This document shows, piece by piece, positions 1 to 64,000 of a stretch of DNA of 64,000 bases; within the stretch, counting starts at the first letter, position 1; each line of letters begins with the position of its first letter. This stretch comes from Cytophagales bacterium. GTDB taxonomy: Bacteria > Bacteroidota > Bacteroidia > Cytophagales > 172606-1. Location: the NCBI GenBank assembly GCA_030448185.1, contig JAUJNL010000001.1, forward strand, positions 1 through 64,000, in the 5' to 3' direction. The translations under genes were made by a program, and so were the position numbers. The notes below the pieces were generated by a model. The model ran no database searches. It had not been told where the DNA came from and was given only the letters and a program-made list of their open reading frames with translations.

Positions 1-368
1 GTCTGTTGGTTCTTGACTAAAATACTGGATTGGTGCGGAATAAAACATTTGCCCATAATGATATTAGATTCCATGGAAGGGCGTTCCAGTAACATGCCTA
101 ATTGCGTGACTTTAGCTCCCCTCACTTGAAAAGATTCTTTGACAATCTTTTCATTCAGGCGGTTGTTCACGACGATAGGTTCGGGTGGAGATTCTTTGCC
201 AGTTTGTTCATCAAAGATGACTACTCCAGCAGTAGGTTCGTGACTGACAAGTAATACGGTATCGGCTTCTTCAAAAAGCTGGGTAAAACGGCCTTTATTG
301 ATTTCTGGACTTGGTTTCCTACATGCTACCAGTACCAACAACAGTATCACCCAAGCGACTCTTTTCAT
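1..368 (-). CDS. Hypothetical lipoprotein, C-terminus outside window
   Basis: An open frame runs leftwards from an ATG at 366-368 to the window edge without a stop (122 codons seen). The first 16 residues form a short basic start, a hydrophobic stretch and a cysteine (MKRVAWVILLLVLVAC), which is a lipoprotein signal peptide, so the product is probably anchored in the cell envelope. I do not recognise the remaining sequence. It lies downstream of the small gene at 481-867 on the same strand, separated by 112 bp that contain a GC-rich hairpin and one arm of an inverted repeat. Function unknown. Confidence 0.6.
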   Translation of the reverse strand, partial: MKRVAWVILLLVLVACRKPSPEINKGRFTQLFEEADTVLLVSHEPTAGVVIFDEQTGKESPPEPIVVNNRLNEKIVKESFQVRGAKVTQLGMLLERPSMESNIIMGKCFIPHQSSILVKNQQ

Positions 369-463
369 CTTTTTGAATTGGTTATAACGAATCAACTGCA
401 ACTGTATACCGTTGGCTGCTGTTGAGGTAACGCGCTCAAGCGCCGCGGTTATCAGCTTGCAGG

Positions 464-893
464 GTGTTAGGCACAAGCTTTTATTTTAATAATTTACCTA
501 TTACTAAAGGTGTAAGCCCACTTATTATGATGGGAGCAATATGTACTAGTAGATCCAACCAATTTTGTTTTCTTCCTTCTTCATAGTCATACCATGAACT
601 TCTATTATAAGTGGGCTCTACTTTGTAGATACTTTTATATAGCTTTCTTAAAAGTTTATAAGCCACTACATAAGCAAATGGCATGATAAGAAAATCAGCT
701 TCATTCCCTTTAGGTATTTCATATTCCGGGTCTCTAATCCATATACCTATTCCACCAATAATTCCTGTCACAACTAATAGGATTATAAGGGTTGTATCAT
801 TTCGTAATTTTTTTGCAAATCCTAAAATGACTAATATTCCAAAAATAAGTGTTCCAATTTCTAGCATTTATTATCCTTGATTGTGCCTAACAC
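464..893. repeat. 13-bp inverted repeat boxing one gene (integron-like core sites)
   Basis: GTGTTAGGCACAA at 464-476 and its exact reverse complement TTGTGCCTAACAC at 881-893 flank the gene at 481-867. Read on the minus strand this gives GTTAGGC, 17 bp, the gene, then GCCTAAC; these match the GTTRRRY and RYYYAAC core consensus of integron attC sites. The minus-strand segment after GCCTAAC (down to about 369) has an imperfect hairpin around GCGCTTGAGCGC. I found no matching GTTRRRY closing that candidate attC. A 14-bp palindrome, ACGACATATGTCGT, sits at 902-915. Confidence 0.5.
481..867 (-). CDS. Small hypothetical membrane protein in a cassette-like unit
   Basis: A 128-residue protein with two hydrophobic helices in the first 45 residues (LIFGILVILGFA and LIILLVVTGIIGGIGIWI), a further hydrophobic stretch near residue 65, and a hydrophobic C-terminal end. 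It is probably an inner-membrane protein. I do not recognise the family. The gene is clearly more AT-rich than its neighbours, sits alone between the arms of a perfect 13-bp inverted repeat, and its ATG lies 17 bp after a GTTAGGC core. This suggests a mobile gene cassette or another transferred unit; that is inference. Confidence 0.6.
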   Translation of the reverse strand: MLEIGTLIFGILVILGFAKKLRNDTTLIILLVVTGIIGGIGIWIRDPEYEIPKGNEADFLIMPFAYVVAYKLLRKLYKSIYKVEPTYNRSSWYDYEEGRKQNWLDLLVHIAPIIISGLTPLVIGKLLK

Positions 894-962
894 TTGTGTA
901 TACGACATATGTCGTTTATTTTCCTTATGCCCGAAATCCCAGATCTGACCTTCGACATTCGA

Positions 963-2651
963 TCATGCATTGTCCTTTAGCATTCGGCGGAGAATCTTGC
1001 CGACGTTGGACTTGGGCAGGTCGTCCCGGAACTCGATGTATTTAGGACGTTTGTAATTAGTCAGGTTTTCCCGGCAGAAGGCCCGGATAGCATCTTCCGT
1101 GAGGTTAGGGTCTTTTTTCACCACAAAAAGTTTTACGGCCTCCGTTGACTTTTCGTCGGGAACGCCAATGCAGGCCGTTTCCAGCACGCCGGGACACTTA
1201 GACAATACCTCCTCAATGTCGCTGGGGAACACTTTCATGCCCGATACCACAATCATATCTTTTTTGCGGTCCACAATCCGGAAAAATCCGTCCTCGTTCA
1301 TCAGGCCGATATCTCCCGTTTTGAACCAGTCACCCTCAAAAACCTTTTCCGTTTCGTCCGGGCGGTTCCAGTAACCAGGGAACACCTGCGGACCCCGGGC
1401 CCAGAGTTCACCACTTTCACCCGGTAAGACATCGGTGCCGTCATCCTTTACGGCCTTGAGTTCAGTGCTTGGAAACGGCAGGCCAATGGTGCCGATGCGG
1501 GCCGTACCATCAATGGGATTGCAGGAGAGTACCGGTGATGTTTCCGAAAGGCCATATCCCTCGGCGGGAACGCAGCCAGTCTGCTGGACCCATTTCTCCG
1601 CTACGGCCGTTTGCAGGGCCATAGCTCCGGCCACGGTTATTTGCAAATGCTTCAGATTCAGTTGGCCGAAATCGGGGTGATTGAGCATCCCGTTAAACAG
1701 GGTATTGAGGCCGGTAATAATAGTGAAGGGGTAAGCCTTGGCTTCTTTGATAAACCCTTTCATATCCCGTGGGTTGGTGATGAGTACATTGAGCCAACCC
1801 GTTTTTAAGGCGGTCAGGGCGTTGACAGTCAGGGAAAATACGTGGTACAGGGGCAGCGCGGTAATAATAATATTCTGATCGGCCGAGCCTAGTTTGGGCT
1901 TCATCCATTCGTAATTCATCTCCAGGTTGGCAATAATATTCCGGTGCGTCAGCATGGCCCCTTTCGATACCCCGGTGGTGCCGCCGGTATATTGAATGAA
2001 GGCCAAATCTTTTCCGGATAAGGGCACGGATCTGAACGGTGAACGGCTTCCCCGCTGTAAGGTCTCATTAAAGGATACGGCTCCCGGCAACTGGTAAGCC
2101 GGCACCATTTTCTTCACGTATTTCACGACTGCATTGACCAGTAGTCGCTTCGGAAAGCCCATTAAATCTCCGATTTCGGTCACGATTACGTGCTTGATGT
2201 CGGTATTACCAATGACTTTCTGGAGGTTATAAGCGAAGTTGGCTAAGATTACAATGGCTTTTACCCCTGAATCTTTAAACTGGTGTTCCATTTCCCGCGG
2301 CGTGTACAGCGGGTTGGTATTCACCACAATCAAACCGGCCCGTAATGCCCCAAATAAAGCTACCGGGTATTGCATCAGATTAGGCATCTGAATCGCAAGC
2401 CGGTCGCCCTTCTGTAGTTTCAGGTCATTCTGTAAATAGGAGGCAAACTGCCGGCTCATTTCATCCAGTTGCTTAAAACTAATCTGTTTGCCCATATTGG
2501 CATATGCCGGCCAGTCGGCATACTTCCGGAGGCCCTCATCCATCAGTTCAGCCAGCGAGGTGTACCGATCAGGATTGACTTCGTGTGATATGCCTTTCGG
2601 ATAGTGCTTCAGCCAGATATATTTTTGTTCAGTTGCCTCTTTCGTTTCCAT
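963..2651 (-). CDS. fadD: Long-chain fatty acid-CoA ligase
   Basis: Activates fatty acids to acyl-CoA using ATP through an acyl-adenylate, feeding beta-oxidation or lipid synthesis. The 562 residues match the usual FadD length. Visible signatures of the ANL superfamily are the phosphate-binding motif YTGGTTGVSKGA near residue 220, GYGLSETSP in the middle, the GDWFKTGDIG and DRKKDMI hinge near residue 440, and a C-terminal lysine region ending NVGKILRRMLKD. The start ATG follows an AT-rich leader with a TAnnTTTG-type box about 50 bp upstream. An enoyl-CoA hydratase lies elsewhere in the window (29.9 kb) but is not linked. The family is sure; the chain-length preference is not. Confidence 0.93.
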   Translation of the reverse strand: METKEATEQKYIWLKHYPKGISHEVNPDRYTSLAELMDEGLRKYADWPAYANMGKQISFKQLDEMSRQFASYLQNDLKLQKGDRLAIQMPNLMQYPVALFGALRAGLIVVNTNPLYTPREMEHQFKDSGVKAIVILANFAYNLQKVIGNTDIKHVIVTEIGDLMGFPKRLLVNAVVKYVKKMVPAYQLPGAVSFNETLQRGSRSPFRSVPLSGKDLAFIQYTGGTTGVSKGAMLTHRNIIANLEMNYEWMKPKLGSADQNIIITALPLYHVFSLTVNALTALKTGWLNVLITNPRDMKGFIKEAKAYPFTIITGLNTLFNGMLNHPDFGQLNLKHLQITVAGAMALQTAVAEKWVQQTGCVPAEGYGLSETSPVLSCNPIDGTARIGTIGLPFPSTELKAVKDDGTDVLPGESGELWARGPQVFPGYWNRPDETEKVFEGDWFKTGDIGLMNEDGFFRIVDRKKDMIVVSGMKVFPSDIEEVLSKCPGVLETACIGVPDEKSTEAVKLFVVKKDPNLTEDAIRAFCRENLTNYKRPKYIEFRDDLPKSNVGKILRRMLKDNA

Positions 2652-2702
2652 ATCTTTATATTTATATTTAAAGAATTTTTAACAATTTATATTAGAATAA
2701 GA

Positions 2703-2710
2703 CAAATATA
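2703..2710 (-). promoter_or_regulatory. Candidate -7 box (TATATTTG) for fadD
   Basis: On the minus strand TATATTTG fits the Bacteroidetes TAnnTTTG box and lies about 50 bp before the fadD ATG in an AT-rich leader. I see no TTG-type -33 element at good spacing, so this is moderate evidence only. Confidence 0.35.
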
Positions 2711-3041
2711 ATAATAAATGCATACGACGGTACCACTCTTATTACATTTTCGACTGGCGACCCTGATTATCCGGTAAACAGGTAAACGAGTTAGGCAACC
2801 CACTCATTGCGCAAGGTGAGCTTACGGATAAATGATAAAACTCACAGGTCGAAAGGTAAGTGAATTGTGGGATAATGAGTTGCTTTATGAACCGGCTCCT
2901 CATAGATCAGGAATGTAACTTGAGCTCTTACTGCTTTTGCTACCCGCAGCGCAGGAAGAGATAAATATGAGACAGATCCTGGTTTCTTTGGAAATTACTA
3001 CTTATACTCACCTTAACACAATTACTTCTCTCCTATCCCTT
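2711..3041. other. Non-coding gap between divergent genes
   Basis: About 330 bases between fadD (minus) and the Gfo/Idh/MocA gene (plus). No convincing coding frame, hairpin terminator or long repeat is visible; it presumably carries the promoters of both genes. Confidence 0.4.
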
Positions 3042-4370
3042 ATGAGCCGTTATTCCCGAAGGGCTTTTCTCGGTGACTCAACCCGGCTGGTGGCCGGTGC
3101 CGGGCAACCTCCTCCTTACCACTTTCCCAACCTGCTTTAGCAAAACCGTACGTATCAGCCAATGAAAAAGTCCGGATCGGCTTGATCCGGTTGCAAAGCA
3201 TGGGTTGGTCTAATCTGCGTGAACACGTGGCCTGCCTGAAGTGGAATGCATTGCCTTATGTGACGTGGACCAGACCATACTCGATAGCCGGGCCGCCGAC
3301 CTGCAAAAGATGACCGGCCAGAAAGCCACGCTGTACAAGGATTTCCGCAAGCTGCTGGAAAACAAAGACATTGACGCCGTGATTATCGGTACCCCTGACC
3401 ACTGGCACTGCCTCAACATGGTTTATGCCTGTGAAGCCGGTAAAGACGTATACGTAGAAAAGCCGCTGGCCAGCTCTATTGAGGAATGCAATATTATGGT
3501 GGCCGCCGTTAAAAAAATACAACCGTGGTGCAGGTGGGACAGTGGCAGCGCAGTGGTCGCACTGGAAGTCGGCCATTGAGTACGTGCAGTCGGGGAAGTT
3601 AGGCAAAATCAGTCTGGTTAAAAACTGGTTGTATTACAGCAATCGCAAAGAAACGCCGGTGGTACCGGATGGCACGCCTCCCACCGGAGTGGACTACGAT
3701 ATGTGGTTAGGCTGCCCCCAAAAGCCCTTCAACCAACACCGTTTTCATGGTTCGTGGCGGTACCATTGGGATTACGGCGGCGGCCTGATGACGGATTGGG
3801 GCGTTCACCTGCTGGATATGGCTTTCTTCGGAATGCAGGCTAAAACGCCCAAATCCATTCAATCCAGCGGAGGAAAGTACTTTTTCCTAACGGGGCCATG
3901 GAAACACCCGATATGCAACTGACTGCCTATGACTTTGGCGATTACGCGATTTCCTGGGAACACGGCGTAGGAGCCACTGCCGGACTGTACGGAAACAACT
4001 ATTGTGGCGTGGCTTTTATTGGAACGAAAGGAACACTGGTAGTAGACCGCGAAAAATGGCGTCTGTTTCCGGAAACCGATAACGGGCAATACGTGATACC
4101 GGCTATGCCTGAGCAAAAGAGCAGCGGTAAGGACCTGGCCTTTCTTTCACGTACGTAATTTCATTGACTGCATTAAGAGCCGCAATAAAACTGCCTGCGA
4201 CGTAGAGACGGCCCGTAACGTAGCCGTTAATTCCCACTTAGGAAATATTGCCTCCGCACCGGACGGAAAGTGTACTGGGATGATGCTAAGAATACATTTG
4301 TGAATGACAAGGAAGCCAATGCATTCATCAAACCCCTTACCGCGAACCCTGGAAGTACCCAAAAGTATAA
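3042..4370 (+). pseudogene. Gfo/Idh/MocA oxidoreductase, multiply frameshifted
   Basis: Remnants of a complete NAD(P)-dependent sugar oxidoreductase can be followed in all three frames. The N-terminus MSRYSRRAFLG has a twin-arginine export motif (ATG at 3042). Next come VECIALCDVDQTILDSRA, the family motif EKPLASSIEECN near 3450-3490, SAIEYVQSGKLGKIS, the DYDMWLGCPQKPFN segment, a GGGLMTDWGVHLLDMAF motif near 3780, and a C-terminus ending YREPWKYPKV before the TAA at 4368-4370. Frame changes occur at roughly 3095, 3190, 3225, 3530 (several), 3885, 4145, 4265 and 4335. A second, nearly intact member is at 37780-39125. The lesions could be real decay or sequencing error; both base gains in an A-run and base losses are seen. 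Confidence 0.8.
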
Positions 4371-4407
4371 TGATACCGAACGGAATAAAATCGGCTCGGT
4401 AACGCTA

Positions 4408-4476
4408 AACGTTTCATGTTACAGGCTACCTCCCAATTTGAACTTAGGAGGTTGCAGGCTGTAACATGAAGCGTTT
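4408..4476. repeat. Imperfect inverted repeat between convergent genes
   Basis: Arms at 4408-4433 and 4447-4476 pair over most of their length (core TTCATGTTACAG with CTGTAACATGAA), leaving a short loop. It lies between the ends of the Gfo/Idh/MocA gene and the pirin gene, so it may end transcription from both sides. No strong T-run follows, so it may instead belong to the word-like intergenic repeats seen elsewhere in the window. Confidence 0.6.
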
Positions 4477-4503
4477 CCTTGGGCTGCCCATAATTACCTT
4501 GAG

Positions 4504-5368
4504 TCATTGCCCTTCCAGCACACTCATCAGTCCGGCCTCGTAGTCCCGGATGGCATCAAAGATTTCCTGCTGCGTATTCATCACGAACGGACCGTACTGC
4601 ACCATTTTCTCCGGAATCGGTTCGCCGGCCAGTAGCAGAAAACGACTGTCCTGATTGGCCTGATAATGGATGGATTCGCCTTCGGGTGAAAAGGCGGCTA
4701 ACTGATACGATTCAATCAGCTGACTGGCATTAATCGTCCCTGCTCCGTTAAGCAGGTACAGTACGTTAAACCGTTCTTTAACGGAAAATCGTACTGACTA
4801 CCCGCCTGCATTTCTACCATAAAGGCCGTGATAGGCGTAAAAGTTTGCGCTGGTCCTAGGTTCCCTCAAATTCACCGGCTACTACCTTAACTTTCACCTG
4901 ACCACGTTCCACTTCTGCCAGCGGTATCTGTTCCTTTCGCAGGTTCTGATACCGGGGCTCAGTCATTTTGTTGGCAGCAGGTAAGTTTACCCAAAGCTGG
5001 ATAAGCTCCTGCTTGCCTCCCTGCCGGATAAATTCATCGGAAGGTCCTTCGCTGTGAATAATACCCTTACCGGCCGTCATCCACTGCACTTCTCCTGAAT
5101 GAAGTAGACTTTCATTGCCAGCGAATCGCGGTGCCGGATACCGTCAAACAGGAAGGTGACTGGTTCAAAGCCCCGGTGCGGATGCGGTTGCAATCGAAAA
5201 GGGCGCTTGCTGGGGCTGGTGCTTCAGCGGAGAATGGTGCAGCAAAATAAAGGGACTGACCTGTTTAAGACCGGCCACTGGTAATGGCTGTTTGATGGTC
5301 ATGGGTCCCATCCGGTGGTCTTCGGCCGTTACCAGTTGGGTTATCGTTTTAAAAGATGGACTTGTCAT
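4504..5368 (-). pseudogene. Pirin family protein, frameshifted
   Basis: Pirins are cupin-fold iron proteins; bacterial members include quercetinases and redox-linked regulators. Fragments of one full-length pirin (about 285 codons) are spread over several frames: MTSPSFKTITQLV, GLKQVSPFILLHHS, the cupin motif PHPHRGFEPVTFLFDG, the conserved MTAGKGIIHSEGPSDEF and LIQLWVNLPA, and a C-terminus ending YEAGLMSVLEGQ before TGA at 4504-4506. Breaks lie near 5190, 5095, 4855, 4785 and 4745. The gene follows a MarR regulator and a DUF6069 gene on the same strand, a common arrangement for MarR-controlled redox genes. Whether it is dead or misread cannot be told from here. Confidence 0.8.
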
Positions 5369-5428
5369 GGTCGTACTACTCCTTTCTGAATAAAATTATT
5401 GGGCGTCTCGGTTTGGGTGCAATGGGTG

Positions 5429-5851
5429 TCAGTTACGGTTAACATATTTGGGAATGAAGTACAAGGCTGCTGCTCCCGCAATCAGGTGCATCGGCAAGGT
5501 GAGCCCCACGAAACCGGAGGGAGCCGGGCTGCCATTGGGGAGTTGAAAGTTAAAAGGCCCTCCCAGACTGATGAGGGTAAACAATACGCCAGCTACCAGG
5601 AAGATAAGGGTAGCTTTGCTCGTAAAGCGGGTCAAGGCAAAGTAAAACAGGGCGCCCACCAGAACGGGCAGAATCGAGGCTATGGTGATAGATCCAAAAT
5701 GGATGACTTCCGGGAGGCTGAAGCCGGTGATACCACTGTAAATCAGATGATACAAGTTATTCAATGCTGCCGCAATAGCTCCGGCGATCAGTCCGGCTAG
5801 CAGAAACTTCACGATACTGGGTTTAGAGACATTAACAGTCTGCGTTTTCAT
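5429..5851 (-). CDS. DUF6069-like membrane protein
   Basis: A 140-residue protein with four hydrophobic helices: FLLAGLIAGAIAAALNNLYHL near residue 20, ITIASILPVLVGALFYFAL, LIFLVAGVLFTLISLGG, and LPMHLIAGAAALYFIP at the end. This topology and length fit the DUF6069 family of small Bacteroidetes membrane proteins, whose function is not known. It is 79 bp downstream of the MarR gene, and that gap contains a palindrome identical to the one in front of the MarR gene. It is therefore likely a direct target of that regulator. The pirin gene follows 60 bp later. Confidence 0.7.
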   Translation of the reverse strand: MKTQTVNVSKPSIVKFLLAGLIAGAIAAALNNLYHLIYSGITGFSLPEVIHFGSITIASILPVLVGALFYFALTRFTSKATLIFLVAGVLFTLISLGGPFNFQLPNGSPAPSGFVGLTLPMHLIAGAAALYFIPKYVNRN

Positions 5852-5899
5852 AGTAGAAGTTGTTTAGAATGGGAAATAAGGATTATTTGTGCTTACTAA

Positions 5900-5915
5900 A
5901 TTTGTTTTAACAAAT
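5900..5915 (-). promoter_or_regulatory. Palindromic operator, copy 2 (MarR target, inferred)
   Basis: ATTTGTTTTAACAAAT, a palindrome of two 7-bp arms around TT, lies 49-64 bp upstream of the DUF6069 start. The same 16 bases occur at 6408-6423 upstream of the MarR gene, and several flanking bases (TTACT on the left) are shared as well. Two exact copies next to a MarR gene make it the likely binding site of that regulator. Confidence 0.75.
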
Positions 5916-5930
5916 ATTTGGGTAAAAAAA

Positions 5931-6383
5931 TCAGCCCCGCAATTTATCCAGCAGACGGCTTAGCGCTTCGGCTTCCGCTTCGGTTAGATTCTCCTGAAAT
6001 ACCCGGCCCTGTTTTTTCATCTGATTCGTTATTTCTTCCAGCAAGGTGATACCGCGGCCGGTCAGCAGGATCTCCATTTTGCGACGGTTGCCCGGGCAAA
6101 GAAACCGGGTAACCAACTCCATTTTCTCCAGTTTATCCACCAGGCGGGTTACATCAGCTCCCTTGTCAAGAATCACTTCTTTGATTTCGCCCGGCGAACA
6201 GGATTGCGGATGCTTTCCTTTCAGTATGCGTAATACGTTAAAATGCTGAGGCAGCAGATCATAAGGTTTGAGCACCTTGAGGTCGCGGTCCCGCAGCCAG
6301 TTGCCCGTATAGATAATGTTCACCACCGCCTTCTGATGGCTGTTCGCAAATTTCTCCTGCTTGATCTCCTTCTCAATACTCAT
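5931..6383 (-). CDS. MarR family transcriptional regulator
   Basis: A 150-residue winged-helix regulator of normal MarR size. Visible parts are an N-terminal dimerisation helix (QKAVVNIIYTGNWLRDR), the LPQHFNVLRILKG and SPGEIKEVILDKGADVTRLVDKLEKMELVTR helix-turn-helix/wing region (residues 45-95), the acidic-basic wing LCPGNRRKMEILLTGRG, and a C-terminal dimerisation helix. MarR proteins usually repress their own gene and neighbours and let go when they bind a phenolic or oxidising ligand. Identical palindromes upstream of this gene and of the next gene (5429-5851) support control of the MarR/DUF6069/pirin group. The ligand is unknown; pirin suggests a phenolic or redox signal, which is inference. 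Confidence 0.88.
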   Translation of the reverse strand: MSIEKEIKQEKFANSHQKAVVNIIYTGNWLRDRDLKVLKPYDLLPQHFNVLRILKGKHPQSCSPGEIKEVILDKGADVTRLVDKLEKMELVTRFLCPGNRRKMEILLTGRGITLLEEITNQMKKQGRVFQENLTEAEAEALSRLLDKLRG

Positions 6384-6407
6384 GCTGAGGTATTATGTTA
6401 TTACTTA

Positions 6408-6423
6408 ATTTGTTTTAACAAAT
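6408..6423 (-). promoter_or_regulatory. Palindromic operator, copy 1, overlapping a -7 box
   Basis: ATTTGTTTTAACAAAT sits 25-40 bp before the MarR start codon. On the minus strand a TACATTTG box (6419-6426), fitting the Bacteroidetes TAnnTTTG consensus, overlaps the operator, so a bound regulator would block the promoter. This is the expected layout for autorepression. Confidence 0.75.
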
Positions 6424-6465
6424 GTATGCATAAAAAAGATAGTTCCCAATTCTTTTGACAAAATT

Positions 6466-6819
6466 TTATGTCTTGTACTTCTCCTCAAAGTAAGCATAGG
6501 CTTCATTCAGCTCACGGGTCACCGTTTCGGCGTGGGGGCGCTTCTGCGGGTCCTGACCGAACCGGTCGGGGTGGTATTTTTTGATCAGCATTTTGTAGGC
6601 CCGTTTGATCTCTTCGAAAGAGGCATTCGGCGATACTTCTAGGGCCGCATAATAGGCCGCTTCCCGGGAATTAATAATCGGCGGGGGAGGGGCAGTGGTG
6701 CGCTGGTAGTCCGCTTGTTGGGTAGTACCGGAAAAATCTGCCGGCTCCGGACGAATCGGTCTTTCGCCGGAAGAAACCAGGTTGGATTTGAGCAAACGGA
6801 AGAGCCGCTTAAGAAGCAT
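6466..6819 (-). CDS. J-domain (DnaJ-like) protein
   Basis: A 117-residue protein whose C-terminal half is a J domain: AAYYAALEVSPNASFEEIKRAY, the diagnostic HPD tripeptide in KKYHPDRFGQDP near residue 84, and a final helix NEAYAYFEEKYKT. J domains stimulate the ATPase of DnaK. The N-terminal half is short, basic and proline-rich, and there is no zinc-finger or substrate-binding domain, so it is not DnaJ itself but a small co-chaperone, with partner and client unknown. It is transcribed away from the PspA gene at 7265. Confidence 0.85.
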   Translation of the reverse strand: MLLKRLFRLLKSNLVSSGERPIRPEPADFSGTTQQADYQRTTAPPPPIINSREAAYYAALEVSPNASFEEIKRAYKMLIKKYHPDRFGQDPQKRPHAETVTRELNEAYAYFEEKYKT

Positions 6820-6934
6820 GCTGCCAAATGTTAAAGAATGTTGAAGGCTACATTAAAATAGAAGGATTCCGTAGACGAGAATATCGGTGCGGAGATACTC
6901 ATTTAACATTTACCCTTTGGCATTTACTATTTAC

Positions 6935-7144
6935 GGGTGTAGGACAAGATCGCTGAGAGACTTCTTATGTAGCTTCGCTGAGAACCCAAAGGCTCGTCAA
7001 AGACAATAGTTCTCGCAGATTAGCTTCGCTGAGAATAGTTTACTCCGATAAGGGCGCAGATTGCCGCAGATTCTTTCTTTTATCCGCGTCAATCTGCGGT
7101 TCAATCCGCGAACATCTGCGAGAAAGTAAACTTGTCCTACACCC
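6935..7144. repeat. 210-bp intergenic inverted-repeat element
   Basis: GGGTGTAGGACAAG at 6935-6948 and its reverse complement at 7131-7144 bound a non-coding block. Inside are two direct copies of TAGCTTCGCTGAGAA (6970-6984 and 7021-7035), and a run of partly complementary words built on CGCAGATT and AATCTGCG (7055-7120). A related copy of TAGCTTCGCTGAGA occurs at 58919-58932. It could fold into a long branched hairpin. No coding capacity is seen. Confidence 0.7.
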
Positions 7145-7264
7145 TATTACAACCGAATGGAATGGGTTACCAGAAGGGTTTTGCTCAATAAATGTACACA
7201 AACCATTCGGACTTAGTACCGAAAATGCCTACTTTACTAACCATTACGCTTAACCAGAACAATT

Positions 7265-7927
7265 ATGGGATTTCTCAGCCGACTGCTCGACTTGTTTAAA
7301 TCAAACGTGAACGATGCCCTGGAACGGGCCGAAGATCCGGAGAAAATGATAAAGCTGACAGTGCTGGAGATGGAAGAGTCTGTAGACCGGGCCAATCAGG
7401 CTTTGGTGCAGGCTATGGGAACCGAAAAACGCCTGGAACGGCAATACGCTGACCTGCTGAAAGATTCCGAGGACATGCAGCAGAAGGCCATAACGGCGCT
7501 CCGGATGAACGACGAACGGTTGGCCCGAGTAGCTTTGGTTAAGAAAAATCAGTTGGAAACGCAGGCCGTGCAGTACAAGCAGATGCACGAAAGTGCCAGA
7601 CAAACTACTGCCCAAATGAAAGTGCAGATCGAACAACTCAAGTCTAAACTGAACGAAGCCAAAAGTAAAGAGGCTACTCTGATTGCCCGAAGCAAAAATG
7701 CCAAGGCACAGGCCGAAATAACGAAACAATTAAGCGGCATGGGCAATCATTCCTTCGGCAAGTTCGATAAGTATGAAGAAAAAATCCTGAAGCTGGAAGC
7801 CGAATCCCAGGCCATGACCGAACTCAATGCCGCTGATACGGATCTCAACTACCAGATCAAGCAGCTGGAGCAAAACACCAAAGTTGATGATGAACTGGCC
7901 CAGTTAAAGAAGTTGCTTAATAAGTAG
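7265..7927 (+). CDS. pspA: PspA/IM30 family envelope-stress protein
   Basis: A 220-residue, almost wholly alpha-helical protein. PspA/IM30 (ESCRT-III relatives) bind the inner face of the membrane and protect it during stress. Typical features are the amphipathic N-terminus GFLSRLLDLFKSNVND, the following ALERAEDPEKMIKLTVLEME, long coiled coils over residues 30-145, and a final helical part (KFDKYEEKILKLEAESQAM). It stands alone, with neither pspF nor pspBC near. A second paralogue, carrying two in-frame stops, is at 34267-35091; pairwise similarity between the two is clear (DALERAEDPEKMIKL against DALDQIEDPVQMIKL). Confidence 0.9.
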   Translation: MGFLSRLLDLFKSNVNDALERAEDPEKMIKLTVLEMEESVDRANQALVQAMGTEKRLERQYADLLKDSEDMQQKAITALRMNDERLARVALVKKNQLETQAVQYKQMHESARQTTAQMKVQIEQLKSKLNEAKSKEATLIARSKNAKAQAEITKQLSGMGNHSFGKFDKYEEKILKLEAESQAMTELNAADTDLNYQIKQLEQNTKVDDELAQLKKLLNK

Positions 7928-8276
7928 GGAGACAGTTATCAGTACCAACAAAATATTTTTTTACTAAGTCTCTTCCCGTCACAGGCTGGTCAGCAAACCG
8001 GTACGCCCTGTTTGTAATAATCTACGGTATGTATCACCCTGGTATCCTCCGGATTACAACCGTTTTACAGCTGATTCTATTTTATAGTAAATAATCTTTC
8101 TACCGGGCGCAACTATCCGCTCACCGGGCGACTCTTTACTTCGTCGTTCATTTTGCGGCAATAGGGTTATCGCCATATCCGGTATTGCCTTGTCTGATTT
8201 TCCTGACATCAGCCAAGGCAGTTAACAAAATTATTTTACTATCTGTTTTCATTTATGCAAACTAACAACCAGTTCA
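7928..8276 (+). other. Non-coding gap
   Basis: About 350 bases between pspA and the outer-membrane protein gene. I see no terminator with a T-run, no convincing small gene and no long repeat. Confidence 0.35.
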
Positions 8277-9200
8277 ATGATGAAAAAATGTGTATTTGCC
8301 CTTCTGCTGGCCTCCAGCTGCTTAGCCGTCTATGGCCAAAAATCTTCTAGCCATTCTCGTAGTTCTTCCCGTCACGATCATTCCAATGACCGATACGAAC
8401 ACCGGGATAACCACCGTAAGTCTGATTGTGATGATGACGACGATGACGATGACCGGGAACGCGATCGGAATTATAGCCGTGACCGGGACCGGGACTATGA
8501 CAAACGACGCTTTACTATTGTAATCCCCGGGCGCCGCGGTGACTGGGAACTTCAACGGCGCGATCACGATGATGATAAAGATAAGTGGAGCCGCCGTGAG
8601 GAACGGGAACCCCGCCGCTACCGGAAGAGCGAACCAGTACCCGTTTTTACCTTTGGTCCTAAAGTGGGGGTGAATTATGCTACCTTCCTTAAAAATCCGG
8701 TCAGCCTGGATGCCGATTATAATTGGGGATACCATATTGGCGGTTTTATGCGGTTTAACCTTCGCCGCGCGTATATTCAGCCAGAGTTTCTATACAGCAC
8801 CAAAGGCGGAACGCTAGACCTTTCACAAAGTATAGGTGGCCCTTATGATCCAGGACTTTATCAGGTTAATTCACAATACCTGGACGTGCCGTTATTGTTA
8901 GGGGCCCGGTTGGTTAGTACCCGCAACTTCAACTTACGCATATTTGCCGGTCCTATGGCTTCCTTTACGATTGGTGGCCAGGGTCTGGAGAATTTTCTGA
9001 ATGAAAACGAAAAGACTGGAGACTATCTGGAGGATATATTAATGGGCTACCATGCCGGTGTTGGCGTGGATTTAGGAGCTATTACACTGGATACCCGTTA
9101 CGAATGGACTATGATGGGGGCCGCCAACCTGCAACGGGCCAATTTAGGCAAGCCGCGCAGTGCATTGATTCAGGCATCCGTGGGAATTAAGATGTTTTGA
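8277..9200 (+). CDS. Outer-membrane beta-barrel protein with Asp/Arg-rich N-terminal region
   Basis: A 307-residue exported protein with a signal peptide (MMKKCVFALLLASSCLAVYGQ, cut after VYGQ). Residues 22-120 are strongly low-complexity: serine/histidine at first, then a run of eight aspartates (DDDDDDDD near residue 60) and Arg-Asp repeats (RDRDRDYDKRR). From about residue 125 (FTFGPKVGVNYATFLKN) it becomes a PorT-like porin barrel with alternating strands ending in an aromatic residue (ASVGIKMF), as in Bacteroidetes beta-barrel_2 proteins. The charged region is probably unstructured and may bind metal or lipopolysaccharide; that is inference. The ATG at 8280 is an equally good start. Confidence 0.8.
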   Translation: MMKKCVFALLLASSCLAVYGQKSSSHSRSSSRHDHSNDRYEHRDNHRKSDCDDDDDDDDRERDRNYSRDRDRDYDKRRFTIVIPGRRGDWELQRRDHDDDKDKWSRREEREPRRYRKSEPVPVFTFGPKVGVNYATFLKNPVSLDADYNWGYHIGGFMRFNLRRAYIQPEFLYSTKGGTLDLSQSIGGPYDPGLYQVNSQYLDVPLLLGARLVSTRNFNLRIFAGPMASFTIGGQGLENFLNENEKTGDYLEDILMGYHAGVGVDLGAITLDTRYEWTMMGAANLQRANLGKPRSALIQASVGIKMF

Positions 9201-9308
9201 CACGGAATGCCACCGGGAGCAGTTTTAATTTACTCCTGCTGATGCATGCTTAGTAAAACATAACCGGTGTTTGAAGATAGATTTGAGTACAGACTGGATC
9301 AGCGATAA

Positions 9309-9339
9309 AAATAGGGCAGGTCTTACATCCTGCCCTATT
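9309..9339 (-). terminator. Hairpin terminator, minus strand
   Basis: AATAGGGCAGG and CCTGCCCTATT pair around a short loop; on the minus strand a T-run (TTTTTAT) follows. It ends the gene at 9345-9815. Confidence 0.75.
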
Positions 9340-9344
9340 ACTAG

Positions 9345-9815
9345 TTATTGTGCCGTGGTAAAATCTTCGTATTCAAGTACCGTTTGCCGGGCCATGAGTA
9401 GGGCATCTTTTTTTAAGGGCTCATACTTTCCTACAGAAACAATATAAAAGTTCAGCTACAAGTCTGGGTAGAGGCGAACTTCAAAAACGTCTTCCTCATA
9501 GGTAGCCGAACTACCCGTACGGCTGCCATATACGGTGTACGTGTTACGGACGGGAACGAAAGTAAGGCGTTCTACGGCAGGTAATGCGTCCCACTTACCG
9601 GCTTTCAGGCCAAATAAACCCGTATACACTCTGATTTTTCGTTCGGTAAAATTAATTTGAATCCCTTCCTGAAAGGTAAGAGCAAACAGGCTTACCAGCA
9701 TAAAAAGCAGACCTATCAACAGCTTTTGGGTGAGGGCAAATACGCTAAGGGCCAGAACCAGTCCTGCCGGTATTTTAACGATAAGGGGCAATGCCCTGAT
9801 ACTTCGCTGATACAT
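9345..9815 (-). CDS. Hypothetical membrane protein, frameshift near its end
   Basis: The first 119 residues start with two hydrophobic helices (IPAGLVLALSVFALTQ and LLIGLLFMLVSLFALTF) followed by a beta-rich cytoplasmic part (GIQINFTERKIRVYTGLFG), a pattern seen in small PH-like membrane proteins. The frame stops after EVRLYPDL at about 9456. In the next frame LNFYIVSVGKYEPLKKDALL continues sensibly to a TAA at 9345-9347, just before a terminator. I infer that one base is missing around 9455-9460 and that the true protein is about 157 residues. Function unknown. Confidence 0.6.
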
Positions 9816-9956
9816 CTCTCTGGGGAATTTTGAATTGATGACCCGTATTGAAATAAGTAACCCTTAAATATCTCTTTTCATGTTTTCCTTTCAATAATGC
9901 AACCAATAAGCCCGATTGAGAGTCAATAAGGATAGAACAACACCCAAGGAGTAATG

Positions 9957-10388
9957 ATGAAGACAGTAATGATTTTGACAATTATACTTTTGTGCGGAAT
10001 GGTATACAGTTGTAATCCAGGCAGTACCCCGATAGCTCCTTTCGGAATCTTCGGGAAGTGGCAATTGGTTAAACTTGAATCGGGCTGGACTGGGGAAGTG
10101 ATTGATGCGAAATCTCTTCCCTATCAGGAATCCTATGAGTTTCGATCAGACAGCACTTTCCGGAAATTCCGCACTGATAGCTTAGTAGCTACCGGCAAAT
10201 ACACTCAGAAAGACTTCAGCGGGGAAAAGTACATTGAATTATCCTTCGACAACGAAGAATCAAGTTCAGGTTGTACGAGAGGAAAAACGTATCTGCAACA
10301 ACCTGAAAGGGATGTCCTAATCGAAAACAATCAGCCCTGCGATGGTCCGAAGCTGTATTTCCAGCGGGTAAAGGAAAAGAAAGAATAG
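9957..10388 (+). CDS. Small lipoprotein, lipocalin-like (hypothetical)
   Basis: A 143-residue protein with a lipoprotein signal: MKTVMILTIILLCGMVYSC, cysteine at residue 19. The mature part (GKWQLVKLESGWTGEV, ESYEFRSDSTFRKFRTD, GKYTQKDFSGEKYIELSFD) has the look of the small lipocalin-like lipoproteins common in Bacteroidetes, in which a GxW motif opens a beta-barrel. ATG 9954 lies one codon earlier and would add one methionine. Ligand unknown. Confidence 0.65.
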   Translation: MKTVMILTIILLCGMVYSCNPGSTPIAPFGIFGKWQLVKLESGWTGEVIDAKSLPYQESYEFRSDSTFRKFRTDSLVATGKYTQKDFSGEKYIELSFDNEESSSGCTRGKTYLQQPERDVLIENNQPCDGPKLYFQRVKEKKE

Positions 10389-10429
10389 GATCCGAGATGA
10401 AAAATGCCTTTCCGGCAAGATATTGATGC

Positions 10430-10463
10430 AAAAAAGTAGGGGCGAAAAATCTTTCGCCCCTAC
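10430..10463 (-). terminator. Hairpin terminator for leuS
   Basis: GTAGGGGCGAAA (10436-10447) pairs exactly with TTTCGCCCCTAC (10452-10463); on the minus strand a run of six T follows. It lies 63 bp after the leuS stop codon. Confidence 0.8.
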
Positions 10464-10525
10464 CAGTAACCAGGTAACTATTCGTTTTTCAACCAGAAAC
10501 TTTCAACTCTAAACCAGCAACCAAT

Positions 10526-13499
10526 CTATACCACCACGTTCACAATCCGCTTGGGCACCACGATAATCTTCTTGGGCGGCTTACCTTCCAACCATTTCTG
10601 AACCGCCTCTGATTCTAAAACTACCTTCTCAATTTCTGCCGGAGCAGTATCCACTGAAAATGTCATTTTCGCCCGGACTTTTCCGTTAATGGAAATGGGG
10701 TACTCAAAGGCCGATTCGATTAGGTAAGATTCATTGTAAGCCGGATAAGGGGCCTGCGTTACGCTGGTCGTATTGCCCAGCAGATGCCAGATTTCCTCCG
10801 CAATGTGCGGGGCGTAGGACGAAAGTACTACCGTCAGATCCGACAGAATAGCCTGTTTGTTGCACTTCAACGAAGTAAGTTCATTGACGCACACCATAAA
10901 AGCACTTACCGAAGTATTCAGCGACAGACTTTCGATGTCGTCGGCTACTTTCTTAATAAGCTTATGCAGGGCTTTCAGTTCTTCCCTGGTCGGCTCGGCA
11001 TTGGACACATTGAACTGGTTGGTTCTTTCGTCGTGCATGAGTCGCCAGTACTTGCGCAGGAAGTTATGCACGCCGGAAATGCCGTTGGTATTCCAGGGCT
11101 TCGAATCGGTCAGTGGCCCTAGGAACATCTCGTACATCCGCAGGGTATCGGCTCCGTAACGATTTACTATATCGTCGGGGTTAACGACATTGTAAAGCCG
11201 CTTAGACATTTTCTCTACTTGATTTCCACAGATATACTTACCATCTTCTTCAGTTATAAATACTGCGTTCTCATATTCAGGGCGCCATTTTCTAAAAGCT
11301 TCTATATTAAGAAGATTACCATCAACTAAACCCAGTCCTTCAACTAAGTTAATATCAGTATGTATAGGGTAAGTTGGTACCGTATGGTTAAAGTCTATTC
11401 TACCTACCAAATCAGGCTGTATTTCTTTTTGCTCCTTAGTAATTTTATTAAGAATTGGATTTACATAAGAGATTGTTTGCTGATCTTGTAATTCAAGCTT
11501 ATCTCTAATTCCTTTCGAAATAAATATTGGAGGCGCTTTAACTTTCTCTTTATTACCTCCATGTCCAGCAACAGTTGCTATGCTATGAGCTGTTAGCCGG
11601 TAAATATTATAATCATATACAAGAGCTGAAATGCCCTGAATCATCCCTGATTCACCAACTTCTTGAATGGCTCATCCACGGTCACGTAGCCGAAGTCATT
11701 ACAGAATTTGTTCCAGAAGCGGGAATAAACCAGGTGGCCAGTGGCGTGTTCGAACCACCGATGTATAAGTCCACATTCTGCCAATAGGCTTGCGCCTCTT
11801 TGCTGCAAAACTCCCGTTCATTGTGCGGGTCCATGTACCGGAAGAAGTACCAGCTGGAACCGGCCCAGCCCGGCATGGTACTGAGTTCATATTCGTACTG
11901 GCCTTGGTATTTCCAGCCTTTGGCCCGTCCTAGTGGCGGCTCCCCGGTTTCAGTAGGCTTGTACTGGTCAATTTCGGGCAATACCAGCGGCAATTCATCT
12001 ACATCCAGCAAATGCGGCAGGTCGTCCTTGAAATACACGGGAACCGGTTCACCCCAGTACCGCTGGCGGCTAAATACGGCATCCCGCATCCGATAGTTGA
12101 TTTTGGCCTTGCCCACGCCCAGTTCTTCGGCCTTTTGAATGGCTTTTTCTACGGCTGCTGCCCAATCCAGTCCGTTCAGGAAGCCGGAATTAATCATCTT
12201 GCCGTATTTCACCTCACAAGGATTTTCCAACTCCTCAGTGCCTTCAATGACGCAGATAATCGGCAGGTCGAAATGTTTAGCAAAGCGGTAATCCCGGTCA
12301 TCGGAGGAAGGCACACCCATCACCACACCGGTACCGTAACCCGCCAGTACGTAGTCAGCAATCCACAAGGGCACCTTTTCCCCACTCAGCGGATTGATGA
12401 CGTAACTACCCGTAAATACGCCGGAGACCGTTTTTACGTCACTCATCCGGTCCCGTTCGGAACGGTTACCGGCAATATTGATGTATTCTTCCACAGCGGC
12501 CTTTTGCTCCGGCGAAGTAAGTTGCCCAATCAGTTCGTGTTCGGGGGCAATGGACAGGTAGGTAACGCCAAAAATTGTGTCAATCCGGGTCGTGAAAACG
12601 GTCAGGGTAATATCTTTGCCGTCTACCTTGAAATCCAGCTCGGCACCCAGCGACTTACCAATCCAGTTACGCTGCATTTCTTTCAGCGGCTCGGGCCAGT
12701 CAATGTCGTCGAGGCCTCGCAGCAGCCGGTCGACATAGGCGGTAATCCGCATGGACCACTGCTTCATTTTCTTGCGTTCCACCGGATAGCCACCCCGTTC
12801 GGATACGCCGTCTTTTACCTCGTCGTTGGCTAACACCGTTCCCAGGGCCGCGCACCAGTTTACTACCGATTCGGCAAGATAGGTCAGGCGGTATTTCAGT
12901 AAAATATCCTGCTTTTGCTTCTCGTCAAAGTTTTTCCATTCCTGGGCGGTAAAAGTGGGGGTATCTTCGTCGCACACCGCTTTTACATTGGCATTGCCAT
13001 TCTGCTCAAATTGGGCTACCAATTTGGCGATAGGTTCAGCCTTGTCGGTTTCCTGGTTGTACCACGCCTGGAACAACTCCCTAAAAATCCACTGCGTCCA
13101 TTTATAGTACGAGGGGTCTGAGGTGCGGACTTCCCGGCTCCAGTCGTAGGAAAAGCCGATGTTTTTGAGCTGCTCGATGTAGCGGGTAATATTCTGCTCG
13201 GTGGTAATGGCAGGATGCTGTCCTGTCTGAATCGCATATTGTTCGGCAGGCAGCCCAAAAGAGTCGAAGCCCATCGGGTGCAACACATTAAAGCCCCGGC
13301 TCCGCTTGTAGCGGCTTACGATATCGGAAGCAATGTAGCCTAGTGGGTGCCCGACGTGCAAGCCGGCTCCCGACGGATACGGGAACATGTCCAGCACGTA
13401 GTACTTAGGCTTGCCCGTATCGTTGGTGACTTTATATATCTGGTCCTTCTCCCACTGTGCCTGCCACTTTTTCTCTATTTCCCGGAAATTATACTCCAT
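10526..13499 (-). CDS. leuS: Leucyl-tRNA synthetase, two frameshifts
   Basis: Charges tRNA-Leu; class I synthetase with an editing domain, essential. The N-terminal part (13499 to 11682) shows [20 protein letters not shown] (HIGH motif) and [17 protein letters not shown] of the editing domain; the C-terminal part (11644 to 10526) holds [15 protein letters not shown] (KMSKS-type motif) and ends KRIVNVVV. The two are joined by [20 protein letters not shown] and [20 protein letters not shown], readable only by shifting frame near 11751 (one G missing) and near 11645 (one G missing from a G-run). Because the enzyme is essential these are most likely sequence errors. The stretch at about 11205-11645 is much more AT-rich than the rest and holds an unusually long segment between SALVYDYN and the KMSKS motif. 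Confidence 0.93.
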
Positions 13500-13553
13500 T
13501 GTCTGAACCGTTGATGCAAATGATTGTAATGATACTTATGATAAAAGAGTTTT

Positions 13554-13637
13554 CACGCAAAGACGCTAAGAAAAGCGCAAAGACCGCAAAGTGATTCTCT
13601 CTGCGACCTGTGCGTTCATACTTTGCGCCTTTGCGTG
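13554..13637. repeat. Inverted repeat of CGCAAAG words
   Basis: CACGCAAAGACGC at 13554 onward with further GCGCAAAG words to 13590 pairs imperfectly with CTTTGCGCCTTTGCGTG at 13621-13637. It fills the gap between asnS and leuS. Similar CGCAAAG-word hairpins are widespread in bacterial intergenic regions; role unknown. Confidence 0.65.
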
Positions 13638-13683
13638 ATTTATATTTGTCTAATGTCTTACGTCTAAAATCTAACGTGTTCGC

Positions 13684-15134
13684 CTAAAACTCCGCGTTTT
13701 GCGGGGTACGGGGGAATGGGATTACGTCGCGGATGTTGGTCATGCCCGTAATAAACAGAATCATCCGTTCGAAGCCCAGGCCAAAACCGGCGTGGGGGGC
13801 TGAACCATAGAGACGAGTCTCCAGGTACCACCACAGGCTTTCCTCCGGAATGTGCTGCTCCTGGATACGGGTATGCAGTTTTTCGTAGTTGTCTTCCCGC
13901 TGCGAACCGCCGATAATCTCCCCAATGCCCGGAAACAGCACATCCATGGCCCGCACCGTCTTGCCGTCGTCGTTCTGCTTCATGTAAAAGGCCTTGATGT
14001 GCTTCGGATAATCGGAAAGAATCACCGGCTTCTTGAAATGCTTCTCCACCAGGTACCGTTCGTGTTCCGACTGCAAATCCGTGCCCCAGCTTACCGGATA
14101 GGCAAATTGTCCTTTCTGCGCCGGTTTGGACTTCATCAGGATATCCACGGCTTGGGTATAGGTCAGGCGTTCAAAGGGGTTGTCCAGCACAAACCGCAGT
14201 TTTTCGCGGAGCGGCATGGGACTACGTTCTTCCTGCTTCTTGTTTTTTTCTTCTTCCAGCAGACGATTTTCCAGAAATTCCAGGTCGTCGGGGCAGTTTT
14301 CCAGAACATATCTGACCAGGTACTTTAGGAAATCTTCGGCCAGGTTCATGTTGTCTTCCAGGTCGTAGAAGGCCATTTCGGGCTCAATCATCCAGAATTC
14401 GGCCAAGTGACGGGCTGTATTAGAGTTTTCCGCCCGGAAAGTGGGTCCGAAAGTGTAGATTTTGCCTAAAGCCAGGGCTCCCAGTTCACCCTCCAGCTGC
14501 CCGGAAACGGTGAGATTGGTGGCTTTTCCGAAGAAATCCTGCTTGTAATCTACGGCTCCCTGCTCATTGATGGGCGGATTTACGGGGTCCAGCGTGGTTA
14601 CCCGGAACATCTCCCCGGCTCCTTCCGCATCCGAACCCGTGATAATGGGCGTATGCAAGTAGTAAAAACCGTTGTCATTAAAATACTTGTGAACGGCAAA
14701 AGCCACTGCGTGCCGGATTCGGAATACCGCTCCAAACGTACGAGTGCGGGGCCGTAAGTGGGCAATTTCCCGCAGGAATTCCAACCCATGCCTTTTGGCT
14801 TGCAGCTTATACTTGGTCGGGTCACTTTCGCCGTACAGCTCGATATCCGTGGCCTGCAGCTCCACTTTCTGACCGGCCTGTGAAGCTCTACCAGATTGCC
14901 CGTTACGCCAATGCACGTGCCGGTATTCTTGATTTTATTGAGAAACTCTTCGCCAAACTTTCCGGCATCCACGACAATCTGGAGGTGATTAATCGTAGAG
15001 CCGTCATTCAACATCATAAAGGCTACATTGGAGCCAATACGGGTTGTCTGTACCCAGCCTTTCACGTGCACCTCAGTGCCTACCAAGGCCGCAGATTGGA
15101 TTAGTTCTTTAACTGGAGTTCTCCGATTTAACAT
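13684..15134 (-). CDS. asnS: Asparaginyl-tRNA synthetase, one frameshift
   Basis: Charges tRNA-Asn. The N-terminal OB-fold is in one frame ([33 protein letters not shown], ending TGNLVEL), the catalytic core in another ([19 protein letters not shown], motif 2 [20 protein letters not shown], motif 3 [16 protein letters not shown], ending [10 protein letters not shown]). Frames switch near 14880. Together they give about 483 residues, normal for AsnRS. The ATG at 15134 is preferred to the one at 15152 because [11 protein letters not shown] matches the usual N-terminus. As for leuS on the same strand, the break is probably a sequence error. Confidence 0.92.
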
Positions 15135-15224
15135 ATAGAAAATGCCTTTCAATCAAATATTTCCTGCAAACTTAGAATAAAATCATATGACATTAGCAGA
15201 GAATGACGGAATGAAAAACTAAAA

Positions 15225-17024
15225 TCACCTTTGAAGCAAAGGAATTTGAAGTGCTTTTTTCATTTTCTCGTCTATTGCCAAGGCTATCAGTTTGCCTTCC
15301 TGGGAAGGAGGCCGCTCAATAGATCCTCTAAAGAGTAGACAAGACAAATCTTGACCAGCACCGGGAATTATTTGCTGCCTATTTCATTTAACCGTAACCA
15401 GTCCGGTAAGGATTGCAGGCTTGCCAGCAGCAGGGATATAGCAGATAATTACTCCGGACGGAGACAACCGCGAATCTGCAGGAGCTAGCCAGCCTTTTAT
15501 TTCCAGCAGGTTGCTTTCCTGGTTTTTATTCACCATAAAGCCTCCGGCGGCGGTATCATCGGGATTGCTGATTTTCTGTTGAACCCAGTCGCCGACCGGT
15601 TCATAGGGAAGAGCTTTCTTATCAAAGAAGTAATTAATACGATCCATAATAACTGGGGGAGAAGGATGCAGTTGGGCTAACAAAGGATTGTTAGGAGAAA
15701 GGCGGCTCAGTCGCAAGGAAAAAAGGTTTTGCTGCTGCCTTTGTTGCCATCTGGACATATCTTTTATGCCCAAAATCCAGGAATAAACCGTTACCAACAC
15801 TAGCAAACCCAATAGGCCAGTCAGCAGCACGCTTGCTTTTTTGCCTTGTGCCTGCAATTGGTACCGATTTATATATATAAATCCTATAAGACCAATGGTA
15901 ACCCAAATGGCAATGGAAGTATACCGGGAAGCTAATGCGAATTCTAAATTATAGCTGGCTCGCCCTTTAGTAGTGAGCAGTCCGGAAGCAAGCCCGTAAG
16001 CAGTAAGGCAAAGCCAGGGGTAATAGGTGTTAAACACTTCTTTTCTACGCAGTACTCCCTGCCTTATAGCTCCAAACAAGGCAAAAGCTAATCCCAGTAA
16101 AACGCCGAAGCCAGCCATACGGGCAGTCAGTACATGGGTTGCCGTAAAATCAGTGGCCAGGGGAAACGGAGAACCTACCCAGATTAGCAGAAAATTGATA
16201 CTGGTTAAGGGATTTTTTAGAAAGAAACTAAGCGGTGGATGCGGGGGGGAGACAGTTAAGTTTTTGAAGTAAAATATGAAAACAATAATTGCCAGTACTA
16301 CATACAAGAGGCTGCTGACCAGCACCAATCTCTTTTTTTGAGGAGTTAAAGCAGGCCATTGGGTAAACCAAATTTTAAAGAGCGGAAATGCAATGATCCA
16401 GCAAAGCAAGCCGTTGGCAAAGGAAAAAGTAGCCAGCAGGCTCAAAACAGCACATCCGGCGAACTTAATCGAGTAGGCTAAGTCGGTTATATTCAGCCAA
16501 ATACTTGCTGTTACCATAAAGATGGACAGGAACATACACACCTGATGCCCCCAGAGTTGATTTTCATATTGGGCAGGTGAAAAAAGAATAGCCGTGAGCA
16601 GAATGGGCCCAATCACTGAAACAACAGAAACTTTGGACGAAAATGAAGCGGGCAATGAAGCGGGCAGAGATACGCGAAGGAAATGTAAGATGATTGCAGC
16701 AGTGCCAACCATCAAAAGCCAGCTTACAACCATGATATGTATGGGTTTCCAGACTGAAAACTGCCATAGCAGTAACATAATCAATCTGGGGAGCAGTAGC
16801 CGGCTCTCGTTCTGCTGAGCAAAGAGATCGGCGATACTAAGTTTGCCCTGTAATACTTTATAATACACATTTCCGTAGGTATCCCATTCATCCCAGAAGG
16901 GAACGTTCACGGAAAATGTAAGAATAAGTAACAGCGATACAATGGCTGGGAGGTAACTCACAAAAGCCAGGGAGAGAATCCTTTTATTAGAAACAATCGG
17001 GCTATTCGGAACTGAGGTAACCAT
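15225..17024 (-). CDS. Polytopic membrane protein, GT-C glycosyltransferase-like, with in-frame TGA
   Basis: About 12 hydrophobic helices over residues 1-430, with an early NVPFWDEWDTYGN loop after the first helix, as in GT-C (dolichyl-phosphate-mannose type) transferases where acidic residues in the first loop are catalytic. A soluble C-terminal part follows (MDRINYFFDKKALPYEP). The frame stops at TGA 15384-15386 after GLVTVK, but the same frame stays open for 52 more codons with credible sequence (SIERPPSQEGKLIALAIDEK) to TGA at 15225-15227. I infer that the first TGA is a point mutation or read error within the C-terminal domain. The start is placed at ATG 17024 because the longer frame (17069) runs into a terminator hairpin. 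Substrate unknown. Confidence 0.65.
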
Positions 17025-17062
17025 TTCCTGTCGGATATAAGTGGTGCAGTTTGGTGCAAATA

Positions 17063-17107
17063 AAAACAAAGAACCCTATTCCGAAGCAGAATAGGGTTCT
17101 TTGTTTT
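17063..17107. terminator. Strong hairpin terminator, bidirectional
   Basis: A perfect 19-bp stem (AAAACAAAGAACCCTATTC at 17063-17081 with its complement at 17089-17107) around a 7-base loop, with A/T runs on both sides. It ends the LysM gene on the minus strand and rules out translation starts of the next gene upstream of 17063. Confidence 0.9.
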
Positions 17108-17121
17108 GAGAAATTTTTCAA

Positions 17122-17439
17122 TTAATCTAAAGGAATCTTTAACACCATACCCGGACGGATCTTATCAGGGTCGCTGATCTGGTCCCGGTTGGCATCATAT
17201 ATTCTTGACCATTTATGTACATCTCCGTAGTACCGGCCGGCAATTTTAGAGAGCCAGTCGCCTTCTTTTACGGTGTACATTTCAAAACGGGGGCCTTGCG
17301 GCTGGGTTGGTTGCGCTGGCTGAGCCGGACGCTGGGCCTGTGGTTGAACCGGAGCCTGTTGTGGTTTGGGCTGTGCCTGAGCAGCAGGTTTTGGAGCTGG
17401 TTTTTGTTCGCCTTTTTTAAGAAAATCAAAGAGTCCCAT
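17122..17439 (-). CDS. LysM domain protein
   Basis: A 105-residue protein from MGLFDFLKKGE. Residues 10-50 are a proline/alanine/glutamine linker (repeated QPQAQ and QPAQPT words). Residues 52-105 form one LysM domain: YTVKEGDWLSKIAGRYYGD, then HKWSRIYDANRDQI and PDKIRPGMVLKIP. LysM domains bind N-acetylglucosamine in peptidoglycan. There is no signal peptide, as in the YgaU-type cytosolic or potassium-binding LysM proteins, so peptidoglycan binding is not certain. The ATG at 17439 is preferred because MGLFDFLKK is a typical N-terminus for that group. Confidence 0.82.
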   Translation of the reverse strand: MGLFDFLKKGEQKPAPKPAAQAQPKPQQAPVQPQAQRPAQPAQPTQPQGPRFEMYTVKEGDWLSKIAGRYYGDVHKWSRIYDANRDQISDPDKIRPGMVLKIPLD

Positions 17440-17570
17440 GATTTGTTTCTTTAGTGAGTAAAACATGATTGGCAGCTACTGAATTGTTGCTGCGTAATGT
17501 TTTACTTTATACGCCAAACCGGTAGGGAAGTTGAGGTAAAAAACTAAAAGGTGAATTAAGTACGGCCTGA

Positions 17571-17720
17571 TTAGGCCTTCACCCGGCAGCGTGTATAATC
17601 CTTAACAAACTGCCGCAGGGTGAGGGGGTTTCTTCGAAGTAGATTTTCCAGTTCATGGCTTACTTCATCCGCTGTTCATAGCTTGGCTACCGTGTCTAAA
17701 GCAATCATAATTCCGATAAA
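17571..17720 (-). pseudogene. C-terminal remnant of an NmrA/SDR-type oxidoreductase
   Basis: On the minus strand a piece reading ALDTVAKL, a TGA stop, then TADEVSHELENLLRRNPLTL and RQFVKDYTRCRVKA ends at TAA 17571-17573. This is the typical end of NmrA-like NAD(P)-binding proteins (F/VxDEVxxxLxxxxGRxPxTxxxFxxD). Nothing upstream extends it, so the rest of the gene is gone. Confidence 0.5.
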
Positions 17721-17857
17721 TACCAGATTATGTGGTAGCGTATTTTCCCTTAACTAACCATAAATGCATTTTCTTTACCGGAATAAAAGATTTCTTAAAC
17801 TGCCCATAAATAACATCGGTGTGTAAGTGCTATGGCCGGCCTTACCAAGATTAGCCC

Positions 17858-18511
17858 TTACTGCCACTCAATATTCTCCTTCAACACTTTTGCGGGGACG
17901 CCACCGGCCAGGCATTTTGCCGGAATGTCCTTACTTACCACCGCTCCGGCGGCTATAACCGCGCCGTCTCCAATAGTTACCCCTTTCAGGATGATTACAT
18001 TCATGCCGATCCAGACGTGATTGCCAATTTTGATGGGTTGCGTTTTGAGATGGCTATGAGAAATAATTTCGTGGTTGTCGGAGTCCCTGATCGTTACATT
18101 GTCCGCGATGCAGGTATTGTACCCGATCTCAACTTTTAGGGAGCAGTTCAGATTAAGGTTATGATTGATGTAGCCACTTCCCAGTACCAGGGTTGCGCTA
18201 TTATTCACGAAAACCTTAGCACCCGAGAAGATCAGAAAGTTACCTTTCACCTGTAATGTGGCATTTTTTCCAATCACTAAAGAGGAAGGGAAGGGGTCTT
18301 TCCGGTGCCAGTAAGCGTTAAAATGTAGCTTAGCAGTATCGGCTATAATAAGTTCTCCGCTTTTACTCTTATAAAAACTGGTATTTCTGTTCATGTATAC
18401 GGCCCCTTTACCCTGTTTTTGCAAGTTAGCCCTCAGCGTACTGACCAAGTCCAGGTGGGTAAACCTTATAAACCGGTTCCAGAATTTTTGCCAGTATTCT
18501 ATCAGATTCAT
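17858..18511 (-). CDS. Acyltransferase with left-handed beta-helix (hexapeptide repeats)
   Basis: A 217-residue protein starting [17 protein letters not shown]. Residues 55-160 carry loose six-residue repeats ([34 protein letters not shown]), and residues 165-215 show the clear LbetaH pattern [20 protein letters not shown] and [17 protein letters not shown] with the closing GVPAKVLKE. This is the maltose/galactoside O-acetyltransferase type seen in surface polysaccharide pathways. It probably transfers an acetyl group to a sugar; the acceptor is unknown. It lies alone, with no glycan genes next to it. Confidence 0.85.
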
Positions 18512-18981
18512 AGCTTGGTATGGTAGTTTGATTCTCCTGCACAATCACGTACAAACTGCAATAATAAGCAGCGCGGTTAACTAATCTATATAATGTTATC
18601 CGGGATAAAACCGAATTTGTAATATTTATCCTGTTTTATCCTGTTGATTTATACATTAATACACTCAAAATACTTTGATAATAGTAGCTTTATTCCAATA
18701 ATCTCAATTTTTAGATTTTTATTGCCAATTTTCCCTTATTACCTTATTGGTGTTAAAATAAATTCCTAAGTATAAGTTTGCCTTGCTTATACAAGCTGGG
18801 TTTGCTTCTTTTTTCCCAACTGGATTACGCCAACCATAATCTTATTCTGCCACCTTGTCAGTTACATTCATCTGTGGCAAGCAATTTGAAAATAGGGAGC
18901 GGGTCAGATAGCTGCGTCAATGCGCGTTTAGCATCAATTGATTTAATCTTGTACCATCTAATCTCTTATATCTAAAAAACT
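18512..18981. other. Non-coding, AT-rich divergent gap
   Basis: About 470 bases between the acyltransferase (minus) and htpG (plus), which should hold both promoters. I see two adjacent TTTATCCTG words (about 18625-18643), one of the word-like units common in Bacteroidetes spacers, but no heat-shock CIRCE-type inverted repeat and no small gene. Confidence 0.4.
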
Positions 18982-20801
18982 ATGGCAGCAGTCGTTGAAG
19001 AAAAAGGTACCATCTCGATTCACACCGAGAACATTTTCCCCATCATTAAGAAGTTTTTGTACTCCGACCACGAAATCTTTCTGCGGGAACTCGTCTCCAA
19101 TGCCGTGGATGCTACCCAGAAACTGAAGAAATTGGCCGCTATTGGTGAGTTTAACGGCGAACTGGGTGATTTGAAAGTAACTGTGGCGCTGAATGAAGCC
19201 GACAAAACCATTACGATCAGTGATAATGGTATCGGGATGACCGCCGAAGAAATCAAGAAATACATTAATCAGATTGCCTTTTCCGGAGCCCGTGAATTTG
19301 TGGAGAAATACAAGGATAAGGGAGAAGCGCAGCAGATCATCGGTCACTTTGGCTTAGGCTTCTACTCGGCTTTCATGGTAGCTAAAGAAGTAGAGATCAT
19401 TACCCGGTCCTTTCAGGAAGATGCCGAAGCTGCCCGTTGGGTGAGTTCCGGCGATACGCAGTTTGAAATAACGCCGGCTACTAAAGCAGAACGGGGCACC
19501 GACATTATCCTGCACATTGCGGAAGATTCCGAAGAATTCCTGACCAAATCCCGCATCAGTGGCATTCTGGAGAAGTACAGCCGCTTTATGCCCGTTGACA
19601 TTGAGTTTGACGGCAAAGTCATCAATAATAAATCTCCGCTCTGGACCAAGTCGCCGACTGAGCTGAAGGATGAAGATTACCTGGCATTTTACAAAGAACT
19701 GTATCCGTTTTCTGAAGATCCGCTGTTCTGGATTCACCTCAATGTAGACTATCCCTTTAACCTGACGGGTATTCTGTACTTCCCGAAGGTGAAGAATGAC
19801 GTTACGCACAAAGACAAGATTCGCTCTACTCCCGGCAGGTATTATTACCGATGAGGTAAAGACGTAGTGCCCGAATTCCTGATGCTGCTGCACGGCGTGA
19901 TTGACTCTCCGGATATTCAATTAAATGTGTCGCGGAGCTATTTGCAGGCTGATGCCAACGTAAAGAAAATCAATGCCCACATAACCCGGAAGGTAGCCGA
20001 CAAGCTTGGCGAGATTGTTCAGGAATGACCGTCAGGGCTTCGAGCAGAAGTTCGCGCGACATCGGGCTGTTTGTGAAGTACGGCATGATTGCCGACGACA
20101 AGTTTTACGACAAACCAAGGATTTCTGCCTGCTAAGAGCGTGGACGGTCAGTTTGCCACCATTGAGGAGTACAGGGAGAAAATGAAGGTCAACGGTTTCG
20201 ATAAGGACGGTAATGCAGTGTTCCTATACCTCCGATCCGGGCAAACAGGATACTTATATTCAATCGGCCAAGAAGCGCGGTTATGACGTGCTGCTGATGA
20301 ACGGCGTAGATAGCCATTTTTATCGGTACACTGGAGCGGAAGCTGGACAAAGTTCAACTGAAGCGGGTGGATTCGACATCATTGACAAACTTGTGGACAA
20401 AGGCGACGCGGCAGAAAGTGTACTGAACGAAGACGAAGAACAAACTGAAAGGCCTGTTTGAAAATACCTTAAACGATAAAGCTAACCTTCAGCGTGGAAT
20501 CGCTGCCCGTAGACGAGTTGCCGGTGACTATTACCCTCAACAGGTTTATGCGCCGCATGAAAGACATGTCGCATCTCGGCGGTGGGGGCGGCATGGCCAT
20601 GTTTGGTGAGTTTCCCATGAATTACAATGTGGTCGTTAATGCCAACCACCACCTGACGCAGAAAATTCTGAGCGCCACCAGCGAGGAGGAACAAAAGCGG
20701 CTGGTACGCCATACTACGACTTAGCCCTGCTTTCGCAGGCGCATGCTTACTGGCTCCGACCTGACGCCTTTATCCAGCGGGCCGTGGAGTTGACAAAGTA
20801 G
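18982..20801 (+). pseudogene. htpG: Molecular chaperone HtpG (Hsp90), multiply frameshifted
   Basis: An ATP-dependent chaperone. The first 280 residues are intact and show the GHKL ATPase: ELVSNAVDATQKLKKL, DNGIGMTAEEIKKYINQIAFSGA and IGHFGLGFYSAFMVA. After DVTHKDKIR (19830) the reading frame breaks repeatedly, yet the protein can be followed: [107 protein letters not shown], ending DAFIQRAVELTK and TAG at 20799-20801. The total of about 606 codons is normal. Near 19840 three bases are missing (at CTC, TTT and AAA runs), which points to homopolymer-type errors. Confidence 0.9.
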
Positions 20802-20846
20802 ATTCTTTATAATTTAGAAGATAGTGGACAGAAGACAGCATAAAGT

Positions 20847-20880
20847 AAGCCCGGGAGATGTATCTTACAGGCTTTTATTT
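20847..20880 (+). terminator. Probable terminator of htpG
   Basis: AAGCC...GAGAT pairs with ATCTT...GGCTT, followed by TTTATTTTAT, about 45 bp after the htpG stop. The stem is imperfect. Confidence 0.45.
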
Positions 20881-20933
20881 TATCTTTATCTTGCATAAGT
20901 AGTACAAGATTAACCTGTTCAAATTACTGAATA

Positions 20934-21370
20934 ATGCTTGCTCTCTATTTATGGCTGCTCCTTTTAGTAGCGCCAATCACTCATCCTAAAATGTTGACTA
21001 TCAGGATATAAAGCTGGTTGCGTGGTCATTACTAATCAGAAAAACTCTTTCATTGTTCAAAATGAGGAAGAGTACAAAGTTCTGTTCCCGAAGTCATTAG
21101 ACTATTTTCAGGAATGTACTTATAATCCACTCCAAAAATTGATTTTACAAAACAAATATTAGTGGGGTTTAGAACCAGGTTAACAGGTTGTGAGCAGCCT
21201 ACATTTCAAAAAAAAGTGACTCATGACCAAGCCTTAAACACGTATACCTATGAGCTAACAAGCAATATAAACCGCTGTCCCGTTTAAATTCGCCCAATTC
21301 CACTGGATTACTATTCCTAAATAAATTCTGAGACCAAGTAGATTTTCAACTTTGAATTGCCAATAAAAAG
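20934..21370 (+). pseudogene. Decayed exported-protein gene, copy A
   Basis: From ATG 20934 a signal-like start (MLALYLWLLLLVAPITHP) breaks off, and the protein continues in other frames: TNQKNSFIVQNEEEYKVLFP, PKIDFTKQILVGFRTRLTGC, QKKVTHDQALNTYTYELTSN, and FAQFHWITIPK. This is a Bacteroidetes-type small exported protein of unknown function with at least four frame breaks and several stops. A diverged second copy follows directly (21445-21745), matching the IDFTKQILVGF and HWITIPK parts. Confidence 0.5.
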
Positions 21371-21444
21371 GGATTTGCCAGTGGTGAAAGCGAATTGCCT
21401 TTTGAGGATGTAGCGCAATGGTGTGGAACCCCATCAAAACAATC

Positions 21445-21745
21445 CGACACATTGGTTATTCATTCAAAAAAGCAGTACCTGGAGCTTAGGAAAGATAAAA
21501 TCTGGGGCAGGAGCTGTGACAGTACATTGCTGCAAAGTCGATTTTCTAAAGACCTTAATTGGATTCAACCTCCCTATTGTATGTGGACCAAGGTATTGGA
21601 AGAGAATAACTTTTAATGCGGAAAAAGAACACTATACCTGTTTTAATTAAAACCCAATATACTCATTGTAGTCTGTTCAACACTCCTAATAACCTGCATT
21701 GGATAACAATTCCCAAGTCAAACCTGATGCTTTTGAAATTTAAGA
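21445..21745 (+). pseudogene. Decayed exported-protein gene, copy B
   Basis: SDTLVIHSKKQYLELRKDKI, then IDFSK/TLIGFNLP in the next frame, then AEKEHYTCFN and NNLHWITIPKS. The order and spacing match copy A (IDFTKQILVGF, ALNTYTYEL, FHWITIPK), so this is a tandem paralogue, also broken. There is no start codon or signal peptide left. Confidence 0.45.
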
Positions 21746-22069
21746 CAAAGTGTACCAGAATCAGTGACTGATTAGCTATCGACTTAATTGATAAAGAATT
21801 TAAGTGGCAATTTCTTCCACAATTGGAGCAAAATTTAAAACCATGAAACCTGGAAGGGTGAACCTACGAGTTTCTTTGCTATTATGGTCGCTAGTGAAAA
21901 GAAGTTTGACATTAAAAGCAGCTAAGCAAGCCCAGATCAGTAGCAATCGAAGGAATCAGATACCAGCCAAGCCTTTGGGCGCAGAGTTAGTGAGTCTTAT
22001 CTTTCAGAAGCCTTGCTTCAGCGCCTCTAATGCGAATCTCCTTTTCTTTTTCAAGATTAGCATTACTCC
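21746..22069. other. Decayed AT-rich sequence without a recognisable gene
   Basis: Short open stretches occur, but nothing I can identify. It links the lipoprotein remnants to the transposase remnant. Confidence 0.3.
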
Positions 22070-23640
22070 TCGTCTTAATATTTATGATGGTTATCGGGCA
22101 GGTATTTTGTAAATGCAATAGTTCTTTCGTCTTAGTACTACTTTGACAGTTTAGGTTTGGTGCCGGTTCAATATCATATTGACGCTGTTTATGGCGTTGT
22201 TGAATAGCTAAGAAGACCTGCTCGCGGGAAGATACTTTTCTGGGTAAGAAGTCATAGCCAGGGCAAACTTGATGTCAGGGACAGACAATAAAGGCAAATC
22301 CTGCTGATGGTTGAGTTTCTGGATAAGTATATAGTGGAGTGCCATAATAGTAAGGGGGTAATATGATGATAAAAGGCTCTAAAGGAACGTACCTGGTAGT
22401 CATTCGCCTAAGGCATCTTTACCATCCTGAATGCCTCTTTCCACCCAGTAGCGGTTCATTTGTCTAAAGAAATAAGGCTGATTCAGTGAGTGTTGGATGA
22501 AAGGATTATCTGCATCATTAGCCAGGGCATATTTTACTTCGGTTCCATCAGTTTTAGATGAAATCAAAGGGTATATTTTTCTACTTCCTGTTCATCAAGT
22601 GGATGCCATACGTACACAGTTTGCGTGTACACTTTACGCGTCATTGGTCCCTTACTGCCTTGACGGAAAGTATACGTTTTCCAGTCCTGCGGCTGGCTGT
22701 GGGCAAGCAGTTCTCGTACCGGAAAGAGGCTTTTTGCGTACTACTATACCGGATAGGTTTTCTGCCTTTACCCGACCAGTCAGCGCAAGCCGGGGCTGGA
22801 TAAAGTCAATACCTCTGTTGGTCTTGTTGAATATCCAATACAAAAAGGCTTTTTACGTTTTTGTAAGCCTTTGCCGGAACCCCTGGGCATTACCATAAAA
22901 ACCATCCCCCGTTTACCCAATCATAGCTTACTTTCCTTCATTTCATCAATCATCTCTAAGGCTAACTCCCACGCCACGTTGATATACCTGCGCTTCTCTG
23001 GAATCAACGCTTTCTCTTTTATCGCTTTATCCTTGGTCCACTTGCTCAGGTAAGAATAATCGCACATTTACCATCGCTACCGCATCTTGCCTGATTCAAA
23101 GCGGCAAATACACTCACTTGTCCATTATCAACCTTGCCGATACTCCCTAAATACTGCCGAGCCACCACCTACCGACTCTTTGCCTTTCTTTACATGTCCT
23201 TCTTCATCAATAATCAGGTTAAACGCATCAAAAACATTAATGGTCTGATAGTCAATGATATATGCTTTAGACAAGCCAAATTTTATTATATAATCTATTG
23301 ATTTTCAATATATTATGATTTTAATGCGTTTAACCTGATCAATAATCAAGCCTTGAAGGCCTCCTTTACTTTTCAGTAGCTGGCTTATATCCGGCCTACT
23401 GCTTGCAGTACTGGTCCATGTTCCCAGGCAGAATCACTGATGAAATGCTGCAACCGATGATAACGGCTTCCAACTACCCGTTCTGTCATGCGTTCTATAT
23501 TATGTTTGCCTGCCAGAAACAAGCCCTCTAACTACTCCTTTACTCGCTGCTCATTTGACCGCCGGTATACCCGGAATAAGTCTTGATACTCACTAACGTA
23601 TTCGCCTAATCCACTTAATTTTAACTCATTCTCATTCTAG
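22070..23640 (-). pseudogene. Decayed IS701-type (DDE_5) transposase
   Basis: On the minus strand the transposase can be read in pieces from about 23637: LKLSGLGEYVSEYQDLFRVY, then LFLAGKHNIERMTERVVGSR and YHRLQHFISDSAWEHGPVLQ, which is the typical N-terminus of IS701-like transposases; GLIID/EEGHVKKGKESVGG around the first catalytic Asp (interrupted by an insertion, 23206-23346); a later piece KLALEMIDEMKE-like; and near the end NRYWVERGIQDGKDALG and LTIMALHYILIQKLNHQQ with LPLLSVPDIKFALA. Stops and frame breaks occur throughout, so it is dead. Terminal inverted repeats of this IS were not found. Confidence 0.75.
23215..23337. mobile_element. 123-bp MITE with 19-bp terminal repeats and 9-bp target duplication
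   Basis: The element has ends CAGGTTAAACGCATCAAAA (23215-23233) and the complement of CAGGTTAAACGCATTAAAA (23319-23337), 18 of 19 matching. ATCAATAAT lies directly on both sides (23206-23214 and 23338-23346), a perfect 9-bp duplication. Removing the element and one copy restores GLIIDEEGHVKKG of the transposase in one frame, which proves the boundaries. The interior is AT-rich and has no coding capacity. The 9-bp duplication fits mobilisation by a transposase of another IS (IS4 or IS1 class, for example), not present in this window. Confidence 0.88.
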
Positions 23641-23674
23641 GTAAAACCCTATTGTTCCCCTTTTGGTTTAACTT

Positions 23675-24082
23675 CTAAACTGTTAAAGTAGTATTAGTTA
23701 CCTCGCACTTTAAGATGTAGGATGAATCTATACTTACATTCTGGATGTCTTTGATAATCTCGTTATCAATCATAAATAAACAGGGCCCTTTTGTCTTAGC
23801 AAACCTGACAGCCACCTGCTCTAAGGTTAAAAAAGAAAAGTTTGCTGGCTGCTTGGTGTTTATATAAACCTGACCTTTGGTTTTGAATGATTCATCCGTA
23901 ATTAAGCTCTTTGCAACACGAATGCTTTCGATTTTATTAGGGTCAAATACAGGCAGTGCATTAACCCGGACAGAGTCCAGAAAGTAGGCGGGTGGAATGC
24001 TAGCCTGAGGGATTTGACTGGTAGTTTGTCCATTAACTAGTACAGCTAGCAGAACCAAAGGGATGACTAAAAACTTTTTCAT
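23675..24082 (-). CDS. Hypothetical exported protein with TonB-plug-like segment
   Basis: A 135-residue protein starting MKKFLVIPLVLLAVLVNGQ, a signal peptide with cleavage after NGQ. The mature part has DPNKIESIRVAKSLITDESF and KGQVYINTKQPANFSFLTLE, which resembles the plug region of TonB receptors (xxxIESIxVLKxxxxxxxYGxxxxxGVIxITTK), where an Ile-Glu-Ser-Ile and a beta-strand pair recur. Such single plug-like proteins are frequent in Bacteroidetes; function unknown. It lies on the edge of the decayed region but appears intact. The upstream ATG at 24106 would give an implausible pre-signal extension. Confidence 0.6.
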   Translation of the reverse strand: MKKFLVIPLVLLAVLVNGQTTSQIPQASIPPAYFLDSVRVNALPVFDPNKIESIRVAKSLITDESFKTKGQVYINTKQPANFSFLTLEQVAVRFAKTKGPCLFMIDNEIIKDIQNVSIDSSYILKCEVTNTTLTV

Positions 24083-24177
24083 GTTGTAAGAATTGCATTT
24101 TCTCATTAATAGCTACTAGCCATTGTATATACCCATTAAGGTGACTAGCTTATGAAGCCTGCTCAAGTAAGCGAAAA

Positions 24178-24345
24178 TACACCAGAGCCCTGAGAATACA
24201 CGCAAATGAATTTGTGATAGTTGATTTCAACGGAATTGTGGGATTGGATTGGCGAATCGTTGAAATTGAAATAACGAGGAAACAGTTTTACGACCCAATG
24301 TCAACAAATAACATAAAATTTTGGCAAAAGCTGAAAGTAAAATAG
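24178..24345 (+). pseudogene. C-terminal fragment of an unknown gene
   Basis: One frame reads IHANEFVIVDFNGIVGLDWR, then IVEIEITRKQFYDPMSTNNI and KFWQKLKVK before TAG at 24343-24345. It has protein-like composition but no start codon or upstream extension. I do not recognise it. Confidence 0.3.
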
Positions 24346-24483
24346 GGCAAATGCCGTATTGATTTATACTAAGGACTGTCCGACCTTTGTCACATGAGTT
24401 GAGTGTGTTACGAGCACCCTTTAACCTTTAAAAGAATAATCACCTGATAAAAAAGGTATTTTTTTAACTTTCATTTTTTAACA

Positions 24484-24512
24484 ATCCTACGTCTCCAGCG
24501 TAGGATTTTTTT
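24484..24512 (+). terminator. Hairpin terminator
   Basis: AATCCTACG pairs with CGTAGGATT around a 7-base loop and is followed by a run of T. It presumably ended the gene whose fragment is at 24178-24345, now without a gene to serve. Confidence 0.75.
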
Positions 24513-24710
24513 TGTCCCTTTGTTAGCATCTGGTAGCGTGGGGCGTTCCCTTTTAATCGATGCTACTATTTTGTTTCCCCTCTCACCCCTATTGAAGCAT
24601 GCCCAAAAATCTTAAAGCCTGAAGGGCCAGCCTTCCAGACTTTTTATAGGCGGATTTGTATCTTACGCCCCGAGACAACACTATTTACCAATCCGTCAAC
24701 CCCCGTTTCC

Positions 24711-26618
24711 ATGAAAAAACGAGTAGGCATTCGCTGTGCCCTTTTGCTTTGGTGGGCTTACCTGCCGCTGCAAGCCCAAAACCTGAATCAGGACTCCCTC
24801 TTTGTCCGGGAGAACTACCAGAAGTACGAGTACCAGATACCCATGCGGGACGGCGTGAAGCTGTTTACCGCCGTATACGTGCCCAAAGATGCTTCCAAGG
24901 ACAGGAAATATCCGTTTCTGATGCAGCGTACCTGCTACAGCGTGAGTCCCTATGGTACCGAAAAGTATCCCAAAAAGCTGGGGCCATCTGCTACGCTAAT
25001 GCGGGACAAATACATTTTTGTATACCAGGATGTACGCGGCCGGTATATGTCAGAGGGTACTTTCACCAATATGACGCCCCACATTCCGAACAAAAAGAGC
25101 AAATCGCAGGTAGACGAAAGTTCGGATACGTATGATACGATTGAGTGGCTGCTGAAAAACGTTAAAAACAACAACGGACGGGCCGGACAATGGGGCATTT
25201 CCTACCCAGGTTTTTATACGATTGCCGGTGCGGTGGCCGCTCACCCGGCGCTTAAAGCCTCCTCTCCGCAAGCTCCCGTTTCGGACTTCTTCTTCGATGA
25301 TTTTCACCACAACGGCGCTTTCATCGAGAACTACCTGCTGACTTTCCCCGTGTTTGGTATCCAGCACGAAAAGCCGACCAAGGAGCATTGGTGGCGTTCG
25401 GAGATGATTGACCCGAAAACCGCCGATGGCTACCAGTTTTACTATGACCTTGGTCCGCTGAAAAATGCGCAGCAGTACTACGCGGATAACTTCTTCTGGC
25501 AGGAGATCATGCAGCATCCGAACTACGATGAATTCTGGCAGAAAAGAAGCATCCTGCCGCATCTTCAGCATGTTAAGCATGCCGTAATGACGGTAGGCGG
25601 CTGGTTTGATGCCGAAGACTTGTATGGTCCGCTAAACATTTACAAAGGCCTTGAAAAGAACAACCAAGGCATGTATAATACGCTGGTCATGGGGCCTTTT
25701 GGGCATGGCCGCTGGTCAATAGAGACGGGACATACGGTGCACAGCAATATTTATTTTGGCGACAGCATTGCCACGTTTTACCAGCGTGAAATCGAAGCGC
25801 CTTTCTTCGGGCATTTCCTGAAAGGCTCCGGAGATGGCAAAACAAATTTACCGGAAGCGTATCTGTTTGATACGGGTCAAAAAGAGTGGCGGAAATTTGA
25901 CCAGTGGCCGGTTCAATCGGCACAAACGACTGAGTTCTTCTTTGGGGAAGGTGGTAAACTTTCAACGGAAGCCGCGAAAGGGGAGGGATTTGCCCAATTT
26001 ATCAGCGATCCGGTCAAGCCCGTTCCGCACACCGAGGACCTAACTACCATTCTAGGCTTTACACCTTTCAATTACATGTCTGAAGATCAGCGATTTGCTG
26101 GTCGCCGGCCCGATGTGCTGGTTTTCCAGACCGATGTTCTTACGGAAGATGTGACTTTAGGCGGAGAAATTATGGCTAAACTGAAAGTGAGCACTACCGG
26201 CACCGATGCCGACTGGGTGGTGAAACTCATTGATGTCTACCCCCCTGATGAACCCAACCATCCGTACCTGCCCAACGACAATATCGTATTGGCTAATTAT
26301 CAGCAGTTGGTACGTAGCGAAGTGATGCGGGGCCGTTTCCGCAACAGCTTCGAAAAACCGGAGCCTCTCAAACCTAATGAGATAACTGACGTTTCTTTCC
26401 AACTGCAGGATGTATTGCATACGTTCAAGAAAGGCCACCGGATCATGGTGCAGGTGCAGAGTACCTGGTTCCCGTTGGTGGACCGTAACCCGCAAAAGTA
26501 CGTGGACAATATCTATCAGGCCACCGAGGCTGATTTTACCAAAGCTACGCACCGCGTCTATCATTCCGCATCCCAGCCCAGCAGTCTGCGTGTGCAAGTG
26601 CTGAAAGGGAAGGAGTGA
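24711..26618 (+). CDS. CocE/NonD family hydrolase (alpha-amino acid esterase type)
   Basis: Serine hydrolase of the X-Pro dipeptidyl-peptidase S15 type, which cleaves esters or amides such as cephalosporin side chains and alpha-amino acid esters. A signal peptide (MKKRVGIRCALLLWWAYLPLQAQ) sends it to the periplasm. Visible: YQIPMRDGVKLFTAVYVP at the start of the domain, the nucleophile motif GQWGISYPGF near residue 160, the acid region GGWFDAEDLYGP near 296, the histidine in GPFGHGRWS near 329, and a C-terminal jelly-roll part (SFQLQDVLHTFKKGHRIMVQ). The length of 635 residues is normal. Its last codons lie inside one arm of an 18-bp inverted repeat. The natural substrate is unknown. Confidence 0.9.
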   Translation: MKKRVGIRCALLLWWAYLPLQAQNLNQDSLFVRENYQKYEYQIPMRDGVKLFTAVYVPKDASKDRKYPFLMQRTCYSVSPYGTEKYPKKLGPSATLMRDKYIFVYQDVRGRYMSEGTFTNMTPHIPNKKSKSQVDESSDTYDTIEWLLKNVKNNNGRAGQWGISYPGFYTIAGAVAAHPALKASSPQAPVSDFFFDDFHHNGAFIENYLLTFPVFGIQHEKPTKEHWWRSEMIDPKTADGYQFYYDLGPLKNAQQYYADNFFWQEIMQHPNYDEFWQKRSILPHLQHVKHAVMTVGGWFDAEDLYGPLNIYKGLEKNNQGMYNTLVMGPFGHGRWSIETGHTVHSNIYFGDSIATFYQREIEAPFFGHFLKGSGDGKTNLPEAYLFDTGQKEWRKFDQWPVQSAQTTEFFFGEGGKLSTEAAKGEGFAQFISDPVKPVPHTEDLTTILGFTPFNYMSEDQRFAGRRPDVLVFQTDVLTEDVTLGGEIMAKLKVSTTGTDADWVVKLIDVYPPDEPNHPYLPNDNIVLANYQQLVRSEVMRGRFRNSFEKPEPLKPNEITDVSFQLQDVLHTFKKGHRIMVQVQSTWFPLVDRNPQKYVDNIYQATEADFTKATHRVYHSASQPSSLRVQVLKGKE

Positions 26619-26880
26619 GAAGCGAGGAGACAGGAGCAGTGGCAGGAAGTAAGAAGTAAGAATATACTTGAATTGCTATACTGGCGCGGAACTTTGTTCC
26701 GTGACTTCTTAGCATCAGGAACTTAGTTCCGCAATGCCGTCTAATAAAACGGGCTTGAAGGGCGTATGGCATATGCCCCTGCAATAGTTTTCACTCGGCA
26801 AAGCCAAACAACTGTGCTTTATTCCATATTCCATAATTCTTACCTCTTACTTCTCACTTCTATCTCCTCGCTTCTCACTC
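26613..26880. repeat. 18-bp inverted repeat invading two convergent gene ends
   Basis: GAGTGAGAAGCGAGGAGA at 26613-26630 and its exact complement at 26863-26880 are 232 bp apart. Both arms continue with similar purine words (AAGTAAGAAGTAAGA on the left, AGTGAGAAGTAAGAGG on the right in complement). The left arm contains the stop codon of the CocE gene and the right arm encodes the last residues of the gene at 26840-27385. Confidence 0.8.
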
Positions 26881-27385
26881 CTATATTCTTCAATACCTTC
26901 CTACCCCGGCTGGTAAATGCCGGAGATTCATAAGGCATCCGGTCTTCGATAAGGATTTTTAATTCCAGGGCCAACTCCGGGTATTTCTGGCACAGATTCC
27001 CGGCTACCGTCATGGCAAAAGCTTTCGTAGCCACTGCTTCTCCTGATTTGCCCAGCAGGTCAAAACATAAGTCCAGGACCTCGCCTTCTAGTTCCTCGGG
27101 GATGGGTACAAATTGCAGAATACGTACTGTATTCCGTTTCACCGCGTCATGAACGTTGCCTTTGCAGCATTGGATCATTCGTCCAAGGTAGGGTTGTACC
27201 CAGGATCGGTTTCTTTCCGCGCAGTAGTTAATAATGCCCGAAGCCCTCTGCGTGATGCGGTAAGGTCCCGCAAAAAACAGCTTCATCAGTTCCTCAAACT
27301 GTCCGGGATTGGCTTCGATGTAACCCACAATTTGTAAGTCATTTGCTTTGGAAAGTGGCTGTAAAAGAGCTTTGAGTAAGTTCAT
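26840..27385 (-). CDS. Helical-repeat (HEAT-like) protein, hypothetical
   Basis: A 181-residue, all-helical protein starting MNLLKALLQPLSKANDLQIV. Repeating helix pairs (VQPYLGRMIQCC, HDAVKRNTVRILQFVPIPEE, GEVLDLCFDLLGKSGEAVAT, KAFAMTVAGNLCQKYPELAL) resemble HEAT or DNA-alkylation-repair type solenoids, which usually bind proteins or DNA. The last 13 residues (GVRSEEIEVRSKR) come from the repeat at 26863 onward, so the original C-terminus may have been replaced. The ATG at 27385 fits better than the one at 27430, which gives an unlikely extension. Partner unknown. Confidence 0.65.
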   Translation of the reverse strand: MNLLKALLQPLSKANDLQIVGYIEANPGQFEELMKLFFAGPYRITQRASGIINYCAERNRSWVQPYLGRMIQCCKGNVHDAVKRNTVRILQFVPIPEELEGEVLDLCFDLLGKSGEAVATKAFAMTVAGNLCQKYPELALELKILIEDRMPYESPAFTSRGRKVLKNIGVRSEEIEVRSKR

Positions 27386-27485
27386 GGTTTGGAAAGATTG
27401 CGTAGAATTGCCCTGACAAAATAACATCAATTTATGATTTGCCCACCTGCCTACAAACTTAGCAGCGGATCAATTGGGTCTAGGT

Positions 27486-28292
27486 ATGAAGGATAAAGTC
27501 GTCATCATCACGGGAGCTTCGTCGGGAATCGGTAAGGCCTGCGCCCAAGCCTTTGGAAAGGCCGGGGCCAAAGTAGTAATTACCGGACGGAATGCAGCCA
27601 ATCTGCAAATAGTGGCGGATGACCTGGCAAAGCAACAAATAGCGGTGCTACCGGTTATTGCTGATGTGAGTGTGGAGGAAGATAACCGCAAAATGGTGGA
27701 CGAGACTCTCCGGAAATACGGCCGCATCGACATTCTTATTAATAATGCCGGTATTTCTATGCGGGCCTTGTTTGAAGAAGTTGATCTGAATGTGATCCGG
27801 AAGGTGATGGATATTAATTTCTACGGCACGGTGTATGCTACCAAGTATTGCCTGCCGCAGATTCTGCAAAATAAGGGTTCGGTAGTAGGGATATCTTCTA
27901 TTGCCGGGTTCCGGGGCTTACCGGGCCGGGCCGGATATTCAGCTTCAAAATTTGCCATGCAGGGCTTTCTGGAGGTATTACGCACCGAAATGCTAAAAAG
28001 GGGCGTTCATGTACTGATTGCTTGTCCAGGCTTCACCGCCTCCAACATCCGGAATGTGGCTTTATCCAAAAACGGCTCCGCGCAGGGCGAATCACCGCGG
28101 GACGAGGAGAAGATGATGAGTCCGGAAGAAGTAGCAGGGCATATTTTAAGAGCGGTTCAGAAACGAAAAAAATACTTGGTGCTGACTACGCAAGGCAAAA
28201 TGACCGTTTTCCTGAATAAGTGGTTTCCCGGATTTATGGATAAAATGGTATACAACGCCCTGGCGAAAGAACCGGATTCGCTACTAAGGTAG
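27486..28292 (+). CDS. Short-chain dehydrogenase/reductase
   Basis: A classical SDR of 268 residues: nucleotide-binding GASSGIGKACAQAF near residue 10, NNAGISMRALFEE near 85, catalytic Ser in GISSIAGFRGLPG and the Tyr-x-x-x-Lys in YSASKFAMQGFLE near 150-160. The C-terminal tail is long and hydrophobic (LNKWFPGFMDKMVYNALA), as in membrane-associated SDRs of the DltE/retinol-dehydrogenase-like group. ATG 27486 is used, since the longer frame starts at a TTG. NAD(P)-dependent; substrate unknown. Confidence 0.88.
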   Translation: MKDKVVIITGASSGIGKACAQAFGKAGAKVVITGRNAANLQIVADDLAKQQIAVLPVIADVSVEEDNRKMVDETLRKYGRIDILINNAGISMRALFEEVDLNVIRKVMDINFYGTVYATKYCLPQILQNKGSVVGISSIAGFRGLPGRAGYSASKFAMQGFLEVLRTEMLKRGVHVLIACPGFTASNIRNVALSKNGSAQGESPRDEEKMMSPEEVAGHILRAVQKRKKYLVLTTQGKMTVFLNKWFPGFMDKMVYNALAKEPDSLLR

Positions 28293-28462
28293 ATGTTGGA
28301 TTTTCGATGGGCGATGTACGATATTTGGTTGGCAATGTTGTTGAAACGTTATGCATAACATCTCGCCCGTAGCATGTGGGATATTGGGAAGCAAGAGACT
28401 ATATAACCAACAACCGAAAACTAAAAACTGGAAACCCTAAACTGGAAACAGTAAACCAAGAA

Positions 28463-29551
28463 ATGTATTCCCACAATGACCTCCGGCAATTTGCCAAAGC
28501 CGTTTTTCTGGCAATGGGTTGCCCGGAGATTGATGCCGGCCTGGCCGCCGAAATTTTAGTCACCGCTGACCTGCGGGGAGTTGATTCACATGGTATTGCC
28601 CGGCTGCCTGGTTATGTCCGCCTGGCCGACCTGAACCGCGTTAATCCGACGCCTACTATCAGAGTAGTACACGAAACTCCGGGCACGGCCGTAGTCGATG
28701 GGGATGCCGGACTGGGGCTGGTGGTAGCACCCAAAGCAATGGCCATTGCGATGGAAAAAGCCAGACAGGTAGGTACTGGATGGGTTGCCATCCGTAATTC
28801 CAACCACTTCGGTATTGCCGGGTACCACGCCATGCTGGCGGTGCCGCACGAAATGATCGGCTGGGCCATGACCAATGCCGGCCCTCTGGTAGCACCGACG
28901 TTTTCCAAGGATAAATTATTAGGAACCAACCCCATAGCCGTAGCGGTCCCGGCGGGAGAAGAGCCCCCCTTTCTGGCTGATTTTGCCACTACCACTGCTG
29001 CCTATGGAAAGCTCGAATTGCTGCAGCGGAAGAATCTGCCGGCTCCGGCTGGCTGGGCGCAGGACGCAGAGGGCAATCCTTCTACTGATGCCCATGCCGT
29101 ACGCAACGGTGGGGCGCTGTTGCCTTTAGGCGGTGACCGCGAACGGGGTAGTCATAAAGGATATTGTTTGGGCGCTATGGTCGATATTTTCTCCGGCGTA
29201 CTCTCCGGAGCTAATTACGGGCCTTGGGTACCTCCATTTGCCACGGCAGGTTTCATGGCCTCAGCGGCACAATTGGTAGGTTTGGGGACTGGTCATTTTG
29301 TGGGAGCTATGCGGATTGATGCCTTTCGTCCGGCCGATGAATTCAAAAAACACATGGATAATTGGATCCGTACCTTCCGGCAGGCAAGGCCCGTAGACGG
29401 GGCGGAGTCAGTATTGATTCCGGGTGGTCCCGAACGCATACTGGAGAAAGAACGGCTTGAAAATGGTATTCCGTTGCTGCCGCCCGTAGTAACAAGCTTA
29501 AAGGAAATCGGCAATAAATATGGGCTCCTTACCAACTTTTTAGGAAATTAG
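28463..29551 (+). CDS. Ldh/malate-type NAD(P)-dependent 2-hydroxyacid dehydrogenase
   Basis: Member of the malate/L-sulfolactate/ureidoglycolate dehydrogenase family (type 2 L-malate/lactate dehydrogenases), which oxidise 2-hydroxy acids with NAD(P). Visible: ADLRGVDSHGIARLPGYV near residue 40, with the active-site Ser-His-Gly, GTGWVAIRNSNHFGIAGYHA near 110-125, MTNAGPLVAPTF, and DRERGSHKGYCLGAMVDIF near 230. Length 362 residues, normal. The start ATG 28463 follows a spacer full of AAACTGGAAAC-like words. A terminator follows at 29652. Substrate unknown. Confidence 0.88.
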   Translation: MYSHNDLRQFAKAVFLAMGCPEIDAGLAAEILVTADLRGVDSHGIARLPGYVRLADLNRVNPTPTIRVVHETPGTAVVDGDAGLGLVVAPKAMAIAMEKARQVGTGWVAIRNSNHFGIAGYHAMLAVPHEMIGWAMTNAGPLVAPTFSKDKLLGTNPIAVAVPAGEEPPFLADFATTTAAYGKLELLQRKNLPAPAGWAQDAEGNPSTDAHAVRNGGALLPLGGDRERGSHKGYCLGAMVDIFSGVLSGANYGPWVPPFATAGFMASAAQLVGLGTGHFVGAMRIDAFRPADEFKKHMDNWIRTFRQARPVDGAESVLIPGGPERILEKERLENGIPLLPPVVTSLKEIGNKYGLLTNFLGN

Positions 29552-29651
29552 AAAAAAATTTAAATAACTCTGGTTACCTTTTCTTACCTGAGTAGTATGA
29601 ATAGTGAATAAGAACATTATTCATACACCTGTTTAACACTCATTTTATTTC

Positions 29652-29688
29652 AAAAAACCTTTCAGTTCTGCTGAAAGGTTTTTTTTTG
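29652..29688 (+). terminator. Hairpin terminator
   Basis: AACCTTTCAG and CTGAAAGGTT pair around TTCTG and are followed by a run of T. It ends the dehydrogenase gene. Confidence 0.88.
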
Positions 29689-29853
29689 CTCCTTTCAACC
29701 GACTAACTCCACCTATTGGCTAATTAATTGGTAGTTTATCTCGATAAATTAATAAAGTAGGCGGGAAACCAGGAAGGCCCTTCTAACGATTATTATTCTT
29801 ACTTTTAATTGCTGGATACTTCTTTTACCCAATTGTTTATCTCCTAATTTAAG

Positions 29854-30627
29854 ATGGAATTTGTTATCGTACACAAAGGAATCAAACCTTACATTGCGCT
29901 GGTTGAGTTGAACCGGCCCGGAGAATTAAATGCCCTCAATGCCCAATTAGTGGCTGAGCTGGCTACGGCTTTGCAGGAGTTGGACCAGGATGAAGCCATT
30001 CGGGTAATTATACTCACGGGAAATAATAAAGCGTTTGCTGCCGGAGCCGATATAAAAGAAATGGTGGATAAGAATGCCGTTGAGATGCTGCAATACAAAC
30101 AAAAGGATAGTTGGTCGCAGATCAGGAAAATACGAAAGCCAACTATTGCCGCAGTATCGGGCTATTGCCTGGGTGGCGGCTGCGAACTGGCTATGACCTG
30201 TGACATGATTATAGCTGCTGAAAACGCCCAGTTCGGGCAGCCGGAAATTAAATTGGGCATTATTCCCGGCGCCGGAGGTACCCAGCGGCTGACTCGGGCC
30301 ATTGGTAAGGCCAAAGCCATGGAGTTGATTCTGACGGGGAGATTTATTTCAGCCCGCGAAGCAGAAAGTTGGGGCTTGATTAACCGGGTAGTGCCTGCGG
30401 GCATGCACCTGGAGGAAGCCCTGCGACTAGCCGGACTGATTACTCAACAGGCACCGCTGGCCGTACAATTTGCGAAAGATTCCATCAACCAGACTTTCGA
30501 AACCTATCTGGAGGAAGGCTTGGATGCAGAGCGCAAAAACGCTTCGTTACTATTTGCTACCGAGGATCAAAAGGAAGGTATGCGAGCCTTCATCGAAAAA
30601 AGAAAACCAGTATTTAAGGGAAAATAA
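29854..30627 (+). CDS. Enoyl-CoA hydratase
   Basis: A 257-residue crotonase that adds water to trans-2-enoyl-CoA in beta-oxidation or related pathways. Visible: GNNKAFAAGADIKEM near residue 58, the oxyanion-hole glycine region SGYCLGGGCELAMTCDMIIA near 105, and FGQPEIKLGIIPGAGGTQRL near 130 holding both catalytic glutamates' usual positions. It ends VFKGK. It stands 7 bp from the end of the convergent NhaD gene, with no terminator between. Whether it acts in fatty acid or phenylacetate breakdown cannot be told. Confidence 0.9.
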   Translation: MEFVIVHKGIKPYIALVELNRPGELNALNAQLVAELATALQELDQDEAIRVIILTGNNKAFAAGADIKEMVDKNAVEMLQYKQKDSWSQIRKIRKPTIAAVSGYCLGGGCELAMTCDMIIAAENAQFGQPEIKLGIIPGAGGTQRLTRAIGKAKAMELILTGRFISAREAESWGLINRVVPAGMHLEEALRLAGLITQQAPLAVQFAKDSINQTFETYLEEGLDAERKNASLLFATEDQKEGMRAFIEKRKPVFKGK

Positions 30628-30633
30628 ATCGGT

Positions 30634-31914
30634 TTAATGCAGCATTGCGTAGATGGTAATATAGGTAAATGCTCCCGCAAAATAACCTAAAAGGGCTAAC
30701 AGGCTGATCCGGCGCAGATACCACATAAAATCGATTTTTTCCATCCCCATTACAGCTACTCCAGCTGCCGAGCCAATAATGAGTACGCTGCCACCTGTAC
30801 CGGCACAATAGGCCAGAAACTCCCAGATCTTGGCGTTAGTCGGATAAGTAGACAGGTCATACATTCCCATAGCAGCGGCTACCAGGGGTACGTTGTCAAT
30901 CACCGCTGAAGCCAGGCCAATTGCTATTACAATGACATCCAGATTGCCAATGCTATGGTTCATCCACTCGGCCAGGTTCTTGAGTAAGTGGGTGGCCTCC
31001 AGGGCTCCAATAGCAATCAAGATGCCCAGAAAAAACAGTACACTCGGCGTATCAATCCGCGAAAGGGCGTGCATCGCCGTATAGGGTTTACGTTCTTCTT
31101 CGTCCAGATTACTATTGATCACTTCTGACACAATCCAGATTACCCCCAGGCTCAGCAAGATTCCCATGAAAGGCGGCAAGTGCGTAACCGTTTTAAATAC
31201 CGGTACAAATAATAAACATCCTATTCCTACGGCCAGCATGATTTTGCGGCCATTGTGGGCTTCACCGTTTTCTCCATTTTCGGCTAGGGAAGGCTCTATT
31301 TCTCCTTTCATCCGGAAGCTGACCAACACTAAAGGCACCAAAAGACAAACCAGGCTTGGAACAATTAATTCTTTAATAATATTCAGAGCAGTAATCTGTT
31401 GCCCAATCCAAAGCATGGTGGTGGTAACATCACCCAGTGGCGACCAGGCTCCCCCCGCATTAGCCGCGATAATGACCATTCCTGCGTAAAACTTGCGCTG
31501 CTCCTGGTTGCCTACCAGCTTCCGGAGCAGCGATACCATTACGATAGAAGTGGTCAGGTTGTCGAGTACCGCCGATAGAAAAAAGGTAATAATGGAGAGT
31601 ACCCACAGCAACGTTTGGCTGTTGCGGGTCCGGATATTATCGGTTACTACTTTAAATCCCTGGTGGGCATCGATCAACTCCACAATAGCCATAGCCGCCA
31701 TCAGAAAAAATAGGATTTCAGCAGCGCTTCCCAGGTGATGCGATAATTCTTCCACTACCTTGCCGGCGTCCTGACTGGTAAGCAAAACATAAACGGTCCA
31801 GCAAAGCACACCGGTAATCAGGGCCGAGGCTGTTTTATTGATCCGGATGTTGTGTTCAAAAGCAATGGCGAGGTAGCCAATAATAAAAACAGCTATAAGC
31901 AGGGTAGAAAGCAT
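30634..31914 (-). CDS. nhaD: Sodium:proton antiporter, NhaD type
   Basis: A membrane antiporter that exports sodium (or lithium) for protons. About 426 residues with 12-13 helices; family marks are EHNIRINKTASALITGVLCW at the start, the VLDNLTTSIVMVSLLRK and AANAGGAWSPLGDVTTTMLWI segments near residues 115-160, and SAVIDNVPLVAAAMGMY near 340. The longer frame begins at TTG 31929; ATG 31914 (MLSTLLIAVFIIGYLA) matches the family start better. Related proteins of the arsenite-permease superfamily are less likely given the NhaD signatures. Confidence 0.9.
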   Translation of the reverse strand: MLSTLLIAVFIIGYLAIAFEHNIRINKTASALITGVLCWTVYVLLTSQDAGKVVEELSHHLGSAAEILFFLMAAMAIVELIDAHQGFKVVTDNIRTRNSQTLLWVLSIITFFLSAVLDNLTTSIVMVSLLRKLVGNQEQRKFYAGMVIIAANAGGAWSPLGDVTTTMLWIGQQITALNIIKELIVPSLVCLLVPLVLVSFRMKGEIEPSLAENGENGEAHNGRKIMLAVGIGCLLFVPVFKTVTHLPPFMGILLSLGVIWIVSEVINSNLDEEERKPYTAMHALSRIDTPSVLFFLGILIAIGALEATHLLKNLAEWMNHSIGNLDVIVIAIGLASAVIDNVPLVAAAMGMYDLSTYPTNAKIWEFLAYCAGTGGSVLIIGSAAGVAVMGMEKIDFMWYLRRISLLALLGYFAGAFTYITIYAMLH

Positions 31915-32260
31915 CAGCGTAGCGTCCAAATGTTAGATGAAAGTGTGTGGTTCTTTTAAAAGTCTTGGGGTTGAGTAAGCCAGTAAAGGAAGCGTTACAT
32001 CCTATCTCACCCGAGTACGGGTAAAATTCAATAATTTTTGAATGTAATATCATAAGAGTACTATTGATTCTTATTCATTTTCTGTGATAAGATACTATTT
32101 ACGGCGAACGCTCCGGGATTGCATTTTTGAAGTAGATAGTATGATGTTTTTTCATTCAATTTTTTATTTGATTAGTACAATTTAATTTTTGTCTAATTAT
32201 GTTGATTTCGTGTTATGGGGCTTATTATTTTTTCTTGTCTTAAATTACTTCAATTCCTTT
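31915..32260. other. Non-coding divergent gap, AT-rich
   Basis: About 350 bases between nhaD and the PerR/Fur gene. Apart from the promoter described at 32261-32291, I see no feature here. Confidence 0.4.
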
Positions 32261-32291
32261 TTGCCTTTCATGGCGAAATATTATAGCTTTG
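32261..32291 (+). promoter_or_regulatory. Bacteroidetes-type promoter of the PerR/Fur gene
   Basis: TTG at 32261-32263 (in TTTTTG), a 20-bp spacer, then TAGCTTTG at 32284-32291, matching TTG-N(17-23)-TAnnTTTG. Transcription would begin near 32297, directly at the operator palindromes. Confidence 0.65.
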
Positions 32292-32295
32292 TATA

Positions 32296-32328
32296 GATAA
32301 TATTTATCAACGGATAATAATTATTATC
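32296..32328 (+). promoter_or_regulatory. Fur/PerR-box palindromes at the start codon
   Basis: GATAATAATTATTATC (32313-32328) is a perfect 16-bp palindrome ending directly at the TTG start codon; GATAATATTTATC (32296-32308) is a near-palindrome with the same half-sites at the predicted transcription start. AT-rich GATAAT half-sites fit Fur/PerR boxes, so the regulator probably represses itself. Confidence 0.7.
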
Positions 32329-32781
32329 TTGAAATCAACACCCAACTACGAATATATCAGAGCCCGTCTGGGTACAGCAGGTTTGAAATTTACGCAGCAG
32401 CGTATTGTCATTCTCGATGCGCTCCTCACCTTGGGGCACCATCCTACTGCTGACGAAATTTACGATCACGTAAAGCCTAATAATCCCAGTATATCGTTAG
32501 GTACGGTGTATAAAACTGTAGAAACTTTCGTTTCCTGTCACCTGATCCGCAAAGTCATGACTGACGATGGCGTAATGCGTTACGATGCCCGCATTGATGC
32601 CCACAGTCACATCTACTGCGTGAATACCCGCGAGATCGTGGATTTTACCGACCCCGAACTACAGCAATGGATTGAAGATTACTTCAAACATAAAAACATC
32701 CGCAATTTGAAAATCAAGGAAATCAGTGTTCAAATCAATGCGGAGAAAATCAATCCAACTGAACAGGTAATCGTGGAGTAG
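32329..32781 (+). CDS. Fur family regulator, probably PerR-like
   Basis: A 150-residue Fur-family repressor with a TTG start. N-terminal winged helix: LKFTQQRIVILDALLTLGHH, EIYDHVKPNNPSISLGTVYK; C-terminal metal-binding part: YDARIDAHSHIYCVNTREIV with the His-x-His site and Asp/His ligands. The paired CxxC structural zinc motifs of Fur and of Bacillus PerR are missing. PerR proteins sense peroxide by metal-catalysed histidine oxidation. The 2-Cys peroxiredoxin gene 120 bp downstream and the operator palindromes support a peroxide regulator, but iron control cannot be excluded. Confidence 0.85.
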   Translation: MKSTPNYEYIRARLGTAGLKFTQQRIVILDALLTLGHHPTADEIYDHVKPNNPSISLGTVYKTVETFVSCHLIRKVMTDDGVMRYDARIDAHSHIYCVNTREIVDFTDPELQQWIEDYFKHKNIRNLKIKEISVQINAEKINPTEQVIVE

Positions 32782-32901
32782 TTCCCTTTCAGGAATGCTA
32801 AATGTTGAATTTTAAATGCTAAATGAATTTTCTGTAGCATGTACCTTCTTTCTTGTACCAAATACCTAATACCCATTTAACCATAACCTAGTTAAAACCT
32901 C

Positions 32902-33535
32902 ATGTTTCTGATTGGAAAAAAAGCGCCTTCGTTCGTAGCTCCTGCTGTCATTAATGGAGAAGAAATTGTAGAAGATTTCTCCCTGGAGCAGTACGTTGGT
33001 AAAAAACACGTTATCTTCTTCTTCTATCCCAAAGATTTCACTTTCGTTTGTCCGACCGAAATTCTCGCTTTTCAGGAGAAACTGGCTGAATTTGAGCAGA
33101 AAGGCGTAGCCGTAGTAGGTTGCTCCACTGACACTGAAAACACCCACTTGGCTTGGCTGCGGTACCCCTAAAAATCGCGGCGGTATCGAAGGAGTCACCT
33201 ATCCACTGGTAGCTGACGTAGCCAAGACTATCTCTTACAACTTCGGCGTATTAGGCGGCGAATACGTGTATGATGAGGAAGGTAAGCTGGCTTTTGAAGG
33301 CACCCCTTTGGCTTACCGGGGCACCTTCCTGATCGATAAGGAAGGAATTATCCGTCACTATGTGGTCAATGATCTTCCTCTGGGGCGTAATATTGACGAG
33401 GCCTTGCGGATCGTAGAGGCCCTGCAATACGTAGAGAAACACGGCGAAGTTTGTCCGGCCAACTGGGAAGAAGGCAAAGAAGCCATGCAAGCCACTCCTG
33501 AAGGAGTAGCGGCTTACCTCTCTAACAACGCTTAA
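32902..33535 (+). CDS. 2-Cys peroxiredoxin (AhpC/Prx1), one frameshift
   Basis: Reduces hydrogen peroxide and alkyl hydroperoxides. The first frame has the catalytic [12 protein letters not shown] (peroxidatic Cys near residue 50) and SVDT-like [12 protein letters not shown]; the second frame carries [39 protein letters not shown] and the resolving cysteine in [11 protein letters not shown]. The frames join at about 33163 (one G too many in [25 protein letters not shown] restored by its removal). Total about 211 residues, normal. It follows the PerR/Fur gene in the same direction, which suggests peroxide-induced expression. The shift is probably a read error. Confidence 0.92.
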
Positions 33536-33593
33536 TTATAGTAAATTAGTCATAAGACTTGTTCTATTTTGATTATCAATAAGTTGCAGCATC

Positions 33594-33704
33594 AACCACC
33601 CCCGCCCCCCTTATCCAAGGAGGGGAGCTTGACTACCAAAGGGGAAATTGTGAGTAGAAACCTGTAATTCCCCTCCTTGTTGAAAGGAGGGGTTAGGGGT
33701 GGTT
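33594..33704. repeat. Imperfect inverted repeat of CCCCTCCTT words
   Basis: The arm at 33594-33630 (AACCACCCC...AAGGAGGGGA) pairs with the arm at 33666-33704 (TCCCCTCCTT...AGGGGTGGTT). It lies behind the peroxiredoxin gene. A similar C-rich pair with different words is at 40287-40377. Confidence 0.75.
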
Positions 33705-33758
33705 AGAGGCCTTAAATACATAAGTGTTTGAAACACAAAGTAAAACAAGTCTATAGAT

Positions 33759-33788
33759 AAAAACCTGCCTCACCGGGCAGGTTTTTTT
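33759..33788 (+). terminator. Hairpin terminator
   Basis: AACCTGCC pairs with GGCAGGTT, flanked by A and T runs; downstream of the peroxiredoxin gene. Confidence 0.85.
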
Positions 33789-34266
33789 ATTATTTACCCT
33801 TCAGTTAAACCTATTGTGCCTGTTTAGTCATTCTGATTTCTATGGTAAAGGACGGATTTTGCTTTTATGCTACGAAAGCAAATGGTCTCCCATACGCCTC
33901 ACTGATCTAAACTAATCTGACTGCGATAAAGGCGCTGATGCTCCCACCCGATTTTTCTCCTATTTATTACACTGGTCAGGCCTGACTACTATTACTTTTT
34001 TCTTTTGCGCTTCTGTCCTCACTTTTAATAAATCATACTTTTTGGGCTTGGGAGGAGACTGACCGTAGGACTGAGTAGTACAGTAATGAGTTGATAATCA
34101 GGATAACTATGTCAATAATAAAAGTGTTCTGTCAGTCACAAACCAAAATATGATTAGGAACGAAAGGTTACCAAGAATAAGAAATACCATCAATAATCGT
34201 CCGGTAGCTCGTGGCTTCTTACAGAGATCGTAAGTACGAATGCAGCAAATAATACAGTATATACAT
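33789..34266. other. Non-coding gap
   Basis: About 480 bases before the second PspA gene. No clear gene, hairpin or repeat seen; stops are frequent in all frames. Confidence 0.35.
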
Positions 34267-35091
34267 ATGTGGTCTAATCTGATTAAAAGAGTACTAAACA
34301 TTGGTAAAGCTAAAGCTAACGACGCCCTGGATCAGATAGAAGATCCCGTGCAAATGATTAAACTGGCCACCGTAGAACTGGAAGGAGCCATTGCCCAGGC
34401 AACCAAAGCCCTGGCCGTAGCCATGGCTAATCATAAGAAACTGGAAAGGGACCACGAACAGTTCCGGTTGGAGAGCTTGGGCTGGTATCAGAAAGCGGCT
34501 GCCGCCATGCAGAACGGCAATGAAGCCTTAGCCCAGAAAGCTTTGACCCAGAAAGCCCTGGCCGACAAGAAGGAAGTAGAATACAAACTGCTGGCGGAGA
34601 ACGCTGCCAGAGCAGTAGGCCAATTAGGAGAACAGCTGGATGATTACAAACTCAAACTTCAGGAAGTAAAAACCAAACAATCCATCTATATCGCGAAAGC
34701 ATAAAGTGCAAAAGCGCATAAGCACATCGCCGAAACGCTGGGTGGTTTGAATGGCTCCGCTTTTTCCAATATAGAAAAGTAAGAGAACTCCATTAACCAA
34801 CTTGAGGCAGAAGCTGAAAGCCTTACTCAGATCAACAGTGACAAAAGTAAGCTGGAGAAAGAGTTCCGGCAGCTGGAAAATTCGATTAGCGTACAGTCTG
34901 ACATGGAAAAACTAAGGTTAGATATGGCCCAGCAGAAACAATTAAAGGAACAACAAAAGATAACGGATATCCACCAGAAGTTCGAAGAACTCAACAAAGG
35001 CACCCATACGCACGAGTTGAAGGCTTTGCCTCCCAGCCCTAAAGAGGAGCTGAATAAAAAGATGGATGATTTCTTTAAGAAGAAAGAATAA
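34267..35091 (+). pseudogene. Second PspA/IM30 protein with two in-frame TAA codons
   Basis: One single frame from MWSNLIKRVLNIGKAKANDA to KMDDFFKKKE (275 codons) aligns with PspA throughout (DALDQIEDPVQMIKLATVEL, coiled coil to YIAKA, then SAKAHKHIAETLGGLNG, ENSINQLEAEAESLTQINSD). It is interrupted by TAA at 34702-34704, where a Lys is expected, and TAA at 34780-34782, where a Tyr is expected by comparison with KYEEKI of the first PspA. There are no indels. It stands 128 bp before two TerD genes, and may have worked with them at the membrane. Real nonsense mutations or base-call errors are both possible. Confidence 0.8.
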
Positions 35092-35218
35092 TAGATTGAT
35101 GGGCTGATGAGGCTCAAATCACCTGTAATTAATTGAGCTTGTCTTTTTACTTACGCACAAGGAGTTATCGTCAAAGAAATTTATAATTCACTATCAACTC
35201 ACCCTTAATTCACCAAAA

Positions 35219-35779
35219 ATGTCGATCAATCTGAAAAAAGGAGGTTCCATCAACCTTACCAAACAAATGCCCAAACTTAATAAAGTAATGGTTGGGCTAG
35301 GCTGGGAAATGTCATCTTTTACCCTCGATCTGGATGCGTCAGTCTTTATGCTGGGGCCCAATAATAAAATTATTTCAGATGAGTACTTCGTGTTTTACAA
35401 TAATCTGAAATCACCGGACGGATCGGTGCAGCACCTGGGTGACAACCGTACCGGGTCCATGGATGACGATGATGAGGTAATTCTGGCCAATCTGGAAAAT
35501 ATCAATCCGGCCGCTCAGGATTTGGTTATTTGCGTGTCTATTCACGACGCCAACAGCCGTAGACACAGTTTTGGACTGTTGAAAGATGCTTATATCCGCA
35601 TTGTGGACGTAGACAACCAGAAGGAAATAGCCCGCTATGATCTGGATGCCTCTCATGCCACGGAGAACGCCGTTATCTTCGGACGCATCCGGAAGTCGGG
35701 CAGTGAGTGGCACTTTCACGCTGCTTCCCAAGGTACTCAAAGCGAATTACAAGGATTGCTGGACATGTTTGTTTCCTAA
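35219..35779 (+). CDS. terD: TerD family calcium-binding stress protein
   Basis: A 186-residue TerD domain: MSINLKKGGSINLTKQMP, MVGLGWEMSSFTLDLDASVF, the calcium-binding stretch SPDGSVQHLGDNRTGSMDDD near residue 65, and ISIHDA-type VICVSIHDANSRRHSFGLL. TerD proteins bind calcium and are part of tellurite resistance and general stress clusters, often at the inner membrane side. The next gene is a paralogue 20 bp downstream, and a PspA gene is upstream. No TerC, TerB or TerZ genes are seen, so this is a small stress module rather than a full ter operon. Confidence 0.9.
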   Translation: MSINLKKGGSINLTKQMPKLNKVMVGLGWEMSSFTLDLDASVFMLGPNNKIISDEYFVFYNNLKSPDGSVQHLGDNRTGSMDDDDEVILANLENINPAAQDLVICVSIHDANSRRHSFGLLKDAYIRIVDVDNQKEIARYDLDASHATENAVIFGRIRKSGSEWHFHAASQGTQSELQGLLDMFVS

Positions 35780-35798
35780 ATAAAAGCGATAAAAACGA

Positions 35799-36407
35799 AT
35801 GATTAATCTTAAGAAAAATTCAAGTATCTCCCTGGAAAAAAATGGAGAAGATTTTAAAAACGTTTGTATTGGTCTGGACTGGGGCGTAATTAAGAAGAAG
35901 GCATTTTTTGGGCTACTTAGTGAGAGTGAAGCAGTTGATCTGGATGGTTCGGTAACCATGTTCGACGCTCAGAAAAGAGAGAAGGACACGGTGTACTACC
36001 GCAAACTTACTTCTAATGACAAGGCCATCCGCCACAGCGGTGACGACCGTACCGGTGACAGCTCTGCCGATAATAAGGACAATGAGATTATCTATATTAA
36101 TCTGGAGAAGATAGCTTCCGATGTAGAAACAATTGTATTCTATCTGAATTCCTTTAAGCAGCAAGACTTCTCTACTATTCCCTATTCTAAAATACGAATC
36201 ATCGAAGGGGCGCATCACAATCCTTCTAAAGTATTTGCCAGCTATGATCTTTCGGGTGATTCCTCCTTCAAAGGCTCTACTTCTATGGTAATGGCTAAAA
36301 TGAACCGGGTAGGGGGCAATCGGTGGACATTTACTGCTATTGGCGAAGCGGTAGCAGCGCAGGATATAGCCGGAACGGTGAAGGTAATTAAAGAGAAGTA
36401 TTTGTAA
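35799..36407 (+). CDS. TerD family protein, second copy
   Basis: A 202-residue TerD paralogue: INLKKNSSISLEKNGEDFKN, a longer insert KKKAFFGLLSESEAVDLDGS, then the calcium-binding IRHSGDDRTGDSSADNKDNE near residue 75, VFYLNSFKQQDFSTIPYSKI and a C-terminal WTFTAIGEAVAAQDIAG. It is co-directional with the first TerD (20 bp gap) and probably cotranscribed. The bidirectional terminator at 36465 closes the unit. Its insert near residue 30 and lower similarity suggest a separate role. Confidence 0.88.
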   Translation: MINLKKNSSISLEKNGEDFKNVCIGLDWGVIKKKAFFGLLSESEAVDLDGSVTMFDAQKREKDTVYYRKLTSNDKAIRHSGDDRTGDSSADNKDNEIIYINLEKIASDVETIVFYLNSFKQQDFSTIPYSKIRIIEGAHHNPSKVFASYDLSGDSSFKGSTSMVMAKMNRVGGNRWTFTAIGEAVAAQDIAGTVKVIKEKYL

Positions 36408-36464
36408 TGAATAAGACGCTAGACGGCAGATAAAGTACCTCTAATGTAAGGTAAGAGTCAAAAC

Positions 36465-36498
36465 AAAAACGCCTGACTATTCATAGCCAGGCGTTTTT
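36465..36498. terminator. Bidirectional hairpin terminator
   Basis: AAAAACGCCTG pairs with CAGGCGTTTTT with one internal mismatch; A/T runs on both sides. It separates the converging TerD unit and the DUF6807 gene. Confidence 0.85.
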
Positions 36499-36573
36499 AT
36501 TGATTTACGTTTTAAAACTATCGGAAATTAACTACGTTGAACTACGTTTCGCATTCCGGTATCCGAAACCGTA

Positions 36574-37628
36574 TTACTTTACTTTCGCAAACTTCTGGGC
36601 TTCAGCATTGAGCTGATTATCAGTGGTTTCACTGGAAGTAACAATAACCCGGTAGCGGAACGTGACCGACTTTCCGGCCGGTAGTTTATAATTCAATTCC
36701 TCTTTGCCGTTACTCATCACCTTCCAGCCCAGCGGATTAGCTGCGTACAGGCCGTACCCTCTGGAATGCCAGTACGTAGGATACCCTACGTTTTGCGGGT
36801 GGTCCAGCATCGCTACGGATATATTCTCATTGCCCACTTTACCGGTAAGATTCATCCATTTGGCCCGCTTGCCCCAGACATCCTCACCCTCTACACCCTC
36901 CGAACTGCGGTAATGGCCACTTACGCCTTCATTATTCATGGCGGGAACATTCGTTGCCTTGCCGCTGGCATCGGTAAATACTTCGGGTTTATTGGAAGGA
37001 TGCTCCAACTCCCGGCGGACCCGGATGGCAATTACGCCTTCTTTATTGTCTTTAAACAGTACGTCCTGCCCAGCAGCTTTCAGCGTTGTACTCCGGTCAA
37101 TAATGCGTTGATTACCAGTTCCACTGAAATAATAGGTAGTGGTTTCAGTCAACATGGTCTTGCCGTCTTTGTCCAGCCAGTCGGCAGTAACCGTCAGTTC
37201 GCCGCGGTCTTTGCCGCCTTTGGCCGTTTTGATTTCCTTATGGACGATGGTGCCAAACGGACCCTTATGGTCTCCTTCGATGGCATTGGAGTTATTCCAG
37301 AAGTCGTGCCCATTGACATCGCCATAGTTGAACCACATGCCTACGTGATGTGGGTGATCTACCTGTTCACCAGCCCTTGGCTCCAATGGATAGCCGCGGG
37401 TAATGGATGTGCCCTGCGCCGTACGGATGGGAAACAGTACGGGTTTTTTAATGACATCCGGACCAGGATAGATATAAGACGTGAAAGGTTTGCCGTCAAT
37501 GATTACGTCTACCCGTTTGCGGCCTCATTATGCTTTAGTTGCACGTAGTCTCCGGCTGCCGTTTTCTGCTGCCCGAATCCGACAGCGGAAGCCAGCAGAA
37601 GGGCAGTAGCAAAAATAATTTTTCTCAT
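36574..37628 (-). CDS. DUF6807 (PmoA-like) exported protein, one frameshift
   Basis: The family is of unknown function, annotated PmoA-like and frequent near sugar-degradation genes in Bacteroidetes and Planctomycetes. A signal peptide (MRKIIFATALLLASAVGFGQ, ATG at 37628) opens the gene. The body runs DVIIDGKPFTSYIYPGPDVI, the conserved VDHPHHVGMWFNYGDVNG near residue 105, and YPTYWHSRGYGLYAANPLG towards the end. A frameshift at about 37525 (an A missing from an A-run, EAAKRVDVIID restored by its addition) separates the signal part. It is last in the leftward sugar cluster. The HPHHxGxW motif suggests metal binding. Confidence 0.8.
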
Positions 37629-37650
37629 GCTTTGCGTGGTTTGAGTAGCA

Positions 37651-37763
37651 GTTGCCGGTTTCTGGTTTAGCGTTTCCAGTTTATACCTGCACGATCAGTA
37701 AAGCATTCACTTTACAACAACCGTAAACTGAAAACCGGAAACGCTAAACCAAAACCTGGCAAC
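37651..37763. repeat. Inverted repeat of GTTTAGCGTTTCC words
   Basis: The arm 37651-37683 pairs with 37724-37763; the core GGTTTAGCGTTTCC is perfect. It lies between DUF6807 and the Gfo/Idh/MocA gene. Confidence 0.8.
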
Positions 37764-37779
37764 CGCCGCTAAATAGGAA

Positions 37780-39125
37780 CTAGCTCAATACAATGTCCTG
37801 CTTTTTGGAGTCGAAAGTAACCCGTTTGCCGGAGTGAAGGGCCGCCGTAGCCATAATGTTGGCGACTGAATGATTGTATCCTACTTTAGCCGGTGCATTG
37901 GGCTCCTTACGGCTCCGTACGCATTCCATCCAGTTACGCATATGGAGCGAAGTCATTGGGTCAGCGCCGGTATTGGCTGAGGTTTCTACTTTCAGCACTT
38001 CGGAAAGGCTCATTTCGGGAGCAGATTTGCCTTCATTCCCATTTCGGCGGCTTCTTTCTCCCTCATCCCCGCCTTCCGGAGTAATTTTATTAGTATCCAG
38101 GTTGAGCATACCCGCATTGGAGAAATAGTACTCTTTGGTGCCGCCAGCCGAGTTGTGCATCCGGGAGTGATACATCACCTGGAAGCCTTTGTTTTTATCC
38201 TCATCGGGACCGTAATCAAACACGGCAGTGAACGTATCAGCGTTTACCCGGCCGTCTTTCCATACATATACGCCACCATTGGCTACTACGCTGCGTGGGT
38301 GATCATAGCCGAGAACCAGTGCACGGTATCAATCTGATGTGACATCCACTGACCAGGAATACCGGAAGAGTAGGGTAGAACAAACGATATTCCAGGTATT
38401 TTCGCGGATCCCACTCAACCTTCGGGCGGTTCAGTAGGAAACGATCCCAATCAGTATCCTCCTTGCGGATTTCAGCGACTAGTTTGGGACGGCGCCAGCG
38501 ACCAGGCTGATTTACGTTCCAAGTCATCTCTACCATGGAAATATCCCCGAACTTACCTCCTTTGATAAATGCGTTAGCGGCGTGGTAATTAGGGGCGCTG
38601 CGACGCTGGGAGCCAACCTGCACAATCTTACCGGTTTCCGTTACGGCTTTCATCGCAATGCGGGCATCTTCCAAAGATTCGGCAAAAGGCTTTTCTACGT
38701 ATACATCCATGCCGGCCCGTACCGCGTCGGCACAGTGAAGGGCATGTTGGAAATCAGCCGTACTGATAATGACTGCATCGGTAATCTTCTTTTCGTAGAG
38801 TTCGTCGTTATTACGAACTTTCATAAAATTCTTGGGTGACCAGCCTTTTTCCTTCAGGTGGGCTTCGCACTCATCGCGGCGGCGGCTCCAGATGTCTGAG
38901 ACACCAACAAATTCAAAATTCATTCCTTTGGCATGCTCCATAAAACTGGGCAGCAAAGACGACCGGAAGCGGTCTGAAAATCCAACAATGCCCACGCGTA
39001 CGCGGTCATTGGCGCCGATGATGCGGGCATAGCTGGAGGCGTTCATGCCCATTGCCAGACCTACTGTGCCAAGGCTAGCCTTTTTCAGGAAGTCCCCGGC
39101 GGGAAGCGTCATTATGTGGTTCCAT
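37780..39125 (-). CDS. Gfo/Idh/MocA oxidoreductase, two frameshifts
   Basis: NAD(P)-dependent sugar oxidoreductase with Tat export. The likely true start is ATG 39125, giving MEPHNDASRRDFLKKASLG, a twin-arginine motif; one extra G near 39100 breaks it. Domain marks are RVRVGIVGFSDRF, TDAVIISTADFQHALHCADA, the catalytic-site EKPFAESLEDARIAM, and GSQRRSAPNYHAANAFIKGG. Near 38385 a second shift separates the part with VFDYGPDEDKNKGFQVMYHS and the C-terminus VTFDSKKQDIVLS. Total about 448 residues, normal for the exported group. Next to DUF1080 and an isomerase it is the candidate for oxidising C3 of a glycoside; that role is inferred. Confidence 0.88.
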
Positions 39126-39204
39126 AGTAATAAAGATTGATGTGCTAATTGATTGATGTTTTGTGGTTTGAGTTTTTTATGTTCTTTTAACGGGGTTGTG
39201 CCGT

Positions 39205-39332
39205 GGGGTGTTGGCGATGTTCTATGTTTGACGTGGCTTTTTTAACGTGCTGTTTTCCTATTTACCAGTTGCCCAGACCGCTGAACACGCAGTAAAATAT
39301 TTCTATATTAAACATCGAATATCGCCAACCCC
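39205..39332. repeat. Inverted repeat of TTGGCGATGTT words
   Basis: The arm 39205-39229 pairs imperfectly with 39310-39332 (complement GGGGTTGGCGATATTCGATG). It lies between DUF1080 and the Gfo/Idh/MocA gene. Confidence 0.65.
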
Positions 39333-39366
39333 GAAGGGCTCAACGCAGTTAATTGAACATAATTAT

Positions 39367-40236
39367 TTATGCTTTTGCCTTAGGCAGTACTTTAATCTTG
39401 ATATTGCGGAACATAACCCGGTCTCCGTGATCCTGGAGCAGAATGTGCCCCCGGGACGCTTCTCCGAACTTGCCATGCGTGTTATACGCAGGAGCGGCAT
39501 ACTTGCTTTTGGCTACCGATTGCCGGAATGCTTCACTACCCCGTTCGTATTCTACTACTTTTTTGCCGTTCAGCCAGTGCTCTACGTGCCTGCCCTGCGA
39601 AACCACGCGGCCTTCATTCCACTGCCCGATGTGATTTACCGTTTTATTCTGAGCCGTGATCAGGTCATATAGAGATCCGACGGTACGGTTTCCCTCCCGG
39701 CCTTTTTTGGCATCGGGGTGCTTGTCATCGTCCAATACCTGAAACTCCAGTCCGAAAGCTGAGCCTTTGGGTTTGGGCTGGTGCTCTACCACAAAATATT
39801 TAACCCCGCTATTGGCGCTGTCAGTGAGCATAAATTCAAAACGGAGATCAAAATTGTCGTATTCGTCAACCGTCACAATATCACCTCCGTGCTTTGATTC
39901 GCCGCCGCCTGCCTCCACCGGCCCAATCGTGCCATTTTCTACCAGCCAGCCAGTTTCAGGAAATTTATCTTTGTAAGCTCCCCGCCAGCCTTTGGTCGTT
40001 TTACCATCGAAGAGCATTTTCCAGCCTTCGGCCATTTCCGTTTCGGTAAGGCTATTCATACTTCCCTCCATCTGGTCAGCATCGGTGTTGCCGCTGCTGG
40101 TCTGCAAATTAATTGAATCAGTAACCCTGCTGCCAGTGTCGATATCGGTAGCCACACGGGTATCTTTGGTTTGGGTACAGGCTGACAGCAAACCAACGAA
40201 GGCTGCGGTCAGGAGAAAAATCTGTTTTTTGTTCAT
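39367..40236 (-). CDS. DUF1080 lipoprotein (3-keto-glycoside hydrolase/lyase family)
   Basis: A 289-residue lipoprotein: MNKKQIFLLTAAFVGLLSAC with the lipid cysteine at residue 20. The DUF1080 fold follows: EGWKMLFDGKTTKGWRGAYK, a beta-sandwich with FDLRFEFMLTDSANSGVKYF, GLEFQVLDDDKHPDAKKG, HIGQWNEGRVVSQGRHVEHW, and a C-terminal GHILLQDHGDRVMFRNIKIK. Members of this family cleave 3-keto-glycosides after oxidation by Gfo/Idh/MocA enzymes. It lies between the isomerase and the oxidoreductase, which fits that pathway. ATG 40236 is used instead of 40293 because it gives the signal peptide. Confidence 0.9.
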   Translation of the reverse strand: MNKKQIFLLTAAFVGLLSACTQTKDTRVATDIDTGSRVTDSINLQTSSGNTDADQMEGSMNSLTETEMAEGWKMLFDGKTTKGWRGAYKDKFPETGWLVENGTIGPVEAGGGESKHGGDIVTVDEYDNFDLRFEFMLTDSANSGVKYFVVEHQPKPKGSAFGLEFQVLDDDKHPDAKKGREGNRTVGSLYDLITAQNKTVNHIGQWNEGRVVSQGRHVEHWLNGKKVVEYERGSEAFRQSVAKSKYAAPAYNTHGKFGEASRGHILLQDHGDRVMFRNIKIKVLPKAKA

Positions 40237-40286
40237 ATAGTGTTCAGGTTGAAAGGCAACGTAGTTAGAAGTAAAATGCTTTTTGA

Positions 40287-40377
40287 ACCTCACCCCTGCC
40301 CCTCTCCTTCAGAGAGGGGAGTTACAATCGTCGAATCATAAAGCCCCTCTGGGCAGGAGAGGGATTTAGGGTGAGGT
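40287..40377. repeat. Imperfect inverted repeat of CCCCTCTCC words
   Basis: The arm 40287-40323 (ACCTCACCCC...AGAGGGGAGTT) pairs with 40341-40377 (AAGCCCCTCT...GGGTGAGGT). It lies between the isomerase and DUF1080. Confidence 0.75.
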
Positions 40378-40384
40378 ATAAAAT

Positions 40385-41311
40385 TTATATTTTAAAGCCC
40401 ATTTTCTGCTTCAAAAACTCAGTGCTGATTTGGTTGCACTGCTTGGCCGTACGGGATTTGTCGGGAATAGAATCCAATTCAATAATGCCCCAACCCTTGA
40501 AACCTACTTCGTTCATGGCCGCGAAGACACCGGGCAAATCCAGTTTTCCCTGTCCCAGTTCTACAAACTGATAGGATTTGGCATCATCTGCTTTATTGGG
40601 ATGGGGCCGCTTTACATCTTTCAGGTGCATGGCATAGAGAATATCTTTATACTGCCGCACCGCCTTGGCCGGGTCGCCGCCACCCTGCCAGTAGTGGGCA
40701 ATATCCAGCAGTAACTTAATGTATTTAGGATTGGTATTTTGCACAATCACATCCACTTCTTCCGGCGTTTCGCCCAATTGGTGCATGTGGTTATGGTAAA
40801 CCGCCTGGATACCCTCATCTGCGGCTCGCTTGCCTACTTCATTGAGTAATTGGGCGTATTTTTTCAACTCTTCGGTCGTCGGCATTCGGTCTTTGGGCCG
40901 GGCACTGTTGGTTAATTGCATGGATTTACCACCCAGGAACTTTACAAACCGGGCATGGTTCACGTGGGTTTCCAGTTGGGTCTTCTCTTCGGCCGGGTCC
41001 AAGTTAACGTTGCCGCTGGAAAACATAGCCAATTGCAGGTTGTGTTGCTTTAACAGGGCCTTGATTTCGTCGGGCTTGTCTTTATAGTCTTTGTAGGTAT
41101 TGGCCCGCAGCTGAATGCCCCGCAGGCCAAGGGAAGCAATATCCCCGATGGCTTGGACATCATTACCGCCCCAGGTGATGGCCGAACAGCCAATGGAGTA
41201 AAGCGGCTTCTTGGCTGGACTTTGGGCAAAAACCGTGGAAGTAAGCGCAGAAGCTGCCAATAAGGCTCCGCTTCTGGTTAAAAATTCCCGTCTGGAAATC
41301 TGGTTTGACAT
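40385..41311 (-). CDS. Sugar phosphate isomerase/epimerase (TIM barrel), Tat-exported
   Basis: A 308-residue xylose-isomerase-like TIM barrel. It begins MSNQISRREFLTRSGALLAA, a twin-arginine signal. Visible are GSAITWGG-like GCSAITWGGNDVQAIGDIAS, LGLRGIQLRANTYKDY, the metal-ligand region YHNHMHQLGETPEEVDVIVQ, LLLDIAHYWQGGGDPAKAVR, LYAMHLKDVKR and a closing WGIIELDS. This group isomerises or epimerises sugars, including 3-keto and 2-keto sugars, with a divalent metal. It follows susD after a terminator, so it may have its own promoter, and it precedes DUF1080. Confidence 0.88.
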   Translation of the reverse strand: MSNQISRREFLTRSGALLAASALTSTVFAQSPAKKPLYSIGCSAITWGGNDVQAIGDIASLGLRGIQLRANTYKDYKDKPDEIKALLKQHNLQLAMFSSGNVNLDPAEEKTQLETHVNHARFVKFLGGKSMQLTNSARPKDRMPTTEELKKYAQLLNEVGKRAADEGIQAVYHNHMHQLGETPEEVDVIVQNTNPKYIKLLLDIAHYWQGGGDPAKAVRQYKDILYAMHLKDVKRPHPNKADDAKSYQFVELGQGKLDLPGVFAAMNEVGFKGWGIIELDSIPDKSRTAKQCNQISTEFLKQKMGFKI

Positions 41312-41471
41312 GAGGATTCTAAGTGTTCGTTAGAAAGTAAAGTAAAACTAATAACGTAATCGATTGCAATATAATATTTATACCATTTTCTTTTGACAAG
41401 TTAGGACTATTTATTGAAATAATTTTTGTAGCAGGTTTAGTAAGAAAAAGTCCTGTGAAAATGCCATCATT

Positions 41472-41502
41472 AAAAAAACCCCTGCTTAACAGGGGCTTTT
41501 TG
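41472..41502 (-). terminator. Hairpin terminator after susD
   Basis: CCCCTG and CAGGGG pair around CTTAA, with seven A on the left (T-run on the minus strand). It closes the susC-susD unit. Confidence 0.88.
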
Positions 41503-41513
41503 TAGGAAATCGT

Positions 41514-43161
41514 TTAATAACCTATGTTCTGCTGAAACTCTTCCTTGTTAGTCACTCGGTCCAGTTGATCCTGTGGAATTGGTCTAAGCATATGGAAATC
41601 TTGTATAAATTTATTTGCATCAGGATTATGCTTCTTTACTCTTTCCACCAGCTTACCAGTCCTAGCTAAATCAAACCAGCGGAATTGTTCGCCCATCAAC
41701 TCCCGTCCTCTTTCATCCAGGATAAAATCTAAAGTAAGATCTGCCTCGGTAATTTTCATGGCTTCCTCTTTACCAGGGTAGGCGGCACGGGTACGTACGG
41801 CATTTATATATTTGACTGTCTCAGCTGTTTTTCCCAGCATCATAGACGCTTCAGCGGCAATTAAATATGTTTCTGCCAAACGGAAAGCCAGAAAATCACG
41901 AGAGCCGGCTTCCGCAGTCTTGTCGGGACGCTGAGGATCAAGAAATTTGGTTAAGGTAGGATATAACTTCGCATCATACTTTATAGCCCCATTTTCTCCC
42001 TTAGGAGTAATAATTGAGTAAGGCTTACTATCCACCACTGCCTTAGGCACTTCCTTTCCCGGCAACCAGACAGCTGTATCTCCTGTCGCCATTTTTACAT
42101 CTCTCTTCCCATACAAATTGTAAGTTCCCGGCTTATTTACGTAGAATACGTGCTTAAAGCTTTTATCGTATCTAGAGTCATTAATACGGTTATTTTCCGG
42201 ATATATAGTGGTGAGGTTCACTCCAGTTGGTCGGGTAAGTATTAACGGTCGTCCGTTTGCTGCATCACGGTCCATGCCAGACATCTTATCATACTCCATT
42301 AAAAAGTATAAGTGTGCCCGGTTACCTGGCCCGTTGCTCAAAGGATCACTAGTGTACTGGACTGCCCAAATCACTTCTTCGTTCATCTCCCCGGCACCTT
42401 GTTCAAAAACTTTGGCAAAGTCGGGCAGCAGCGTGAATTTATACTCGGTAATCACTTTCTGGGCATACTCGGCGGCTTTTTGATAATCTTCGGCCCGCTT
42501 AGTTACTGCGGAAGCACGCGTTAAGTATACTCTTGCCAGTAAGTGTTCGGCCGCTGGTTTGGAAGCCCGGCCGTATTCAGCTGGGTTTACATCCAGATTT
42601 TGAGCAGCTTCCTCAAGGTCTTTTATAATAATGTTGTAAACTTCAGGAACAGGGGTACGGTTAGCCGTGGTAATAACACTTTTAGTCTCTTCCAGCGAGA
42701 CATGTACGGGCCCGAACATTTGCACGAGTAAGAAGTAATAATGAGCCCGGAGGAACTTTGCTTCCGCTACCCGTTTCTTTTTCGTGTTTTCGTCTAATTC
42801 AGGAACCAGGTCAGCTCTTCCAATCACCGCATTCGCCGAGTTAATGCCAAGATAGAAATTGTCCCAAATCGTTCTGATAATACCTGTACGACCATTTAAA
42901 TCGTTGTTATAACGGTTTACGGCTTTAAAGCTTCCATCATTGCCCTCCGTATAGATATCGGTTCCGAATACGGAGAGGCTCATGCCTTCTTCGCTGCCAT
43001 ACCAGCTACGAAGAGGGTATAAGTCCCCTCACAGCAGCTTCAAAACCCGAAACCGTATTTAAATAACTGTCCGTAACATTCGAGATAGATTCCTCCTCAA
43101 GCAAATTATTGCAGGAGGGAAGGGTAAAGGCTATTAGAGCAATTAAAAGTATCTTTTTCAT
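41514..43161 (-). CDS. SusD/RagB family outer-membrane lipoprotein, one frameshift
   Basis: Surface-exposed nutrient-binding partner of SusC. A lipoprotein signal (MKKILLIALIAFTLPSC, ATG at 43161) is followed by NNLLEEESISNVTDSYLNTV and AAVRG; then a +1 shift near 43026 (LYPLRSWYGSEEG resumes), after which the frame is open to the end. TPR-type helices follow: AKFLRAHYYFLLVQMFG, GRASKPAAEHLLARVYLTRA, and FRLAETYLIAAEASMMLG, with the C-terminal RGRELMGEQFRWFDLARTGK typical of RagB/SusD. About 549 residues, normal. The glycan bound cannot be read from the sequence. Confidence 0.92.
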
Positions 43162-43190
43162 GACTATCAAGTTTATTTATAAAACCAGCA

Positions 43191-46100
43191 TTAGAATTTA
43201 GTATTGATACCAAACAGTATTAAACGGCTGGCGGGTGTATCAGCGTTAATCTCGGCAGTACGCTCTCGGTTATTACTAGGCGTTCTAGCCATTTCAGGGT
43301 CAATACCTTTGTACTTCTGACGATAAGGAGCAAAAATAAAGGGCTGCTGGGCACTCACATATACTCTCAAAGACTGCATCTTCAGCTTTTTCGCCACCCC
43401 TTCAGGGAAGTTGTAGCCCAGGGAGATGTTACGTATTTTCACAAAGGAACCATCAAAGTAGGACATAGCTGAGGCATTACGGGGCGTCTCTTGCTTTTAG
43501 TTAGGTATAGGATAAGCATTTGTCGGATTCGACGGCGTACAGTAATCCACGTCAAGTTTATTATAAAGGCCAAACAAGTTTTTATAACTATTATGGAACA
43601 GGCTGCGGATCATACTACCTTGACGGGCAAAGATGAAGAAAGAAAAATCAACCCCTTTAAACTCGAACCGGTTAGTAATACCACCTGTCCATTTAGGGAT
43701 ATCGGAACCTAAGATGACCCGGTCGTCTGTTTCGCTGATTTTTCCATCGGGACCTGGTACAAGATTGCCATCAGCATCTCGTCCAGCCAGGTCATGCAAT
43801 TTGATTTCACCGGGTTCACGCTGGTATTGTTTTGCCTGGTCAACTACATCCAATTGCCAGCTGCCAGCCATTTTATAATCATAGAACACGGTGAGAGGCT
43901 GGCCGATAAACCATCGGTTCCCCACATCGTTGTTTTTGCCACCGTATAACTCCACAATTTCTTCTTTATTGGAATAGAAACTTAAGTCAGTAGTCCACCG
44001 GAGGCCATTTGCCATATCCAGGTTAACGGTAGATAAGCCTAGCTCAATACCCGTATTGCGGGTAGCCCCAATATTTTCCAGAATGGAGGCATACCCCCCG
44101 GAAGTAGGCAATTGCCTTTCCATCAGCAAATCGGTAGTATTTTGCTGGTATACATCCAATGAACCGGAAATCCGGCCCTTGAAAAAGCCAAAGTCAATGC
44201 CAGCATTCGCACTTGCTGTCTTTTCCCAGGTCAGGTTCTCATTCGGTAATAAGCCTGGCCGGTAACCATAAGCCCCCTGGTTTCCGAAAGCGTAGGTAGT
44301 TCTAAAAATTCTGGATTGCGTCTGGTATGGGTCAATTCCGGTATTGCCGGTTAAACCATAACTTACTCTTAATTTTAAGTTATCAATAAAGCCAAGTCCC
44401 TGCATAAAGTTCTCTTTAGTCAGATTCCAGGCCAATGCTACCGAAGGAAAAAAGCCCCATTTACGTCCGGGCGCAAAACGGGAAGATCCGTCGGCCCTGC
44501 CCGTCAAGGTGAGTAGGTACTTATCATTGAAGCCATAATTCACTCGCCCCATGTAAGACAAAATAGCCCATTCTTCCAGGTAGGTACCGTAACCTTCCAC
44601 GTAAGGCGCTGCTCCGATATTATAGAACTCCTGTGATTCGACACCGCCCCGCGCAGATATAAACTGATAATCCTCCCGCTGTTTCTGGATGCTGTATAAC
44701 CCTGTTACATTTAGGGAATGAACGGAATTAAACGTTTTGCTGTAATTAACCACATTTTCTAAGGTATAAGCGAACGTATTCCAGCTAGCCGACTGGGCGG
44801 TTGGATCCCCTCCTTTCCGTTCATTGGTTAAGCTACCCCGGAACCGGCCAAATCGGCGCGATTGATTATCCGGTCCGAAATTAACCCGGTAAGTAAGCCC
44901 ATCTATTACTTTAAACTCGCCGTAAACACTTGGAAAAATGCGGTATCTCCGGTTTTCCGTAATGTAGGCTCCGGGCACAATTTCGTTAAGTGGGTTTGTA
45001 CGCTGCCCGTCAGGAATCGGAACGAAAATAAGTTTGCCATTCTCATCGTAAGGCATCGCCAAAGGTGAGTTGGATAAAGCCTCACCGATAGCACGTCCTT
45101 CGGAGCCTTCATTACGGATGTTGTACACGGCAAGGGTCGAAGTACCAAGTTTAATCCGGCTAGTAAGCTGGTGGTCAAGATTAAGCCGGAAGGTATACCG
45201 GTTGAAGTCCTGGCCCGGCACAATACCTACTTCGTTAAAAACGTTGCCGCTTAAGGCAAATGTCGTTTTTTCACTGCCTCCTTGTACCCCCAATTGGTGG
45301 CTTTGCTGATGGCCATTTCTGATAATCATGTCCTGATAATCAAACCATCGGCCCAGTTGGATAGATTCAAATTCTACTGGATTAAACAAAGCTTTGTCGG
45401 CTTGTTCACTTACTCCTTCTGGATATTTGCCAGTGGTTCTCCTAGACTCACGTACATACTCGGCGAATTGAGCACCATCCATCATATCGATTTTACCCAT
45501 TGAGCTAGAAATACCATAGTAACCATCATAGCTAACGGCGGTTTTTCCTGCTTTACCCCGTTTGGTAGTAATGAGAACTACACCATTTGCTCCCCGTGAC
45601 CCATAAATAGCGGTTGCTGAGGCGTCTTTCAGAATCTCCATTGACTCAATATCATTCGGGTTAATATCGTTCATATCTCCTACAAGCGGTATTCCATCAA
45701 TAACGTAAAGAGGCTCATTACCAGCATTAAATGAGCGGCGTCCCCTAATTCGTACACTTACTCCCGATCCTGGCCGGTTTCCATTTGAAACAACGTCTAC
45801 ACCAGGAACCCTACCTTGAAGCGCTTGTTGAGCATTTGTTATAGGTAATTCTGATATTTCCTTTGATGAAACGGAAGCAATAGCCCCTGTAAGCTGGCTC
45901 TTCTTCTGGGTACCATACCCCACTACCACCACTTCACTCAATGCCTTTATATCAGTAACTAACTTTACATCAATCGTTCCCTTAGTGCCAACGGGTATTT
46001 CCTCATTTAAATACCCCACAAAGGAAAATACCAGCACCGACTCCGGACCCGGAACGGTAATTCTATATTTCCCTTCTCCATCAGTAACTGTACCAGTGGT

Positions 46101-46649
46101 GGAGCCCTTTACCACCACGCTTACCCCCGGCAGGGCAGTGTTATCATCGGCAGAAGTAACGCGGCCACTCACCGTTTGCTCGGCTGTAGCAGATGATATG
46201 TTATCAAACCGGTAGGCAATCTTGCCCAGCAGCGATTGCATGCTGGCAGTGGCTTGGTCCGCATCAGTGGTACCCTGCCCAGAAGCACGGGTATCTTCTT
46301 TGGGCATTACAATCACAAACACACCGTCTTTCAGTTTTTCGTACCGCAGTTGATGAGGTTCCAACAGTTTATTCAGGGTTTTTTCAATGCCTGCTTCAGG
46401 GGCAAAGTCTTTGGAAACCTGCTTGTCCTCAACGGCTTTGATATTGTATATAATATGCACGTCAAAACGCGATTCCAGTTCGCTGATCATCTGTTTCAGT
46501 GACCACGAGGATTGCCCGTTATTCCCCTGCACGGGTGATGGATCCGTTTTTATCATGGCGAATTGCTGGGCATACAGGGAGTTCCCGCTTAGGCCCCAGA
46601 CGGCTGCCAGGCACATCCACTTGCCGACTTGTCGTACAACTTTTTTCAT
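43191..46649 (-). CDS. SusC/RagA TonB-linked receptor with STN domain, one in-frame TAA
   Basis: Outer-membrane importer that works with SusD and TonB. Signal peptide MKKVVRQVGKWMCLAAVWGL; STN domain (WSLKQMISELESRFDVHIIY), which in this class signals to FecR; carboxypeptidase-regulatory-like domain (QTVSGRVTSADDNTALPGVS); plug (SEVVVVGYGTQKKSQLTGAI, GRRSFNAGNEPLYVIDGIPL); and a 22-strand barrel. The frame stops at TAA 43497-43499 after NAYPIPN and continues in the same frame with KQETPRNASAMSYFDGSFVK and the normal SusC C-terminus to 43191. I infer a nonsense substitution or read error in one codon. ATG 46649 is preferred over 46703. It lies 22 bp after FecR and 29 bp before SusD. Confidence 0.93.
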
Positions 46650-46671
46650 GGGTGAAGGATTGTTTAAGGAT

Positions 46672-47673
46672 TCAGTTATTCTTGATAAGGATGTCATTGT
46701 CATTGCGCTGGATTTTCAGATTAGAAGATTTTTCGAGAGCAGTCAGCAGCATATCGATATTATCACTGGGAATGGTACCCGATATGCGTTGTTCCTGCAG
46801 ATTTTTCTGTTCGAACCGAACCTGTAAGCCGTAGGTATCCTGCAGTATCTGAGCAATTTCGGCCAGGGGCGTAGACTCAAACACCAGTTCCCGGTTCTTC
46901 CAGGAAGTATACATTTGGGGGTCGGCTACTTTCTGCGTGAGCTTACGGGCTTTGTCGGTATACTCTGCGACCTCACCAGGCTTAAGGGTCAGCCCCACTT
47001 CCTGATCTGGAACGGACAGCTTTACCCGGCCGGACGTAAGTACTACCCTCGACATACCCGCCCGTTGCGAGACGTTAAATTGTGTGCCTAATACTTCTAT
47101 CGTCATTTTCCCGGTATGAACCAAAAAGCGGGCATTGCCGGGAGTCTGCTGATGGGTAATGTTAAAAAAGGCTTCTCCTTCCAGCCACACCTCCCGCGGT
47201 TGGTCCGTAGACCAGACCGGTGCATAAAGGAGGCGGCTGTTACCGTTTAAAACTACTGCCGATCCGTCGGGCAACCTTACTTGCCGGATCGTTCCGAATG
47301 CCGTTTCTACGGTTGTCTGCCGTCCGTACACGATCCACCAGAATGTAGTTGCGACCAGTAGCAAGGTGACAGCGGCCGCTATTCCTAGCCAGTAGTAGCG
47401 CGTTCCTAACTTCCGGGTAGGTGTCTCCTGCTGCAGCGTCTGCCCGATCCGGGTCCACAACTCCCGCTTTTCAGCCGCCGGCAGTAGTCCAGTATTGCTG
47501 CTAGCCATAATCACCAGTTGGCGGGCCTGCTCCACTTCTGTCTGCTTATGCGGATGCTCCCGGAGCCAGTTCTCCCAAAAGGCGCTTCTTTCCGGATCAT
47601 ATGGTGCCTGCACCCATTCCCGGAAGGATCGTTCCAGTGATAATTCTTCCGCTGAATAATTTTTATCTTCCAT
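46672..47673 (-). CDS. FecR family anti-sigma regulator
   Basis: A 333-residue transmembrane regulator. The N-terminal cytoplasmic part (WVQAPYDPERSAFWENWLRE, QARQLV) should bind the sigma factor; one helix (YYWLGIAAAVTLLLVATTFW) near residues 85-110 crosses the inner membrane; the periplasmic FecR domain follows (TAFGTIRQVRLPDGSAVVLN near residue 135, VEVLGTQFNVS-like TIEVLGTQFNVSQRAGMSRV), then an STN-like C-terminal part (SNLKIQRNDNDILIKNN). It receives the signal from the STN domain of SusC and frees the ECF sigma factor encoded upstream. Typical for inducible sus-type loci. Confidence 0.92.
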   Translation of the reverse strand: MEDKNYSAEELSLERSFREWVQAPYDPERSAFWENWLREHPHKQTEVEQARQLVIMASSNTGLLPAAEKRELWTRIGQTLQQETPTRKLGTRYYWLGIAAAVTLLLVATTFWWIVYGRQTTVETAFGTIRQVRLPDGSAVVLNGNSRLLYAPVWSTDQPREVWLEGEAFFNITHQQTPGNARFLVHTGKMTIEVLGTQFNVSQRAGMSRVVLTSGRVKLSVPDQEVGLTLKPGEVAEYTDKARKLTQKVADPQMYTSWKNRELVFESTPLAEIAQILQDTYGLQVRFEQKNLQEQRISGTIPSDNIDMLLTALEKSSNLKIQRNDNDILIKNN

Positions 47674-47924
47674 CCTGTTTTATATTTTTCAGGAATAAAG
47701 TCCAATTTATATAACCCTAAAGAGTTATGCAATCGATTTCTACTCGTTTTTTTAGAAAAAAATTTTATTTGAAAATTAGGAAGGATTGGAAGTCGAAGGC
47801 TATGCTGTATTTATACTATCCGCTAAGCCATAAACCAGAATACTGTTAAAAGTTTCAGGCTGCAAACGTCGGATTGCAGGTGTAGCAGATTAAAAAGTTA
47901 AAAGTACAGATATTCATTTCGCTA

Positions 47925-48542
47925 CTAAAAATTCCCCTGCATAACGGTCATTAACAGAAGTAACGCTATGTTTTCAACTGCTAAATGTTTCTTTAGGGTA
48001 CGAAGGGCATTAAAAATCAAATTGTAAGCCGATTGGGCATTTACGCCCATAATATCCGCAATTTCCTCATAGGGCATATTCTGATAAAATTTCAAAAAAA
48101 TAGCTTCCCGTTGCCGCCTGGTAAGCTGGTCCATAGCCCGGTGAAGTCCGTATTCCGTTTGCTGCAAGTCTTGCTGCCCAATAATACGGACTTCCGGCGT
48201 AACAGTGTCCGCGGACGATTTACCTTCCAGCAGCGAGGCTTCACCCTTTATATTGCGCTGATTCAACTCCAAGTGCCGTACCACCTTTCGCTTGATGCAA
48301 GCCAGCAGGTAATACCGTACCGAGGTGGTAGCACTCAGATTGGACCGGCTGCGCCAAAGCTCCACAAATAGATCATGAATGCAATCTTTGATCAAGTCGC
48401 GGTCACTGGTAAAGCGGGTCGAGTAATCGTACAAGGAATCAGCGTAATACTCATACAGTCTGGCAAAGGCCTGGGTACACCCTCCCTGAAACTCATGCCA
48501 CATGGCTTCTTCACTTGTATATGAGTGTTCTTTACCGATCAT
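47925..48542 (-). CDS. ECF-type RNA polymerase sigma factor (Bacteroidetes SusCD-linked)
   Basis: A 205-residue ECF sigma factor. Region 2 is FARLYEYYADSLYDYSTRFT, KDCIHDLFVELWRSRSNL; region 4 is LTRRQREAIFLKFYQNMPYE and EEIADIMGVNAQSAYNLIF, with a recognition helix near residue 170. The C-terminus is hydrophobic (NIALLLLMTVMQGNF), a feature known in this group and possibly a membrane or FecR contact. It heads the leftward FecR-SusC-SusD locus (252 bp before FecR) and should drive it once released. A promoter of the housekeeping type lies directly upstream. Confidence 0.92.
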   Translation of the reverse strand: MIGKEHSYTSEEAMWHEFQGGCTQAFARLYEYYADSLYDYSTRFTSDRDLIKDCIHDLFVELWRSRSNLSATTSVRYYLLACIKRKVVRHLELNQRNIKGEASLLEGKSSADTVTPEVRIIGQQDLQQTEYGLHRAMDQLTRRQREAIFLKFYQNMPYEEIADIMGVNAQSAYNLIFNALRTLKKHLAVENIALLLLMTVMQGNF

Positions 48543-48556
48543 AAGTAAAACGAAAA

Positions 48557-48583
48557 CAAAAGTATTTATTTTAAATTTAACAA
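48557..48583 (-). promoter_or_regulatory. Promoter of the ECF sigma gene
   Basis: On the minus strand TTG (48581-48583), a 16-bp AT-rich spacer and TACTTTTG (48557-48564) fit TTG-N-TAnnTTTG. Transcription would start only about 10 bp before the ATG at 48542. Confidence 0.5.
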
Positions 48584-49035
48584 TATTTAATATAAACTAA
48601 AAAGTATTTAGCTGCTTTAGAAGAAGTTAGGCCAGCTATACTGAGAAAGCACCGGAATATTCATTGCTGTTTCTGTTCCAGTTTTTTCTTTGGTCCTTCC
48701 ACGTGCACAAGAAGACAGTTTATGTTAGTTCCAAGTCACTATTGCAGCATTTTATCCGTAAAAATAGTTTGGTGTAAGGTGTAATAGCCGAAAATCAAAT
48801 AAAAAGCATTTTAGGGGCTATCTACTAAATGAGAATGGCCAAGTTTTTGACGGGTAAGGAAAGAGGAGTATTTGTGCTGATGGTTGTTTTTTGAAAATTC
48901 TAATTTGCAGCTGTTTTTGCGCATAGGGTTGCTGATCATAATTCAACTCATTCGGTTACAAGAAAAATCCAGAGACTGACCATAAACTAAGCTGCCGGAG
49001 ACAAAATCAGGTAGCAGTCGAAAATAATTAAACAT
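48584..49035. other. Non-coding divergent gap
   Basis: About 450 bases between the sigma factor gene and the AsmA-like gene. No terminator, repeat or small gene recognised. Confidence 0.35.
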
Positions 49036-52000
49036 ATGAAAAAAGCTATTTTAATCATACTAGGTATTGTAGTTGTGCTGCTAGGAGCCGCTATGATTTT
49101 GCCCGTGATCTATAAAGATGAGATCAAAGCTAAGGTAGACAAGGAAATTGTCAAGCGGGTTGACGCTAAGGTATATTACCAGGACTTTGACGTGAGCATT
49201 TTCCGGCATTTTCCGAATATCACCGCTACCCTGGATCGTTTTGGTGTAGCAGGTAGAGGTGTTTTCCGGGGTGACACCCTTATTTCGGCTAATTCCTTTG
49301 AAGTCACGGTAAATATTATGAGTGTGATCGGCGGCGACAAGATCAAGATCAAAGCGCTTGACCTCGAAAATCCACGCATTAAGGTAAAGGTATTGAAGGA
49401 TGGCAAGGCCAATTACGACATCTACATTCCCGACACTACAGAAGTAAGCCCTAGTGTGGATACTACTAAGTCTGAGTTTGCCCTCCAGGTAGACCAATGG
49501 TCGATTAAGAACGGGTACGTGGTCTACGATGACCGCACCCTGCCCCTGTACGCCAAAATAATAAACCTCAACCATACCGGCAGCGGCGATATCAACCAGG
49601 ATATCTACGACCTGGCCACCCGCACCACCATTGATTCACTCACGGTTGCCTACGATGGCACCGAATATTTGCATAAGAAGCGGTTGGAGGCTGATATGAC
49701 GCTGAACATGAATATGCCCCAGTCGAAGTATACTTTTAAGGAAAATACGGTAAAACTCAATGATTTTGCCTTTGGCTTTGACGGCTACGTAGCGCTGCCC
49801 GATACGGTCAATACCAATCTGGACCTGACTTTCAAGGCAAAGGAAAATACATTCAAAAGTTTGCTTTCTCTGGTGCCTGGCGTGTATACGAAAGATTTTA
49901 AAGATTTGACTGCGGAAGGTAATGTGGCCTTTGACGGTTTTGCCAAGGGTACTTATAACGATAAGCAAATGCCCGGTTTTGGCCTGAATGTTCAGGTGAA
50001 AGAGGGTCAGATGAAGTATACTGACCTTCCGACCGCGGTGAAAAACATTAACGTGGACATGAAGGTGAACAATCCGGATGGCAACCTGGAAAACACCGTA
50101 GTGGACATCAAGAAGTTTCACGCTGACTTTGGCAAAAACCCGGTTGATGGCCGTGTTTGGTTAAAAGGATTAACCAATTACGATATTGACGCCAACATTC
50201 TGGCTAGACTCAATCTGGGCGAACTCACGCAAATGTTCCCAATGGAAGGCCTGACGCTAAAGGGCTTGTATAACTTGGATCTGAAAGCTAAGGGCGTGTA
50301 TAGTGATTCGCTGAAGAAAATGCCAGCGGTGAATGCCGTGATGAGCCTGGCAAATGGTTACGTGAAATCAAAAGACTTTCCGGCTCCGATTGAGCAACTG
50401 AACTTTAATGCCACGGTAAATAATGCCACTGGCCAGATGGCCGATACCAAAATCAACGTGAGCAACTTCCGGATGCTGCTGGAAGGGGAGCCGCTGACCG
50501 CGAATGCCTACATCGAGAACCTGGATAATTATACCTGGGATCTGAATGCCAAAGGGGGCATTGATCTGACCAAGCTGACCAAAATCTACCCGCTGGAAGG
50601 CATGACGTTGACGGGCCGGGTGCAGGGGAATATCGAGACCAAGGGCAAGATGTCGGATGTGGAAGCCGAACGGTACGACCAATTACCTACCAGTGGCGCG
50701 GTACAAATCAGTAACCTCACCTACACCAGCACCGATTTGCCCCAGGGAATGAAGATCAGCAAGGCTAGTATGAACTTCACGCCGCAGCAGATCAATATTA
50801 CTTCATTTGACGGCTCTCTGGGCAAAAGTGACGTTTCGGTAACGGGGTCGCTGACCAATTACATCAAGTATATTTTCCGGGAGAATGAGACCATCCGGGG
50901 CAATATGTCCTTCCGTTCGCAGCAATTTGACGTAAACGAATGGATGACTGATGACCCCAATGCGCCCAAGACTACCGAAGAAGAACCACTCAGCGTCATT
51001 GAAGTGCCCAAAACCATCGACTTTACCCTGGTTTCGTCTATCAACAAGGTATTGTATGACAACATGACGCTGGATAACCTCAACGGTACGATCATTGTCC
51101 GGGATGGCGCCGTGCGGATGGAAAAATTAAACTTCAATAGTTTGGGTGGGAATTTCATCGCCAATGGGGTGTATGACAGCAAAGACATCGCCAAGCCGAG
51201 TTTTGATTTTGACCTCAATATTGCCGGTGTAGCCGTGCAGGAGGCCTACAAGACCTTTAATACGGTAAAGGCCCTGATGCCTATGGCGCAGTATATTCAG
51301 GGTGATTTCTCGACTGATTTTAAAATCGGCGGCCGTTTAGGTCAGGATATGATGCCACTGTATCCCACCCTTACCGGCGGCGGCATCATTAAACTGGCTC
51401 AGGCTATCATTAAGGATGCCCCGGTACTTACTTCATTGGCCAGCGTAACCCGGTTAAAAGACCTGACTCCGGCCCAGCTACGTGACATCATCCTAAAAGC
51501 AGAAGTAAAGGATGGCCGTATTTACTTTCAGCCGTTTGACGTGCAGGTTTCAAATTATAAAATGAACGTAGGCGGCAGCAATGGTATTGACGGTTCGCTC
51601 GACTACAAGGTAAAAATGGATATTCCGGCGGGAGTCATCGGGGCACAGGTAAACAATGCCTTAGCTTCACTTACGGGCAAGGCGGTCCAAAACGCCGAAA
51701 CCATTACGCTGAATCTAAATGTAGGCGGTACCGCCACTAACCCGAAAATTGGCTTGGCGGGCAGTAGCACCAGCGGTTCTATCGCGGAAACTGCCAAAGA
51801 AGCTGTTAAGGAAAGAGTAACCGCTGAAGTGGCTAGAGCCTAGGCCTCAGCGGCAGCCAAAGCCCGTGGGCCGAGGCTGACAGACTGAAGGCCGAGGCTG
51901 AAGCCCGGGTTAAAGCCGAGCAGGATCGCCTCAGGGCTGAAGCCGAAAAGAAGCAGCAGGAACTGGAGCAAAAAGCAAAAGAAGCAGAAGCCGGGCCAAG

Positions 52001-52104
52001 GAAGAAGCCCGCAAAAAGCTGGAAGCCGAGAAGAACCGCCTTAAAGACCGTTTCCTTAAAAGCCTGCCCCTGCTTCACCGGATACCGCTAACACCAGTCA
52101 ATAG
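49036..52104 (+). CDS. AsmA-like envelope protein, C-terminal tail broken
   Basis: Large AsmA-family protein, which in other bacteria helps move phospholipids and assemble the outer membrane. An N-terminal helix (AILIILGIVVVLLGAAMIL) anchors it in the inner membrane; the periplasmic part is a long repetitive beta-structure with recurring words (PMEGLTLKGLYNLDLKAKG, PLEGMTLTGRVQGNIETKG), and the AsmA C-terminal region is at GDFSTDFKIGGRLGQDMMPL. The frame stops at TAG 51841-51843, but a lysine/glutamate-rich coiled coil continues with shifts (LKAEAEARVKAEQDRLRAEA, KEEARKKLEAEKN) to KPAPASPDTANTSQ and TAG at 52102-52104. AsmA proteins of this phylum often have that tail, so the full gene probably ends there. 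Confidence 0.85.
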
Positions 52105-52183
52105 AATATGAAGCGGTTAACGTGCAGGGCAACTGCGGAGGCATAGAATATAGCATTATAGTATGTCTCACCAATTCCAGAGC

Positions 52184-52217
52184 AAACCCCGAAAGATTTA
52201 GAAATCTTTCGGGGTTT
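52184..52217 (+). terminator. Hairpin terminator of the AsmA-like gene
   Basis: A 16-bp perfect stem (AAACCCCGAAAGATTT at 52184-52199 and its complement 52202-52217) with a 2-base loop; a short TTATTAT run follows. Confidence 0.85.
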
Positions 52218-52224
52218 ATTATAA

Positions 52225-52362
52225 CTAAGTACACTGTTCATTAAATAAGTTAATAGCTCTAGTTGTTGGTGAAAACACCAACAACGGCTTTGCTGATTGC
52301 CATTGTTGGTGTTTTCACCAACAATCATTTTTCTAAACTCACTTGCTTAACAGTGTACTAAG
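52225..52362. repeat. BIME-like element: two mirrored hairpins inside outer inverted repeat
   Basis: Outer arms CTAAGTACACTGTT (52225-52238) and its near complement (52349-52362, 13 of 14). Inside are two perfect palindromic hairpins, GTTGTTGGTG-AAAA-CACCAACAAC (52262-52285) and ATTGTTGGTG-TTTT-CACCAACAAT (52302-52325). Their shared core is the same but the loops are AAAA and TTTT, so one is the reverse complement of the other. No coding capacity. Confidence 0.85.
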
Positions 52363-52432
52363 GGATAAATTAATACGATACCTACTGTTTTGATAAGTAT
52401 GATAAGGAAAGTGACCATTTTGAGACGACTTT

Positions 52433-52783
52433 CTAATAAAACGCATCTTCAATATGACGGATTTCCCGCTGGCCATTCAGGGAAATGGCAATTACATCAA
52501 AACGGATGTCATGCGGCCAGTCATTAAGATGAATAAAATGTTCAGCAGCTTTCTTAATATGACCAATTTTGACGCGACTAACGGCTATTTCCGGATCTCC
52601 GAATGATACGTTGGTACGGGTTTTTACCTCCACAAATACCAGCAACTTCTCCTTACGGGCAATAATGTCAATCTCTGCTTTTCCGTAACGGTAGTTGCGG
52701 AGCCAGACCTCATAGCCCTGGTCTTGCAACCATTGGGCCGCCCAGTCTTCTCCTTGGTTGCCTAACTCCAGATTATGGCTCAT
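52433..52783 (-). CDS. yraN: YraN family putative endonuclease
   Basis: A 116-residue member of UPF0102/YraN, related to Holliday-junction resolvases. Visible are the nuclease-like motifs GNQGEDWAAQWLQDQGYEVW at the N-terminus, RYGKAEIDIIARKEKLLVFV with the catalytic Glu/Asp, and VEVKTRTNVSFGDPEIAVS (ExK motif). The C-terminus is HIRFDVIAIS-like (DIRFDVIAISLNGQREIRHI). The role in the cell is not settled. It is divergent from the isomerase gene at 52899. Confidence 0.9.
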   Translation of the reverse strand: MSHNLELGNQGEDWAAQWLQDQGYEVWLRNYRYGKAEIDIIARKEKLLVFVEVKTRTNVSFGDPEIAVSRVKIGHIKKAAEHFIHLNDWPHDIRFDVIAISLNGQREIRHIEDAFY

Positions 52784-52898
52784 ATTGAGTGCCAGCTAAT
52801 AATATGATTAAATTGCCCTTCTTTGGCATCTGTGTGACTACCCCACTTATTATCGAAAGCTCTTGGGCAATTTACCATTAAAACCACTTACCGCATTG

Positions 52899-53897
52899 AT
52901 GCAGCAACTTATCGAAGGATTCAGCAAGCAGATTCTCCAGGCTATTGAATACGGGCAGCACATTCGATTTACCCCGGCCGCTTACGAAATCAGGAATGTA
53001 GTGCTGAGCGGAGTAGGAACCGAGGGGAATGCCGCCGATCTGGTGGCCTCGCTGGTAGTTGACCAGCTATCAGTGCCACTAATGGTGATTAAGAGCTACA
53101 CGCTCCCGGGTTTTGTCAATAAGCACACGCTGGTGATTGTCTCTTCCTTTTCGGGCCACACGGAAGAAACTATAGCGGTACTGGAGCAGGCATTGGCGAA
53201 AGATGCTACCGTAGCTCTAATAACCGCTGGGGGGAAAATGCTCCAGACCGCTACAGAAAAAGGCTTGACGCTGGCCACGTTACCCGACAATACTTCCCCT
53301 AAACGGGCCTTCCTCGGATTTCATTTGGTTCAATTGCTCTTCCTGTTAAACCGGTATGGATTAATGGATGATGCATTCGTCGGACAACTCCGTAAAGCAG
53401 TTGAGTTGATGGATGAACGGGAGGCGTTTATCCGGGATGGGGCTCAGGAACTGGCCGAGGCCCTGACCGGACATCTGCCCATTTTGTACGGCGACAGCCG
53501 CTTATACCCCGTGTTGGCCCGGTTTAGCCAACAGATCAATGAAAATGCCAAGCAACTGGCTCACGTAAATGTGTTGCCGGAGATGAATCACAATGAGCTC
53601 ACCGGTTTCGTGCATCCAGTTGAGATTATCGATAAATCAGTAGTCGTACTGGTGCAGACTGACTTTGATCATCCGCGGGTACGGCACCGGATTAATTGCT
53701 GCCGCCCTATCTTTACCCGCAAAGCTGCCGCTATTGTAGAAGTATTGCTGCGGTACGGCGATTCGCTGCTTGAGCAATGCGTATATCTTATTCACCTATT
53801 CGATTGGACTTCATTCTACCTGGCCGGGCAAAACGGCGCTGATGTACTTGATACCCAGGTGGCTGATTATTTACAGGACGAACTTTCAAAAGCGTAG
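52899..53897 (+). CDS. SIS-domain phosphoglucose/phosphomannose isomerase
   Basis: About 333 residues with two SIS domains: VVLSGVGTEGNAADLVASLV near residue 30, LVIVSSFSGHTEETIAVLEQ near 85, and AQELAEALTGHLPILYGDSR near 190, then a C-terminal lyase-like part with NENAKQLAHVNVLPEMNHNE, the family's conserved His/Glu. It interconverts glucose-6-P (and mannose-6-P) with fructose-6-P, as the bifunctional PGI/PMI of archaea and Bacteroidetes. ATG 52899 (MQQLIEGFSKQILQAI) is used; the longer frame starts at TTG 52863. Confidence 0.88.
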   Translation: MQQLIEGFSKQILQAIEYGQHIRFTPAAYEIRNVVLSGVGTEGNAADLVASLVVDQLSVPLMVIKSYTLPGFVNKHTLVIVSSFSGHTEETIAVLEQALAKDATVALITAGGKMLQTATEKGLTLATLPDNTSPKRAFLGFHLVQLLFLLNRYGLMDDAFVGQLRKAVELMDEREAFIRDGAQELAEALTGHLPILYGDSRLYPVLARFSQQINENAKQLAHVNVLPEMNHNELTGFVHPVEIIDKSVVVLVQTDFDHPRVRHRINCCRPIFTRKAAAIVEVLLRYGDSLLEQCVYLIHLFDWTSFYLAGQNGADVLDTQVADYLQDELSKA

Positions 53898-54010
53898 ATT
53901 TATAATGTAGAATTGACAGTGGACAATTGAAGGAGCTTGCTCAAAAAGGCGAACATAGTTCATGGGTGAGGTGTTAATCCATATACTTAGCTTTGTCTTT
54001 TTAGAATGCT

Positions 54011-54757
54011 ATGAACAAGAGCGTCCAATTTCAGTCGTTAGGGCTGATTGATTATAAACAGGCCTGGGATTATCAGGAGCAGTTGTTTGCGGAGACGGTG
54101 GCCCGAAAAATCCGGAACCGTGACTTGCCGTATGACGAACAGACTGCTACCGGCAACTACCTGCTTTTCTGTGAACATCCGCACGTATATACGATTGGAA
54201 AGAGTGGCAAAGAGCAGCACTTGCTGCTGGGTGAGGAACAACTGGCTCAAATCGGCGCTACCTTTTACCGGATCAACCGCGGGGGTGATATTACGTACCA
54301 CGGGCCGGGGCAATTAGTGGGGTATCCGGTACTGGACCTCGACCATTTTTTCACGGATATTCACCGGTACATGCGCCTGCTGGAAGAGGCGGTTATTCTT
54401 ACCCTGGCTGAGTATACCCTCGATGCTGGCCGCATTCCCGGACTGACCGGCGTGTGGCTCGATTATGAGAAAAGGGAAAATCCCCGGAAAATTTGTGCTA
54501 TGGGCGTAAAAACTAGTCGTTGGGTAACGATGCATGGCTTTGCCCTGAACGTCAATACGGACCTTTTGTACTTTGATCATATTGTCCCCTGCGGCATCGC
54601 TGATAAAGCAGTTACGTCAATGGCCCGTGAATTAGGTACGCCGGTACCCATGAAAGAGGTAGAAGGGAGAATGGTAAAGCACCTGGCTGCATTGTTTGAA
54701 ATGGAAATAACGGAACTTTCATCCTCCAGAATCCCGTTAACTATGCTGGTAATATAA
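54011..54757 (+). CDS. lipB: Octanoyltransferase LipB
   Basis: Transfers octanoyl from acyl-carrier protein to lipoyl domains, the first step of lipoate synthesis. 248 residues with NYLLFCEHPHVYTIGKSGKE, RGGDITYHGPGQLVGYPVLD (residues 90-110), the catalytic Lys region AMGVKTSRWVTMHGFALNVN near 165, and the catalytic Cys in IVPCGIADKAVTSMARELG near 195. The small gene at 54786 follows 28 bp later on the same strand. No lipA is in the window. Confidence 0.93.
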   Translation: MNKSVQFQSLGLIDYKQAWDYQEQLFAETVARKIRNRDLPYDEQTATGNYLLFCEHPHVYTIGKSGKEQHLLLGEEQLAQIGATFYRINRGGDITYHGPGQLVGYPVLDLDHFFTDIHRYMRLLEEAVILTLAEYTLDAGRIPGLTGVWLDYEKRENPRKICAMGVKTSRWVTMHGFALNVNTDLLYFDHIVPCGIADKAVTSMARELGTPVPMKEVEGRMVKHLAALFEMEITELSSSRIPLTMLVI

Positions 54758-54785
54758 TTTATCCAATAGAACTGGACTTTAACCA

Positions 54786-55190
54786 ATGAAAAAAGATATT
54801 CCTTTCCTGCCCGTTGAGGGCGTAAAAATAGCGGTTGTCCATCAAAAAGACTCGGATGCTGCTTTTGACTGGGTAGTATATCTGCTGAATGAAAATGATG
54901 TCACCATTAATAATGTGTTTGTGACTTCCCGGGGATACGGATTCAATGGCGAAGAACAACAAAAGACTTCCACCTTACGTCACGTGATCGGTGACGTCGC
55001 TGCTCATGATTATGCCTTGATTGAAAGCATTGATCCGGCCGTATTCCACCTGAATAATGAATACTGGGTCAGCTACTTTATCAATGGCCAAGTATATGAC
55101 AAGAAATTTATCTTTGTGCCCGATAGTATTGTAGAGGAAAATCTTAGCCGGATTGAACAGTTATCATTGACCGGCGTAGTGCATGTATAA
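54786..55190 (+). CDS. Conserved hypothetical protein next to lipB
   Basis: 134 residues, soluble, without signal peptide or helix. Sequence such as DWVVYLLNENDVTINNVFVT, SRGYGFNGEEQQKTSTLRHV and NNEYWVSYFINGQVYDKKFI suggests a small alpha/beta protein. I recognise it only as a type of Bacteroidetes protein of unknown function. It follows lipB by 28 bp and may be cotranscribed. Confidence 0.7.
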   Translation: MKKDIPFLPVEGVKIAVVHQKDSDAAFDWVVYLLNENDVTINNVFVTSRGYGFNGEEQQKTSTLRHVIGDVAAHDYALIESIDPAVFHLNNEYWVSYFINGQVYDKKFIFVPDSIVEENLSRIEQLSLTGVVHV

Positions 55191-55539
55191 TTGTTTTGAC
55201 AAGATCTTTGTCTAATACTTATCCCGGTAACGAAACCCGTTTTCGTAGATCGGCCCTTTCTGTGCTGGTATTTCCTCTGTTATAAGCTCAGAGGTGTATA
55301 GGATCACCCAATTAGCCATAGGAAAGTGGGCAGGTAAGGTACATAGGCGCTATACCGGAAAACCCCTGAGCTAAATAAATCTGCTTATTTTTGAGCCGCC
55401 CAGCGTAGCCCCGGCTCCCTCTGTACTATACCGGTTAGCAATAACCATTGGGCAGAATAGACTATAAAGTCAACTGTTTGTCGGCACAAGGGCACATTAC
55501 GCATTATCTAAATCTAATTAGCACCTCTACCTGACCCTT
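55191..55539. other. Non-coding gap
   Basis: About 350 bases. GACAAGATCTTTGTC near 55198 is a short palindrome just after the upstream stop codon and may be part of a weak terminator. Nothing else recognised. Confidence 0.35.
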
Positions 55540-56754
55540 ATGATTATCGGCCTGCTCCGCGAAGAAAAACTCCCTCCTGACCGGCGGGTAGCCCTATTGC
55601 CTGATCAGTGTGCCGAAATTCAGAAGCGCTATCCCGGTATTCAGGTGCTTGTCCAGCCTAGCCCGCATCGATGTGTTGCCGAGACCGAGTATATAGCTGC
55701 CGGGTGCCATATCAGCGAGGATATGAACCAATGCGACGTGCTGCTGGGAATCAAAGAAGTGCCGGTCCTGTCATTGCTGCCCGGTAAAACCTATTTCTTC
55801 TTTTCGCACACCATCAAAAAGCAGAAACACAACCGACGCCTGCTGCAAGCGGTTCTGGAAAAAAAAATTACCCTTATTGATTACGAATGCCTGACGGACG
55901 AAGCCGGGCAACGCTTGATTGCCTTTGGTCGCTATGCCGGAATAGTGGGCACTTATAACGCCTTCTGGACCTTCGGCAAGAAGTATGGTTTATACGATTT
56001 GAAAAGAGCCTACGAATGCCGGGATCAGGCGGAGATGGAGACCCAATACAAAAAGATTGGGTTGCCTCCCATTAAAATCGTACTTACCGGAACCGGAAGA
56101 GTAGGAAAAGGAGCGCTGGAAGTACTGCAGGGAATGGGAATCCGGCAGGTAAGCCCGGACGAATTATTAGGCCTAGACTTTACCCAACCCGTATTTGCCG
56201 TACTCCGTTCGCAGGACTATCATCAGCACCGGGAAGGCCAACCCTGGGACGCAGCCCATTTTCACGGGCATCCGCAGCAATACATTTCCCGTTTTAAGGC
56301 TTTTACGCAGGTAGCCGATATACTAATTGCTACGGCCTACTGGCACCCGCAGGCACCGGTGCTATTTACGAAAGAAGACATGCAGAAAACTTCTTTCCGG
56401 ACCCGCGTCGTAGCGGACGTGACCTGTGATATTGATGGCTCTATTCCCTGCACGATAAAATCCTCATCCATCCCGGACCCGGTCTATGACTATGACCGGT
56501 GTACCGGTGAAACGTACCCTGCATTTTCGGACCCGGATCATATCTCGGTGATGGCTATTGACAATCTGCCCTGCGAATTGCCTTTAGACGCATCCCGGTA
56601 CTTTGCGGAGCAGTTAATCAAAAATATACTTCCCCGTTTAACCCAGGCAACTGATGACACCAACGGCGTACTGAGCCGGGCTACCATTGCTACCGGAGGA
56701 GGCCTTACGGAACGGTATAAGTACCTCGACAACTTTGTAAAAGAAGGTTTGTAA
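55540..56754 (+). CDS. Saccharopine dehydrogenase / alanine dehydrogenase-type NAD(P) oxidoreductase
   Basis: 404 residues with the AlaDH/PNT N-terminal domain: IIGLLREEKLPPDRRVALLP, DVLLGIKEVPVLSLLPGKTY, YFFFSHTIKKQKHNRRLLQA; central Rossmann fold IKIVLTGTGRVGKGALEVLQ near residue 185; and a late VVADVTCDIDGSIPCTIKSS and DNLPCELPLDASRYFAEQLI. This combination is typical of the lysine-forming saccharopine dehydrogenase (LYS1) group, in which FFFSHTIKKQ is characteristic. The role in bacteria without a fungal lysine pathway is not clear; lysine catabolism is one option. Confidence 0.82.
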   Translation: MIIGLLREEKLPPDRRVALLPDQCAEIQKRYPGIQVLVQPSPHRCVAETEYIAAGCHISEDMNQCDVLLGIKEVPVLSLLPGKTYFFFSHTIKKQKHNRRLLQAVLEKKITLIDYECLTDEAGQRLIAFGRYAGIVGTYNAFWTFGKKYGLYDLKRAYECRDQAEMETQYKKIGLPPIKIVLTGTGRVGKGALEVLQGMGIRQVSPDELLGLDFTQPVFAVLRSQDYHQHREGQPWDAAHFHGHPQQYISRFKAFTQVADILIATAYWHPQAPVLFTKEDMQKTSFRTRVVADVTCDIDGSIPCTIKSSSIPDPVYDYDRCTGETYPAFSDPDHISVMAIDNLPCELPLDASRYFAEQLIKNILPRLTQATDDTNGVLSRATIATGGGLTERYKYLDNFVKEGL

Positions 56755-56887
56755 AGAGCGTAGTTTCTGCAAATAATAAACGCCTCATTTTTTCTTTAAA
56801 GGGATTATTGATTAATTTGGCCCCGGTAAAAGCGAGTACAACCTAGTACTGTCGGCTATAAATCCGGAATTTAATCCCTTAGTTTAC

Positions 56888-58087
56888 ATGAACATTCACG
56901 AATACCAAGGCAAGGACATCCTGAAAGGCTACGGAGTCCGCATTCAGCAAGGCATCGTGGCCAATACGCCCGAAGAGGCCGTGGAAGCTGCCCGCCAACT
57001 GCACGTACAGACGGGTACCAACTTTTATGTGGTAAAGGCCCAGATTCATGCCGGTGGACGCGGTAAAGGTGGTGGCGTGAAAGTGGCTAAAAACCTGGAG
57101 GAAGTACGGGAACTCTCCAAACGTATCCTTGGCATGCAACTGGTAACGCACCAGACCGGCCCCGAAGGAAAGAAAGTGCACAAAGTACTGATTTCACAGG
57201 ATGTGTACTATCCGGGTCCCGCCGAGCCGAAAGAATTCTACCTGAGTATTCTGCTCGACCGTACCAAAGGCCGTAATGTGATTATGGCCTCTACCGAAGG
57301 CGGGATAGATATTGAAGAAGTAGCGGAACATTCTCCCGAAAAAATCATTAAGGAATGGATTGACCCGATGGTTGGCCTGCAACCGTTCCAAGCCCGCAAA
57401 GTGGCCTTTAAACTTGGTCTGGAAGGCGAGGCATTCAAAGAAATGGTAAAGTTCGTGCAGGCACTGTACAAAGCGTACGTGGAGACGGATTCTTCCATGT
57501 TCGAGATTAACCCCGTGCTAAAGACTTCTGATAATAAAATTCTGGCCGTTGACGCTAAGGTAAATCTGGACGAAAACGCCCTCTTCCGCCATACCAATTA
57601 TACCGACCTGCGGGATATTACTGAAGAAGATCCCCTGGAAGTAGAAGCCAGCCAGGCCGGATTGAACTACGTAAAACTGGATGGCAACGTGGGCTGTATG
57701 GTGAATGGTGCCGGACTGGCTATGGCAACTATGGATATTATCAAGTTGTCCGGCGGCGAACCGGCTAACTTCCTAGATGTAGGCGGTGGCGCCAATGCCC
57801 AAACGGTAGAAGCTGGTTTCCGGATCATTCTGAAAGACCCTAATGTAAAGGCCATTCTGATCAATATCTTCGGGGGTATTGTCCGTTGTGACCGGGTTGC
57901 CAACGGCGTAGTGGAAGCTTACAAGAAAATCGGTGACATCCGCGTACCCATCATCGTCCGTCTGCAGGGTACCAATGCCGAAGAAGGAGCCCGCATTATT
58001 GATGAGTCCGGCCTGAAAGTATTTTCGGCCGTATTGCTGAAAGATGCTGCTGCCAAGGTAACGGAAGTAATGAAGACCGTAAAGTAG
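56888..58087 (+). CDS. sucC: Succinyl-CoA synthetase beta subunit (ADP-forming)
   Basis: 399 residues. ATP-grasp domain from [20 protein letters not shown] through [20 protein letters not shown] and [20 protein letters not shown]; CoA-ligase domain with [20 protein letters not shown] and [19 protein letters not shown] near residue 320. It makes ATP from succinyl-CoA in the citric acid cycle together with SucD, which is not in this window. A terminator follows at 58192, so sucC is not cotranscribed with a downstream sucD. Confidence 0.95.
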
Positions 58088-58191
58088 TTCACCTTTCGGA
58101 ATGCTAAAAGGTGAATGCTAAAGGCTAAATGGGAAAAGAAGGTTTTCAATTAGTTAATACCTAATTTCCCTTGGTCACTAATATAACTTTT

Positions 58192-58223
58192 AAAAAGGCT
58201 GATCAGTTGTGGTCAGCCTTTTT
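58192..58223 (+). terminator. Hairpin terminator of sucC
   Basis: AAAAAGGCTGA pairs with TCAGCCTTTTT around a 10-base loop. Confidence 0.88.
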
Positions 58224-58345
58224 GTTTTCATTGACCCTTTGGTATGCAACAGTTAGCGTTGCCGGGCGGTTTCAAGATCAGTTCTAATCCGGTATACTTG
58301 CCATTACCGAACTAACGTATTTTCCCCAACCACCAACCATCCGTT

Positions 58346-58828
58346 ATGAAACGCTTTTTCTTCTCCCTGTTCCTGTATTTTCTGGCAATTCCATTGCCTG
58401 CCCTGCTTGCCCAGAACCATACTGCTGCGGCTCCCTCACTAGTGAGACTGAATCATATCGCCGTGTACGTAAATGATCTGGCCAAAAGCACTACATTTTA
58501 CGAAAACATACTGCGGCTTAAACAAATACCCGAGCCATTTAAAGATGGCAAGCATACCTGGTTCCGCCTCGATCCGGGTAGCCAGTTACATTTGATTCAG
58601 GGAGCCGAAAAGCAGGTCAAACATGATAAGAATGATCACCTTTGCTTTAGTGTCTCCTCCATCGAGGAGGTAATTGCTACTCTGGATAAGTATAAAATCG
58701 AGTATACTAACTGGCCGGGCACTGCCAAAGCGCCCACGGTAAGGGTGGATGGCGTCAAGCAGATTTATTTTCAGGACCCCGACGGCCACTGGCTGGAGGT
58801 GAATAATGATGGGTATCAGCAGAAATGA
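58346..58828 (+). CDS. Exported VOC (glyoxalase-fold) protein
   Basis: 160 residues with a signal peptide (FFFSLFLYFLAIPLPALLAQ) and one VOC domain: RLNHIAVYVNDLAKSTTFYE, QIPEPFKDGKHTWFRLDPGS, HLCFSVSSIEEVIATLDKYK, and a C-terminal KQIYFQDPDGHWLEVNN that carries the metal-binding Glu. Relatives are lactoylglutathione lyases and dioxygenases; an exported form is less usual and its substrate is unknown. Confidence 0.87.
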   Translation: MKRFFFSLFLYFLAIPLPALLAQNHTAAAPSLVRLNHIAVYVNDLAKSTTFYENILRLKQIPEPFKDGKHTWFRLDPGSQLHLIQGAEKQVKHDKNDHLCFSVSSIEEVIATLDKYKIEYTNWPGTAKAPTVRVDGVKQIYFQDPDGHWLEVNNDGYQQK

Positions 58829-59064
58829 TAGGTACTCATTCGAAAAAAATGCTTCTCTACGCTATACTAGTTGAGGGGGGCATAAATCGGATTACCAACC
58901 CGATGATTGTTCGGCATTTAGCTTCGCTGAGATAGTTGCCATGCCGAACCGGGGAAATGGCGGATTTGCAATCCGCTCAAAGGCCTTACAGTAGCTTATT
59001 GTAGACCTTTTTATCTATCACCACCCCTCACTATTTATCTGACCTGTTGCGGGAATCTTTGAAT
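58829..59064. other. Non-coding gap with a third copy of the TAGCTTCGCTGAGA word
   Basis: TAGCTTCGCTGAGA at 58919-58932 matches the direct repeats at 6970-6984 and 7021-7035. No gene is seen. Confidence 0.5.
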
Positions 59065-59110
59065 AAAAAGCCAGTTTTCTGACTTCTACCAGTCAGAAAA
59101 CTGGCTTTTT
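59065..59110. terminator. Very strong bidirectional hairpin
   Basis: A perfect 20-bp stem (AAAAAGCCAGTTTTCTGACT at 59065-59084 and complement 59091-59110) with a 6-base loop and A/T runs on both sides. Confidence 0.9.
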
Positions 59111-59166
59111 ACATAAGCACATGATAAAATTCACGAATCAGGAGTAACACGGTAAAATCAGCCTTT

Positions 59167-59364
59167 TTATTGCAATAAGGCTATTTTGGTTTGGCTTATA
59201 GGGTCTGGATGCCGCAACCAAAGCAGGAATTGGCCCGTATCAGAAATATTTTCGTCAAAAATCTCTATTACATTACTGGTTACCTTTTCATTATTTTCAA
59301 GTATTAATACATGAGAAAGTTTCTTCTGTATTTGGAGCTTTTTTTTAAAAAAATAAAAAATCAT
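59167..59364 (-). CDS. Possible small protein, unsure
   Basis: A 65-codon AT-rich frame (MIFYFFKKKLQIQKKLSHVL, NVIEIFDENISDTGQFLLWL). The composition is protein-like but there is no known match and no promoter evidence. It starts beside an A-run that could hide a frame error. It might be the end of a decayed gene. Confidence 0.25.
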   Translation of the reverse strand: MIFYFFKKKLQIQKKLSHVLILENNEKVTSNVIEIFDENISDTGQFLLWLRHPDPISQTKIALLQ

Positions 59365-59397
59365 GGCTAATACTTACATTAACAACAAAAATATATA

Positions 59398-59405
59398 TAT
59401 CTTTG
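59398..59405 (+). promoter_or_regulatory. Candidate -7 box (TATCTTTG)
   Basis: TATCTTTG fits TAnnTTTG and lies about 180 bp before the T9SS protein gene. No matching TTG element is seen, and the leader would be long. Confidence 0.35.
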
Positions 59406-59585
59406 CTGCGAATTCCACTGCGGCAAGAACATATTACAACCAACACTTTAAGCATTTTTTTATTACTGGTTCCTGTAAAAGTTACTTTAACCATAAAACC
59501 GCTTAAAGCCTCCATTTAGAAACAAATCACTGCTGCAACCTCCCAATAAACGTTTCTAAACTTTTTCCTTCGTTCCCATTTTTCC

Positions 59586-61166
59586 ATGAAGAAGACATTG
59601 CTCCTGCTTGTTGGGCTGTTTTGTACAGTTTCAACTTCTCCTCTCTTTGCTCAAGTAGTAATCAGCCAGGTATATGGCGGAGGCGGCACAACCGGATCTG
59701 CTTATAAAAATGATTTTGTAGAACTGTTTAACCGCGGTACTGCGCCAGTAGTCCTCAATGGTTGGACTATTCAGTATGCGCATCCTACTTACGTAAGCTG
59801 GTCCGTTGCCGCTAAACTATCCGGCGTGATTCAGCCGGGCCATTATTACTTAGTAAAGCTGGCTGGCGCCGGCAGCGGTACCATTGACCTGCCCACTCCT
59901 AATGCCGTAGGCACAACTGACATCAGTGAAGCAGCCGGTTGGCTTGCCTTAACATCGGGTGATACGGCCATTGTAGCCGGCCGGCCGATGTCCTGCGGAT
60001 TTGCCGGCGGTTCGAAAGTCATCAATGACTTAGCGTACGGACAGACCCGTTGTGGTAATTCCAGTGCCATTAATTTAACCAATATGCAAGCCGCTATGCG
60101 AGGTGGCAATGGGTGCCTGAACTGGATCAATATTGCCGCACCGGCTCCCCGTAACGGTGCCTCTCCGGCGTCAAATTGCGGCACACCGGCCATTACCGAT
60201 ATAAAGGAATCAATCCCATTTAAAGATCTGTTAATAGGTACTACTGCAAGCGGTTCCTTTACCTTTATGAATGTTAGCCTCAAAGGCGATGTAAGCATCA
60301 CCTTACCCGCTGGTACGCCGTTCAGTCTGTCAAAAGATCAGGTAAATTATGGTAATTCGATTACGTATAGCCTGAGTGAATTGAATTCCGGTCAATATCC
60401 ACGTGGCATCTATGTACGGTTTGCGCCAACTTATACCGGGGTAGTACGTTCAATCATCACTCTGGCAAGCCCGGGTGCGGCCATCAAAATCGTAACATTA
60501 ACTGGACGCGGGTACCTTCCGGTGGTCGGTTTTGCTTCAGCCGCTGCCTCTATACAGGAAGATGCTGGTACTCATACCATTACCCTGAACCTGACCTCAC
60601 CGGTAGCTACTGCCCAAACCGTTACGGTAGCTATTAATGACAACGAGGCCGTCTATGGTAGCAACTACACGACTAATCCGGATGGGTCTAAAGGAAGTTT
60701 CACCCTGAACATACCCGCAGGCAGCCAATCAGCTACTTTCGCCATCACGCCAGATCAGGATGCGGTGAAAAAGAATAACCTGCTCATCAGTTTCGCTATT
60801 ACTGCCACTAGCAAAGAGGTGATTGCCGGTACATCGAAAACGTATAATCTGATGATTGTAGACAAAAACTTGCAGACTACCACTACTACTGCATTTGCAT
60901 CGGAGAGGTTGCAGCGTTTCACGGCTTCGCCTAACCCTACCAGTGGAGTGATAACCTTAACCGCTGATAACAACTTGCCCGCTAGCACCATCTACAATGC
61001 CACTGTGTTTTACGGCAATGGAAGAGCCTTATTTTCCGGCAAGGGCACGCTTGCGCAGTTGAGCGGACAAATGAGTGCCCAATTATCAAAAGCTGCTCAC
61101 GGCTTGTATACAATCCGTATAGCTACCGATAAGTCTTCCTCGCAGCTACGGATAGTAAAGTTATAG
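59586..61166 (+). CDS. Secreted lamin-tail-domain protein with T9SS sorting domain
   Basis: 526 residues. A signal peptide (KTLLLLVGLFCTVSTSPLFA) precedes a lamin-tail domain (QVVISQVYGGGGTTGSAYKN, DFVELFNRGTAPVVLNGWTI). A second region (SIPFKDLLIGTTASGSFTFM) has an Ig-like pattern, followed by a Calx-beta-like domain (SIQEDAGTHTITLNLTSPVA). The last 80 residues (FTASPNPTSGVITLTADNNL ... GLYTIRIATDKSSSQLRIVK) are a type A C-terminal sorting domain for type IX secretion. Lamin-tail domains often accompany extracellular nucleases or phosphatases, but no enzyme domain is seen here. It is probably a surface-bound adhesin-like protein. Confidence 0.85.
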   Translation: MKKTLLLLVGLFCTVSTSPLFAQVVISQVYGGGGTTGSAYKNDFVELFNRGTAPVVLNGWTIQYAHPTYVSWSVAAKLSGVIQPGHYYLVKLAGAGSGTIDLPTPNAVGTTDISEAAGWLALTSGDTAIVAGRPMSCGFAGGSKVINDLAYGQTRCGNSSAINLTNMQAAMRGGNGCLNWINIAAPAPRNGASPASNCGTPAITDIKESIPFKDLLIGTTASGSFTFMNVSLKGDVSITLPAGTPFSLSKDQVNYGNSITYSLSELNSGQYPRGIYVRFAPTYTGVVRSIITLASPGAAIKIVTLTGRGYLPVVGFASAAASIQEDAGTHTITLNLTSPVATAQTVTVAINDNEAVYGSNYTTNPDGSKGSFTLNIPAGSQSATFAITPDQDAVKKNNLLISFAITATSKEVIAGTSKTYNLMIVDKNLQTTTTTAFASERLQRFTASPNPTSGVITLTADNNLPASTIYNATVFYGNGRALFSGKGTLAQLSGQMSAQLSKAAHGLYTIRIATDKSSSQLRIVKL

Positions 61167-61227
61167 GGATTGATAAGCTAACGGGCTGAGAGAGGATGTG
61201 TCGGTGAATACCCCAGTATTAATCAAG

Positions 61228-61269
61228 ATACAAAACGTTTCCGGGGTTCTCCCCGGAAACGTTTTGTAT
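61228..61269. terminator. Very strong bidirectional hairpin
   Basis: A perfect 19-bp stem (ATACAAAACGTTTCCGGGG and complement) with loop TTCT between the convergent genes at 59586 and 61278. Confidence 0.9.
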
Positions 61270-61277
61270 TGTAACAC

Positions 61278-62867
61278 CTATTTATTCCTGATGGCCTGGC
61301 CCGGTAGGGCACCCGTGTGGGCGCCATGCTCTATAACAAGAAGCCCATTCACAATTACGTAATCAATTCCGGTAGCATACTGGTGGGGCTTGTCAAACGT
61401 GGCATTATCCGTGACGGTATTCTCATCTACAATCAGGATATCACTGGCAAAGCCTTCCATCAGTAAACCCCGCTCTTTTAACCCGAAAGTCTGGGCGGGA
61501 AGCGAAGTCATCTTGCGAATCGCATCCTCTAACGGAATGAGTTTTTTCTCCCGTACGTATCGCCCTAATACCCTGGCATTGTTGCCATACCCGCGGGGAT
61601 GTGGCACGCCGGAACGGTACTCACCGGGTCCGGCATCAGAAGCAATCATCGTAAAAGGTTCCGCCAAAATACGTTCTACATCCTGCTCATTCATGGAATG
61701 GTACACCATCTGCGCATCCCCCTTCAGGTACATTTCTAAAATCTGGGCAATCTGGCTGTCCAAGTCGACCTTTCCCTTCACTTGCCCGGTAATTTGCAGG
61801 ATGGATTTTCCGTTTAGCGTTGTATCCGTCTTGTAATTAGCCACTACGGCATAATCGTAACTTTCAGATCCGCCGCTTAGCAGATTCTGCTTCATTGCTT
61901 CTATAATCCTGACGAGGGTATCGGGGTGTTCGATTCGCTTTTTGGCTTCGACACTTCCACCGGCCAGTGCCCAGGATGGGATGATGCTGGATAACCGGGT
62001 AGAGGAAGCCGTATAAACATATTGGTCCACGGTAACGGGCAACCCTTGCTGACGGGCTTCGCGTACCAACTGGATTGATTGCGGACTACTGCCCCACATC
62101 GCTTTACTGCTCACTTTGAAATGCGAAATTTCCACTGGCATTCGAGCCTCCCGGCCTATATGGATGGCCTCCCGCACGGCCTCAAGCAAGGCACCTGCCT
62201 CATTACGGATGTGGGAAGCGTATACGCCGCCTGCCAAGGAAGCTACTTTGGCCAGAGCCAATACCTCATCGGTAGTAGCGTAGGTACCGGGTACGTAAAT
62301 CAAGCCGGTGGAAAGACCCACGGCGCCATCACGCATGCCTTTCTCCACAATGACTTTCATCTGCCCCAATTCCTGGGGGGTAGGAGCCCGGTTTGCTTCT
62401 CCCATTACCTTGCGGCGCACGGAATTATGCCCGACTAAAGTGGCAATATTTAAGGCAACAGGCGTTTTTCGGATTTGTTTCAGGAAAGAATCTACCTTCG
62501 TGACCGAACTGCCGCAATTGCCCGTGATCAGCGTGGTGACACCCATACGGGTAAAGCGTTCACTGGAGTTCTGATATACGTTTTCGGCGTGTCCGTGTAC
62601 ATCAATAAAGCCGGGACAGACAATCCGGTTTCGGGCATCTATTACTTTTTTGGCTTTTCCTTCAATGTGTGGATCTATCCGGACAATCCGGCCGCGCTTT
62701 ACGGCGATGTCGGCCACATACCAGGGATTACCCGTACCATCTACTACGCGGCCATTTTTAATGAGCAGGTCAAAGCGGGTAGTCTTAGCAGAAAAATGGC
62801 TCCGGCTGGTACAGGCCGAAATCAGCCCGCCAAGCAGCAGGACAAACAGGGTGTAACGGTGGATCAT
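61278..62867 (-). CDS. D-aminoacylase / N-acyl-D-amino acid deacylase family lipoprotein
   Basis: 529 residues. A lipoprotein signal (MIHRYTLFVLLLGGLISAC) sends it to the envelope. The amidohydrolase core follows: FDLLIKNGRVVDGTGNPWYV, the metal-binding GFIDVHGHAENVYQN near residue 85, GAVGLSTGLIYVPGTYATTD, the metal ligands in YASHIRNEAGALLEAVREAI and PVEISHFKVSSKAMWG, and IASDAGPGEYRSGVPHPRGY with the catalytic Asp. It probably deacylates N-acyl-D-amino acids or dipeptides. ATG 62867 is chosen because it gives the signal peptide; the longer frame (62957) does not. Confidence 0.88.
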   Translation of the reverse strand: MIHRYTLFVLLLGGLISACTSRSHFSAKTTRFDLLIKNGRVVDGTGNPWYVADIAVKRGRIVRIDPHIEGKAKKVIDARNRIVCPGFIDVHGHAENVYQNSSERFTRMGVTTLITGNCGSSVTKVDSFLKQIRKTPVALNIATLVGHNSVRRKVMGEANRAPTPQELGQMKVIVEKGMRDGAVGLSTGLIYVPGTYATTDEVLALAKVASLAGGVYASHIRNEAGALLEAVREAIHIGREARMPVEISHFKVSSKAMWGSSPQSIQLVREARQQGLPVTVDQYVYTASSTRLSSIIPSWALAGGSVEAKKRIEHPDTLVRIIEAMKQNLLSGGSESYDYAVVANYKTDTTLNGKSILQITGQVKGKVDLDSQIAQILEMYLKGDAQMVYHSMNEQDVERILAEPFTMIASDAGPGEYRSGVPHPRGYGNNARVLGRYVREKKLIPLEDAIRKMTSLPAQTFGLKERGLLMEGFASDILIVDENTVTDNATFDKPHQYATGIDYVIVNGLLVIEHGAHTGALPGQAIRNK

Positions 62868-63049
62868 AGTAAGTAGGTTTGAGGGAATCTCAATGTAATG
62901 ATCCAATCCGGTTAAATCAATTTTTATCCGGTGTATTAAGCCTATCCAGGAAAGCATAAGGAAGCTACCGGATGGATATGGGCTCTTAAACCGTGTCCAT
63001 CCAGAAATAAAAAAAGCCTGATCTGTTCTTATCGGGGGTCCGGTATTTT

Positions 63050-64000
63050 TCAGTATCCCAGTACTTTACGAACCCTTCCCAACACTTCCCTTGCGATTAC
63101 CCGGGCTTTGGCTTCTCCGCGCTGCAATTGCTGATCGAGTTCCGGCAGATTGGTCATGTAGAAAGTGAATACTTCCCGCTGTTTGGCGAACTTGTTTAAG
63201 ATCAATTCGAACAACGCCGTTTTGGCATGGCCGTATCCATAGCCACCGGCCAGGTAGCGTTGCCGCATTTCCTCCGTCTGAGTACTATCGGCCAGCAGGG
63301 CGTATAATTTGAATACATTATCCGCATCCGGATTCTTAGGCGCTTCCAGCGGAGTACTGTCCGTCACGATGGACATCACTACTTTTTTCAATTCTTTTTC
63401 CGGCAGGAAAATATCAATGTAGTTATTATAAGACTTGCTCATCTTCTGGCCGTCAATGCCCGGAATGGTCATTACCTGTTCATCAATGCGGGCTTCGGGC
63501 AGCACAAATACGTCACCATAACGGGTATTGAATGTAGTGGTAATGTCGCGGGCCATTTCCAGGTGCTGCTGCTGGTCTTTGCCTACCGGCACAAAATTGG
63601 CATCGTAGAGCACAATATCAGCAGTCATCAGTACCGGGTAGGTAAATAAACCGGCATTTACATCAGCCAGCCGGTCTGATTTGTCCTTAAATGAATGCGC
63701 ATTGGCCAGCATCGGGAAAGGGGCAAAACAGTTAAGATACCAGGCCAGTTCGCACACTTCCGGTATCCTCGACTGACGGTACAGCACGTTTTTTCCCGTG
63801 TCAAACCCAAAAGCCAGCCAGGCAGCAGCTACTGCATTTACGTTGTCGATGCGGGTCTGCGCGTCTTTGATCGTAGTCAGCGAATGCAGGTCGGCAATGA
63901 AAAAGAAGGACTCATTGCCCGGCTGTTCCGATAAACGGATGGCTGGCGAAATAGCGCCCAAAATATTGCCTAAATGCGGCCGTCCGGAGCTTTGAATGCC
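63050..64000 (-). CDS. trpS: Tryptophanyl-tRNA synthetase, N-terminus outside window
   Basis: Charges tRNA-Trp. The frame is open to the right edge (317 codons seen). The first visible residues GIQSSGRPHLGN hold the HIGH-type motif (PHLGN), followed by SFFFIADLHSLTTIKDAQTR, VPVGKDQQQHLEMARDI and the KMSKS motif in IDGQKMSKSYNNYIDIF. About 10 residues of the N-terminus are missing. A weak hairpin followed by T-rich sequence lies about 15-45 bp past the stop (63005-63040). Confidence 0.95.
   Translation of the reverse strand, partial: GIQSSGRPHLGNILGAISPAIRLSEQPGNESFFFIADLHSLTTIKDAQTRIDNVNAVAAAWLAFGFDTGKNVLYRQSRIPEVCELAWYLNCFAPFPMLANAHSFKDKSDRLADVNAGLFTYPVLMTADIVLYDANFVPVGKDQQQHLEMARDITTTFNTRYGDVFVLPEARIDEQVMTIPGIDGQKMSKSYNNYIDIFLPEKELKKVVMSIVTDSTPLEAPKNPDADNVFKLYALLADSTQTEEMRQRYLAGGYGYGHAKTALFELILNKFAKQREVFTFYMTNLPELDQQLQRGEAKARVIAREVLGRVRKVLGY

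Follow-up and report, generated by a model that had tools for sequence, protein, structure and literature searches.

A gene cassette of integron type in a Cytophagales bacterium and tyrosine integrases without the IntI patch as its probable drivers

Judged from its sequence, the stretch at positions 388 to 890 of the window is a genuine integron-like gene cassette. The window, i.e., the whole stretch of DNA that was analyzed, comprises the first 64,000 nucleotides of contig JAUJNL010000001.1 of a Cytophagales bacterium (GenBank assembly GCA_030448185.1; 6.40 Mb, 75% complete; G000). The stretch likely stands first in a short integron array, the likely second cassette of which is cut by the contig end. 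With considerable confidence, we explain it by a functional integron whose tyrosine integrase lacks the patch and belongs to a family that is common in Bacteroidota; in this integron, attC would act as a folded hairpin and a palindromic leader would be attI. The features read directly in the DNA are the anatomy of the cassette, the covariation of attC, the dispersed leaders, the integrase genes beside arrays elsewhere, the absence of the patch, and one cassette that two species have in common from core to core. The genomes compared include G001 (same genus), G002 (sister species), and G004 (a complete genome).

Cassette 1 (388-890, minus strand, 503 bp) runs from TTAGGC to the G of the last core of its attC site; it was delimited from cores and attC, with the limits of the unit set by analogy with the shared cassette described below. 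Its 5' core, G/TTAGGC, is located at 885-891 on the minus strand, as assigned from the sequence and from the core-to-core limits of shared cassettes, and the crossover would fall between positions 891 and 890. The cassette gene (481-867, minus strand) is an open reading frame for a putative membrane protein of 128 amino acids with hydrophobic segments, and its start codon is 17 bp from the GTTAGGC core, as the initial annotation had stated. This protein is without a known family: it has no match in NCBIfam, Pfam, PADLOC, or PHROGs, no viral relative was found, and a search of 186 other genomes returned one marginal match (E = 7e-4). The attC site, which is complete and about 91 bp long, occupies 382-472 on the minus strand. 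Read from 472 to 382, it consists of R'' (GCCTAAC, 466-472), the spacer ACC, L'' (CTGCAAG, 456-462), L' (GTTGCAG, 396-402), the spacer TTGATTC, and R' (G/TTATAA, 382-388), i.e., one GCCTAAC-type and one G/TT-type core around a hairpin with complementary L boxes. The second attC core had been thought missing, and it is the GTTATAA at 382-388.

An attI-like leader of about 43 bp (889-931, minus strand) stands in front of the cassette and is composed of a conserved block of approximately 16 bp, the 14-bp palindrome ACGACATATGTCGT at 902-915, a 10-bp spacer at 892-901, and GTT at 889-891. On the other side, a lipoprotein-like gene (open reading frame at 3-368, minus strand, start at 368) probably belongs to a second cassette; the window starts at the first base of the contig, and the gene runs off the contig end there. 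Its homolog in G002 (43% identical, 92 amino acids) lies between two attC sites. The idea of a possibly solitary cassette is therefore at odds with the adjoining cassette-like gene within which the contig ends. The 13-bp inverted repeat GTGTTAGGCACAA that had been described around the gene has exact copies at 464-476 and 881-893. Across the 6.40-Mb assembly, it was found once in the forward and once in the reverse direction, both at this locus, and a control with the reversed pattern gave 0 and 0. A search for the repeat alone would thus have ended the case, and it was the leader palindrome and the attC model that led further.

When a simple pattern of the site was applied to 13 loci of G000 and G002, 27 sites were found on the array strand and 1 on the other. 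An alignment of 24 sites showed compensatory changes in 13 of 13 pairs, of which the six outer pairs (the L boxes) had been picked for complementarity by the pattern and the seven inner pairs had not. In this alignment, 95.8% of the cells are paired, and the covariation score is 0.72 versus 0.05 to 0.13 in controls with slid partners. A covariance model (R1) trained on 7 sites of G000 and 17 of G002 found, at E ≤ 0.01, 68 sites in G000, 24 in G001, 100 in G002, 48 in G004, and 107 in G006 but none in the other 25 of the 30 genomes searched; R1 does not reach other families. The score of the attC in the window with R1 is 71.6 bits, this site being part of the training set, and a second model (R2), trained on G002 sites without any G000 sequence, gave it 61.8 bits (E = 1.1e-12). 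R2 also found 12 further sites among four searched G000 loci, in the three other loci. Folded singly, the hairpin is moderately better than shuffled sequences (z = -2.1 and -2.6), and no Rfam family matches in positions 1 to 3000. The GC-rich hairpin that had been noticed beside one core is hence modest by folding alone and gains its significance as a member of the site family. The attC sites from other Bacteroidota families (n = 29) share a similar layout, in which the far box is usually followed by 1 to 3 nt, a stem of 7 to 18 bp, and 5 to 6 nt before G/TT.

These results support the integron-like reading given in the initial annotation, with a complete attC, an R2 match, and many related sites. 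That annotation had also named what would speak against it, namely, a repeat found only once or no similar blocks next to other small genes. The exact 13-bp repeat is indeed unique to the locus, but the attC family has 68 sites in the same genome and the leader stands before cores at four further places, so the reading stands. Many attC sites of G000, single or arrayed, are distant from leader palindromes (contigs C7, C20, C58, C88, C113, C143, and C154, and C108 at 76624 and 149708), and cassettes may also enter secondary sites. At the start of contig C94 (L016:1-64), a cut-off attC match is oriented opposite to the array strand, which could be an inverted cassette or an assembly break.

The arrays behave as series of units limited by cores. 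In the long array of G002, 17 of 18 consecutive cassettes have a start core that is complementary in at least 6 of 7 bases to the end of their own attC (3.8 on average and at most 10 after permutation), and the same test in six other arrays gave 27 of 42 (5.6 on average and at most 12 after permutation). A cassette of 392 bp is common to G000 and G002 with 99.2% identity from GTT to the GTT of attC; its flanks are unrelated save for attC-like similarity, and the flanking proteins matched between the two genomes are 72 and 81% identical. A mobile unit limited by cores is accordingly seen for a G000 cassette other than that of the window. Two other species have a first cassette in common, each with a different attI site in front of it, and two nearly identical integrase loci differ from the core onward. 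The cassette beginning with GTTGTATGCCAGCGG (L016, reverse complement, 10031-10422; L093:16356-16747; L052) is present in G000 and G002 and also opens another G002 array; its only reading frame, of 100 amino acids, contains many copies of a ACGTTTGGC-like motif. That the locus is a small MITE-like transposable element, or a gene that happens to lie within an inverted repeat, is highly improbable: the 13-bp inverted repeat around a lone AT-rich gene would suit either, whereas the hairpin site is present at one end only, the arrays run head to tail with start cores that match the cassette's own attC end, and the site family is structured and numerous.

The palindrome of the leader has five exact copies in G000, all 10 bp before GTT and one of them at a contig end. 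Within three mismatches, eight leaders were found in G002 and none in G001, despite the 24 attC matches of the latter. The approximately 16 bp upstream of the palindrome are also conserved among leaders; beyond this block, no shared flank was found in the leaders examined, and the leader loci of G000 and G002 have little synteny. At 46 insertion points, an inverted repeat of at least 6 bp lies just upstream in 20, compared with 8.3% of shuffles. Matches to the leader pattern in G095, G186, G141, G020, G049, G081, G132, and G106 look like chance. From these sequences, we infer that the leader is attI and that it is present in several dispersed copies.

One leader of G002 is located directly 3' of a tyrosine recombinase gene on the same strand, and no comparable recombinase gene adjoins the other G002 leaders among the matches listed by the profile search. 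An integrase gene by attI and an array together are present in G002 and G004, and none was found in the 75% complete assembly of G000. This assembly contains no member of the patch-less family; the best match is XerD, and the others are weaker. The initial annotation had listed an integrase as missing; in the sister genome, a patch-less tyrosine recombinase stands by the same leader. It had proposed a search for a tyrosine recombinase with the integron-integrase patch, and the likely recombinase is a patch-less relative rather than a classical IntI.

The extra domain (patch) is treated as characteristic of IntI in passages of papers on an archaeal integron (PMC9668308) and on ancestral activity (PMC4792948), and it is regarded as the innovation by which integron integrases can act on folded single-stranded attC sites and serves to distinguish IntI from other integrases (PMC9024848, PMC4792948). 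The G002 integrase scores 212.8 bits with the integron-integrase model TIGR02249, below its cut-off of 265, whereas it scores 225 bits with NF040815 (cut-off, 220; the best NCBIfam match) and 184 bits with XerD. When it was aligned with the structure of the Vibrio IntI (PDB accession number 2a3v), the alignment broke at the place where IntI has approximately 60 residues and the G002 protein approximately 18. Among 97 extracted integrases, the distance from the Arg motif to HxLRH is 127 to 128 residues in 15 of 16 patch-bearing proteins of the IntI type (108 in the other one), 91 to 96 in Xer-like proteins, and 85 to 90 in the Bacteroidota family; it is 85 in the G002 integrase, which thus lacks the spacing of the patch-bearing type.

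Archaeal XerA resolves chromosome dimers, and the fold of the patch-less integrase appears XerA-like by prediction. The predicted structure of the integrase of Seonamhaeicola aphaedonensis (pLDDT = 88) gave its best alignments with XerA (Z-score = 25.6, RMSD = 12.8, 252 residues) and IntI (Z-score = 21.9, RMSD = 4.5, 255 residues), and, as the comparison lists IntI (2a3v) together with XerA, the fold by itself is compatible with membership of either group. In quick tree searches, the patch-bearing IntI proteins form one clade (SH-aLRT = 99), and the trees accommodate an ancestral as well as another placement of the patch-less integrases; one tree was made without five long or odd rows (L208, L167, L207, L198, and L166). 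The integrases of the order-mates of G000 group with those of Hymenobacteraceae and Cyclobacteriaceae, which points to Cytophagales as the order of the host. It is quite unlikely, in our estimation, that the host XerC/XerD moves the cassettes, as in Xer-exploiting integrative elements, with the nearby integrase being incidental. XerD is present in G000 and the integrase is predicted to be structurally close to XerA; against this, many genera have the integrase gene immediately 5' of the insertion point, and the two near-identical integrase loci part exactly at the core.

A profile of the patch-less integrase finds members in 124 of 392 Bacteroidota genomes at E ≤ 1e-50, not all of which head arrays. 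Most of the integrase genes have the G/TT point directly 3' on the same strand, followed by unrelated small genes. The two integrases of G004 are followed by 17 and 12 attC sites on their own strand and 0 on the other. Arrays outside the reach of R1, which gives no site in 25 of the 30 genomes, rest on a chain test, in which a GTT within 420 bp must have its first nine or more bases recurring inverted, followed by another such GTT. The chained cassettes number 7 in Seonamhaeicola aphaedonensis CECT 8487 (attC pitch steady near 127 bp) and 6 each in Flavobacteriaceae S0862, G105, and G039 (in the last, pitch mostly near 63 bp). In a first set of 26 loci, chosen after promising cores had been seen, partly by eye, the chain length was at least 2 in 17, 1 in 8, and 0 in 1. 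The unbiased count comes from a set of 18 new loci (20 fetched, 2 lost to the open reading frame filter), for which the rule was fixed beforehand: 10 of 18 have at least two chained cassettes, versus 10 of 360 shuffles. The opposite strand of these loci gave chains of at least 2 in 5 of 18; this control was set aside for the shuffles because inverted cores read alike from the far end, so that it is not neutral. In a separate check, an inverted core of 9 to 10 nt was found at the attI-like GTT in 15 of 22 loci, and the loci without one were L131, L137, L141, L147, L148, L149, and L171, several of which have little downstream sequence. The same pattern of an insertion point 3' of a patch-less integrase was also seen in metagenome-assembled genomes of Spirochaetota (L159, inverted core of 10 nt) and Firmicutes (L149, 7 nt), where binning errors are possible.

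The patch-less integrase family is broader than integrons, because integrases with an ssb gene downstream yielded no convincing array. In genus g2 of the same family, no attC match was found in three genomes. In L062 to L064, L066, L067, L069, and L070, all from other Bacteroidota, the patch-less integrase gene is followed by an ssb gene at the place of attI, and a link between the handling of single-stranded DNA and the patch-less recombinase is conceivable.

Alternatively, the window could hold the remnant array (CALIN) of a classical integron whose cassettes were mobilized by a patch-bearing IntI since lost or unassembled. Arrays without an adjacent integrase are described as common in bacteria (PMC9668308), and in G000 attC sites occur without a leader in many locations. 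On the other hand, none of 148 relative genomes contains a canonical integron integrase above the TIGR02249 cut-off, and patch-less integrases adjoin arrays in G002, G004, and many other Bacteroidota; we consider a leftover array unlikely.

In the integron driven by a patch-less integrase, cassettes would be excised and inserted at the G/TT of the cores. Because its stems covary in sequence while the architecture is kept, attC would react as a folded hairpin, presumably in single-stranded form, with unpaired spacers of 3 nt and approximately 7 nt beside the stem. By its position, the palindromic leader would be the insertion site attI, and the patch-less integrase, likewise by position, would carry out both excision and insertion and act in trans on the dispersed copies of attI.

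The system resembles classical integrons (IntI, attI, and attC) in its G/TT cores, in the R'', L'', L', and R' boxes with a conserved hairpin, in its co-oriented small genes, and in an insertion site by the integrase gene. It differs in that the integrase is without the IntI patch and scores below the IntI cut-off, in that the integrase gene reads towards the array, and in that several attI-like copies lie away from the integrase in the genus of the window. The chromosomal integrons of Treponema are similar in having intI transcribed towards attI, in the same direction as the cassettes (PMC3607928), but were described with integrases of the IntI type and are set apart by that description. NF040815, named "site-specific tyrosine recombinase/integron integrase", and XerA share the fold, NF040815 being the best NCBIfam match, whereas the gene here heads cassette arrays. 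The rAID clusters of gut Bacteroidales, defined by a recombinase upstream of at least two co-directional genes with a GC content under 41%, also have a predicted tyrosine recombinase, co-oriented short genes, and conserved intergenic motifs (PMC12247911). The available sections of this preprint present them as recombinase-headed arrays of immunity genes, say that their biogenesis is under active study, and do not contain the word integron (PMC12247911). In the window, the contig breaks off before any integrase gene would come into view. In two plasmids, of Bacteroides ovatus (L324) and Parabacteroides distasonis (L325), a rAID-like arrangement comprises a TetR gene, a patch-less integrase, and co-oriented immunity genes (SMI1/KNR4, Imm26, Tdi1, and PoNi). 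In both examples, 85 residues separate the Arg motif from HxLRH, as here; unlike here, the inverted-core test was negative (chains of 0 and 1), and in the tree their integrases are not near those of the genus of the window.

One complete integron in Bacteroidetes proper, that of Salinibacter ruber M1, is given in the IntegronFinder 2.0 survey (PMC9024848). The title of a cited paper holds the patch to be necessary for integron integrase activity, and no report of patch-less integrons was found in a search mostly of papers outside subscription journals. The points counted against the integron driven by a patch-less integrase are this literature on the need for the patch, the lack of a family integrase in G000, the lack of a leader in G001, the ssb-linked integrases without a convincing array, and genus g2 without attC matches in three genomes.

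A related arrangement is found on plasmid p80-1-2-tetX3 of Acinetobacter indicus (L323, 5052-7200), in which a patch-less integrase is followed by the palindrome ATACGCCATTTGGCGTAT, 8 nt, the core GTTATGTGCC, and then tet(X3). The N-terminus of this integrase is shorter, and its closest relatives are in the Bacteroidota family (70% to a Cytophagales member). After tet(X3) there is an attC-like stretch, the far box of which equals the core in 7 of 10 bases as judged by eye, and the automatic core test was negative. Judged from this layout, an integron of the patch-less type seems to have tet(X3) as its first cassette.

We lean, if only slightly, towards the view that Bacteroidota have their own integron lineage, with recombinases that never gained the IntI patch and attI located 3' of the integrase gene. 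Such a lineage would perhaps represent a stage before the patch or an independent invention of cassette capture, and in the genus of the window one integrase would serve dispersed attI copies. It may underlie the rAID arrays, and tet(X3) may have reached Acinetobacter through it, as a first cassette. If this is right, a large pool of cassettes in environmental and gut Bacteroidota has been overlooked; among resistance genes of clinical interest, tet(X3) at least is found next to an integrase of this type and an attI-like site. Structured arrays of cassettes with a patch-less integrase at their head would be a link in integron evolution, and the question of how integron recombination arose would become open to direct tests.
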